Source of the DNA: Paenibacillus sp. UNC451MF
GTDB taxonomy: Bacteria; Bacillota; Bacilli; Paenibacillales; NBRC-103111
DNA length: 39,334 nt
Direction of reading: 5' to 3'
Assembly: GCF_000686845.1 (NCBI RefSeq)
Contig: NZ_JMLS01000040.1
Location: 1 to 39,334 of the forward strand
How positions within the stretch are numbered: the stretch's first letter is position 1; the number at the start of each line of letters is the position of its first letter. Positions 1 to 39,334 of the stretch are shown in pieces. The position numbers were made by a program, and so were the translations under genes. The notes below the pieces were generated by a model. The model was not told the DNA's origin, searched no databases, and saw only the letters and a list, made by a program, of their open reading frames with translations.

Positions 1-173
1 CATCCCGCTCTTCAGCGGCCGAGGTTTGTAATGTACCACATCTCTTAGCTTCAATGCAAGCAAAACTTTTTTTCCATTCTTGGGATAACCCAGCAAGCTC
101 AGAAAAGCATTTTCGACTTGTTTTGAATCTTCCATCCCGCTCTTCAGCGGCCGAGGTTTGTAATGTATCACAT
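1..173. repeat. 132-bp-period tandem repeat, two visible copies
   Basis: Bases 1-41 recur at 133-173 with a single mismatch (C36 versus T168), an offset of 132 bp. Similarity continues weakly beyond the 41 bp (a purine-rich stretch with GCAAGC, then an A/T run). Each copy contains a small hairpin, CCGCT-CTTC-AGCGG. The period is a multiple of three, so minus-strand frames stay in phase from copy to copy. More copies may lie to the left of the window. Confidence 0.85.
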
Positions 174-191
174 AACCTATCACTAGCGCAA

Positions 192-218
192 GCATAATTT
201 TTCTTTCAAAAATTATGC
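192..218. other. Perfect 11-bp hairpin
   Basis: GCATAATTTTT at 192-202 is the exact reverse complement of 208-218, with a 5-nt loop. It overlaps the TGA stop of the decayed repeat ORF. The stem is A/T-rich, so it could be a weak terminator in either direction or part of a leader structure. No other gene explains it. The rest of 251-474 shows no convincing coding or regulatory feature. Confidence 0.5.
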
Positions 219-474
219 TCCTTAAGTACCCCATTAAGATAAGTAACCATTTCAAAACCTCCTATCTTCGCATTGGGCAAGAAACTGCAAGCGCGCTCGA
301 TAAGAAGAATTACTGCTGTCTACATCAATGGGAGTGCAAGCCCGTGCGGATCGCTGCTCAGAGCAGGACTGCCATTGTTACGTGCGAAATGATGCCTGCT
401 TAGCAGCGGATTTAGACTGGCGAGTGAGAAGAATACAACCAGCGTCAACGGTTTTTCCGTACTGGGCCGCAGTT

Positions 475-529
475 AAAAGAACAGGAGAGAGACGCCTTGG
501 GATAGGAGTCCTCTCTCTCCTGTTCTTTT
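475..529. terminator. Strong, possibly bidirectional terminator after the GH95 gene
   Basis: A perfect 17-bp inverted repeat (475-491 with 513-529) has a 21-nt loop. The outer stem is AAAAGAACAG/CTGTTCTTTT, so both strands have a U-rich 3' flank. It lies 10 bp past the minus-strand stop at 540. Confidence 0.85.
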
Positions 530-539
530 CAATAAACTT

Positions 540-2921
540 TTAAAGATCCTGTTTGACTATCAATACTTCTCCTGGCTCTAGGTACAACTCGAAACAGTTG
601 CTGCCTAAGGATGAAGCTTTGATCTTACTGTCATCTCCAGACCAGCAGTAATTATCGAATAATTCAGGGAGCTTCACTGTCATATTCGTTGCTCTCTCCG
701 CCGTGAACTCCGCAGAGAAAGCTCCTTTTCTTCGATCCCAAGACATCGACAGCCTGCCTGTACTAAATCGAAGATCGGTTACGGTGCCTTGATCCCATTT
801 ATCGGGAAGTGCCGGCAGCAGCTTCACCAGCTTAGGCGATACGTATAGCAGCATTTCTTGAACCGCATTGACCCAGCCCATATTCGCATCCATCTGAATA
901 GGTGCTTCTGGCATGTTCATGCATACGCCCATATTCCGCCAATCGTTGTGAAGGGTGAAGAAATTGTTCAACAAGCAGGAGCGAGATAAAATATCAAGGC
1001 ATTCCAAAGCCTTATTGCCATCCCCAAGACGGGCATAGATAGCGGCCATATGAACGAGTGACCAACCGCTCTGCGCTCCGATCAACCGTTTTTGGACCGC
1101 AGTATCGAATGCAGCAAACAGCTCGGGCTGTTCTTCTCTTGTAAACTCCTGCCCCGGGAAAATGGGATAAATATGGGAAAGATGCCGATGGTCGTACCGA
1201 TCGTCGAACGTCTCATTCATCCATTCCCGAATAGCCCCATCCTTATTTACTTGATAAGGAGGGATCCGCTTGATCATCTGTTCCCATTTTTCAACCTCAT
1301 CTGTGTTTGCCTCAGCATTCCGGCTTCCCTCCACCAGATGGGATAGCAGTTCCTTCATGATGGCGAAATCCATGGTTGCATTAATGGTGGTTGGCATTGG
1401 GTGTGCTAAGGGTCTGCCGTCTGTAGGCATGAAATTCTGCGGTGTGTTCTCCGGTGAAACGGACGGATAATATTTATAAAAGCCATCTTCGCCTAATACA
1501 AGGAAATCCTCATAAAAAAGCGCCACTTCCTTCATAAAAGGCAGTACTTTTTCTACTAAGAATGTGTGGTCCCCAGTATATTGATAGTATTCATAGTAAT
1601 GTCTTGCCAACCACCCTGCGGCGCTGGTCCAGTTCATAATGACAGGCACGATTTGGTTAGGTACTCCAATTCCCGGTGTCGAGCCTGCAGGAATATAGAT
1701 GCCTCGGCAGCCATACAGCTTGCGCGCATTATCGCGGAAATCGTCCATCATGCTGTCATAGTAATGAATAAGAGCCGGCATCAGCTCGCTGAGTCCCCCT
1801 GCCGGAACATGCCAGTACATCATCTGGACATTTTCATTGGCCATGTTATGGCACCAGGTCAGTCGGTAATCGCCACCCCAGAGGCCATACATACCGAATG
1901 GGTACCCTTTCTCATGTGTTCCCGATATGAATAAATATCTCCCGTATGCCCACATTTTTTGTACCAAGCTTGTCGGCGCTTCTCCATCATAAGCCTCAAG
2001 CAAGAGCTCTTCATTTGTCCGCTCTCCTTCGACGTCCCCCAGCTGCAATGAAGCAGAGTGAAACAATCGGCCGTGAAGCTCGACATGAGCAGCCAGCAGC
2101 TCCTCGTAACCGGCTTTAATGTGGGACAGCTCTTCCTGCAGTCGAGCCCATTCTTTCTCTCGCTCTCCCTTTACGAATACTTTGACAGCAACAAGCAGAT
2201 TGGAGGAGTCACTGAAGCGGATGGCTTCCTGATGAACCTCTCTCTCACCTGATGCGGATACAAGCCGAAGCACTGCGCCGAAATCTGATCCGTCATCATT
2301 GCGTGCAGCGTAATAAATATAGTCTTTGTCGGCTTTGACTTGGACCGTTTCCTCAATCTCCTTGCACTTGTCAGCCAATCGAGGACTATCTGTCGGGTGA
2401 AAAGCCAGCCGCAATTCTCCTTGTATGGAAGGTGTGTCCGATTGAACCTCGTAAACAATGGCATTGTCCGCTCTGGATACAAACAAACTTCTTCTATAAG
2501 CGACGTCACCGTCTTTCCACGATACCGTCACTTCACCTGTTTCCATATTAAGTACTCTTCGGTATTGTTTAAAAGCATGCTCTCCCTGCATCATCAGCTT
2601 CAGATCTGCTACAGGGAACCTTGCAGCCAGTCGAGTGCTGTAGCCTTTTTCCTTAAGAGCATTGGTCAAGTTCCAGCTTGCTTCGAGATACTTCTCCTCC
2701 GTCATCAGCTTTCTCGTTTCGGCTAGCGTATGACCTACATCCGGTACGACATCCTTTTGTCCCCAATGCCACAAATCCTCATGCGTAATGAGAATGTTTT
2801 CTTCTTTAACAGCACCGAAGACGGAAGCACCGATAGAACCGTTTCCTGAAGGCAATCCTTCTCTCCATTTATTTTTCCACCACGAAGCCGGATATTTTAA
2901 TACAAGCTTATTTTGGCTCAT
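540..2921 (-). CDS. Glycoside hydrolase family 95-like protein (alpha-L-fucosidase/galactosidase type)
   Basis: About 793 aa. No signal peptide is visible, so the enzyme is probably cytoplasmic and acts on imported oligosaccharides. The N-terminal beta domain has the GH95 pattern LPSGNGSIGASVFG (about 24-37). The (alpha/alpha)6 barrel has NENVQMMYW (about 362-370), SPEN (about 489), REW (about 565-567, where the family's acid Glu lies), HRHLSHIYP (about 578-586) and IQMDANMG (about 675-682, the family's IDGN-F-G region). These are eye-recognised family motifs. GH95 enzymes are inverting alpha-L-fucosidases or alpha-L-galactosidases; substrate here is unknown. ATG at 2921 is chosen over the GTG at 2924 because AAGGGG lies 7 nt before it. 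The gene is divergent from an AraC regulator, its likely controller, and is followed by a strong terminator, so it is probably monocistronic. Confidence 0.85.
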   Translation of the reverse strand: MSQNKLVLKYPASWWKNKWREGLPSGNGSIGASVFGAVKEENILITHEDLWHWGQKDVVPDVGHTLAETRKLMTEEKYLEASWNLTNALKEKGYSTRLAARFPVADLKLMMQGEHAFKQYRRVLNMETGEVTVSWKDGDVAYRRSLFVSRADNAIVYEVQSDTPSIQGELRLAFHPTDSPRLADKCKEIEETVQVKADKDYIYYAARNDDGSDFGAVLRLVSASGEREVHQEAIRFSDSSNLLVAVKVFVKGEREKEWARLQEELSHIKAGYEELLAAHVELHGRLFHSASLQLGDVEGERTNEELLLEAYDGEAPTSLVQKMWAYGRYLFISGTHEKGYPFGMYGLWGGDYRLTWCHNMANENVQMMYWHVPAGGLSELMPALIHYYDSMMDDFRDNARKLYGCRGIYIPAGSTPGIGVPNQIVPVIMNWTSAAGWLARHYYEYYQYTGDHTFLVEKVLPFMKEVALFYEDFLVLGEDGFYKYYPSVSPENTPQNFMPTDGRPLAHPMPTTINATMDFAIMKELLSHLVEGSRNAEANTDEVEKWEQMIKRIPPYQVNKDGAIREWMNETFDDRYDHRHLSHIYPIFPGQEFTREEQPELFAAFDTAVQKRLIGAQSGWSLVHMAAIYARLGDGNKALECLDILSRSCLLNNFFTLHNDWRNMGVCMNMPEAPIQMDANMGWVNAVQEMLLYVSPKLVKLLPALPDKWDQGTVTDLRFSTGRLSMSWDRRKGAFSAEFTAERATNMTVKLPELFDNYCWSGDDSKIKASSLGSNCFELYLEPGEVLIVKQDL

Positions 2922-3031
2922 CACGATTCCCCTTAGTGTTCTTTTTTTACTGTATCAGCTCGTTAATCATTTCTCAATGAAAGCCATTTCATTATAGTTC
3001 TGAATCGTTTTTTTGTCTTTGTACAGGATCG

Positions 3032-3060
3032 TTTCTATTTGTCTTTTTTTCCAATATAAT
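3032..3060 (+). promoter_or_regulatory. Promoter of the AraC gene
   Basis: A perfect TATAAT at 3055-3060 is preceded 17 bp upstream by a poor -35 (TTTCTA, 3032-3037). Transcription from here would start near 3067, past the ATG at 3066, which argues for the downstream TTG start. The weak -35 would fit an activated or autoregulated promoter in the 2922-3095 intergenic region. Confidence 0.5.
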
Positions 3061-3095
3061 AGAATATGACATTGACCGTTAAGGAAGTGGAATCA

Positions 3096-4004
3096 TTGAA
3101 AATTGCCGTCTACAGCTTCCAGGTGGATTACCCTACCCGCTACTCCGACTTCAATCCCTTACTGCTTTTTGCACAAAAATATGTCTTTGCTCCTCGGGAG
3201 CAATGCCCGCTACGGATATGCTACACCAATGCCATTATCCTCGTGGAGTCCGGTCAAGGCACGCTGCGCCTGAACAACCATCACTATCAGGTACAGGCCG
3301 GCTCGCTTGTGTATATACCTGCTGGCACCGTACATCAATGGATATCCGATTCAAGCAATCCTATGATTCATCGCTGCGCATACTTTGATTGGAAATACGT
3401 GGAGAGGCCGGGCTTTCAATACCAAAGGGATTATTTTCACGGTGTAGATAAATATCGGGAGGAGCTCATCTCCCCTTTCCCTCAGCTGGAGATTCATGAA
3501 GTAACATCCATCAATAATATTCCATTATGGATTTCTTATTTCAACGCCTTAACTCCGCCTCCGGAGCTGCTCTGCGGCCGCAATTCGTGGGATTTTCTGA
3601 AATACAACGGAGCTTTTCAAGCCTTTTTACATCAATTCCTTGCTTTTGCTGTGAAACATAACGTTATCTACGATCCAAGGATAAAAAAAATACTGGACTC
3701 CATCGAAAAAGAACCGTTAAAGCTAGACGTGCTGCAGCTTTATGAATGGGCGCAGGAGCTCGGTTTAGGCAAAAGCCGTTTTCACGACTTATTCAAACAG
3801 GATACCGGTTATTCACCCAGCGATTATTTAAACAGATTAAAATATCATCATATCGCGGAGGATTTATGTTTCTCCCACCTCTCTATTACGGAGATTGCCG
3901 ACAGATATGGATTTTCATCGATTCATTATTTTTCGAAGGCGTTTCGCCATGCTACAGGAATGTCTCCATCGGAATATAGGGATAAGCATCGTGCGTTGTT
4001 GTAA
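3096..4004 (+). CDS. AraC-family regulator with N-terminal cupin sensor
   Basis: About 302 aa from the proposed TTG start. The N-terminal half is a cupin/AraC-binding domain (VESGQGTLRLNN, then AGSLVYIPAGTVHQW), which in this family binds a sugar. The C-terminal ~100 residues carry two helix-turn-helix motifs: the first near LGLGKSRFHDLFK, the second in ITEIADRYGFSSIHYFSKAF, ending in the family signature MSPSEYR. An ATG at 3066 is in frame but overlaps the expected transcription start and has no ribosome site. TTG at 3096 has GGAAGTGG just upstream, so I prefer it. It probably controls the divergent GH95 gene. Confidence 0.85.
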   Translation: MKIAVYSFQVDYPTRYSDFNPLLLFAQKYVFAPREQCPLRICYTNAIILVESGQGTLRLNNHHYQVQAGSLVYIPAGTVHQWISDSSNPMIHRCAYFDWKYVERPGFQYQRDYFHGVDKYREELISPFPQLEIHEVTSINNIPLWISYFNALTPPPELLCGRNSWDFLKYNGAFQAFLHQFLAFAVKHNVIYDPRIKKILDSIEKEPLKLDVLQLYEWAQELGLGKSRFHDLFKQDTGYSPSDYLNRLKYHHIAEDLCFSHLSITEIADRYGFSSIHYFSKAFRHATGMSPSEYRDKHRALL

Positions 4005-4192
4005 TACAAGAAACAATATCCTTCTGGGACAACAAAAAGGCAGGAGATCAGATTGGTGTTCTGATTGTCTGCCACGGATATCAAACTGAAGTCTGCCTGA
4101 CCTGATTGGAACGTCTTAATGAGATTCACAAGATCCCCAGTGGACGAATAACCTAACCTAAGTAAATTTATATAGGTGGTGTATTCATTCAC

Positions 4193-4642
4193 ATGAATGG
4201 TTATTCAGTATACAATCCCTATTCAACGTATTATCGCATTGACGATCCAGTGATCCCCTTAATTCAACAATCCATTGAGGGCGAGCGAAATGATGAGGTA
4301 TTTTACGACTTCTTAATTCAGCTGGCTCCTACTGCACAACAAAAGGACATTATTACTTCTATACGAAATGACGAAAGAAAGCACCGGCAAATGTTTCGAA
4401 GCATGTATTACCACTTAACCGGCATGACCCCAACTGTGCAGGAAGAGGCTGCGGAACCGTTGCCTTCCAATTATTTGGATGGACTTGAGAAAGCTCTGTT
4501 GGGAGAGTTGAAGGCATTTGAGAAATATCGGACCATTTACTTACACATCAAGCCGGAGTTTCGTGATTGGATATTTGAAATTATGACCGATGAAATCAAG
4601 CATGCGGGTTATTATAATTGGCTGTATTCCAAAAATAAATAA
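4193..4642 (+). CDS. Ferritin-like (rubrerythrin-type) four-helix protein
   Basis: 149 aa, no signal peptide. The first ~30 residues are Tyr/Asn-rich. The remainder looks like two helix pairs with carboxylate-bridged di-iron style motifs: EGERND (about 30), then DERKHRQMFRSMY (about 63-75) as an E-R-x-H-type motif, and a second set LLGELKAFEKY (about 103-113) and TDEIKHAGYYNWLY (about 132-145). Internal spacing fits the ferritin-like/DUF2202-type or spore-coat-associated ferritin-like families of Bacilli. Function is unknown; iron handling or peroxide protection is a guess. The ribosome site AGGTGG is about 12 nt before the ATG. It stands alone and ends at a hairpin shared with the convergent operon on the right. 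Confidence 0.75.
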   Translation: MNGYSVYNPYSTYYRIDDPVIPLIQQSIEGERNDEVFYDFLIQLAPTAQQKDIITSIRNDERKHRQMFRSMYYHLTGMTPTVQEEAAEPLPSNYLDGLEKALLGELKAFEKYRTIYLHIKPEFRDWIFEIMTDEIKHAGYYNWLYSKNK

Positions 4643-4661
4643 TGTGTCTGCATTACACGAA

Positions 4662-4725
4662 AAGCACCTTCTCATTCGAGAAGGCTGCCCGTTTGGGTCT
4701 CCTTGATCAAATTGAGAAGGTGCTT
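4662..4725. terminator. Bidirectional terminator-like inverted repeat between convergent genes
   Basis: A perfect 13-bp inverted repeat (4662-4674 with 4713-4725, AAGCACCTTCTCA) lies between the plus-strand ferritin-like gene and the minus-strand deacetylase. The loop is long (38 nt) and contains a further short pairing (TTCTCATTCGAGAA). T-tracts are weak on both sides. Confidence 0.6.
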
Positions 4726-4767
4726 GTTAACTTTATATAAGATTTGACTAATTAAGCTTCTACATCG

Positions 4768-5664
4768 TTAACTTACGTCCAGTCCGTACTGTTGCTGTAA
4801 ATGCTCAGAAATGGATGTAAACCGGAAGCTCTTCACAATATCCTCCAGCTTGGCATGTGTACCGCTCACATTGTAATAATGAATAAAGTGCTCCTTAAGC
4901 GGCAGATCCAGCTTATGCTCCTTAGCGTCAATCTCTCTAGGATGGAGATAAACGATGGAGCTCTTGCCCTGACGGTTAGCCGACCGAATGGCAGATTTTA
5001 TCACGAATTTAGGGAAAAAGCGGAAGTAAAAGCCTCCTGAATAACCTACATTTTTTCCGGATACCTTCATCACTGACATGGGAACTTCATAAATCCCCAG
5101 CTCTCTTCCATTCACTTTAGGTTTATGAATAACCGTCGGAGCAGCAGGAATCCCGTATAGGAAGGTTTTAACCGGAAAAATACTGGCATCGTATTTCATC
5201 CCGAGCTCTTCCAGCGCCTCCAGATAGTGCAGATTTCTCTCTATAATAGACCATGAAGGCGCTCGGTAACCCAAAACAGGTGTCCCTGTTAAATGCTCTA
5301 AAATATCGACGGATTTTTTCACGTCGGCCTTAAATTCATCGTAGGTTTGCTTGTAAGCAAGCTCGTGCCCATAACCGTGAGATGCCACATCATGTCCTTC
5401 CTTCGCAATCGCTTTGACGATATCGGGGTAATTCTCGCCGATACATCCAAGCACGAAAAAGGTTGCTTTGCAGCCGGCATCACTACATAGCTGAAGTAGT
5501 CCATCCATATGGGCTCTGAAATTAGAGCCTTTGCTCGTATCCGGTGTCATGTTATCGTAATTAGCGTGAAACCATTCCTCAATATCAAAGGTGAGCATGT
5601 TGCTGATGCGGCTATCCTTGACTTGAGCTTGTGATCCGCTAAAGCTATTTACCTCTTTAATCAA
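4768..5664 (-). CDS. Polysaccharide deacetylase, DUF3473/XrtA-locus type
   Basis: 298 aa, last gene of the seven-gene envelope operon. NodB-type motifs appear in order: LTFDIEEWFHA (about 24-34), which is the variant of motif 1 typical of deacetylases from exosortase (PEP-CTERM) exopolysaccharide loci; HDVASHGYGHE (about 90-100), the zinc-binding H-x3-H motif; GYRAPSW (about 132-138); and YLHPREID with the preceding YSGGFYFRFFP block, which are DUF3473 features. It should remove N- or O-acetyl groups from a polysaccharide or lipid-linked precursor. No signal peptide is seen. The start overlaps the stop of the upstream methyltransferase by 4 nt (ATGA), so translation is coupled. Confidence 0.88.
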   Translation of the reverse strand: MIKEVNSFSGSQAQVKDSRISNMLTFDIEEWFHANYDNMTPDTSKGSNFRAHMDGLLQLCSDAGCKATFFVLGCIGENYPDIVKAIAKEGHDVASHGYGHELAYKQTYDEFKADVKKSVDILEHLTGTPVLGYRAPSWSIIERNLHYLEALEELGMKYDASIFPVKTFLYGIPAAPTVIHKPKVNGRELGIYEVPMSVMKVSGKNVGYSGGFYFRFFPKFVIKSAIRSANRQGKSSIVYLHPREIDAKEHKLDLPLKEHFIHYYNVSGTHAKLEDIVKSFRFTSISEHLQQQYGLDVS

Positions 5665-6323
5665 TGTTTTTTGACTCCTTTGATCGCAAACGAAGTGCAG
5701 AACATGCTGGACAACTGACCTTCTTCGCTGCTCTGGCTTACGAACTTAAAGGGATGATGAAGCTTTAAAAATTGAATGTTTTCAAATCCATGCTGAATAA
5801 AGATCTTTTTCAGCTCATCCATCGCGTACATTTGATCGAATTTCTTGCTTTTTTCGAACAAACGAAGCACCTTTCTTTGGATGGAGCCTTTGTGCAAAGT
5901 CTCTATAAGCAGCGTCCCGCCCGGCTTGGTCACTCTTGCGAGTTCCCGAATGACCGACTTATATTGTTCTATCAATTGAATCACACCGATACAGAGCACC
6001 ACATCGAACTTATTATCCTCGAACCGTAGGGCGGTTAAATCGTCCGTCATTGTTTTTAATCCGCGAGCTGCAGCAAACTCAAGACTTTTTTCAGAGAAAT
6101 CGACGCCGTACACGGTGTTATCCTTAACCAAAGGCTCGCTGAAGGCTCCTACTCCGCAGCCAGCGTCCAGTATTTGCTTCCCTCGGCATTCTCCAAGCCA
6201 ACGCAACGTGTGATCCCTTTGCATGAAAAAGCTTTCCTCGTTGAAGTAGTCCGACGATTTGACCGATGCTCCATGCGTCTCCGCCTTGTTATCGAAGTAT
6301 TGCTTCCAATTCAATTGACTCAT
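5661..6323 (-). CDS. Class I SAM-dependent methyltransferase
   Basis: 220 aa. SAM-binding motif I is ILDAGCGVGAFS (about 49-60), with an acidic end of strand 2 (VYGVDFSEKSLE) and the motif-II-like FDVVLCIGVIQLIE. The Methyltransf_11 architecture is complete. The start is put at 6323, not the upstream in-frame ATG at 6353, because GGAGG lies 11 nt before 6323 and the extra N-terminal residues would be encoded by the ribosome site itself. The operon position suggests methylation of a sugar or lipid precursor; the acceptor is unknown. It is followed by the deacetylase with a 4-nt overlap. Confidence 0.85.
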   Translation of the reverse strand: MSQLNWKQYFDNKAETHGASVKSSDYFNEESFFMQRDHTLRWLGECRGKQILDAGCGVGAFSEPLVKDNTVYGVDFSEKSLEFAAARGLKTMTDDLTALRFEDNKFDVVLCIGVIQLIEQYKSVIRELARVTKPGGTLLIETLHKGSIQRKVLRLFEKSKKFDQMYAMDELKKIFIQHGFENIQFLKLHHPFKFVSQSSEEGQLSSMFCTSFAIKGVKKH

Positions 6324-6410
6324 TATTTTTACATCCTCCGATGGAAAATCCATATAATGTTGAGCTTTCCGTAAGAAACCGATCCTGACTTGAATCCATA
6401 AAACTGAAAA

Positions 6411-7454
6411 TTAGGGCAATATATACTTCATCAATCGTTTGCCTGCGCTATCGGTAATAAAGGAAGGCATAACCTTCCAAAGCTCCACAAACAAATGAAG
6501 ACTTTGCTTATCCGGTGCACCGGCTGATTGACTGCTTCCGTTGTACACCAGGTACTTCAGCTGCTCCGGCTTGGCGCCCCATTGTTCTTTATATTTGTAT
6601 GTTCCCGAGCCGGTCTGAGATCGACCCAGGTCCAGATATTTCAGCCCGCTTCGTATGCCAAATCTTACAGCCTCCCAGTACATGAAATTGTTCAAGTACT
6701 TACTGTTGTACTCAATAAGATTCGCACCATACGGATAGTACAGCGTTGAATTGCCTGGACTCGTCAATAACAGCATTCCGCCTACGACTTCCCCTGTCTG
6801 CTGATCCAACACAGAGAGCAGGAATGCATGGTCCGGCAACAGCTCGAAGAACCGTCGGAAGAAGGAAATATCCGGTGCAGGAGAGCCGAGCTGCTTCATT
6901 CTTTTGACATACACTTTGTAGAAGCTGTCCAAATAGCCGATATCGAAGGCAACGGTAAACCAATTATTTTTATATGCTTTACGTACATGATTTCGGTTGC
7001 TTCTCGAGGACAAGGACAGGACGCTCTCTTCATCCTCCGTTAACGGAAGGATGAAGGTATGATGCTGAAGACTCCGGTGCCATCCGGACTGCTCGGTGTC
7101 CTGGTCTTTTAAACGCAGCTCCACATAACTCAGCTTATACCGCTCCTTTAATTCCTTCATAGCACCCATCGCAAAGGCTCTTGCTTCTTCGCTATCCGCA
7201 CAAATGTCCGTATAATTGACAAAAGGAATCGAAACGCCTACTTTCTTCATCGCTAGACTGCGGCCGGCAACAAGCGGAATGATTCCGCATATACGGTTAT
7301 CACGGTTAACAATGGCATGATAAAGGCATTGGTAACCAAAAGAACCGATCAAAATCTGTCTAAACGCTGACGTATGAAATACCGTCCCCCTTGTTTGCGC
7401 GAATTGGTCCCATTCATCCCTCAAGGCTTCGGTATAGGCAATGCAACTGTACAT
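6411..7454 (-). CDS. FemAB-like / GNAT-superfamily acyltransferase
   Basis: 347 aa. It resembles the FemAB-related (PEP-CTERM-associated, BioF2-like) proteins: N-terminal SAFRQILIGSFGY, a central SLSSRSNRNHVRKAYKN stretch, and the conserved C-terminal block YLDLGRSQTGSGTYKYKEQW, which matches the family's G-R-S-x-x-GSGTYxFKxxWG pattern. Such proteins are predicted to transfer an acyl or aminoacyl group to a sugar or peptidoglycan precursor. No membrane segment is present. A ribosome site (AAAGGAT) lies 10 nt before the ATG, and only 7 nt separate it from the SMR/EamA-like gene. Together with the DUF3473 deacetylase it gives the operon two hallmarks of exosortase-type exopolysaccharide loci. 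Confidence 0.82.
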   Translation of the reverse strand: MYSCIAYTEALRDEWDQFAQTRGTVFHTSAFRQILIGSFGYQCLYHAIVNRDNRICGIIPLVAGRSLAMKKVGVSIPFVNYTDICADSEEARAFAMGAMKELKERYKLSYVELRLKDQDTEQSGWHRSLQHHTFILPLTEDEESVLSLSSRSNRNHVRKAYKNNWFTVAFDIGYLDSFYKVYVKRMKQLGSPAPDISFFRRFFELLPDHAFLLSVLDQQTGEVVGGMLLLTSPGNSTLYYPYGANLIEYNSKYLNNFMYWEAVRFGIRSGLKYLDLGRSQTGSGTYKYKEQWGAKPEQLKYLVYNGSSQSAGAPDKQSLHLFVELWKVMPSFITDSAGKRLMKYILP

Positions 7455-7461
7455 TAGCGGG

Positions 7462-7800
7462 TTATCCTTTCAGCCAAAAAATGACGCCAATCAAAATAAA
7501 GACGCATCCAGACCATTTCATCATGCTGATTTGCTCATGAAACACCAGAATCGACACTGCGATCAACAAAATATACTGGATGCTGGACACGAACGTAACG
7601 TAGCTTAGGTCAAACTGGGAAAGGCAATAGATCCACAAAAAAGCAGCTAACGCATATAAAACAAAACCCAATACGATAAGAGGTGATGACAAGTATCCTA
7701 ATAGAATGGATAGCAGTCCCGAGTCAAAGCTAACCGCCCTGCTTCCTATCTTAAGCAGCGTGCTCGCCGCTACGGTCATCGTTACACTTCCAAAAAGCAT
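7462..7800 (-). CDS. Small EamA/SMR-like four-helix membrane protein
   Basis: 112 aa with four predicted membrane helices (about 1-16, 32-55, 62-85 and 92-111). The last helix carries KWSGCVFILIGVIFWL, the usual end of EamA/SMR half-transporters. Related small proteins (ArnE/ArnF-like) flip undecaprenyl-linked sugars, and that role is inferred here from its place among glycosyltransferases. ATG 7800 has no ribosome site at a usable distance. An in-frame ATT at 7812 has GAGGGG 8 nt upstream, overlapping the stop of the DUF2304 gene; it would give an N-terminus MKYVMLFG, typical of the family. The real start may therefore be 7812. Confidence 0.75.
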   Translation of the reverse strand: MLFGSVTMTVAASTLLKIGSRAVSFDSGLLSILLGYLSSPLIVLGFVLYALAAFLWIYCLSQFDLSYVTFVSSIQYILLIAVSILVFHEQISMMKWSGCVFILIGVIFWLKG

Positions 7801-7817
7801 GACATATTTAATGATAA

Positions 7818-8195
7818 TTACCCCTCGTTCATTTTCTTTTCGAGCTCCTCAAGCTTTAGCTTCGTTAAACCGAGCTCCTGAGTGAGAACTTTATTGTGCA
7901 TTTTCAATCCCGAGATGCTGACGCTCATATTTAAGAGCAGCAAAAACGCACATACGATCAAGATGGCAAAAAACGCCGAAGGGGCATAGTACACCCCGAT
8001 TAAGGTGGAGAACCAATCCATCAAATCTGTGAACACAGACATCACGAGCGTAAATAATCCGATAAAAAACCACACCAGGGAATACTTTTCTTTGATCATT
8101 CTGGCCCTAACCATGAGGAATACGGAGATGATGACGATTAAACTGAATACGATCCCCATCAACTGAAAGCTGTACAAATGATATCCGCCATCCAT
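7818..8195 (-). CDS. DUF2304 membrane protein
   Basis: 125 aa. Three hydrophobic helices (about 10-28, 37-57 and 71-94) are followed by a charged coiled-coil tail (LTKLKLEELEKKMNEG). The VWFFIGLFTLVMSVF pattern is typical of DUF2304 proteins, which are commonly encoded next to a dolichol-phosphate-mannose-synthase-like GT2 in envelope loci. They are thought to anchor or assist that glycosyltransferase; this is not proven. Its ribosome site (GAGGTGG) overlaps the stop codon of the upstream GT2 gene, which implies translational coupling with it. Confidence 0.85.
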   Translation of the reverse strand: MDGGYHLYSFQLMGIVFSLIVIISVFLMVRARMIKEKYSLVWFFIGLFTLVMSVFTDLMDWFSTLIGVYYAPSAFFAILIVCAFLLLLNMSVSISGLKMHNKVLTQELGLTKLKLEELEKKMNEG

Positions 8196-8199
8196 GCTA

Positions 8200-8907
8200 T
8201 CACCACCTCGTCCTTGTATAGGAGAAAAAGATGGATAAAATCACTTTAGCCATATAATACGGGCTCTTGATAGGAGTAATAGAAGACGCGCCATGCTCCC
8301 GCTCCCGCATCTCAACACCAACCTCGCTTATTCGAAGCCCATGCTTTTTCAATAAAATAATGGCGTCCGGCTCCGGATAATCATCCGGATAATATTTGCG
8401 CAGCAGCTCTATGCTTCTGCGATTGTACATCCGAAATCCTGAAGTGCTGTCGGTTACCTTTGTTTGAATCATCATGCGGAAAAGCAAATAAAATACCTTG
8501 ATTCCAAGTCTTCGGGACCAGGTCGTTCGATAAGATTGAATGTCCAGAAATCTGGAGCCGATGACCATATCACTTCCGCTTCGCAGCATCGCGTCATACA
8601 GCTTCTCAACCTCTTTGGCTATATGCTGTCCATCGCCGTCAATCTGCACCATATAGTCATAGTCTCTGGTAGAAGCGTATTTGAATCCGGTCTGCACCGC
8701 CCCGCCGATCCCCAGATTAAACGGTAGGTCGATCACCTTGACGCCCTCCGCCTGTCTAGCCGCGAATGAGGTATTGTCATGCGAGCAATCGTTAATTACC
8801 AAAATGTCGGAATAAGGGATGCTTTCCCGGATATCCCTTATGACTTTCAATATGTTGTTCTGTTCATTAAAAGCCGGAATCACTATTAACACTTTTCCTT
8901 GTCCCAT
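8200..8907 (-). CDS. Glycosyltransferase family 2, polyprenyl-phosphate sugar synthase type
   Basis: 235 aa. GT-A fold motifs: VIPAFNEQNN at the N-terminus, DILVINDCSHDNT (about 34-46), the metal-binding DxD in MVQIDGDGQH (about 87-96), and VIGSRF (about 115-120). The length and the DSTSGFRMYNRR segment match dolichol/undecaprenyl-phosphate sugar synthases without C-terminal membrane helices. It likely loads a sugar onto undecaprenyl phosphate for the GT-C protein encoded just upstream. The first 41 nt overlap the 3' end of that gene in another frame. A ribosome-like GGGGAAG lies about 10 nt before the ATG. Confidence 0.88.
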   Translation of the reverse strand: MGQGKVLIVIPAFNEQNNILKVIRDIRESIPYSDILVINDCSHDNTSFAARQAEGVKVIDLPFNLGIGGAVQTGFKYASTRDYDYMVQIDGDGQHIAKEVEKLYDAMLRSGSDMVIGSRFLDIQSYRTTWSRRLGIKVFYLLFRMMIQTKVTDSTSGFRMYNRRSIELLRKYYPDDYPEPDAIILLKKHGLRISEVGVEMREREHGASSITPIKSPYYMAKVILSIFFSYTRTRW

Positions 8908-10156
8908 AACGGCTCAGCTTCCCCGCATATTTTTTTGCAATAAGATAAACACCATAAATCACTCTTTCAGCCCCGTAACCCGCCGCAATGGCTATGAAAG
9001 GAATGGCCGGCGCCCTATAACGATACATCGCGTCAATAAACACAAGGATACAAAAAATAAAAATAGCTAGCGCACATAACCAAATAATCGACGCTTTCCT
9101 GAAGGTTCCATTCACCATAGCTATAATTGTTCCTATCAAAAAGAACAGCGAAGGAAGCAAATGCTCTGCAAGCTTTTTAATGCCGGACAAACTCGTTATA
9201 TTCGTCTCCCACACCCATCTACCGAGAAAGGCAATAACTCTCTTACCGTAGATAATGGAGATATGGTCCCAATTGTTAATCAAAAAGCTAAGAATCAAAC
9301 TGTTAAATATATTAATGTCATAGTTTGGTCTGAAATAATGGTCGTGAGGTGTCGCTTTATCATAAATCCAGCCTTTAGCGTAAACATTGTAAAGCACCTT
9401 TTTTGCATTAAATTGAAGAGATGTAATGAGAGGATCCAGAGTATTTCCGGAAAACAAGTAAATGCACGCCGCTATTACGGCAACGCCACAGCCTCCGAGG
9501 ACATACTTGTATTTCTTTACTAAATTCAGCATTGTTTTTCTATTGGTTCTGATGACGATATACAGCAAAATAAATCCCATTAAGATGATACCGGTTGGCC
9601 GGAAGACAAGCATGTACAGCGATGAAACAACAAAAAGAATTTTATATATTCGTTTATTGGATTCATATACTTTGAGGAGGAAAAAAATACATAAAAGCAA
9701 AAGACTGATGAAAAAACTGTCTGAAAGGATATACATGGACCATAGCGTAACTTCCCAAGCATCGTAATAAAAATAGGAAGCTATGATCGCTGCGGTTTTA
9801 TTAAAAAGCATTCGTGTAATTTTGAATACCAGGATGACACTTAAGCCTGCAGTAATCGCCTGTATAAATACAATTTTGGCGGGGTCCTTGAACAAGGCGA
9901 GTAGCAGTGTAATCAATAAGTTATAGCCCAAATATAAGATATCGTTCATTGATGTGCCGATGGAAAAATTAGTCATTAAAGCGTTTGCATAATCGATATA
10001 CCATTGGCTATCTTCTGACTGTGGGAGGCCCTGACCGGAACGTATAATCCAGAAATAGTAGCTCAAAATTTGATCAAGCGCCAGAATCACAAGCGGAATC
10101 GTGAAAATAAAATCTCGATCCTTATATTTGTGATATATACGGAAAAGTAGGGACAA
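8867..10156 (-). CDS. GT-C (ArnT/GT39-like) multi-spanning membrane glycosyltransferase
   Basis: 429 aa with about ten membrane helices. The first extracytoplasmic loop contains the acidic SEDSQWYIDYANAL, as expected for the metal/lipid-phosphate-sugar site of GT-C enzymes, and VFRPTGIILMGF fits the PMT_2 core. It should transfer a sugar from undecaprenyl phosphate to an envelope glycan outside the membrane, and its partner GT2 follows. The start codon is TTG at 10156 with GGAG 12 nt upstream. It is the first clear gene of the operon; the 450 bp upstream would carry the promoter and leader. Confidence 0.8.
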   Translation of the reverse strand: MSLLFRIYHKYKDRDFIFTIPLVILALDQILSYYFWIIRSGQGLPQSEDSQWYIDYANALMTNFSIGTSMNDILYLGYNLLITLLLALFKDPAKIVFIQAITAGLSVILVFKITRMLFNKTAAIIASYFYYDAWEVTLWSMYILSDSFFISLLLLCIFFLLKVYESNKRIYKILFVVSSLYMLVFRPTGIILMGFILLYIVIRTNRKTMLNLVKKYKYVLGGCGVAVIAACIYLFSGNTLDPLITSLQFNAKKVLYNVYAKGWIYDKATPHDHYFRPNYDINIFNSLILSFLINNWDHISIIYGKRVIAFLGRWVWETNITSLSGIKKLAEHLLPSLFFLIGTIIAMVNGTFRKASIIWLCALAIFIFCILVFIDAMYRYRAPAIPFIAIAAGYGAERVIYGVYLIAKKYAGKLSRYGTRKSVNSDSGF

Positions 10157-10241
10157 TTGTACACCGCTCCAAGTTTTTTATGAGTTCTTGTCTTGCATTA
10201 TCAAGCTTAAAACGTATTGGATCGCCTAATACCGTGAACAT
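10122..10241 (-). other. Possible 39-aa ORF or coding remnant upstream of the GT-C gene
   Basis: An ATG at 10241 opens 39 codons with protein-like composition (MFTVLGDPIRFKLDNARQE at the N-terminus) and stops inside the first 35 nt of the GT-C gene, in another frame. The frame is open a few codons further upstream, where GAGGTGATG provides a ribosome site and ATG in the wrong frame, as if a base had been lost. It may be the decayed 3' end of a former gene or a leader ORF coupled to the GT-C gene. No family is recognised. Confidence 0.3.
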
Positions 10242-10438
10242 TACGTAATCAATGCCGTGTCATCACCTCGAAGTCGTTTAGCAATATTCCGTACAAGACT
10301 ATTTCTCTCTAGAAATCGTTTTGATGCACCCCTTAAACATGATGAAATGAATCGTTAATCTTTTCGACGTATCTCAACATTATTCCTGCCATTTTTTTTG
10401 ATGCTAAATATAAAAATATAGTTAAATTTTTCTTATTG

Positions 10439-10455
10439 TTTACAGCAGGTTTACA
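10439..10455 (+). promoter_or_regulatory. Pho-box-like direct repeat (TTTACA-N5-TTTACA)
   Basis: TTTACA at 10439-10444 and 10450-10455 are spaced 11 bp centre to centre, the arrangement known for PhoP sites in Bacillus subtilis, where TT(A/C/T)ACA repeats every 11 bp. Only two repeats are visible and PhoP sites usually need four, so this is tentative. It lies about 290 bp upstream of the envelope operon. The rest of 10242-10548 is A/T-rich with no gene seen. Confidence 0.3.
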
Positions 10456-10548
10456 TTGAAGAAACAGCCTTTAAATTGCTTCTCTCGGATTGTTTTTGGA
10501 CCTATCGAAACTACACTCGTAAATGTCTTCAATCCTTCATACTCGACA

Positions 10549-10592
10549 TAAAAAAATACAGCCTAGAGCGCATAGAATTATGCCCTAGACTG
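10549..10592 (-). terminator. Terminator of the cssRS operon
   Basis: An imperfect stem (10559-10592) pairs CAG-CTAG-CATA with TATG-CTAG-CTG. On the minus strand it is followed by a T7 run (10550-10556). It lies 17 bp after the histidine kinase stop. Confidence 0.8.
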
Positions 10593-10609
10593 CCTTTATC
10601 ATTATAAAG

Positions 10610-12133
10610 CTATCTATCTTTATTATCCGCCTTGCCCGCTGGTTCTAGGTAAAATGCAACGCCGTCACCTTCATTCGCGGCACGCACAGCCATACCGTGG
10701 TGCTCTGCGATTTGCTTTACGATGGCAAGACCAAGCCCGAATTGACCGTCTCCACCGGTTCGAAACGGCTCGAAGAGACTTGCTGCTATCGCTTCATCCA
10801 GCGGTGGTCCGTCATTGCCGATTCGTACTATAGGAAGCGGACTGCCTGCTTCACTTCGTTTAGCGCTGATCTGAATACGGTTTGCCGCATATCTGAGCTG
10901 GTTGTCCAAAATATTTTCCAACGCAACCTTCCATTGCTCTGCATCACCTGACAATTCAATTTGGGGGTCAAGCTCCAGTTCCCATTCAACTTCAGTCCGC
11001 CGGTAGCGAAGTCTGTCCACTGCATCTTCAATGACACTATTAAGTTCAAACGGTTGAAACGGTTTTTCGCGAGAGGTCAAGTAGTTTAACTTATTCAGGA
11101 GCAGCAGGTCACGAATTCGCTTCTCCAGCCGTTCTCCTTCTTTCATGATGACACTGACACTTTCGTTTAAGCTGCCTTTTGGAAAAATGCCGTCCAAGAT
11201 GGATTGTGCGTAGCTCTGAATGACCATGACAGGTGTTTTGAGCTCATGCGATGTATGCTGCAAAAAAAATTGCTGTGCCTTATCCTGCCGGACCAGACGC
11301 TGCCGCATCGATTCAATCGCTTTAGCCAGACGGCCGATTTCGTCCTTGCGCTTGGTTTCAAACGGCACATGCCAGTCCCGTTCGGCCAGCCTCCCGACGT
11401 GTCGTTCCATCTGAACGAGAGGACGCGTAAAATAACGAGCCAAGCCCACACATGGAAGCCAGCTTATCAGGATCAAGCCAACCATAAGCAGCATCAGTCT
11501 AAAGAACATCGTCATAACCAGATCGTTGCGGTAATTGCCTGAGGCATAGGATACAAGATAGTTCGGCTCGTTCTGCACGACTTCCTTGCGAATGACATAG
11601 AAAATACTCTTATTATCGATACTGCGTGTATATTTCATTACGGGAACCGACTGGGTGAAGGCATCCTGCTCCATGGCCTGTACGAAAGGTTTGGTAACGG
11701 GATCGGCTGCTATTGTAACTGCGGATTGCGTGTTTCCACTAATCATAAAGTGTTGAATGGCAGGCCCTTCCGGGGCACTGATTCGAGTCCCTATCGTTAA
11801 AGTTGCCATTTTTTCAGGTTCAAGCTGCTTCTCTGTGACAGCATCTTTGGAAATAATCGAAATACTCGACATGGGCACTGCCTGCACTTCCGACATGATT
11901 TGGGGAGGAAACGCGTTTTTTTCTATTCGGACAGCCGGAACGGCTAGTGTATTTTGCTCCATTTGAATCCCGCTTTGTGCATCAAGCAAAATATCATAAA
12001 CCTGCTGAGTAAAAAACCCTTTAAGAGTCCATGGCAGCAGGATTGCAAGCAGCCCGAAAATAAACAAGGTTAATGCCGCAAAAGCACCCCAAAGCTTGAC
12101 CGCAAGCGGCCATTGTCCAATTCTAAGCCTCAT
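10610..12133 (-). CDS. cssS: Secretion-stress sensor histidine kinase CssS
   Basis: 507 aa. Membrane helix 1 (about 13-36), an extracytoplasmic sensor of about 165 residues, helix 2 (about 206-228), a HAMP linker (ARYFTRPLV to about 285), the dimerisation/phosphoacceptor helix with HTSHELKTPVMVI (His296) and a HATPase domain with N-box ILDNQLRYA, NDGPPL, and FGLGLAIVKQ. Resemblance to B. subtilis CssS is strong by memory, including SYAQSILDGIFPKG after the His box. CssS senses misfolded secreted protein at the membrane/wall interface and phosphorylates CssR. Its start overlaps the response regulator stop by 4 nt (ATGA). Confidence 0.88.
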   Translation of the reverse strand: MRLRIGQWPLAVKLWGAFAALTLFIFGLLAILLPWTLKGFFTQQVYDILLDAQSGIQMEQNTLAVPAVRIEKNAFPPQIMSEVQAVPMSSISIISKDAVTEKQLEPEKMATLTIGTRISAPEGPAIQHFMISGNTQSAVTIAADPVTKPFVQAMEQDAFTQSVPVMKYTRSIDNKSIFYVIRKEVVQNEPNYLVSYASGNYRNDLVMTMFFRLMLLMVGLILISWLPCVGLARYFTRPLVQMERHVGRLAERDWHVPFETKRKDEIGRLAKAIESMRQRLVRQDKAQQFFLQHTSHELKTPVMVIQSYAQSILDGIFPKGSLNESVSVIMKEGERLEKRIRDLLLLNKLNYLTSREKPFQPFELNSVIEDAVDRLRYRRTEVEWELELDPQIELSGDAEQWKVALENILDNQLRYAANRIQISAKRSEAGSPLPIVRIGNDGPPLDEAIAASLFEPFRTGGDGQFGLGLAIVKQIAEHHGMAVRAANEGDGVAFYLEPAGKADNKDR

Positions 12134-12819
12134 GCTCTCACCATCCTATACCCAAAGCCGTACACGGTTTCCAATCGCAGCTCCGGCATCTTGCGGCGCA
12201 GCCTGCGTACCAAATCATCTACGACACGGTCTGTGCCGTAATAGTCCACTCCCCAGACAGCATTCAACACCTGTTCCCGGCCGAGAATTTGCCCGCTATG
12301 GCTGACAAAAAAGAATAGAAGCTCAAATTCCTTGCTCGTTAGTTCCAGTTTGTGCCCATCGCCATCCGTAACAATACGGGCTTGTTCATCAATGAGATAT
12401 GGGGCAGCGGATAGCTTGCTGCGGCGTTCAAAGGCGGCAGCGGTTGCAGTGGTACCTCCATATACCCGCTCCAGCAGCTTGCGTGAACGAATAACGAGCT
12501 CGCGCGGCAGAAAGGGCTTGGCTAAATAATCATCGCTGCCTAACTCCAGTCCGACAATGCGATCGATATCGGCATCACGCGCAGAAATGAAAATAACCGG
12601 CTGGGAAGGAAAATCCGCTTTAATCTCACGCATCAGCTGATAGCCATCTACACCAGGGAGCATAATGTCGAGGACCCACAAGTCCGGTCGCTCCGCTATC
12701 GACGCTTGAGCCGAATTGCCGTCTCGGAACGAACGCACTTGCCACCCCTCTTTCTCTAAATAAGCGGACAGCACGCCATTCAAGTGCTCCTCGTCTTCTA
12801 CTAAATAGATTTGATACAT
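12130..12819 (-). CDS. cssR: Secretion-stress response regulator CssR (OmpR family)
   Basis: 229 aa. Receiver domain with acidic pocket YLVEDEE (D9), phosphoacceptor D51 in VLDIMLPG, S79 and K101 (AKPF). The C-terminal winged helix ends in TVYGFGYRMV. Two stretches match B. subtilis CssR almost exactly as I recall it: PVIFISARDADIDR and YGTDRVVDDLVRRLRRKMPE. CssR activates quality-control proteases such as HtrA/HtrB in Bacillus. No htrA is in this window; the neighbouring secreted-protein gene (12922-13710) is a candidate target. Ribosome site AGGAGGAAAG lies upstream of the ATG. Confidence 0.9.
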   Translation of the reverse strand: MYQIYLVEDEEHLNGVLSAYLEKEGWQVRSFRDGNSAQASIAERPDLWVLDIMLPGVDGYQLMREIKADFPSQPVIFISARDADIDRIVGLELGSDDYLAKPFLPRELVIRSRKLLERVYGGTTATAAAFERRSKLSAAPYLIDEQARIVTDGDGHKLELTSKEFELLFFFVSHSGQILGREQVLNAVWGVDYYGTDRVVDDLVRRLRRKMPELRLETVYGFGYRMVRA

Positions 12820-12855
12820 GAAGCTTTCCTCCTGTAGGGTCCCTCTATAGCGAAA

Positions 12856-12891
12856 GGCGGAGCCGTTACGCTAATGCGCCCCGGTTCCACC
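12856..12891 (-). terminator. Hairpin between the secreted-protein gene and cssR, possible attenuator
   Basis: GGCGGAGCCG at 12856-12865 pairs with CGGTTCCACC at 12882-12891 (two G-T or mismatch positions), with a GCG/CGC extension inside. On the minus strand the tail is only TTTCGCT, so termination would be partial. It could allow some read-through from the upstream gene into cssRS. Confidence 0.4.
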
Positions 12892-12921
12892 TGTTTTATG
12901 AGACTGTTTTTTTAAAGATGC

Positions 12922-13710
12922 TTATTTACTTGATTCATTCCCCTGAGTAGGTTGAACGGTATCAACTTCTATTTCTTTAGCTATTTTACGAAGATTATCG
13001 GTCTCGCTTTTATAATCCTTCAGAATCTCAGGCAGTAAGCTTCGGATAGTTGCTGCATCATCTGCTTCAACAGCTTCAGCTAACTTTTGTTGACGTTTGA
13101 AAGATTCAGGCAGTTCAACTTTTATTATATCACTAGCGTCTTTCACCTCAACTGGAACTGCTTGGGTAATATCTTTCATTATAGCGCCCTCTTTGCCAAT
13201 TTGAACTCGTACCGTCTCAGCTTTATCGGACGATGAAGCTTCATTTTGTTTATCTGTATCTTGTTGAGCTGCAGATTCAGGCAGCATAATTCGGAACGCT
13301 TGGAGCTTTTTACCGGAATCTGTAGTTTCAGCGCCAGTCACATCGTTGCTGTCTGCCTTTTTTGAAATGGTGAGGCTTGCCATTTTCGGCTTAGGCATCT
13401 CGCTTTCAACCTGCTTCCGTTCATCCAACGCCTGCTTCCACTCTCCAAGTGACTCTGGAGTATAAGTGGTTGCCAACAGCTTCAAATAATTCCGCTGTAA
13501 AGCGGGCTGAAGCAGCATGTTTGAACTACTTCCAAAAGCAAAGGACGATGAGATTTTAACTGCTGGCTGTGCAACTACCGTCGCTTGAGTCTCTTTCTGG
13601 TCATTATTATCAGCAGCAAATGCGCTTCCTGTCCCTCCGATGGCCATTGTGAGCATAGCGGCTAGTAGACTAGTATGAGTTAAACGGCGTTTCCATTGTT
13701 TTGTTTTCAT
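12922..13710 (-). CDS. Secreted protein of unknown function upstream of cssRS
   Basis: 262 aa. The N-terminus is a clear Sec signal peptide: basic KTKQWKRR, a hydrophobic core, and an AFA-A cleavage site near residue 33. The mature part is hydrophilic, rich in Lys, Glu, Gln, Ser and Ala, with no cysteine cluster and no membrane anchor. A C-terminal helical stretch (KQNEASSSDK to the end) looks coil-forming. No family recognised. The ATG at 13710 is chosen because AAGGAG lies 8 nt upstream; an in-frame ATG at 13791 would put the signal peptide internally. Its position next to cssRS suggests a role in, or control by, the secretion stress response. Confidence 0.7.
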   Translation of the reverse strand: MKTKQWKRRLTHTSLLAAMLTMAIGGTGSAFAADNNDQKETQATVVAQPAVKISSSFAFGSSSNMLLQPALQRNYLKLLATTYTPESLGEWKQALDERKQVESEMPKPKMASLTISKKADSNDVTGAETTDSGKKLQAFRIMLPESAAQQDTDKQNEASSSDKAETVRVQIGKEGAIMKDITQAVPVEVKDASDIIKVELPESFKRQQKLAEAVEADDAATIRSLLPEILKDYKSETDNLRKIAKEIEVDTVQPTQGNESSK

Positions 13711-13780
13711 GATTGAAAACTCCTTCCGGTTTATGTGTTTTAAGGAATGTGTCTTCCTTACACACTTAATGTACCGAAAG

Positions 13781-13809
13781 ATTATGGACATGTTATCGTA
13801 ACATTATGG
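13781..13809. promoter_or_regulatory. Palindrome flanked by direct repeats upstream of the secreted-protein gene
   Basis: ATGTTA-TCG-TAACAT (13790-13804) is a perfect 6-bp-arm palindrome. ATTATGG occurs on both sides (13781-13787 and 13803-13809), 22 bp apart, i.e. two helical turns, a spacing suited to an OmpR-family dimer pair. A second inverted repeat (AAGGAA/TTCCTT) lies at about 13742-13759. These sit 70-100 bp upstream of the gene and could be operator sites, possibly for CssR; that link is inference. Confidence 0.45.
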
Positions 13810-13870
13810 GAAATTATGTGTAGAACTGCGTGGGGCTTGTTTAATCTGAATGAGGAATTGGATGAGTATT

Positions 13871-14329
13871 TTAATTCACATCACCGAAGTAACAGACATT
13901 TGATTTATTGTCCTTAATGCTCTTACCGAGTGTCTTAGGGTATACTCTAATCGTATCAAGTTCCATAATCTCAATCCACTCAGCGCCTACCTGATCTTTG
14001 TCAGGATTCGTACCGTTCGTGATTGTTTTATAATTTGAAGCTAAGGAGCATCTAAAATAAAACTCGATCTGATGGACATCTGAATCCCATGCTGCAAATT
14101 CGTGGTTCTTGCCAATATACTCACGAACATAAACAAGATCATGAACCACCACACTCTCGCCTATTTCCTCCATACATTCTCTATTAACCGTATCTTTCAA
14201 TTCTTCTCCATGGTCTTGTCCTCCACCAGGGAATAAATAGAAGAACCCTTGCTCATCCTTATTTTTGGTTAATAGAATTTTTCCATTCTCGACGATTATT
14301 GCTTTAGCGGAATTTCTTATTGGTTTCAT
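13871..14329 (-). CDS. Nudix hydrolase
   Basis: 152 aa. The Nudix box is visible in the GGGQDHGEELKDTVNRE and ECMEEIGE segments (about 36-57), i.e. G-x5-E-x7-REx-x-EE-x-G, with the two metal-binding Glu of EE present. The N-terminus (IRNSAKAIIVENGKILL) is the first strands of the fold. It should hydrolyse a nucleoside diphosphate linked to another moiety; substrate unknown. AGGAGG is 5 nt before the ATG. It is probably a single gene, with about 80 bp on its left to the methyltransferase start on the other side of a non-coding gap. Confidence 0.88.
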   Translation of the reverse strand: MKPIRNSAKAIIVENGKILLTKNKDEQGFFYLFPGGGQDHGEELKDTVNRECMEEIGESVVVHDLVYVREYIGKNHEFAAWDSDVHQIEFYFRCSLASNYKTITNGTNPDKDQVGAEWIEIMELDTIRVYPKTLGKSIKDNKSNVCYFGDVN

Positions 14330-14414
14330 GCTACCTCCTGTTTTTTTGCTGAATTTGGAAGCTTATTTCAACATAAAAAGAGTCAGTTGGATACTAATGT
14401 AAATAAATTAGAAC

Positions 14415-15134
14415 TTAACCCTTTTTACAAATAAAATTTCCGTTTTCCTGAAATATTACGTTAAATCCAGCAGTTTGTAGCTCTTCCCTTAATACTTCTT
14501 TCTTTAAATGCCTTCGATTGGGCAGCCACCACTCATGATGGATCAGGACGGCATCAACATATTTTTCAGGATTTCTTGTTTTTTCATAAGCGATTCCTGT
14601 CTCAGGGCAGTAATAACTATTGTTATAGCTTCGAGCTTCATTATAAATAGCAGAAGATAAAATATAGTAACCCGAATCCTTCAAACCAGAAGAGACAAGC
14701 GAGTAAAGTTTGGATCTATCCTCATCGGTGACAATGCTTTGTAAGCAATAATTATCCAAAATAAGATCATACGACGAGTCCATTTTGTCTAACTCTAGCA
14801 AATCTTTGACTTTATAATTGATTTTTAATCCCTTAACTGCCGCAATATCATTCGCCATGCTGATCGCTGTAGGAGAAATATCAATCGCATCGACGGAATA
14901 TCCCCTCTGAGCTAAAAAGCTAGATCCTGCTCCTGTCCCACATCCATATTCAAATGCTAGAAATTCAGAATCGTGTGTATCTATCACAGTTAATGCCTTT
15001 TCCAGAAAGGGTCTCATCATAAAATGATCGTAATTGTATTGAGCAGGCTCATGATATTCGTCCCAAGCGCCTATATTCCTGGCCTTCATTTGTTGATAAG
15101 CATTTTCGTGTTCTTCAAAATAATACTTTTCCAT
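14415..15134 (-). CDS. Class I SAM-dependent methyltransferase
   Basis: 239 aa. Motif I is EYGCGTGAGSSFLAQRG (about 63-79), followed by the acidic strand-2 motif VDAIDISPTAISMA and DLILDNYCLQSI. The N-terminus has an N-terminal cap with WDEYHEPAQYNYDHF. Substrate unknown; small-molecule methylation is the default for this fold. AGGAG lies 9 nt before the ATG. No operon partner is evident. Confidence 0.83.
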   Translation of the reverse strand: MEKYYFEEHENAYQQMKARNIGAWDEYHEPAQYNYDHFMMRPFLEKALTVIDTHDSEFLAFEYGCGTGAGSSFLAQRGYSVDAIDISPTAISMANDIAAVKGLKINYKVKDLLELDKMDSSYDLILDNYCLQSIVTDEDRSKLYSLVSSGLKDSGYYILSSAIYNEARSYNNSYYCPETGIAYEKTRNPEKYVDAVLIHHEWWLPNRRHLKKEVLREELQTAGFNVIFQENGNFICKKG

Positions 15135-15253
15135 TGGTTATAACTCCTGCTATCCTCATTTTAATCAACCTGTCTGCAATTGCAGCTCATCACAAACCAT
15201 TGAGCCTTCGCACGATACATCTCTCTTATTTTCTATGCCCTACCTAAGCGGAT

Positions 15254-15305
15254 AAAAAAAGACACAGTGAACCCTATTTACGATAATAGGAGGTTCTCTA
15301 TGTCT
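15254..15305 (-). terminator. Terminator of the two-gene amidotransferase-like operon
   Basis: A long imperfect stem (15260-15305) has arms beginning AGACA and ending TGTCT, with GAACC/GGTTC and CTATT/AATAG pairing and a loop around TTACGA. On the minus strand it is followed by T7 (15254-15260). It is about 180 bp beyond the stop at 15482; the short ORF between shows no other support. Confidence 0.8.
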
Positions 15306-15481
15306 CTTCCCCAATGAATTATTAAAATTTCTGTCCAAACAATATCTGCATGTTATTACATATTTATGTATTCGTCAATCATTATCGCTAGAGCTCCTTG
15401 TAAAAAACTGGGCTCACCTTATTGAGACGAAGGTTTAAATTGTTCAGCAGTCTGCATAACACTTCCTCGAGATCTAAAACA

Positions 15482-16087
15482 TTACCAGCTTCCTTTGGCA
15501 AGCCATGGAAGGAACCCATCCAAGAACCTTTCTGTTGCCGGCATGAAATATGATCCATAATGAAAATCGGGGTCCAGAGTAGTGACAATCAGGCTCCCGG
15601 CCGTGCTTACCTTATCGATGTATAGAATGGCTCCTTGGTCCTCAGCTTCAATGAGGATGTCTGAGCCTTGTGGCGGATAAAAGACACCGTGATAATGCCA
15701 GGTTGCATCCTCAATCGTAATATATTCAAACAAATTATGCTCTGGCATCGTTTGCACGAGTCCGCTCTTGGCATCCTTCTCAAGCCACCACCAGAAGTTG
15801 GTCGGTCTAAACTCCCAGTTCTGTCCCGGCAGCCATTCATGTGCTTGCGGCCCGAAAGCGACAACCGTTCCACCGTTTTCAGCGAAGTTCCGGATTTTAT
15901 CCTTGGCTTGATCTATCAGCCCTTGATGAAGCTGTGATGGGAACAACAGCACCCCAAATTCATCCAGCGGTGTGTCTGCAAACTCCGGCAAATAAATCAG
16001 CTGCTTGATATATTGATTGTATTTCGGTTCGGTATAGGTCCGATGGTGCTGAACACAGCCGCCATATACGACTCCGATCTTCCTCAT
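15482..16087 (-). CDS. Class I glutamine-amidotransferase-like protein, copy 2 of a paralogous pair
   Basis: 201 aa, cytoplasmic. It is a paralogue of the gene just upstream: both have a Rossmann-like N-terminal half, then GGTVVAFGPQAHEWLPG here versus a matching FCGHLFRPWLPGG there, and a C-terminal AILYIDKVSTAGSLIV versus PIVYIDRYSTRGTILV. The fold is inferred from the flavodoxin/GATase-1-like pattern (FGVLLFPSQLHQGLID as the strand and turn before the usual nucleophile position), but no Cys-His-Glu triad is evident, so it may be non-catalytic. The start overlaps the upstream stop by 4 nt. No named family recognised. Confidence 0.7.
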   Translation of the reverse strand: MRKIGVVYGGCVQHHRTYTEPKYNQYIKQLIYLPEFADTPLDEFGVLLFPSQLHQGLIDQAKDKIRNFAENGGTVVAFGPQAHEWLPGQNWEFRPTNFWWWLEKDAKSGLVQTMPEHNLFEYITIEDATWHYHGVFYPPQGSDILIEAEDQGAILYIDKVSTAGSLIVTTLDPDFHYGSYFMPATERFLDGFLPWLAKGSW

Positions 16088-16713
16088 AGGGCCGCACCTC
16101 TTTCTTCTAGCTGTTTATACTCATCACGGATCCACTGAATTAGCTGCGGTCCTATGCGACCAGAATTCCTCTCCGGGCTCATGTAGCCGAACAGGTCATT
16201 ACCAGAATGCACAAGAATGGTCCCACGCGTACTATAACGGTCGATGTAAACGATTGGTTCTCCGTCAGGCAGCGTCAACAATACTTCCGCTCCAGCGGGA
16301 ACTGGGTGATGTCCTCTCGAAAAAAAACCAGCAACCCCTTTATTAAAGGTCATATCATCTGGTTTAACGCCTTCAAATATAGGATGTGGCTGGTGCACCG
16401 ATACCATGTAATCCTGATAGCTGTTAATCGTTCTCGGTACGAAATTCGAACCCCCAGGCAGCCATGGACGAAATAAATGTCCGCAGAATACAAGCACCTT
16501 GCCACTGTCGAGGAACCGGCGAATGAGGTCCTTTTCCTTCAATAAGAACTCTTGGTCGATAAGTCCAGGAATCGCTATCGCTTTGTAACATGATAGATCA
16601 CAGCTCGGCAAATCATAAGCATCTATAATATTGAAATCCTTCTGAAACCTAACATCATTCACACGCGCTTCCACAAAATTGCCTCTAGAATTTAACATGA
16701 GTATATCCTTCAT
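16084..16713 (-). CDS. Class I glutamine-amidotransferase-like protein, copy 1 of a paralogous pair
   Basis: 209 aa, first gene of a two-gene operon. It begins MKDILMLNSRGNFVEARVND and contains KAIAIPGLIDQEFLLKEKD, where a GATase-1 fold would have its G-x-x-[DS] turn, then KVLVFCGHLFRPWLPGG. A Cys lies in the FCGH segment, a position compatible with a nucleophile, but the copy-2 protein has G-P there, so catalysis is doubtful. The stop overlaps the start of copy 2 by 4 nt, so the two are made together and may form a heterodimer. Regulation by iron is suggested by a Fur box on the promoter about 170 bp upstream. Confidence 0.7.
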   Translation of the reverse strand: MKDILMLNSRGNFVEARVNDVRFQKDFNIIDAYDLPSCDLSCYKAIAIPGLIDQEFLLKEKDLIRRFLDSGKVLVFCGHLFRPWLPGGSNFVPRTINSYQDYMVSVHQPHPIFEGVKPDDMTFNKGVAGFFSRGHHPVPAGAEVLLTLPDGEPIVYIDRYSTRGTILVHSGNDLFGYMSPERNSGRIGPQLIQWIRDEYKQLEERGAAL

Positions 16714-16880
16714 TATCTTTCAACTCCCGTTATCTCTATTTCTTGTTATAACTGGTTCTCCTCCAGCAGCGAATGAATTACGCTTTGAGAGAACAGATGC
16801 CGCGATTGCCGACGACGAGAAGATATAGGAATGCAAGTCCCCTGTATTTTAAAAACACCTATTGAATCATGACAAAATTG

Positions 16881-16909
16881 ATCATATTCCAAATGATAAT
16901 GAATATCAA
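16881..16909 (-). promoter_or_regulatory. Sigma-A promoter overlapped by a Fur box
   Basis: On the minus strand TTGATA (16904-16909) and TATGAT (16881-16886) are separated by exactly 17 bp, close to consensus. TGATAATGAATATCA (16894-16908) matches the Bacillus 7-1-7 Fur box (TGATAAT-N-ATTATCA) at 13 of 14 fixed positions and lies over the -35 and spacer, where bound Fur would block polymerase. The transcript would start near 16874 with a leader of about 160 nt. Confidence 0.7.
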
Positions 16910-17085
16910 TATCATCAAAATCAAATGGGATTCAGCATTTGCCTGAACCATATAGTATGGTAGCGTTCTCATTTGAATTTCCTATGGTACGATAACTTAT
17001 TAGGGGTCTTCTGAATTTTTTTGCAGGCAAAACCATTTCTGCGCAGACACGCAAATAGATTTTATCCAAATTCATTAAGCCTGAT
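16910..17085. other. Intergenic, no gene seen
   Basis: With the leader 16714-16880 this makes a 510-bp gap between 16713 and 17223. It contains the Fur-box promoter and the terminator of the VOC gene. I see no ORF with a ribosome site on either strand. Confidence 0.6.
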
Positions 17086-17131
17086 AAAAAAAGAACTGCC
17101 CCTCAGCCATCATGTTGGCTTTTGGGGCAGT
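17086..17131 (-). terminator. Terminator of the VOC gene
   Basis: ACTGCCCC...GCCA (17095-17110) pairs with TGGC...GGGGCAGT (17115-17131) around a short loop. On the minus strand a run of T (17086-17092) follows. It lies about 90 bp past the VOC stop. Confidence 0.85.
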
Positions 17132-17222
17132 CATGACACTAACTGCTCGGAATCAAACGTCTTCACTTTACGTGCTTCAGTGTTTTTCTTTCCTATGGAT
17201 CCTCGAACATACATTAGTAAGC

Positions 17223-17618
17223 TTACTGTTTGGTAATCATCCACGTGACACCGAATTTATCTACGACTTCTCCGTAATAAGCCCCCCATGGCTGAAGAGC
17301 AAAAGGATACTTGCTTTCGCCGCCCTCTCTTAGCTTGGCATATGCCGTTCTGGCTTCTGACTCATCGTCATAGTTTAAAGCAAGACTGATGCTGCGGTTA
17401 TACGAAACTGGCTCGAGTGAATCGGAAAACATTAAAGTATTCGTACCTGCCACTGTCAAAGCCAAATGCATGACTTTATCTTTCATCGCCTCAGGTGTTT
17501 CCGGCATCTCACCGAATGTGGTGAGAAACTGAATTTCGCCACCGAGTGACTCTACATAAAAATTCGCCTGCTCTCTTGCATCCTCCGACATCAAATAAGA
17601 GTGAATTCGTGCTCCCAT
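17223..17618 (-). CDS. VOC-superfamily protein, PhnB-like
   Basis: 131 aa. Two beta-alpha-beta-beta-beta units of the glyoxalase/bleomycin-resistance fold: REQANFYVESLGGEIQ then the insertion EMPETPEAMKDKVMHLALT (about 40-58), which is characteristic of PhnB/DUF1338-type 3-demethylubiquinone-methyltransferase-like proteins. The C-terminus WGAYYGEVVDKFGVTWMI is the family signature. Function in the cell is unknown. AAAGG is upstream of the ATG. It is a single gene with its own terminator. Confidence 0.88.
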   Translation of the reverse strand: MGARIHSYLMSEDAREQANFYVESLGGEIQFLTTFGEMPETPEAMKDKVMHLALTVAGTNTLMFSDSLEPVSYNRSISLALNYDDESEARTAYAKLREGGESKYPFALQPWGAYYGEVVDKFGVTWMITKQ

Positions 17619-18044
17619 AAAAGTTCAACAACCTTTCCACTTGAATTTGTCCTTACATGAATACGACGAAGGAACAATGGTGAAATCGACAAAGGAAGTA
17701 AATTTTTTTAAATTATCATGTTCAATCTCGCATAACCATCCTTGCGAAATTTCTATGGCTTTTGAATAAAGTAATGGTGTTTTTGATCGAATTGTTCTTT
17801 TGTACGGTGTTTTCTCGATTTTGGCCTTGAAGTGCAAGGAGAATGGGAATCGGAATTGTCATAGTAAATCTTCATCAGCACCCTTTATTCCGCAGTCGGA
17901 AGCAAAGTGTTATGTAAGGAACTTTCCATCCCTAAAGGAAGCTTCTTTTGCTGTTTTGGAAAAATGCCTGGTTGTGATTGCCATGCCGAAAATGGTTGGT
18001 TGGTATGAGTGCGGCGTTTTTACCGGTAATATAAAGGAGAATTC

Positions 18045-18659
18045 ATTGACCGGGATGATGAACACTACGTCAGCTTCCTTCGCAATGGAACACCGGAGCC
18101 TCCCAAGCTATCAGACAAATGGATGTCTCTAGGCTTATTGCGGCAAATATATAAAGTAAACTACCAAGATACCCAAGTAGTAATCAACCAAGAAAACCAA
18201 GAAGTTTTGCGTCTTCCTCTTCCATCCAATTGGAATCAGATTGATGTGAAGGAGACCACTTCGGGCAACATTCGGATCAAAAAATTTGATACCGGAACAA
18301 ATAAACAGATTACCGAAACCTGGATTGACGAAGACACCTTGAAGCTAAAGGCCGGAGTTAAGTTCACTTTCACTGGTAAAACCGGCGTTGATGATTTTGC
18401 CTTTTACGGTCCCCTTCAAGAGAAGTCCACAGAATCGCAAAAGTTGCTTGAATTGAAGCTTCCAAGCTCGTGGAATAATAGCTCCACAGGAGCAGCCACT
18501 GAAATTAACGGACTGCATGTGAAAAAAGAAAACAGAAAACATTACTTTCTCGTAGATGATTTAAAAAAGTTAAAAATCATCACCATCAGTAATGAAAGTA
18601 AAGATTTCACCATCTACTTTAACGTGGATGATCTGATCGCCGCCGGACTTATCAAATAA
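18045..18659 (+). CDS. Protein of unknown function with an internal duplication
   Basis: About 204 aa if it begins at ATT 18045. The ATG at 18123 has no ribosome site, but the frame is open upstream to 18030 and AAAGGAG (18033-18039) lies 5 nt before an in-frame ATT. The upstream residues (DRDDEHYVSFLRNG) look coding. The rest holds two beta-rich repeats of about 65 residues: LRLPLPSNW (first) and LELKLPSSW (second) each start a unit, and each ends in a DF-x-x-Y segment (DDFAFYG, KDFTIYFN). No signal peptide or membrane segment. It could be a 3' fragment of a longer gene, since the previous ~200 bp (plus frame from 17800) stays open in another frame. No family recognised. A terminator follows. 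The gap 17619-18044 holds no other gene I can support. Confidence 0.5.
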   Translation: MDRDDEHYVSFLRNGTPEPPKLSDKWMSLGLLRQIYKVNYQDTQVVINQENQEVLRLPLPSNWNQIDVKETTSGNIRIKKFDTGTNKQITETWIDEDTLKLKAGVKFTFTGKTGVDDFAFYGPLQEKSTESQKLLELKLPSSWNNSSTGAATEINGLHVKKENRKHYFLVDDLKKLKIITISNESKDFTIYFNVDDLIAAGLIK

Positions 18660-18695
18660 CGCTTTTTGCGGTTGCTTTTGATTTTTTTCTTACAC

Positions 18696-18728
18696 AAAAG
18701 AGTCTCTCTCCCTATGGAGGCTCTTTTT
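18696..18728 (+). terminator. Terminator after the duplicated-repeat gene
   Basis: AAAAGAG (18696-18702) and CTCC (18708-18711) pair with GGAG (18716-18719) and CTCTTTT (18721-18727) with a bulge, followed by T's on the plus strand. Confidence 0.75.
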
Positions 18729-19089
18729 GTTGCTCTTATTGCCAAAGCAATCAACCCATTGTTTTGGATCAGCCGATGTGGATCTGGGAAACCAAGCGGT
18801 AACTCACTGCCACACCGTCGCTGTTTGCCAATATATTTTTCTGCTGAAAGAAACGACCATTGTCCCCACCGTCGCCATTCATGAAATTTTGTACACCACT
18901 ACGAACTAAATCACCTGTTGGTCCCATGTAATTAAGTCTACAACTCCCTCCTCATCCCAAGAGCAATCTAAGCTTGATGTGAACCAGGATAAATGACCGA
19001 GAAATTCATAAAAACGCGACAATCGGAAAGAAATCAAGGAAATGCCTGAACTGCAAGGGCTTCGGTCTCTTATCGAGTGAATGTCTGAG

Positions 19090-19144
19090 AAAAAGAAAAA
19101 AAGCCGAGCAAAAATCAGGAGTGAATCCTGAAAATCGTTCGGCT
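19090..19144 (-). terminator. Hairpin with T-rich tail, no obvious gene
   Basis: AGCCGA (19102-19107) pairs with TCGGCT (19139-19144), and TCAGGA with TCCTGA inside. The minus strand continues into a T-run (19090-19102). It has the form of an intrinsic terminator, but no minus-strand gene is upstream, so it is probably left over from a lost gene. Confidence 0.6.
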
Positions 19145-19146
19145 CA

Positions 19147-19188
19147 GTGGCAAACTTTAAGTGATGAGTGGTGAACTTTGTAGGATAG
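19147..19188. mobile_element. IS21-like terminal repeat fragment
   Basis: Two similar 21-bp units lie in tandem: GTGGCAAACTTTAAGTGATGA at 19147-19167 is 21 bases, and GTGGTGAACTTTG begins the next at 19168. Multiple short repeats of this GTGG-x-AACTTT form are typical of the ends of IS21-family elements. No istA or istB is present, so this would be a remnant. Confidence 0.35.
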
Positions 19189-19659
19189 TCGGAGACTTAA
19201 ATTGCTGTCTTTAATACCCCTGTCAGGTGGTAAAAAACTCTGGAACCAATTTTGTTGAATTTACTGGGTTTGCCGCGGCACGTGATAATCAACAAAAATA
19301 AAAAGTGTGGAACCACCAAAAACTACTATATAAAGAAAGTTGGAAACTGTCCTATTTGCCCAAGTGCGTTTCCAACACAAATTAAAATATTAACGTTCTT
19401 AGTCTAGTTATATTCCCGAAGAATTATATTGTATTGGTATTGTTGTTCAGTATCACCCAAGACATTCATAAATGCCCCGAACAAATCATTCTTAAATTTG
19501 AGGTAAAATGATACAATCATTCTGTGCCTACCCAAGATGAGGCTCGTATAAGTGTTCAACTCTGAGGCTTGTTAATTAAGTATGATAGTATATCCATAGT
19601 CCTTTATTACCCGCGGCAACCTTTTGCTCGCAAAATGAAAAGCCTTATGAATTAAAAAG

Positions 19660-19700
19660 AAAGCAAGTCCCTAAGGGATTTACCGATTGGGACTTGCTTT
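19660..19700 (-). terminator. Terminator of the downstream end of the carbohydrate region
   Basis: A perfect 12-bp stem, AAAGCAAGTCCC (19660-19671) with 19689-19700, has a 17-nt loop. On the minus strand CTTTTTAATT follows. It lies 46 bp past the stop of the third binding protein. Confidence 0.88.
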
Positions 19701-19746
19701 TAGCATTTCAGGATTGTTCCTCACATTCATATCAAGGTTACCAATT

Positions 19747-21090
19747 TTACCGTTTAAGCTCCATAATTTTTTTGTCCACCTCTTCATCTACACTTCGGAG
19801 AGCTGTATTCAAGTCCATATTACCTGCAACGATTTGGGGGATGACTTTATTCAAGGCATTGACCGATATACTATCATAAATTGTTTTCGGCGAGGTTGTT
19901 GCGGGCTTGTTGTAAAAGACCGCATTCAAGTTTTTTCCCTTGGATTTGGAGCTTGTTATAAAGGAGCCTTTAGACGCATCCAAAGCAGGTATACCCCCAG
20001 CGTATAAGGGAACATTATCCTGATATTCCTTCGATTCCATATATTTTAAAACATTCATAACAGCGTCTTTATGTTGGCTGATGGAAGTCATTCCTATATA
20101 GACTGGATATTCTTGCGGCCCAACGCTAGGATTTTCTTTGAAAGTAGGTAGAGAAACCACATCCCAATCAACCATGTTTTGCTGCAACTCCGGAATTTGG
20201 TTTGTGTAGGAAGCCAATCCGGTCATCATTGCCACATTTTGGCTTTTAACAAAATCAGTTCTATTTGGCAGAGAACTTTTATTGTTTACGTTGTCTTTCA
20301 TCTCAGGTCCACTCATGTTGTTTAAATACACCGTTTGTATGAATTCAGTCCATTTGGGATCTGATGTTAACATGGATTTGTTGGTCTTCGGGTCAATTAG
20401 TAGGAGCGATAATTGGTTCATGAGAAAGGTATGGGGTATCCATTCAGCCGTCAGCCCATAATACTGACTTCCGTCATTTCGGGTCATTTTTTGGGCCAAC
20501 TCCCTCAATGCTTCCCAAGTCATGCCATCTTTTGGATAGGCAACGCCGAATTTGTCAAATAACACCTTGTTGTAGTAAAGCACCAATGTGTCAGTATACA
20601 AAGGTAATGCCCACATTCCTCCTTTGGAGATCGACTTCATATACTGAACGGAAACCTGATTTAAGCTGCTTAGATCCAAATTGTGTTTTTTAAATAGATC
20701 TGTCATATCGTACTGAAATCCACCCTGGTCATAAACATCAGCAAGGCCACCAACCGATGACAAATAAAGATCAATCGGTGTATTTACCGCAAAAAGATCT
20801 GGCAATTTGGGTGCATTGCCATTTGAAGAGATGTAGTTAAATGTATAATTGGGGAACTTCTTCTCCAGTAGATCCGCGCCTGCCATTTTTTTCATTGCGT
20901 CTACGCCAGTCGATCCTGACCAAATGGTAATCGTGACATTTTCATTGCTTGTGTCTGATATGCTCGTCTGGGACGATTCCCCGGTTGAGTCGGACACAGT
21001 ATTCGTAGTTGCCGTTTGGGTGCTGCATGCAGCCAGGAACATTGTGACGAATGCGGTAACTGTCAAACCTGCTAAATTTTTGGGCAACAT
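19747..21090 (-). CDS. Sugar ABC transporter substrate-binding lipoprotein (third binding protein)
   Basis: 447 aa. The N-terminus is a lipoprotein signal peptide with lipobox FLAAC (Cys about 22), so it is anchored outside the membrane. The mature part has the family-1 solute-binding pattern: VTITIWSGS, LPDLFAVNTPIDLYLSS, LPLYTDTLVLYYNKVLFDKFG and TWEALRELAQKMT. It differs clearly from the other two binding proteins in the window and has no adjacent permease, so it may feed the permeases at 35-37 kb or an unlinked system. AAGGGG lies 7 nt before the ATG. It is last in the minus-strand run that starts at 25427. Confidence 0.85.
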   Translation of the reverse strand: MLPKNLAGLTVTAFVTMFLAACSTQTATTNTVSDSTGESSQTSISDTSNENVTITIWSGSTGVDAMKKMAGADLLEKKFPNYTFNYISSNGNAPKLPDLFAVNTPIDLYLSSVGGLADVYDQGGFQYDMTDLFKKHNLDLSSLNQVSVQYMKSISKGGMWALPLYTDTLVLYYNKVLFDKFGVAYPKDGMTWEALRELAQKMTRNDGSQYYGLTAEWIPHTFLMNQLSLLLIDPKTNKSMLTSDPKWTEFIQTVYLNNMSGPEMKDNVNNKSSLPNRTDFVKSQNVAMMTGLASYTNQIPELQQNMVDWDVVSLPTFKENPSVGPQEYPVYIGMTSISQHKDAVMNVLKYMESKEYQDNVPLYAGGIPALDASKGSFITSSKSKGKNLNAVFYNKPATTSPKTIYDSISVNALNKVIPQIVAGNMDLNTALRSVDEEVDKKIMELKR

Positions 21091-21317
21091 TTGATTTCCC
21101 CTTTTACTTGATTTTTTGATCCGGTTTCAGCAACATGCACAACATTAGGATGAACACTGCGTCAATCTAACGCATTCATAAAGCAACACTTTATCCCATT
21201 TAGTGGGTTCCAATACTCTTTTCAGTAGATGGCAGGAATTCAAAAAAAAAAAGCGGAATTTGACGACACCACTATTCGAATCTACTTCAGCTTCATCCCC
21301 ACAGTCAGCTCAGTTAA

Positions 21318-21525
21318 CTACTCCTTCTGATACAACCTATACAATACTGAGGCAGCTTGCGCTCTTGTGGCGCTGCCCTTCGGTTAAAAATAGCCCTCCG
21401 TCATTCCGTTCATCAAACCGGCTTGCTGCAATGCGGTGACCGCTTTTCTTGAAGGTTTGTACCTTTTTCTAAGAGATGGACTTTTTCAGTGGCCTCGTCA
21501 AAGTGAACGCTGTTTACTTGTCCTT
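21318..21525 (-). pseudogene. Decayed S-layer-homology (SLH) domain fragment
   Basis: The minus-strand translation contains TALQQAGLMNGMTEGYF, a stop, then PKGSATRAQAASVLYRLYQ and a second stop at 21318-21320. This is the end of an SLH domain (I-x-G-x-x-G-x-F-x-P-x-x-x-x-T-R-x-Q-A-x-x-x-L-Y-R) with a nonsense codon where Lys or Asn is expected. Upstream, about 21445-21525, an in-frame-looking stretch with VNSVHFDEATEKVHLLEKG is in another frame, implying a frameshift. The fragment begins right at the stop of the TIM-barrel gene. No functional protein is expected. The remaining 21091-21317 holds no other feature apart from an A-rich run near 21241. Confidence 0.75.
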
Positions 21526-22377
21526 CTAAATTCTATTTAAAATATTTTGTAAAGCAGTAAAAGCAATATGAAATCTTTGTAAGCCTCCATCTTCTTTCAA
21601 CATACCTCTCCATTCTGGATATTCATACTTGGCAAGTTCTTTAAACTTACCAAGATGTGGCTCAAGGGAGAGAAAACCTTGGTATCCATCTGCTTGTAAA
21701 CAACTCAATACTTCTTCTATTCGCCCAACCCCTATACCAGCAGGCACAACTCGACCATCCTGAATGGCATCTTTAATGTGAACATACTTTATATAGGGCC
21801 TCAACATATCTAAGGCCTTAGGAAATACTTCTGTACCGCATTGAATAAAGTTAGCAGGATCAAATGCACAAGCAAAATGATCAGTTTTCATGGTTTTCAT
21901 AATATCCAAACAACGTTCAGCATTATCGCCATAAATATGACTTTCGTTCTCATGCAAAATGGTAATACCACTTCCTTTTGCAATCTCAAGGATAATCCCT
22001 AACCTGGTCATTATTTCATCTCTATATAGAGCTGGATCCTCTCCACTTGGGATATAGAAGCTAAAGATTCGAATGAATGGACTACTCAGAGTATGTGCAG
22101 TTTCAATAACGTGTTTGAACGATTCGAGGTGGGAATTAAAATCTTCATGAATGTGAATCTTTCCGATTGGCGAACCAATGGAAGAAACTTGTATGCCAAA
22201 ATCTGAAAGTTGATTCCTAACCTCAATAACATCATTCTTGGAGAGTTTTGAAATATTTTTCCCATCTACACCACGGATCTCAATGTATTGTATTCCAAGT
22301 TCATTTAACCCATAGAGTTGGTTCTTAAAATTTGAATCTATTTCGTCGGCAAAACCAGTAAGTATAAATTTAGACAT
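21526..22377 (-). CDS. Sugar phosphate isomerase/epimerase-like TIM-barrel protein
   Basis: About 283 aa, xylose-isomerase-like AP_endonuc_2 family. Metal-site motifs in order: ILHENESHIYGD (Glu and His, about 147-158), CAFDPANF (Asp, about 176-183), YVHIKDA (His, about 203-209) and LSLEPHL (Glu, about 242-248). Such enzymes interconvert keto- and aldo-sugars or sugar acids. Substrate unknown, likely a sugar released by the neighbouring hydrolases. ATG 22377 is preferred to GTG 22389 because a GTGGTG ribosome-like site lies 6 nt upstream. SLH remnants lie immediately on both sides. Confidence 0.85.
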   Translation of the reverse strand: MSKFILTGFADEIDSNFKNQLYGLNELGIQYIEIRGVDGKNISKLSKNDVIEVRNQLSDFGIQVSSIGSPIGKIHIHEDFNSHLESFKHVIETAHTLSSPFIRIFSFYIPSGEDPALYRDEIMTRLGIILEIAKGSGITILHENESHIYGDNAERCLDIMKTMKTDHFACAFDPANFIQCGTEVFPKALDMLRPYIKYVHIKDAIQDGRVVPAGIGVGRIEEVLSCLQADGYQGFLSLEPHLGKFKELAKYEYPEWRGMLKEDGGLQRFHIAFTALQNILNRI

Positions 22378-22437
22378 ATGAGACACCACTTTCTTGAGAG
22401 ATACCCTATACTCACCGCAATTTATATATCATTTCGC

Positions 22438-22559
22438 TCACTGCATCGATTGATATAGTCTATATATGACTGAAGCCGCTTGAGCTCCTGTAAGGCTATA
22501 TTCATTATCACCCACAGCCACCACCGTAAATCTAAATTCGATATGAGCTTCTTCCTTTC
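22438..22559 (-). pseudogene. Deletion remnant joining a fibronectin-III end to an SLH end
   Basis: The minus-strand frame reads EEAHIEFRFTVVAVGDNEYS, then TGAQAASVIYRLYQSMQ and a stop at 22438-22440. The first part looks like the last strand of a fibronectin type III domain (YxFTVxAVDxxGNxS). The second is the last helix of an SLH domain (TRAQAAxVLYRLY). The two are joined with most of the SLH domain missing, so this is the scar of an internal deletion in a large secreted protein gene. Confidence 0.65.
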
Positions 22560-22580
22560 AATGCCACTAAATAAGTTTGA

Positions 22581-23582
22581 TTAAATAAAATCCTCCAACT
22601 TCCATGTTTTACGGTAGTTAAGACAAATCGTATCCGCTGTTGGGAATTCAACAGGCAACCAAATGTAGGAGCATCGTTCAAAATTTTGTGTGTTATGTCG
22701 CTCTGCCATGTGAATGAAGAAACCTGACTTTCCTTCAACAGGAAGGATATAAGTACTTTGAGACTCGAAGGTCGTTCCTGTATCATTCACACAAGGATCA
22801 CCCATATCCGTCCATGGTCCCCACAGACTTTCAGCCCTAAAATATTTTGCAGGATTCGTTCTCCAACTGGTAAGCCCTGATGTAATCATAAAATAATATC
22901 CATTTTGATAAAGGATTGCCGCTGCTTCCCTCCTATATGCAACATCGAGTCTTCGGTACTCATTAGTAAAACTTAAATAATCCTCGCTTAGCTTAACAAT
23001 ATACAGACAGCGATCTTCATCATCTACAGCTCGATCATATATAAAGTATCCCGTTCCATCATGGTCCTTATATAGTGTGCAATCTCTTACTGCTCCAGCA
23101 TTATCAACAGGACGTGTATATCCACGCCATTCGTATTCACCATTAATGGTGCTGCAGGTAGCGACACCTGCCTCAGCAGTTCCGATCGCAAATCCATGAT
23201 CACCAGGATATTCTATATAGTGAACCCACATGACGAATTGCTTTGTTTTTTCATTGTAAATAACTTTGGGTCTTTCAAATCGCATAGGTCCATATAGAGG
23301 GTGCCCCACTTCGTTCGAGCAATGAAGGATAACACCCTCATAGTTCCAATTGTATAGATCAGACGAGCTGTACATAACGACGCCAACTGTTGTAGTTTGT
23401 CCGCCTTTACCTCCTCCAAGTGAAGGCAGAGGACGGAGCTTCATGCCATACCAATAGTACTTCCCGTCAACAAATATAATGCCTCCATCGCTTGCATTGA
23501 TCACGTTTCCATCTGTATCGAGCCATGAGAAATATTCGTCCATCTCCCCATTTGTAAATTCTTTATATTTGATGTTGTTCAT
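22581..23582 (-). CDS. Glycoside hydrolase family 43-like (exo-1,3-galactanase subfamily type)
   Basis: 333 aa, no signal peptide. The N-terminus DTDGNVINASDGGIIFVDG and KYYWYG follows the pattern of GH43 subfamily 24/34 (W-x-DTDGN-x-I-x-A-x-GGGI-x-x-x-x-G-x-YYWYG), whose known members are exo-beta-1,3-galactanases and related enzymes. Five-bladed beta-propeller repeats are recognisable: FERPKVIYNEKTKQFVMWVH, VRDCTLYKDHDGTGYFIYD and REAAAILYQNGYYFMITSG. The Glu in the REAA segment is a candidate acid. Ribosome site AAGGGGG, 7 nt before the ATG. It follows the second binding protein and precedes the TIM-barrel gene. Confidence 0.82.
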   Translation of the reverse strand: MNNIKYKEFTNGEMDEYFSWLDTDGNVINASDGGIIFVDGKYYWYGMKLRPLPSLGGGKGGQTTTVGVVMYSSSDLYNWNYEGVILHCSNEVGHPLYGPMRFERPKVIYNEKTKQFVMWVHYIEYPGDHGFAIGTAEAGVATCSTINGEYEWRGYTRPVDNAGAVRDCTLYKDHDGTGYFIYDRAVDDEDRCLYIVKLSEDYLSFTNEYRRLDVAYRREAAAILYQNGYYFMITSGLTSWRTNPAKYFRAESLWGPWTDMGDPCVNDTGTTFESQSTYILPVEGKSGFFIHMAERHNTQNFERCSYIWLPVEFPTADTICLNYRKTWKLEDFI

Positions 23583-23784
23583 CGTGAGTCCCCCTTAATT
23601 TTTAAAAGTTAAACTGAGGCAAGTAAGATGGATTAGCCACCATCAGTTCGTCTTCCAATTGACTTGCTGTGTCCTTGTTATAGTGCTGAGCGCCGATTCA
23701 AATGACGCTATCCTCTAGTTGATATACATTTTTCACTCTTCCATTCCTACTTGTCCGCTCAGTCAGTCTATCAACGATATAATG

Positions 23785-23814
23785 AGCACCCACATAACTA
23801 GTATGGGGGGTGCT
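23785..23814 (-). terminator. Weak hairpin after the second binding-protein gene
   Basis: AGCACCC (23785-23791) pairs with GGGTGCT (23808-23814). The minus-strand tail (CATTATATCG) has no T-run, so it may stabilise the binding-protein mRNA rather than terminate, leaving partial read-through into the GH43 gene. The 240 bp up to 23582 contain nothing else clear. Confidence 0.4.
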
Positions 23815-23822
23815 GGTACCGG

Positions 23823-25427
23823 TTACTTCTTATTCATATCCTTATAAGCAGCTCTGCGTTCATCTGCTACGGCTTGCCCGCCAATTTTCAGATACTCTGC
23901 GATGATTCCATCATATGTCTTATTGAATTCATCCGGCTTAGCTAAAACCCCCTTAACGATCGCCTCCTGAGCTTTATCCCTCAGTACTTTTCCGTATTTA
24001 GTCTCGGATTCGATCGGGCGATCAAGGCGCGGAACGGTCTCTCCATCTTTAAGCGCATTTTTGATACTTTGCAAAGCTACCTCTTTATAGTCCGGGAACG
24101 AAAGGACGGTTGCTTCGAGATTTTTCTCTTGAGAGCCGAAATCCTTGCCATTAATCATGATTGCAATATCTGGGTTATTATAGAACGTTTTCTTCGCTTC
24201 GTCCGTTGTGATCGCCTTTGGTAAACCATTCTCTAACGTATAATGCTGACCTTCAATGCCGTTCGTGAGCGTAAACAGTACATCTGGCTTCGACATCCAA
24301 TCCAGATACTTTATCGCTTCCGCCGCATGCTTGCTTGTCTTCGGAATCATCATGTACATGCCGATCGGATCGTAAATCGATTTCGGTGTCTTGCCTTCCT
24401 CATTCGTAAATGGATCTATCACGATATATTCTGCACCTGGAACGTTCTTTTTTAACGTATCAAAGACATTACCAGGCCCCATCATGCTTGGATGAGCAGC
24501 TAAGCCAGTGAAAGCACCCACAAGACCGTTTGAAATATCTTGGCGGTTGGCATTTCCGTCTTTATCAAGCGCGAAATCCCGTTTAATCAAACCCTCAGCA
24601 TTCATCTTATTTATGAACTGCACGCCTTCTTTGAAGCCTGGCATCAGCACTCCGGGTATATTGGAGCCCTGCGCCGACGAAAACGCATATTTATCTTCTT
24701 CCGACATTTTCTTAACGAATGACATGATTGGAACCATACCGTCATCCGCATTGAAGTTGTACGGTATCAATTTACCGCCAGTTTGACCAGGGTCTTTCTC
24801 CTTAAACGCTTTCATCGTTTTGTAAAATTCGTCCGTCGTCTTTGGAACTGGCAATCCTAGCTTATCCAACCAATCCTTCCGAATATAGGTGGATTTAGAA
24901 AACTGCAGCGGTCTCTTAGCGGGAATTGCATATTGCTTGCCGCTAAAAATGCCGTAGGAAAGAATCTCTGTACCAAGAAACTTTTTCAAATTAGGCCCGT
25001 TTGCATCGATCAATGAGCTGAGTTCCGTTAGACCGCCACTTTTTACATAACCATTAATCGTTGATGTGTCATATGTGAATACAATATCAGGTGCATCGCC
25101 AGTCGCCATTAGCACGTTGAGCTTATCCACCTCTTGAGTTCGTGGTACCGGAACGAATTGGAGCTTGATGTTATTCGGATCTCCAAAGTTCTTCTGAATC
25201 CATTGCGTCCAAAAGTTATTATCGACGGGACCGGCACCTGCAGGCGCATTACCACGGTCGAACATCTCCACCTTCAGGGTAACGGGCTCTTTACTTGCAC
25301 TGCCTGCCGTGCTTACGGAGGTATTTGGAGCAGCCTCCTTAGCCGGACCTGAGCAAGCTGACAGCATACCCGCCAACATCACAGCGGCAGCTGAAATTCC
25401 AAACCATCTTCTTTGATTTGCTTTCAT
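23823..25427 (-). CDS. Sugar-binding lipoprotein, YtcQ/LipO type (second binding protein)
   Basis: 534 aa. Lipoprotein signal with MLAGMLSACSGP (Cys about 25), then a low-complexity linker and a family-1 solute-binding domain (NNFWTQWIQKNFGDPNN, MATGDAPDIVFTYD, TYIRKDWLDKLGLPVPKT). It is a close paralogue of the 33524-35137 protein (roughly four-fifths identical by eye over the whole length, including the signal peptide). GGGAG lies before the ATG. It is expressed from promoter copy 1, separately from the permeases, so it may swap into the same transporter with a different specificity or raise binding-protein levels. Confidence 0.9.
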   Translation of the reverse strand: MKANQRRWFGISAAAVMLAGMLSACSGPAKEAAPNTSVSTAGSASKEPVTLKVEMFDRGNAPAGAGPVDNNFWTQWIQKNFGDPNNIKLQFVPVPRTQEVDKLNVLMATGDAPDIVFTYDTSTINGYVKSGGLTELSSLIDANGPNLKKFLGTEILSYGIFSGKQYAIPAKRPLQFSKSTYIRKDWLDKLGLPVPKTTDEFYKTMKAFKEKDPGQTGGKLIPYNFNADDGMVPIMSFVKKMSEEDKYAFSSAQGSNIPGVLMPGFKEGVQFINKMNAEGLIKRDFALDKDGNANRQDISNGLVGAFTGLAAHPSMMGPGNVFDTLKKNVPGAEYIVIDPFTNEEGKTPKSIYDPIGMYMMIPKTSKHAAEAIKYLDWMSKPDVLFTLTNGIEGQHYTLENGLPKAITTDEAKKTFYNNPDIAIMINGKDFGSQEKNLEATVLSFPDYKEVALQSIKNALKDGETVPRLDRPIESETKYGKVLRDKAQEAIVKGVLAKPDEFNKTYDGIIAEYLKIGGQAVADERRAAYKDMNKK

Positions 25428-25566
25428 GTTCTAACTCCCTTTCTGTTCTTGTTTACATGTATGTTCCACCTCTACAAAGAGAGGGGTCGACCCAAATCTT
25501 GAATACGATTTCAAAACTCAAGTTCAGATCAGTCATCCACAATATAAATGAAGTACTCCGTTCAAA

Positions 25567-25596
25567 ACAATAGTTTGATTTCCGTCGACTGTTCAA
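25567..25596 (-). promoter_or_regulatory. Regulon promoter, copy 1 (binding protein 2)
   Basis: On the minus strand: -35 TTGAAC (25591-25596), an 18-bp spacer containing GTCGACGGAAATCAAAC, -10 TATTGT (25567-25572). The block around it, from the preceding CAAGGG to the -10, is nearly identical in all four copies in the window. Start of transcription should be near 25560, giving a leader of about 130 nt. The conserved spacer is longer than a promoter needs and is likely the operator. Confidence 0.75.
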
Positions 25597-25631
25597 ATTC
25601 CAAAACCCTTGATATGACTGGCATTGACGGC

Positions 25632-25667
25632 AAAAAAAGAACGCCTGTCTCAAAAATACAGGCGTTC
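25632..25667 (-). terminator. Terminator of the regulator gene
   Basis: GAACGCCTGT (25639-25648) pairs with ACAGGCGTTC (25658-25667), followed on the minus strand by T7 (25632-25638). Confidence 0.92.
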
Positions 25668-25701
25668 CCAACTGCAATTAGATTCGATTCGTTAACAAAT
25701 C

Positions 25702-25722
25702 AAAAAAAAAAAACGGGGGGGG
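25702..25722. other. Homopolymer tract A12-C-G8
   Basis: Twelve A, one C and eight G lie between the regulator stop (25725) and its terminator. The tract is outside the coding region, so slippage would not change the protein. It may also be a sequencing-sensitive spot. Confidence 0.8.
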
Positions 25723-25724
25723 CA

Positions 25725-27968
25725 TCATTCTTCCTCCGAAAAAGTTTTCGTTTGAGACTCCCTGTACTGTCCTGGTGACAAGCCAACGATCTTCTTGAAA
25801 ACCTTAATAAATGAAGTCGGAGTCAGATATCCAACCTTTTCCGAGATCTCCTGTACGGGTGCCTCAGACTCGCAAAGTAGCTTCTTAGCATATTCGATTC
25901 TTAATTCGAGAAGAAAGTCCGTAAAATTTTGACCAAAGCTTTCTTTAAACAACTGGCTTAAATATTTGGAATTGATTTGAAAAAGGTCGCTCAGCATCGT
26001 AAGGGAAAGATTCGGGTCCATAAAATGCTCCGCTACATAATCGCGAATTTGCCTCATCAGCGTATTGTAGCGGCGGCTCTGGGCAAGCTCCCCAAGCTGA
26101 CCGGCCAGCTGCTCCAAAGCTGTTTGGAAACAAGCTTCAAGCTGCATTAGAGTATCCGATTGTTCAATCGCGAGAAGCAAGCCCGGCTTGGCTTTTCGTA
26201 GCCAATCCTCTACTTCAAGCTGTGCTCCTTCCAGCTCGTATTCGAGATGGAAGATAAAGTAGTGCAGCAAACGATCGACATCGTCTTTACCAAGATGATG
26301 CAAGGTCATCATGCCGAACAGTCTCTTCAGCTCATTCATCCAATTAGGTTCCGACATCCGAAGCATACGGACAATCGTTCGAATGGTGTCTAGATAGTCG
26401 AATAGTTCTCCATCGTGCTTCCTTGTAATTTCAACCCCGGCAATTACTTGATTTGTACCGCGTGTTACTTTATGGCTAACAGCCTCTGCTGCTGCTTTAA
26501 ATGAGCCGCCGATGGCAGATTCCTCGTCGGCGGCCGTACCGACGCCAATCGTAACCGTGAATTCAAGGTGCTCCTCGACCCAAGACCGAATTTGTTCCGA
26601 GATTTGAAGCACACGATGCTCCAATGACCCGTTTTCCTCTGAAATGAGCAGGAAGACAAGCAGATTTTTCGAAATCCACTCCACCACGATCCGCTGGCCA
26701 TTCTGCTCCGCGACTTCAACAGCAACACTGCTGATAATAAATTTGAACAACGATTGGTCACTTGGATTATAGTTCAGTCCGAATTTGACATAGTGGTCAA
26801 GCTCCAGCACAGCTACAATAAAATAACCTGCCTCTAGCCCGAAATGATGCCGTTCCTGCTCCCACGAAACGGGATCGCCTTCATATTCCTCCTTTAATAA
26901 CATTTGCAGAAACTGCTGTCTTCGAATGACCGAGTGTTCCTGCTGTTTTTCTTGAAAAGCCATATTATTCGTAATTAAGCGTTCAATCGCGTTATCAATA
27001 AAAGCAAATTCATTTTTATTTTCTTTCTGATCAGGAGCCTTGATGGCCGAAGAAAAATGGTTGATCCGTTGTAAAATCGCTTCGATCGGCTTATAGCTTC
27101 TGCGGGTAACGTAAAAGGTCGCCCCAACCGCAAAGACGATTGCCCCGAGGGCCAAAAGGATCCAGACCGTGCTTCCATGAAACAGGAAATCCAGCAGTTT
27201 GCCGCCTTTGATGCCTATTCGGTACGTCCAGCCCGTATAATCCGAAACGACGTTAGCAATAAGATTATTCTGAGAAGCTGCCGGGCTTTTCTCGTCGAAG
27301 AATGGCTTTCCCTGGGCATCGAACAGTTCCGCTACCGTTAATTTCTGGTCGATCATTTGTTTAATATAAGATTCAATCGAAGACACCCTAATGTTAATAA
27401 TTAAATAACCTAGACTTCCGGAATCGCGGGGAATTTTCAACCCTAACGAAATAACGCTTACTGATGGGGGAGACTTTATCCCTTCACTTTCTTTAAGCCT
27501 CGGTGAAGTCCAAACTCCCGTCAGCAAAAGCTCCTTCGAGCTGCGAATATAGCTTTGATCGGGGAATTGATCAATGGGCCGCATCGTGGTTTGATCGAGC
27601 ACCATACCATCCTTTGCCCGATATACGTATATGGAATCGATAAGCCCATATCGAACTTTAAGATTGCTAAGTAAATTAGAAATGTCGAATGCCATTCCCC
27701 AATCCAAAGGCCCATCCAGAAACTGCTGCAATTCATCGTTCGTTTCCACCATTTTCTGAGCATCGACGGAAATGTTTTTCAAAGAACTATCCACCGTGTT
27801 CTCAATAAATGCAGCCGTTACCTGGTTTGCCTGAATCGCATTACGAACATTATTTTGATTGATGATGGCAATGAAAATAATGATCAGCATACTAGCCGTG
27901 ACAAATAGAATGGGAAGGTACGAAAGCAGCATCCTATTGATGTAATGATTATTACCGATCTTCATCAT
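25725..27968 (-). CDS. Membrane-anchored AraC/YesN-type transcription regulator
   Basis: About 747 aa. Membrane helix 1 (about 15-38), an extracytoplasmic Cache-like sensor (about 40-265), membrane helix 2 (about 275-297) with a short HAMP-like linker, a cytoplasmic region with a degenerate GGDEF-like or helical part, and a C-terminal AraC domain (last ~100 residues): LTMLSDLFQINSKYLSQLFK, then VQEISEKVGYLTPTSFIKVF and GLSPGQYR. One-protein sensor-regulators of this type in Paenibacillus respond to external oligosaccharides and act on nearby transport genes. ATG 27968 (or 27965) follows AAGG; an in-frame ATG at 28034 would add a poor N-terminal extension. It lies inside the regulon and is driven by promoter copy 2, so it is probably autoregulated. 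Confidence 0.88.
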   Translation of the reverse strand: MMKIGNNHYINRMLLSYLPILFVTASMLIIIFIAIINQNNVRNAIQANQVTAAFIENTVDSSLKNISVDAQKMVETNDELQQFLDGPLDWGMAFDISNLLSNLKVRYGLIDSIYVYRAKDGMVLDQTTMRPIDQFPDQSYIRSSKELLLTGVWTSPRLKESEGIKSPPSVSVISLGLKIPRDSGSLGYLIINIRVSSIESYIKQMIDQKLTVAELFDAQGKPFFDEKSPAASQNNLIANVVSDYTGWTYRIGIKGGKLLDFLFHGSTVWILLALGAIVFAVGATFYVTRRSYKPIEAILQRINHFSSAIKAPDQKENKNEFAFIDNAIERLITNNMAFQEKQQEHSVIRRQQFLQMLLKEEYEGDPVSWEQERHHFGLEAGYFIVAVLELDHYVKFGLNYNPSDQSLFKFIISSVAVEVAEQNGQRIVVEWISKNLLVFLLISEENGSLEHRVLQISEQIRSWVEEHLEFTVTIGVGTAADEESAIGGSFKAAAEAVSHKVTRGTNQVIAGVEITRKHDGELFDYLDTIRTIVRMLRMSEPNWMNELKRLFGMMTLHHLGKDDVDRLLHYFIFHLEYELEGAQLEVEDWLRKAKPGLLLAIEQSDTLMQLEACFQTALEQLAGQLGELAQSRRYNTLMRQIRDYVAEHFMDPNLSLTMLSDLFQINSKYLSQLFKESFGQNFTDFLLELRIEYAKKLLCESEAPVQEISEKVGYLTPTSFIKVFKKIVGLSPGQYRESQTKTFSEEE

Positions 27969-28083
27969 CCCCACCCTTATCATTCGAGTTAACCATACTA
28001 TACATAAATTGTGTTGAAAGACACAACAGACCAATTTCAGACAAAGGAATCACCTCCACTATATGAGAAGTGTTCCAGAATAC

Positions 28084-28113
28084 ACAATAGTTCGATTTCC
28101 GTCTATAGTTCAA
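28084..28113 (-). promoter_or_regulatory. Regulon promoter, copy 2 (regulator gene)
   Basis: Minus strand: -35 TTGAAC (28108-28113), 18-bp spacer, -10 TATTGT (28084-28089). Spacer is the most diverged of the four (ATAGACGGAAATCGAAC instead of GTCGACGGAAATCAAAC), which may tune autoregulation. Transcription would start near 28077, about 110 nt before the ATG. Confidence 0.72.
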
Positions 28114-28155
28114 ATTCCAGATTCCTTGTTATTACAAGCTTTTTACCTCAAATAG

Positions 28156-28187
28156 AAAAAAACGCCCTTCTTGAAATGACGGGCGTT
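28156..28187 (-). terminator. Terminator of the permease-hydrolase operon
   Basis: AACGCCC (28161-28167) pairs with GGGCGTT (28181-28187), followed on the minus strand by T's (28156-28162). It is about 17 bp beyond the GH115-like stop. Confidence 0.85.
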
Positions 28188-28203
28188 CCGACTGCTTATT
28201 CTG

Positions 28204-30267
28204 TTACACACCGAACCAATCGGCCAGCTTTTGGGCTAGCTCGTCATCCGACAGGGGATTGCGGTGCGTGTTTTCCAAATAAATATATTTCTCTGTTTCC
28301 GGCATGATAAATTCCTTATACCACAAGAAGAAGTCCGGGCTGTCCCCGTGCATGCGGAGCCAGCGGCGGAGCGTGTCCATATTTTGCACCGTGCTACTGA
28401 TATTCGTCAGCCAATCCGCCCGAAAGAAATGAGACCATTTCCCGTGTTCGGCTTGCTTCAGCGCAGCAAGGCCCTTCTCGTACTTCCACATCGCCTGTGA
28501 AGCATAAACGAACGCCAGCGGGAAATTTCCCATCCGGTAGGCGGAGTACGATTTTCCTAGCTTATCGAAGCCCTCGCAGCCTGATAAATGCATCTCTACG
28601 TGCAACTGCAAGTGATCCTTCAGCCGAAGCCGGTCCGGTTCCGCAAGGCCTGGAAGCTGACTTTCGATCGGCTCGAGCAGTTCGAGCCAACCAGGAACGG
28701 CATCGGCGCACTTCCGTCGAAACCACTCCACTTGATCCGGAAAATTGATTTCCCCTGTCGCCCAATACAACGCGCCAAGCGGTTGATCAGATCTCCCTTG
28801 AAGCCAATGACCGACGATTCTGCGGGCCGGATGGTGATAGAACTCGTCTCCCGCCCGGTCGTCTTCGTTCGGACCGTATAGAATCGTTTTGCGAGCATAG
28901 TCACGGTATAGTTCGGCGATTTCTACCGAACCGGTGGGGAACATCCGGTTAACAAAAGTACGAAGGTGCTCTTCCGCATCCACTTCTCCCCCCAGCCAAA
29001 GTTCGCGCACCAAATCTAGCGTATAGATATGAGGCCGGATGTTGCCGCTATTGACTAGAAGGTAATCCTTTGCGCCAGCCTGGAAAGCCCCCTCCAGCTC
29101 ATCTCTAATGAAGCTGGTCGGCGATGGGAACAAAGCCAAGTGATTAGAAGCTTGCAGATCGTGAAACGTCACATGGTAGTAAATACCATGCTTGCCTTTG
29201 TCTTTAGGGCCGGGTAAGGAAGGAATGCGCAAGTTCTCGTTGTTATTACGGCGGGAAACCATTTTTCCGTACCCGTTATCCGCCCAAATCTTGATAATAT
29301 CGTCCGGAATGCTGATATGACCTGCTTTATATAATTCCGCGATCTCACCATACAATGCCACACTGCACTTGGGATCAGGCACCTTGCCTCGAATCATTTC
29401 ATATTGTTTGCGCACGACGCGGCTAATCATTTCACCACGCTTTTGCGGCGTGTCGAATGCAGGATCCTTTGCCCAGAAAGGCTCATCTCCTTGCCCACGG
29501 AAGGAAAGAACCCAAACAATGTTACGGTCCTTCTGCTTCTCGATCGCTTCTTCCCACAAGGTTTCGAACAACTCCGGGTTTTCTTGATAGCTTGCCTTCT
29601 TTCCGGGATAGGCCCGCAGAAACATCTCGGCTCCCAGAGGCTCGGCATGATGGTGTGTGACCCAAAGTCCCATCTCGGCGGCCAGATCGGCATGAATTCC
29701 ATGCTTCGGTAGATCGGTACCGGGGATGACCATATTTCCGCCACAGCGCAGCAACGTCTCAAATACTGGCTGCCATACCTCACGAGTCGGAGGATAATCT
29801 TCCTTCCACCCGATCAGACACACCTCGTCGTTGACGAACCAACCACGGAATCGAACAGCCGGCTCAAACGAATCATAATCATTAGTCGGAAGTTCTATAT
29901 GGCTGCACCGTTTGGGAGGCAAGTCCGCCCAAAACCAGAGCGGATCAACGCCGAGATGCTTTCCGCTATACTCGAGCATGCCGTAAACCAAGCCGAGATC
30001 GTCCTTCGCAGCAATATGCAACTCGGTTCTTCCACCATCCATGATAAACCGAAAACAAAATGCCTCCGGCCAATCCGGACATCTTTCCTCAGGTACCGCA
30101 TAGCGGAACACGACGTCAGCATGCTCCTCCTCCCCTAAAACCGAGGTCGGTACCGTACCCAGAACCTGTTCATGGTCTCTCTTCACCATTTCCCAAGCAT
30201 GGCGAACCGGCGAAGTTGGATTGTTCGGGATGCGGTAAATTGTTTTCCGGTCAATGCTAAATGCCAA
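28204..30267 (-). CDS. Glycoside hydrolase family 115-like (alpha-glucuronidase type)
   Basis: About 687 aa. No signal peptide, so cytoplasmic. Family marks: FRGWFVNDEV (about 139-148, the GH115 R-G-x-x-x-N-D-E motif), NIVWVLSFRGQGDEPFW, IIKIWADNGYGKMVSRR, and GIYYHVTFHDLQASN (equivalent to the GGxG-x-YYH-x-x motif). GH115 enzymes remove terminal alpha-1,2-linked glucuronic acid or 4-O-methyl-glucuronic acid. Usual family members are about 700-1000 aa; a C-terminal extra domain seen in some seems absent. The TTG at 30267 is chosen over ATG 30285 because AGGAG lies 7 nt before it, and the ATG has no ribosome site. It is the last gene of the operon. Confidence 0.8.
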   Translation of the reverse strand: MAFSIDRKTIYRIPNNPTSPVRHAWEMVKRDHEQVLGTVPTSVLGEEEHADVVFRYAVPEERCPDWPEAFCFRFIMDGGRTELHIAAKDDLGLVYGMLEYSGKHLGVDPLWFWADLPPKRCSHIELPTNDYDSFEPAVRFRGWFVNDEVCLIGWKEDYPPTREVWQPVFETLLRCGGNMVIPGTDLPKHGIHADLAAEMGLWVTHHHAEPLGAEMFLRAYPGKKASYQENPELFETLWEEAIEKQKDRNIVWVLSFRGQGDEPFWAKDPAFDTPQKRGEMISRVVRKQYEMIRGKVPDPKCSVALYGEIAELYKAGHISIPDDIIKIWADNGYGKMVSRRNNNENLRIPSLPGPKDKGKHGIYYHVTFHDLQASNHLALFPSPTSFIRDELEGAFQAGAKDYLLVNSGNIRPHIYTLDLVRELWLGGEVDAEEHLRTFVNRMFPTGSVEIAELYRDYARKTILYGPNEDDRAGDEFYHHPARRIVGHWLQGRSDQPLGALYWATGEINFPDQVEWFRRKCADAVPGWLELLEPIESQLPGLAEPDRLRLKDHLQLHVEMHLSGCEGFDKLGKSYSAYRMGNFPLAFVYASQAMWKYEKGLAALKQAEHGKWSHFFRADWLTNISSTVQNMDTLRRWLRMHGDSPDFFLWYKEFIMPETEKYIYLENTHRNPLSDDELAQKLADWFGV

Positions 30268-30296
30268 AGTAAGTCTCCTCTCCATCCAAGCCTGCA

Positions 30297-30338
30297 GAGA
30301 ATCGCCGGCTCCCCCTAAAAGGCCCCCCGGCGATTCTC
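30297..30338 (-). other. Intercistronic hairpin between GH106-like and GH115-like genes
   Basis: GAGAATCGCCGG (30297-30308) is a perfect 12-bp inverted repeat of 30327-30338, with an 18-nt loop. There is no T-run, so it probably stabilises or processes mRNA rather than terminating. GH106 and GH115 are otherwise 80 bp apart in the same direction. Confidence 0.7.
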
Positions 30339-30349
30339 CTTCGACATAT

Positions 30350-33300
30350 CTAGTTTGTTTTTCTCTTATAAATTTCCGGCTCTCTTAAGATTCCAACTGC
30401 CTTAAGCTGGTACTGATAAGAGAAGCTTTCATTAACTGTCCGCCATGAAGCATCACCGTACCATCTCAGCTGCTCGTCGGCCAGATGAAGCTGTCCAAAT
30501 GAATTGATTCTGCTTCCAAAAGCCTCCAAAACGACTCTGTGCTTCCCTTTTCCCAGATATCCAAGCGATGCGCGGTAAGGCGAGTATGCAATCGTTCCCG
30601 TTCTCTTTCCGTCCACGCTGACGCCGATAAGAGGCGCGCGGAATTTGGTGATTCCTACCTCGTACTCGCCTGTTTCCTCCACTTCAAATTCGAATTCATA
30701 TCGAACATTCCCACCGTAGAACGGCAGCCCCTGTCCACATATATCGCTAAATCCGAGTTTTTCAGGCAACCTTATAACGGAGGCCATATTTCCGACAGCC
30801 TTCACCCCGAAATCGCCGAGCAGATACATATTTTCTACGTTGAAATGAGACGCATAGGCTATTTTCACATGAATATTCAGCTCTCCGGCAGATACCGGCA
30901 TCATGGCAAACCTACGGATGCTCTCATCCACATAAAATCCGCAGTCTTTCAGCTCTGCCTTAACGCCGTTCACAATGATTTCCGTCATTTCCGGCTGCTC
31001 TAACGCCAGATACCATTCATCAAGACCGGCTTCCAGCTCAACCTTGAAATGCAGTTCAAGCACATGCTCCGGCTTTTCCTTCGAATTGGCAAACGGCTGG
31101 GCTACTCTCTCATAGCGAATTGGCATCCCAAGCTGCTGGCGGAGCTTATTGTCCAGGCGAAGCAGCTCTTCTACTGGCTGCCAATTCCCGCTATCCAGAC
31201 GGTATTCCGCCATATCGAGCACAAGCACATTCGGCTCGGAAAGCGAGTAGTTCGCCGGATTCACAATGGTTTTCACGTTTTCCCACTCAGCGAGATTTGC
31301 TGCATCCACGATTTCCGCTGCGCATGCTGTGGCATAAGTCTCATCGGTTCTTTTAAGCTTCAAGAGAAGACTGTCATCTTCGTGCATTCTCCATTTGAAG
31401 ACCGTGCTGCCATTGGCATAATTGACCTTTATTTCTTTCGTTGAACCAGTGTGGGTATTGTAGATCGTTACCTGCCAAGTCCCCGGAATACTGATTCTAA
31501 GCAGCTCCGAAGTTGTCAAATCCTCATTAATAATCTTTCTTCCGTTGGCAAGAAATACAAAGCGGCCCTCCTCGATTTCACGCATCTGGTATAGAATGAA
31601 ATCCGCCGTGGAACCATCGGCCTTTCTTACTTCGATATCTCTATATTTATCCAGCGCACGAACAATCCCGTTCTTCGAAAAACTTACGCGGCTACACGCA
31701 TTTGCAAATTGGCTTCCTTGCTCCGAATCACAGGCATCTACATAAGTTGGTGCCTCCCCAGCGAATACAATTTCGCCACCAGCTTCTCTGAACTGTCTCA
31801 ACGCTGAAAGCGTTGTGCTGCGAATGGTATGGCAGTTGGGAACCAAAACTACATCATAGGCCATTTCGCCGACATGGAATTTTCGGTCCGAGCTTTCCGC
31901 ATATTGATCCTTCAGCAGGGACTCACTGATAAAGTCAAAGTCCAGTTGTTCAAATAGCAACCATTCGATGACACCTTGAAAATTCTTTTCGAGCTCATCC
32001 CGCATTCTCTTCGTGTGTTCATTCGGCCCTGTATATAGCCAGAAGGTTTCCACCGGATGAATCACGCCTATGCGGACACGCGGCTTTCCACTCGTCAAAG
32101 CTACATTGACTCTAGCAAAGTGCTCTTCAACCATCGCATATTCTTTATACCAAGGCGATTGGTAAAAAATCGATGCCGGCCAGTCTCGTTTGGCCGCACC
32201 CGCCATGCTCATCCAGGCCAAATGATGAACTCTGAGGGTAACGCCCAGCGCCGCCTGCCAATCCCCCCCCAGCTTATGTCTTCTGAAATCCAGATCCCAA
32301 TTCGTAGCGCCGTAGAGTTCGGACATAAGACCTTCCCGTCCATACTGATGCGCCGCACTCTGCGCTTGCTTAGCGGTAGAATATACCCGATCATCGCATA
32401 ATACATCGATACCCGGGAGTCCGAAGCTCCGGTAAAACCGCATCGCCTCACCGAGTTCCGCTGTCTGGGCGAGCAATGTATCTTCACTCTTCATGTGCCC
32501 GGTCATGGTGATTCCATGCTCCTCACACCATGCGCCTATGGTATCGGCAAAGGCAGTGACAAACATTTCCGCTACAATATCACGGTACCGGTATTTCGCC
32601 GTGGAAGATTTTCCATCCGGACGCTCCCATACCAGTTGCGGGAAGATCTCGAAAAAGTCATCTCCATACCGCTCCTTATACACCTCAGCTACTTTTTCGG
32701 TGAAGGGGTAAGTAACGCCTTCCTTAGCCTCTGCATATCCCAGAAAGGTATTACGCGTAAGCTGCGCCTCATCTGTAAAAATCGACGGAACCACACTGCC
32801 GAATTCCTCTCCGATTTCCCTGTAGTACAATTCATGGGTCGTTTCAACAAAACGCTTGATCGCTTCCGGATTCATTACATCTACATAGGATTCATGGTTA
32901 AACCAAGGTAGCTTCGGCCGGAGCTCCAGATACAAATCCCATACATTTGCACCTTCCTCGCCTTGCTTGAGAATCCGCCAGGAAGTTAAATATCCGTTTA
33001 CCAGTGTAATATCGTAGCTGATTAACAGCGTCTTCTCATTCGAAGACCGTTCGGGATCATAGATTCTGGTATCTCCGGACCGCGGCATCAGAACCAAGTG
33101 TCTGCCGCGAAAGCGTTCTTCTTTCGTCGCTATTCCGCCCGCAAATCCGGAAGGCCAGCGATCCTCGTCATATAAATAGACAAGCAGATTCTCTTGCTTC
33201 GCTTTCTCAACGCTGAGCTTGACAGCATCCATAAATTGTTCTCCGAGATACGGTGTGTCAAGTCCGATTCTTGCGTGGATATGGAAACCGCCCATGCCCA

Positions 33301-33436
33301 TTTCTTTAAAATAATCCACCTGCTTCAGAAGCTTTTCTTGATCCAGTTCGCAGTTCCACGACCAAAAAGGCGCACCACGATATTTCGCGGAAGGGTCTTG
33401 AAATAAAACATCGAAGTTTTTCTTATTCTGAGCCAT
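30350..33436 (-). CDS. Glycoside hydrolase family 106-like (alpha-L-rhamnosidase type)
   Basis: 1028 aa, no signal peptide. The N-terminus is the family's usual opening: YRGAPFWSWNCELDQEKLLK, then QVDYFKEMGMGGFHIHARIG and LVYLYDEDRWPSGFAGG (about 82-98). The region FTDEAQL (about 218) and TMTGHMKSEDTL (about 309) fits the catalytic barrel. The C-terminal ~300 residues are beta-rich with YEFEFEVEETGEYEVGI, a carbohydrate-binding-like sandwich typical of GH106. Members hydrolyse terminal alpha-L-rhamnose, often next to glucuronic acid. AGGAGG-like GGAGG lies 7 nt before the ATG. It follows binding protein 1 and precedes the GH115-like gene. Confidence 0.85.
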   Translation of the reverse strand: MAQNKKNFDVLFQDPSAKYRGAPFWSWNCELDQEKLLKQVDYFKEMGMGGFHIHARIGLDTPYLGEQFMDAVKLSVEKAKQENLLVYLYDEDRWPSGFAGGIATKEERFRGRHLVLMPRSGDTRIYDPERSSNEKTLLISYDITLVNGYLTSWRILKQGEEGANVWDLYLELRPKLPWFNHESYVDVMNPEAIKRFVETTHELYYREIGEEFGSVVPSIFTDEAQLTRNTFLGYAEAKEGVTYPFTEKVAEVYKERYGDDFFEIFPQLVWERPDGKSSTAKYRYRDIVAEMFVTAFADTIGAWCEEHGITMTGHMKSEDTLLAQTAELGEAMRFYRSFGLPGIDVLCDDRVYSTAKQAQSAAHQYGREGLMSELYGATNWDLDFRRHKLGGDWQAALGVTLRVHHLAWMSMAGAAKRDWPASIFYQSPWYKEYAMVEEHFARVNVALTSGKPRVRIGVIHPVETFWLYTGPNEHTKRMRDELEKNFQGVIEWLLFEQLDFDFISESLLKDQYAESSDRKFHVGEMAYDVVLVPNCHTIRSTTLSALRQFREAGGEIVFAGEAPTYVDACDSEQGSQFANACSRVSFSKNGIVRALDKYRDIEVRKADGSTADFILYQMREIEEGRFVFLANGRKIINEDLTTSELLRISIPGTWQVTIYNTHTGSTKEIKVNYANGSTVFKWRMHEDDSLLLKLKRTDETYATACAAEIVDAANLAEWENVKTIVNPANYSLSEPNVLVLDMAEYRLDSGNWQPVEELLRLDNKLRQQLGMPIRYERVAQPFANSKEKPEHVLELHFKVELEAGLDEWYLALEQPEMTEIIVNGVKAELKDCGFYVDESIRRFAMMPVSAGELNIHVKIAYASHFNVENMYLLGDFGVKAVGNMASVIRLPEKLGFSDICGQGLPFYGGNVRYEFEFEVEETGEYEVGITKFRAPLIGVSVDGKRTGTIAYSPYRASLGYLGKGKHRVVLEAFGSRINSFGQLHLADEQLRWYGDASWRTVNESFSYQYQLKAVGILREPEIYKRKTN

Positions 33437-33523
33437 ATTTTTTCCTCCGTGATGGAAAATAGAATGGGGAGCATCAAAGGCCGTCGGAAGGGCAGGCTTT
33501 CATCTCCCCATATATAAACCGGT

Positions 33524-35137
33524 TTATTTCTTCATTTCTTTGTAAGCGGCTCTACGTTCGTCGATTACGGCTTGGCCACCCAGCTTCAAATATTCCGCAA
33601 CCGAAGCATCGTATATTTTGTTGAAATCCTCCGGCTTGGCCAGAATGCTCTTAACGACCGTTTCCGTCGCCTTATCGCTGAGCGTTTTGCCGTATTTGAT
33701 CTCGGAGTCGATCGGACGATCAAAGCGTGGAGCTGTGTATCCATCTTTGAGAGCGTAGAGAATCGATTGTTTAGCAAGATCTTTATAATTAGGGAACGAA
33801 AGTGCAGTGGCTTCGATATTTTTATCAGCAGAACCGAAATCCTTACCGTTAATGACGATCGCTATATCTGCGTTATTATAAAATGTTTTCTTTGCTTCAT
33901 CCGTCGTAATCGCCTTGGGGAAGCCGTTTTCCAGCGTGTAATGCTGGCCTTCAATACCGTTCGTGAGTGTAAACAACACGTCCGGCTTCGACATCCAATC
34001 CAAATACTTAATCGCTTCAGCCGCGTGCTTGCTCGCCTTCGGAATCATCATGTAAATGCCGATCGGATCGTAAATCCCTTTCGGTGTCTTGCCTTCTTCG
34101 TTTACAAATGCATCCATCGCCACATACTCGGCTCCCGGTACATTCTTCTTCAGTGTATCGAATCTATTGCCCTGACCCATGAAGGTCGGATGAGCAGCTA
34201 TATCTGTGAACGCTCCAACAATCCCGCTTGTTTCGGCTTTCTCGGCGGCTTTGTCGTCCTTGTCCAACGCAAAGTCCGAATTGATTAGGCCCTCTGCATT
34301 CATCTTGTTCAAGAACTGCACTCCATCTTTGTAACCCGGCTTCATCAGTTCAGGTGTGTTGGAGCCCTGCCCCGTCGATAAGGCATAATTGTTTTCTTCC
34401 GACATTTTTTTCACAAACGAGCCAATAAAAGTACTGGGGTCCGGCCCATGGCCAATCGGACCGAGCAAGTATGGGATCACTTTGCCGCCGGTTTGCCCAG
34501 GGTCTTTCTCCTTGAACGCTTTCATCGTTTGGTAAAACTCTTGGGTTGTCTTCGGTACCGGCAGCCCCAGCTTATCCAGCCAATCCTTGCGGATATAGCT
34601 GGTCTTGTTGTATTGCAACGTTCTCTTGGCAGGGATAGCATACTGCTTGCCACTGAAAACACCGTAGGAGAGAACCTCTTGACCGAGGAACTTTTTCAGG
34701 TTCGGCCCGTTCTCGTCGATCAGCTTACTGAGATCAGTCAATCCTCCACCCTTAACATAATTGTTAATCGTCGTGGGGTCATATGTAAACACGAGATCGG
34801 GGGCATCACCCGAGGCCATGAGTACGTTCAGCTTATCTACTTCTTGATTCCGCGGCACAGGCACAAACTGGAGCTTGATATTGTTCGGGTCACCGAAATT
34901 CTTCTGAATCCATTGCGTCCAGAAGTTATTATCCACAGGACCGGCGCCTGCAGGAGCATTGCCGCGATCGAACATCTCCACTTTCAGGGTAACGGGCTCT
35001 TTGCTTGCACTGCTTGCCGAGCCTGCGGAGGTATTTGGAGCGGCTTCCTTTGCCGGAGTAGCACAAGCTGACATCATACCCGCCAGCATCACAGCGGAAG
35101 CCGAAATTCCAAACCATCTTCTTTGCATTGCTTTCAT
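33524..35137 (-). CDS. Sugar-binding lipoprotein, YtcQ/LipO type (first binding protein)
   Basis: 537 aa. Lipobox GMMSAC (Cys about 25) after a hydrophobic core, then the same solute-binding domain as the 23823-25427 paralogue. The signal region, NNFWTQWIQKNFGDPNN and the C-terminal GGQAVIDERRAAYKEMKK are shared with it. The proteins differ mainly in a segment around residues 215-300, which includes an insertion (GPIGHGPDPS) absent from the paralogue; this lies where the sugar cleft would be. GGGAG is 7 nt before the ATG. It is third in the permease operon, directly after the inner-membrane components. Confidence 0.92.
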   Translation of the reverse strand: MKAMQRRWFGISASAVMLAGMMSACATPAKEAAPNTSAGSASSASKEPVTLKVEMFDRGNAPAGAGPVDNNFWTQWIQKNFGDPNNIKLQFVPVPRNQEVDKLNVLMASGDAPDLVFTYDPTTINNYVKGGGLTDLSKLIDENGPNLKKFLGQEVLSYGVFSGKQYAIPAKRTLQYNKTSYIRKDWLDKLGLPVPKTTQEFYQTMKAFKEKDPGQTGGKVIPYLLGPIGHGPDPSTFIGSFVKKMSEENNYALSTGQGSNTPELMKPGYKDGVQFLNKMNAEGLINSDFALDKDDKAAEKAETSGIVGAFTDIAAHPTFMGQGNRFDTLKKNVPGAEYVAMDAFVNEEGKTPKGIYDPIGIYMMIPKASKHAAEAIKYLDWMSKPDVLFTLTNGIEGQHYTLENGFPKAITTDEAKKTFYNNADIAIVINGKDFGSADKNIEATALSFPNYKDLAKQSILYALKDGYTAPRFDRPIDSEIKYGKTLSDKATETVVKSILAKPEDFNKIYDASVAEYLKLGGQAVIDERRAAYKEMKK

Positions 35138-35215
35138 GTAATAACTCCCTTTCTTCTCTTCTTATATTAATTTACCCCCAAGGATCAAAGGGAACAACCG
35201 ATTTTCAAGCTCAAT

Positions 35216-36103
35216 TTATCCTTTAACTGCGCCGATCATAATGCCGGAGACAAAATACCGCTGAAGAAAAGGATATACGATCAAGATCGGTGTCGTGGCG
35301 AACATGATGCTGGCGGCCTTGAGGCTTTCCGGAACGGATTCGAATTGACTTGCTCCCTCCTGGGCAGTCAGATCGGTCACCATGCTGTTCATGACGACCT
35401 GGTACAACTTCAACTGAATCGGATACAATTCCGCGTGAGTAATGTAGAACAGCGCGTCCATAAAACCGTTCCATCGGGATACCGCATAAAACAGGCTAAG
35501 CGTCGCCAGCACCGGCATCGACAGGGGAAGGACGATGCGAATTAAGGTGCCAATGTGCGAGCTTCCGTCTAAATACGCCGACTCTTCCAAACTGGCCGGT
35601 ACCGATAAGAAAAATGTACGCAAAATGATTAAGTTAAACGCGCTAATCATACCCGGTACAATGAGGGATAACAGATTGTCGAGCAGCCCGAGCTGCTTCA
35701 CTAACAAATATTCGGGAATCAATCCGCCGCTGAAAAACATCGTAAAGACGATGAGCAGCATAAACACCGATTTACCCTTCAGACGTTCCTTTGTTAACGG
35801 ATACGCAGCACAGATGCTCATCACCATGCTGATTGCAGTATAGGCCACCGTAAGAAAGATGGTTAACCCCATCGACCACAACATTCTCGAATCCGTGAAC
35901 ACGATTTCGTAGGCATGGAAGTCCAGCTCCCTCGGAAAAATCGTAACTAGCCCGGACATCACGGCTTGTTTAGAGCTAAGCGAGATCGAGATGATGTACA
36001 GAAAGGGCAGGAGACAAACGAACAAGGCCGCTCCGACAACCAGCATGATGACAGCGTCCGTGAGCCGGAAGCCCGACGGTGTTTGTTGTACTTGGGTTTT
36101 CAT
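35216..36103 (-). CDS. Carbohydrate ABC transporter permease (LplC/YtcP type)
   Basis: 295 aa, six membrane helices. The cytoplasmic EAA loop is EESAYLDGSSHIGTLIRIVL (about 180-199), where the ATPase docks. ATG 36103 is chosen over 36121 because AGGAGG lies 7 nt before it and the upstream start would be inside the first permease. The spacing to that permease is 11 nt. It forms the inner-membrane channel with the first permease; no ATPase gene is near, so a shared MsmX-type ATPase is expected. The downstream neighbour is the first binding protein. Confidence 0.92.
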   Translation of the reverse strand: MKTQVQQTPSGFRLTDAVIMLVVGAALFVCLLPFLYIISISLSSKQAVMSGLVTIFPRELDFHAYEIVFTDSRMLWSMGLTIFLTVAYTAISMVMSICAAYPLTKERLKGKSVFMLLIVFTMFFSGGLIPEYLLVKQLGLLDNLLSLIVPGMISAFNLIILRTFFLSVPASLEESAYLDGSSHIGTLIRIVLPLSMPVLATLSLFYAVSRWNGFMDALFYITHAELYPIQLKLYQVVMNSMVTDLTAQEGASQFESVPESLKAASIMFATTPILIVYPFLQRYFVSGIMIGAVKG

Positions 36104-36114
36104 ATCGTTTCCTC

Positions 36115-37077
36115 CTACCATATCCCTTGCTCTCCAAATCGTTTGGCAATCGTATTGGCGAGTACCACGAAGATGAGTCCGACCAATGCCTGGAACAAGC
36201 CCATCGCTGTCGCCAATGAGAATTGTGCCGATTGAAGACCAGCTTTATACACAAAGGTGCTGATCACTTCCGAATACTCCGCAACCAACGTATTGCCCAT
36301 CACAAAAGGTCTCTCGAAGCCGATCGTCATAATATGACCTAGCTGCATGATCAGCATCACAACAATGGTCGAACGGATGCCCGGCAGTGTAATATGCCAC
36401 ATCTTCTTCCACCTACCGGCACCGTCCACCTCCGAAGCTTCGTAGAGCTCCTTGTTTATGCCGGTTAACGCCGCCAAATAAATGATGGTCCCCCAACCGG
36501 CGCTCTGCCAAATCCCGGTTCCTAAGTAAACAAGGACCCAGACATTCTTGTCAGTCAAAAAAGGAACCCGCGGAAGACCGAGACTGACGATGACATTGTT
36601 GATAAGGCCGTCATTTGTTGCAAACATCTGAAAGGCCAGACCACCGATAATGATCCACGAAATAAAATGCGGCAGGTACAAAATCGTCTGCGACAGCTTT
36701 TTAAACCAGATCACCCTAAGCTCATTGAGTAATAGAGCCAAAATGATCGGTGTAGGAAACGAAAACAACAAATCCAGCAAGTTCAGCATCAGCGTATTCC
36801 TTACAACCTGGTAAAACTGGCTCATCGCAAACAATTGCCGGAAGTTTTCAAATCCGTTCCACGGACTACCGGTCACGCCTTGGAAGATGCTGTAATCCTG
36901 AAACGCTATCGCCGCACCGTACATCGGAACGTACTTAAAAACTATAAAGTACAGAATGGGGAGGACGAGTAACAAGTAAAGCTGGTAGTCCCGCAAAAAC
37001 CCCGATGCCGATCGACGCCTCACCGCCGTATGCAGTAATTGCGAGTTACTCTGAGTCGTAGTTCGAGCCATGTGCAT
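36115..37077 (-). CDS. Carbohydrate ABC transporter permease (LplB type)
   Basis: About 320 aa with six membrane helices, beginning after a short Thr/Gln/Ser-rich tail. The EAA loop is EASEVDGAGRWKKMWHITLP (about 220-239), typical of LplB. ATG 37077 is chosen because AGGAGAAAGAAGGG lies just upstream; a further in-frame ATG at 37164 would add about 29 residues of non-family sequence. It is the first gene of the permease-binding protein-hydrolase operon and is driven by promoter copy 3. Confidence 0.9.
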   Translation of the reverse strand: MHMARTTTQSNSQLLHTAVRRRSASGFLRDYQLYLLLVLPILYFIVFKYVPMYGAAIAFQDYSIFQGVTGSPWNGFENFRQLFAMSQFYQVVRNTLMLNLLDLLFSFPTPIILALLLNELRVIWFKKLSQTILYLPHFISWIIIGGLAFQMFATNDGLINNVIVSLGLPRVPFLTDKNVWVLVYLGTGIWQSAGWGTIIYLAALTGINKELYEASEVDGAGRWKKMWHITLPGIRSTIVVMLIMQLGHIMTIGFERPFVMGNTLVAEYSEVISTFVYKAGLQSAQFSLATAMGLFQALVGLIFVVLANTIAKRFGEQGIW

Positions 37078-37188
37078 CCCTTCTTTCTCCTGTTCAAAAT
37101 TTAGAAGCAACCTTGATTGTGGCCCTACCTCCTGATTCCGATTGCCCGGACCAGTCATCAACAATATACTCTCAGTGTTAGGAACGAC

Positions 37189-37218
37189 TCAATAGTTTGA
37201 TTTCCGTCGACTGTTCAA
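37189..37218 (-). promoter_or_regulatory. Regulon promoter, copy 3 (permease operon)
   Basis: Minus strand: -35 TTGAAC (37213-37218), 18-bp spacer with GTCGACGGAAATCAAAC, -10 TATTGA (37189-37194). Spacer and flanks match copy 1 nearly base for base. Start of transcription near 37182, about 105 nt before the first permease. Confidence 0.78.
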
Positions 37219-37253
37219 ATTCAAAAACCCTTGATACGACTGAGTTTGCGAGC

Positions 37254-37287
37254 AAAAAGAACGCCCGTCTTAGAGAGACAGGCGTTC
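37254..37287 (-). terminator. Terminator after the lyase-domain remnant
   Basis: GAACGCC-GTCT (37259-37270) pairs with AGAC-GGCGTTC (37276-37287) with one mismatch. On the minus strand T's follow (37254-37258). The stem resembles those of the other operon ends in the region (GAACGCC...GGCGTTC), apparently a shared duplicated block. Confidence 0.88.
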
Positions 37288-37336
37288 CTTTACGTTTGCG
37301 CATTTGTAGTTAAGCCAAATTGTTGAAACTCCTAAT

Positions 37337-37639
37337 TTACTTAACTAATACCGTATAGTTATCGTATGTCGTTGCACCAGTATTACCTAAACTAACCTGC
37401 GAATCGGCGGTATAAGTCTTCTTATATATACTAAAAGTTCGAGTTACACCATCTTCGGATTCGGTCAGATAATCGGTAGTGTCTGTCCATGTTGAGAGCC
37501 AGGAAGGCTTCGTAGTAATTCAGTCGTCAATCGCTACGTAAACCGTGCTATCCCTGGTTATCGTAAATGTAACGAGGGTCGTACCCGTGTAATTTTTAGA
37601 AGTGTTAGCTGCTTTTACAAAAAAAATCAACAAAGATGT
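37337..37639 (-). pseudogene. C-terminal domain of a polysaccharide lyase or related enzyme, decayed
   Basis: The minus-strand frame reads TTLVTFTITRDSTVYVAIDD, a TGA stop (37520-37522), then PSWLSTWTDTTDYLTES, RTFSIYKKTYTADSQVSLG and TYDNYTVLVK with a final stop at 37337. This is the small beta domain found at the C-terminus of pectate/rhamnogalacturonan lyases and other secreted enzymes (VYVAYD, LPSWLSS, F-x-x-Y-x-K-x-x-x-A-G-x-x-V-x-L-G, Y-x-V-x-V). The nonsense codon replaces a residue in the VYVA(Y)D segment region, and a stop upstream marks the left break. The catalytic part of the enzyme is gone. Confidence 0.7.
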
Positions 37640-37873
37640 TTAACAGAGCTTAATCATTAAATGACGTTTGATACTTTCAAACATTTCATTTGTTGGTACT
37701 GATAAAAAAGCTCTCTTACACAGTCCTCCCTTCACCTATCGAACTAGTGGATACGCTTACAAAGATTCTAACCTCCCTCCGTCTGCGCCTCACGGCCGCC
37801 TTGTGCTGATCCCATCTCTGTTTCTAAAAGGCGGACCAGTTACACAAACTATAGATGAAGGGTTCCGGACGAC

Positions 37874-37903
37874 ACAATAGTTTGATTTCAGTTGATTGTT
37901 CAA
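37874..37903 (-). promoter_or_regulatory. Regulon promoter, copy 4 (orphan)
   Basis: Minus strand: -35 TTGAAC (37898-37903), 18-bp spacer (AATCAACTGAAATCAAAC), -10 TATTGT (37874-37879). The spacer keeps GAAATCAAAC but has lost the GTCGACG part. It points at the lyase remnant, about 230 bp downstream, so it once drove that gene. Confidence 0.65.
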
Positions 37904-37958
37904 ATTCTAGAACCATTGGTAGTGGGTGCATTTACGATCCTAGACGCATGCAAAGAAA

Positions 37959-37979
37959 CAGCCGACCTCTGATCGGCTG
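37959..37979 (-). terminator. Terminator of the 63-aa ORF
   Basis: CAGCCGA (37959-37965) pairs with TCGGCTG (37973-37979); the minus-strand tail is TTTCTTTG. Confidence 0.7.
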
Positions 37980-37988
37980 CCGCTTAAG

Positions 37989-38180
37989 TTATATCGCTAT
38001 CCCTTCGAGCACCTCTACCCCTTTGTTCTTGTCGATTTCCTGCGGGCACAATGAGAACGTCCACTTTGCCGATTTCTTTGACTTGTTCTTCTGTAAGCAG
38101 ATGCCCCAGCTCCCCGTGTCAACAGAAAATAAAGTATTAGACTGGATATCCTTGTTCCATACGGCTTTTCGAATTGTCAT
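37989..38180 (-). CDS. Possible 63-aa small protein
   Basis: 63 aa with ATG 38180 and a ribosome site (GAGGT, 9 nt upstream). Lys-rich (KNKSKKS), mildly hydrophobic C-terminus (GVEVLEGIAI), two Cys. It has its own terminator 9 bp after the stop, which supports it as a real transcript. No family recognised. It might be a truncated remnant of a larger gene. Confidence 0.4.
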   Translation of the reverse strand: MTIRKAVWNKDIQSNTLFSVDTGSWGICLQKNKSKKSAKWTFSLCPQEIDKNKGVEVLEGIAI

Positions 38181-38226
38181 TCCTTCAGACCTCGTTAAAT
38201 AAGTTTTAGACTGGACTTTGAATGTA

Positions 38227-38277
38227 AAACAGCGACAGTCAAGGACGAGAAAATAAAGTCTTAGACTCGCGCTGTTT
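38227..38277. other. Imperfect inverted repeat
   Basis: AAACAGCG (38227-38234) pairs with CGCTGTTT (38270-38277), with AGTC/GACT pairing inside. It is upstream of the 63-aa ORF. The words TTAGACT occur three times between 38136 and 38267. Confidence 0.4.
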
Positions 38278-38329
38278 CGTTAAACTAATGTTCTGCGACA
38301 ATGAATCATTCTCTTGTCACAAATCGGCA

Positions 38330-38377
38330 ATCGGATCAAGTTCTTGATATTGCCAATTTTTAAGAACTTGATCCGAT
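38330..38377. repeat. Perfect 16-bp inverted repeat
   Basis: ATCGGATCAAGTTCTT (38330-38345) is the exact reverse complement of 38362-38377, separated by 16 bp. No T-run follows on either strand and no adjacent gene explains it. It could be an operator, a mobile-element fragment or an RNA stem. A shorter hairpin (ATGTATGT, 38445-38452 with 38467-38474) follows. Confidence 0.75.
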
Positions 38378-38505
38378 CACTTAAAAAGCCCGCGATTTAC
38401 TTTGATTTGATCCGGACTATATTATTGTCATCCGACAGTAAGGTATGTATGTTCAAAAAGGCGAAGACATACATTAATTTTTGCAATAATTAAAGAAAAC
38501 CAAAA

Positions 38506-38527
38506 GCCTCCATGAAAAGCAGGAGGC
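38506..38527 (-). terminator. Terminator of the collagen-like gene
   Basis: GCCTCC (38506-38511) pairs with GGAGGC (38522-38527). On the minus strand TTTTGGTTTTCTTT follows. It lies 189 bp past the stop, at a usual distance for a long 3' end. Confidence 0.72.
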
Positions 38528-38715
38528 GAGTATTCGATTTTATTCCCGTAATAACGGTCGACGATCCGCACCTTAATTGATGCGTTCACATCTCATCTTA
38601 AACCTTATGATCGGTGGCAGGAACGGTTGAATACTTAATAATTTGTGTAGACCGAATAAAATCCTTTTTGACCCGTTCTACATTTTTCTTTTACCTAAGG
38701 TTTCTTTGAATTTTC

Positions 38716-39334
<619 letters not shown>

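Follow-up and report, generated by a model that had tools for sequence, protein, structure and literature searches.

Tandem half-site blocks that probably tie plant-sugar genes to a putative membrane-anchored AraC-family regulator in Paenibacillus sp. UNC451MF

What do four near-identical sequence blocks in a gene cluster of Paenibacillus sp. UNC451MF do, and which protein reads them? The window, which is the whole stretch of DNA analysed here (39,334 nucleotides; contig NZ_JMLS01000040.1), holds genes for binding proteins, ABC permeases, hydrolases and an AraC-family regulator. A sequence-only reading had taken the blocks for promoters of a regulon around this regulator. Based on sequence comparison, we propose that the four sites probably switch on plant-sugar uptake and digestion genes through the cluster's own, probably membrane-bound, regulator.

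The gene cluster, its regulator and the four blocks

The genes concerned are the following.

22581..23582 (-): GH43 gene, downstream of binding protein 2
23823..25427 (-): binding protein 2 (SBP_bac_1)
25725..27968 (-): AraC-family regulator, likely ATG at 27968
28204..30285 (-): GH115 gene
30350..33436 (-): GH106-like (alpha-L-rhamnosidase) gene
33524..35137 (-): binding protein 1 (SBP_bac_1)
35216..36121 (-): ABC permease 2
36115..37077 (-): ABC permease 1, likely ATG 37077 or 37071, 3' of the promoter proposed for copy 3
37340..37639 (-): decayed-gene remnant after copy 4, with stop-to-stop pieces 37340-37519 and 37523-37639

Binding proteins 1 and 2 are 78% identical. The open reading frame listed for permease 1 begins earlier, at a TTG. 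The gene behind copy 4 had been described as a decayed enzyme gene: the decay stands, while 'enzyme' is unproven, as the two longest stop-to-stop pieces had no Pfam or NCBIfam match at 0.1. Among the compared loci, these pieces match the window itself only, operator blocks apart.

The regulator, whose residues are numbered along a 769-aa open reading frame starting at 28034, carries the C-terminal double helix-turn-helix (HTH) domain of the AraC/XylS family (HTH_18, E 2.7e-20, 72.9 bits, cut-off 33.6), with sequence matches to the solved AraC, SoxS and MarA domains. Hydropathy peaks at residues 40-58 and 289-307 fit a pair of membrane-spanning segments that would flank a putative extracellular sensor, which may perceive an external sugar. 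A dCache_1 match is weak (22.8 bits, under the cut-off of 45), and a GGDEF_2-like domain is also present. In the genus, 13/13 genomes each had between 2 and 6 matches (E ≤ 1e-60) to membrane AraC regulators of this type.

The blocks are given below with their half-sites and the promoters proposed in this work.

25541..25601 (-): copy 1, 5' of binding protein 2; distal half-site 25584-25601, proximal half-site 25568-25583; proposed -35 TTGTTT 25565-25570 and -10 TATATT 25541-25546; predicted start about 25534
28058..28118 (-): copy 2, 5' of the regulator; distal half-site 28101-28118, proximal half-site 28085-28100; proposed -35 TTGTGT 28082-28087 and -10 TATAGT 28058-28063; predicted start about 28051
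37163..37223 (-): copy 3, 5' of the permease operon; distal half-site 37206-37223, proximal half-site 37190-37205; proposed -35 TTGAGT 37187-37192 and -10 TATATT 37163-37168; predicted start about 37156
37848..37908 (-): copy 4, 5' of the decayed gene; distal half-site 37891-37908, proximal half-site 37875-37890; proposed -35 TTGTGT 37872-37877 and -10 TATAGT 37848-37853; predicted start about 37841

The pattern TTTGAAC-N8-GAAATC-N-AAC-TATTG has zero-mismatch copies on the minus strand at 25568-25597, 28085-28114, 37190-37219 and 37875-37904, and no match with three or fewer mismatches was found in 100 window shuffles, which confirms the near-identity of the four blocks; GTCGACGGAAATCAAAC is indeed common to copies 1 and 3 exactly. 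A search of the whole 7.49 Mb genome, as the sequence-only reading had proposed, yielded a single further match at this tolerance (C28:30017, 3 mismatches).

Copies 1-3 had also been said to follow a terminator stem; the stems concerned are given here.

25640..25666 (-): terminator-type stem upstream of copy 1, directly after the regulator gene
28161..28187 (-): terminator-type stem upstream of copy 2, directly after the GH115 gene
37260..37286 (-): terminator-type stem upstream of copy 3, directly after the decayed gene

These AACGCC-N15-GGCGTT stems reach -16.8, -13.7 and -21 kcal/mol for copies 1, 2 and 3, respectively, each lower than all 200 shuffles, and the N15 form occurs at these three places only. 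The looser form AACGCC-N8-22-GGCGTT is found at 8 places in the genome; since its backwards control has 9, the general stem is not rare. A simple terminator scan did not list the three stems, and no such stem precedes copy 4. Copies 1 and 3 are 78% identical across 142 bp, stem included, and copies 1 and 2 are 70% identical across 140 columns. Terminator and promoter were seemingly copied as one block in copies 1-3, as had been suggested. The operator core was kept while the flanks diverged between copies.

Half-sites and the position of the promoter

TTGAAC and TATTG belong to an operator with two direct-repeat half-sites at a pitch of 18 bp, an architecture that is kept at orthologous loci; the suspicion that the blocks contain an operator is supported. 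The pitch is 18 in 4/4 window blocks, and among 29 other sites it is 18 in 20 and 19 in 9. Half-site identity in these 29 sites is 0.57 at pitch 18 and 0.53 at pitch 19, and stays at or below 0.34 for every other pitch between 12 and 26. As tandem sites, the direct-repeat half-sites lie upstream of or overlap the proposed -35.

In the sequence-only reading, TTGAAC-18-TATTG(T/A) itself formed the -35 and -10, and the spacer contained operator sequence. TTGAAC, TATTG and the 18-bp spacer agree in 4/4 copies and the spacing would suit a sigma-A promoter, but orthologous loci retain a GAA...TTG box and TATAGT and not TTGAAC, which is at least two mismatches away in 29/29 non-window sites. The hexamers moreover fall within the direct repeat, and the conserved -10 TATAGT sits 20-21 bases past the TTG box in 26 of the 29 non-window sites, TATAGT or TATATT having belonged to the search pattern for many of them. 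Four sites picked by a proximal-box matrix without a -10 (L069:1990, L073:11291, L074:14472 and L078:8937) carry TATAGT in three cases and TTTAGT in one. A general promoter scan, whose totals were no higher than those of shuffles, listed the TTGAAC/TATTG pair at no copy and the alternative at copy 3 only. The TTGAAC/TATTGT promoter was rejected for its lack of conservation at orthologous genes, and we regard it as quite improbable. The promoter is likely TTGNNT-18-TATAGT/TATATT, 24 bp downstream of the earlier assignment, with its -35 overlapping the proximal half-site; the earlier assignment, which this would correct, looks persuasive to the eye. The starts would shift to the predicted positions given above, from 25560, 28077 and 37182 for copies 1-3.

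In our preferred reading, to which we assign a probability of roughly 0.85, each block is an operator-promoter through which the linked, probably membrane-anchored, AraC-family regulator would activate transcription. The cytoplasmic HTH domain, probably in two copies, would bind the two GGAA-type direct-repeat half-sites (18 bp pitch here), and the TTG that closes the proximal half-site would double as the start of the -35 (TTGNNT), 18 bp before the TATAGT/TATATT -10. Because this TTG would be shared, activation from a position overlapping the -35 appears most likely. A repressor that blocks the -35 from the same tandem sites until relieved by a ligand would also account for the overlap of the proximal half-site with the proposed -35 in all copies. 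However, the -35 beyond TTG is poor among the compared sites (TTGTGC, TTGCAG and others), as expected of an activated promoter, and the available part of PMC8579813 interprets related AraC-family sugar regulators as activators, which leaves repression unlikely. That the similarity merely reflects recent DNA duplication without regulatory constraint is suggested by the shared 142 bp of copies 1 and 3 and by binding protein 2 being a duplicate of binding protein 1, yet the core outlasted the divergence of its flanks and orthologous genes of other genera and families have the same architecture, and we give duplication alone hardly any weight.

Sites at orthologous and paralogous loci

Applied to both strands of the window plus 13 ortholog loci (315,445 bases), a regular expression for the proximal box and -10 found 18 sites, the four window blocks among them; the reversed sequence gave 0. 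With a pattern from the loci of the host's family, 23 sites were found in 11/104 genomes, against 0 in the backwards control of these genomes. All 11 are within the 14 genomes with a regulator ortholog, and the ortholog genomes missed by the pattern (G038, G039 and G082) carry variants. Outside the family (288 genomes), a site is present in 8/8 genomes with a regulator ortholog versus 6/280 without (P 2.8e-12, phylogeny ignored). A looser pattern matched in 2/90 family genomes and 6/280 others without an ortholog, compared with 7/392 in the backwards control. Two of the genomes matched by the looser pattern, G321 and G201, hold apparently true sites although they have no ortholog at 1e-150.

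Sites lie in front of genes for permease 1, a binding protein, the regulator, GH43 and GH106-like enzymes and secreted beta-helix proteins. Co-occurrence with regulator orthologs, direct repeats, conservation together with the -10 and position before transporter, regulator and hydrolase genes form the observed basis of the preferred reading, and the blocks do mark a single local regulon with the membrane AraC regulator, as first proposed. As part of that reading, the permeases-binding protein 1-GH106-GH115 genes, binding protein 2-GH43, the regulator gene and a gene since lost would make up the regulon.

A matrix trained on ortholog sites only scored three window blocks at 12.5, copy 2 not being among the twelve best matches listed; its top window hit (16.6 at +39068) is without a -10, as are further hits at L072:720 and L076:13271. 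For L072, the site used is 1027, located ahead of permease 1 and with a -10, in place of the two top-scoring matrix hits (720 and 10860); for L076 and L080, the permease 1 sites come from visual inspection. That the window blocks are not top-ranked is read as an effect of their changed core.

At 28 paralog loci, the full pattern gave 4 sites (L014, L015, L025 and L026) and 0 reversed (30 block shuffles: mean 0.3, once 4), and the proximal box with -10 gave 6 sites and 0 reversed (shuffles: mean 0.5, maximum 2). A single GGAA..ATTG grammar across all membrane AraC regulators was not established from these loci.

A changed core and the relation to known systems

Half-site position 9 is G in both half-sites of 39/39 other sites, a set from which L105 (a repeat of the L080 site), L112 and L113 (both lacking an ortholog) and window copy 5 were left out, and A in 8/8 half-sites of the four blocks. 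The core is GTT or GTC in most other sites and AAC in the window blocks. In the second helix-turn-helix of the regulator, residue 744 is Lys in the window and Arg in 21/21 orthologs; in AraC, the second recognition helix makes DNA contacts through Arg residues. We see about an even chance that a coordinated switch of specificity, G9 to A in the half-sites and Arg to Lys at 744, rewired the regulon in the host lineage.

A fifth, degenerate copy of the older type, overlooked earlier, precedes the regulator.

27997..28039 (-): copy 5; proximal-type half-site TGAAATTGGTCTGTTG 28024-28039; -35 TTGTGT 28021-28026; -10 TATAGT 27997-28002; predicted start near 27990

It is without the GGAA distal half-site, still has G at position 9, and is the sole match of the family-derived pattern in the window's own genome. 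Copy 5 may be left over from the earlier code, or may serve autoregulation separately.

In class II AraC-family activation the site overlaps the -35, as the proximal half-site does here with the proposed -35; unlike in that class, the regulator here is probably membrane-tethered. Bacillus subtilis YesS and YtdP are membrane-anchored AraC proteins near rhamnogalacturonan gene clusters, a likeness of description and not of compared proteins or operators. In the available part of PMC8579813, tandem sites precede the promoter elements at mapped starts for 4/4 single-component AraC-family regulators examined in Caldicellulosiruptor bescii, all interpreted as activators; these carbohydrate regulators are likewise local and beside ABC sugar transporters, the likeness to this other organism being one of description and not of compared motifs. 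The Bacillales L-rhamnose (AraC-type) and rhamnogalacturonan (RhgR) regulons, as far as the available part of PMC3870299 describes them, similarly control plant-sugar uptake and hydrolases. Direct-repeat sites are common to the AraC-type L-rhamnose regulators and the window blocks, with a 21-bp periodicity in the former (PMC3870299, same part) and a pitch of 18-19 bp here, where pitch 21 gives an identity of 0.17 for the 29 other sites and 0.05 for the four window blocks.

This arrangement belongs to a known type, that of AraC-family tandem-site regulators, in which sites and regulator seemingly changed together in the host lineage. In the open-access library searched, no description of the sites of this membrane AraC regulator was found. 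The blocks provide a precise candidate operator for an AraC regulator that is probably membrane-tethered, and such regulators are common in the genomes of the genus. If true, the proposed G9/Arg744 pair would allow prediction of which residue reads which base.

The four blocks and their surroundings

The four near-identical blocks are present in the window as the sequence-only reading had described them. TTTGAAC-N8-GAAATC-N-AAC-TATTG has four exact matches in the 7,486,340-base genome, which are the four blocks, and the genome-wide motif search proposed by that reading found beyond them one place at ≤ 3 mismatches, with three. Twelve other genomes of the genus gave few matches, every one with three mismatches. 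The exact motif is private to the window locus.

Copy 1, minus strand: upstream of binding protein 2
Copy 2, minus strand: upstream of the regulator (25725-27968, minus strand)
Copy 3, minus strand: upstream of permease 1
Copy 4, minus strand: upstream of a decayed gene

The targets binding protein 2, regulator and permease 1 stand as previously assigned; the 'enzyme' proposed for copy 4 is unproven, as no family is identifiable for the decayed gene. A gene remnant lies behind copy 4 (37340-37639), a promoter minus its gene. Around the regulator, Pfam identifies two SBP_bac_1 binding proteins, two ABC permeases and GH115, GH106-like and GH43 genes. The regulator itself, of the AraC family, contains HTH_18, a GGDEF_2-like domain and a dCache match below threshold; hydrophobic stretches at 40-58 and 289-307 would suit a protein anchored in the membrane.

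Related hairpins precede copies 1-3, as had been noticed earlier. Binding proteins 1 and 2 are 78% identical. Because copies 1 and 3 align across 142 bp, stem included, and the leaders of binding proteins 2 and 1 match beside the start codon (87.5% over 64 bp), a permease-type promoter seems to have been joined onto a duplicated binding protein gene. Such a stem was found in one of 14 other loci scanned (L075, upstream of its permease 1 promoter); in Cohnella thailandensis (L080), another stem was seen by eye upstream of the binding protein promoter.

Proposed operator-promoter architecture in ortholog loci

Fourteen of the 104 family genomes, among them that of the window, have a regulator match at E ≤ 1e-150. 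The locus of G011 (same genus) and twelve more were extracted. In G011, permease 1, permease 2, binding protein, regulator and GH115 form a single run, with 70-86% protein identity to the window (GH115 lower, 61%) and one promoter region found, upstream of permease 1. Its sequence, CGGAATTCGGATAATTACCCTGAAATAAGTCTATTGTG-18-TATAGT, agrees with the window copies in TGAAAT, CTATTGTG and TATAGT and differs in TTGAAC.

Most probably, each block is an operator-promoter in a local AraC regulon, with two direct-repeat half-sites (distal and proximal) and a proposed -10. A regular expression of proximal box plus -10 matched 18 times across the window and 13 ortholog loci, against zero matches in the reversed sequence, with an ATTG-to-TATA distance of 20 or 21 in all 18. 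Among 29 non-window sites, 20 have a half-site pitch of 18 and nine a pitch of 19, and 26 have TATAGT as the -10, although the -10 was part of the search pattern for many of them. Four sites were instead chosen by their proximal-matrix score, as the top match or the one following already known sites; three of these carry TATAGT and one TTTAGT. The proposed -35 starts with the half-site TTG and lies 17 or 18 bp upstream of the -10 in 28/29. TTGAAC is at least two mismatches off in all 29, and the earlier assignment of TTGAAC and TATTG(T/A) as promoter hexamers was abandoned: they are operator parts. As counter-evidence, the ortholog-trained matrix does not rank the window blocks top (three score 12.5; the top match, 16.6 at +39068, lacks a -10), and a general promoter scan reports the proposed promoter at copy 3 only.

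The 14 aligned permease-type promoters share an extra element, roughly AAANCC-AGTC-NTATCAAGGG-TTTC, within the 26 bp that precede the distal half-sites (for instance window 25602-25627; L080 near 710 and 6075). Many also carry a GTGGTTA-CCGGCC stretch downstream of the -10. In L076 (11308-17784) and L070 (701-5167), operator sites are followed by very long ORFs, of 2158 and 1488 aa respectively; the L070 product has a beta-helix match.

Co-occurrence of sites and regulator

The pattern GAAANNNGTYTRTTG-N20/21-TATAGT was run over the 104 family genomes. Its 23 matching sites lie in 11 genomes, each of which has a regulator ortholog; none of the 90 genomes without ortholog matched, and the backwards control gave no matches in the 104. 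As the pattern was derived from loci of the same genomes, matches are partly by construction, whereas this does not apply to the absence elsewhere. Of the 23 sites, seven fall outside these loci. By eye, the genes downstream of six of them resemble those for a secreted beta-helix protein, a cupin-type regulator, permease 1, a GH106-like enzyme and, in two cases, a binding protein; the seventh has no long ORF within the stretch examined downstream.

A looser pattern matched 27 of 392 order genomes, of which 19 belong to the 22 with ortholog: 11/14 with and 2/90 without ortholog inside the family, 8/8 and 6/280 outside it (P 2.8e-12, phylogeny ignored). Since the backwards control matches 7/392 genomes, most of the eight ortholog-less matches may be chance. 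Two of these eight, G321 and G201, have convincing sites, yet their regulator matches reach only 28-32%. The G201 site (L113, G201:C9:78800-82800, at 1517) stands upstream of a response-regulator gene, with no close regulator ortholog; a different regulator may therefore serve it, and one-component control has possibly been replaced by two-component control. One group of regulator paralogs (about 34% identity; L014, L015, L025, L026) has sites of the same layout with another core, e.g. GGAATTCGGTGACC...GGAATACTGTCAATTG, upstream of permease or binding protein genes.

Position 9 and residue 744

Half-site position 9 is A in all four window blocks, proximal and distal. It is G in 39/39 proximal and 39/39 distal boxes outside the window, where some proximal boxes were picked with G or G/A at this position, 14 regex sites and all distal boxes are free of this selection, and a distal alignment possibly one base off would weaken the distal half of the result. 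Residue 744 (numbered on the 769-aa ORF) is Lys in the window regulator and Arg in 13/13 plus 8/8 further orthologs. Lys744 is not the sole difference: seven positions within residues 660-764 depart from the residue common to at least 10 of 13 orthologs. KYLSQLFK, in the first helix-turn-helix, is identical in 20/21 orthologs. In alignments, the equivalent residue is Arg in E. coli AraC and Lin2118 and Thr in two other solved domains. We infer that Arg744 reads the position-9 G. Copy 5 (27997-28039), a degenerate older G-type promoter-operator that kept its G, lies between copy 2 and the regulator start codon; the regulator gene may therefore have two promoters.

Judged by titles and abstract openings, no paper on this operator was found in the open library searched. 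Excerpts of published work describe tandem-site AraC-family regulators of sugar genes (PMC8579813, PMC3870299) and two-component systems with AraC-type activators that act on hemicellulase genes (PMC10766802, PMC3572039). Regulons of this kind are already known; what deserves experiment is the coordinated change of site and regulator.
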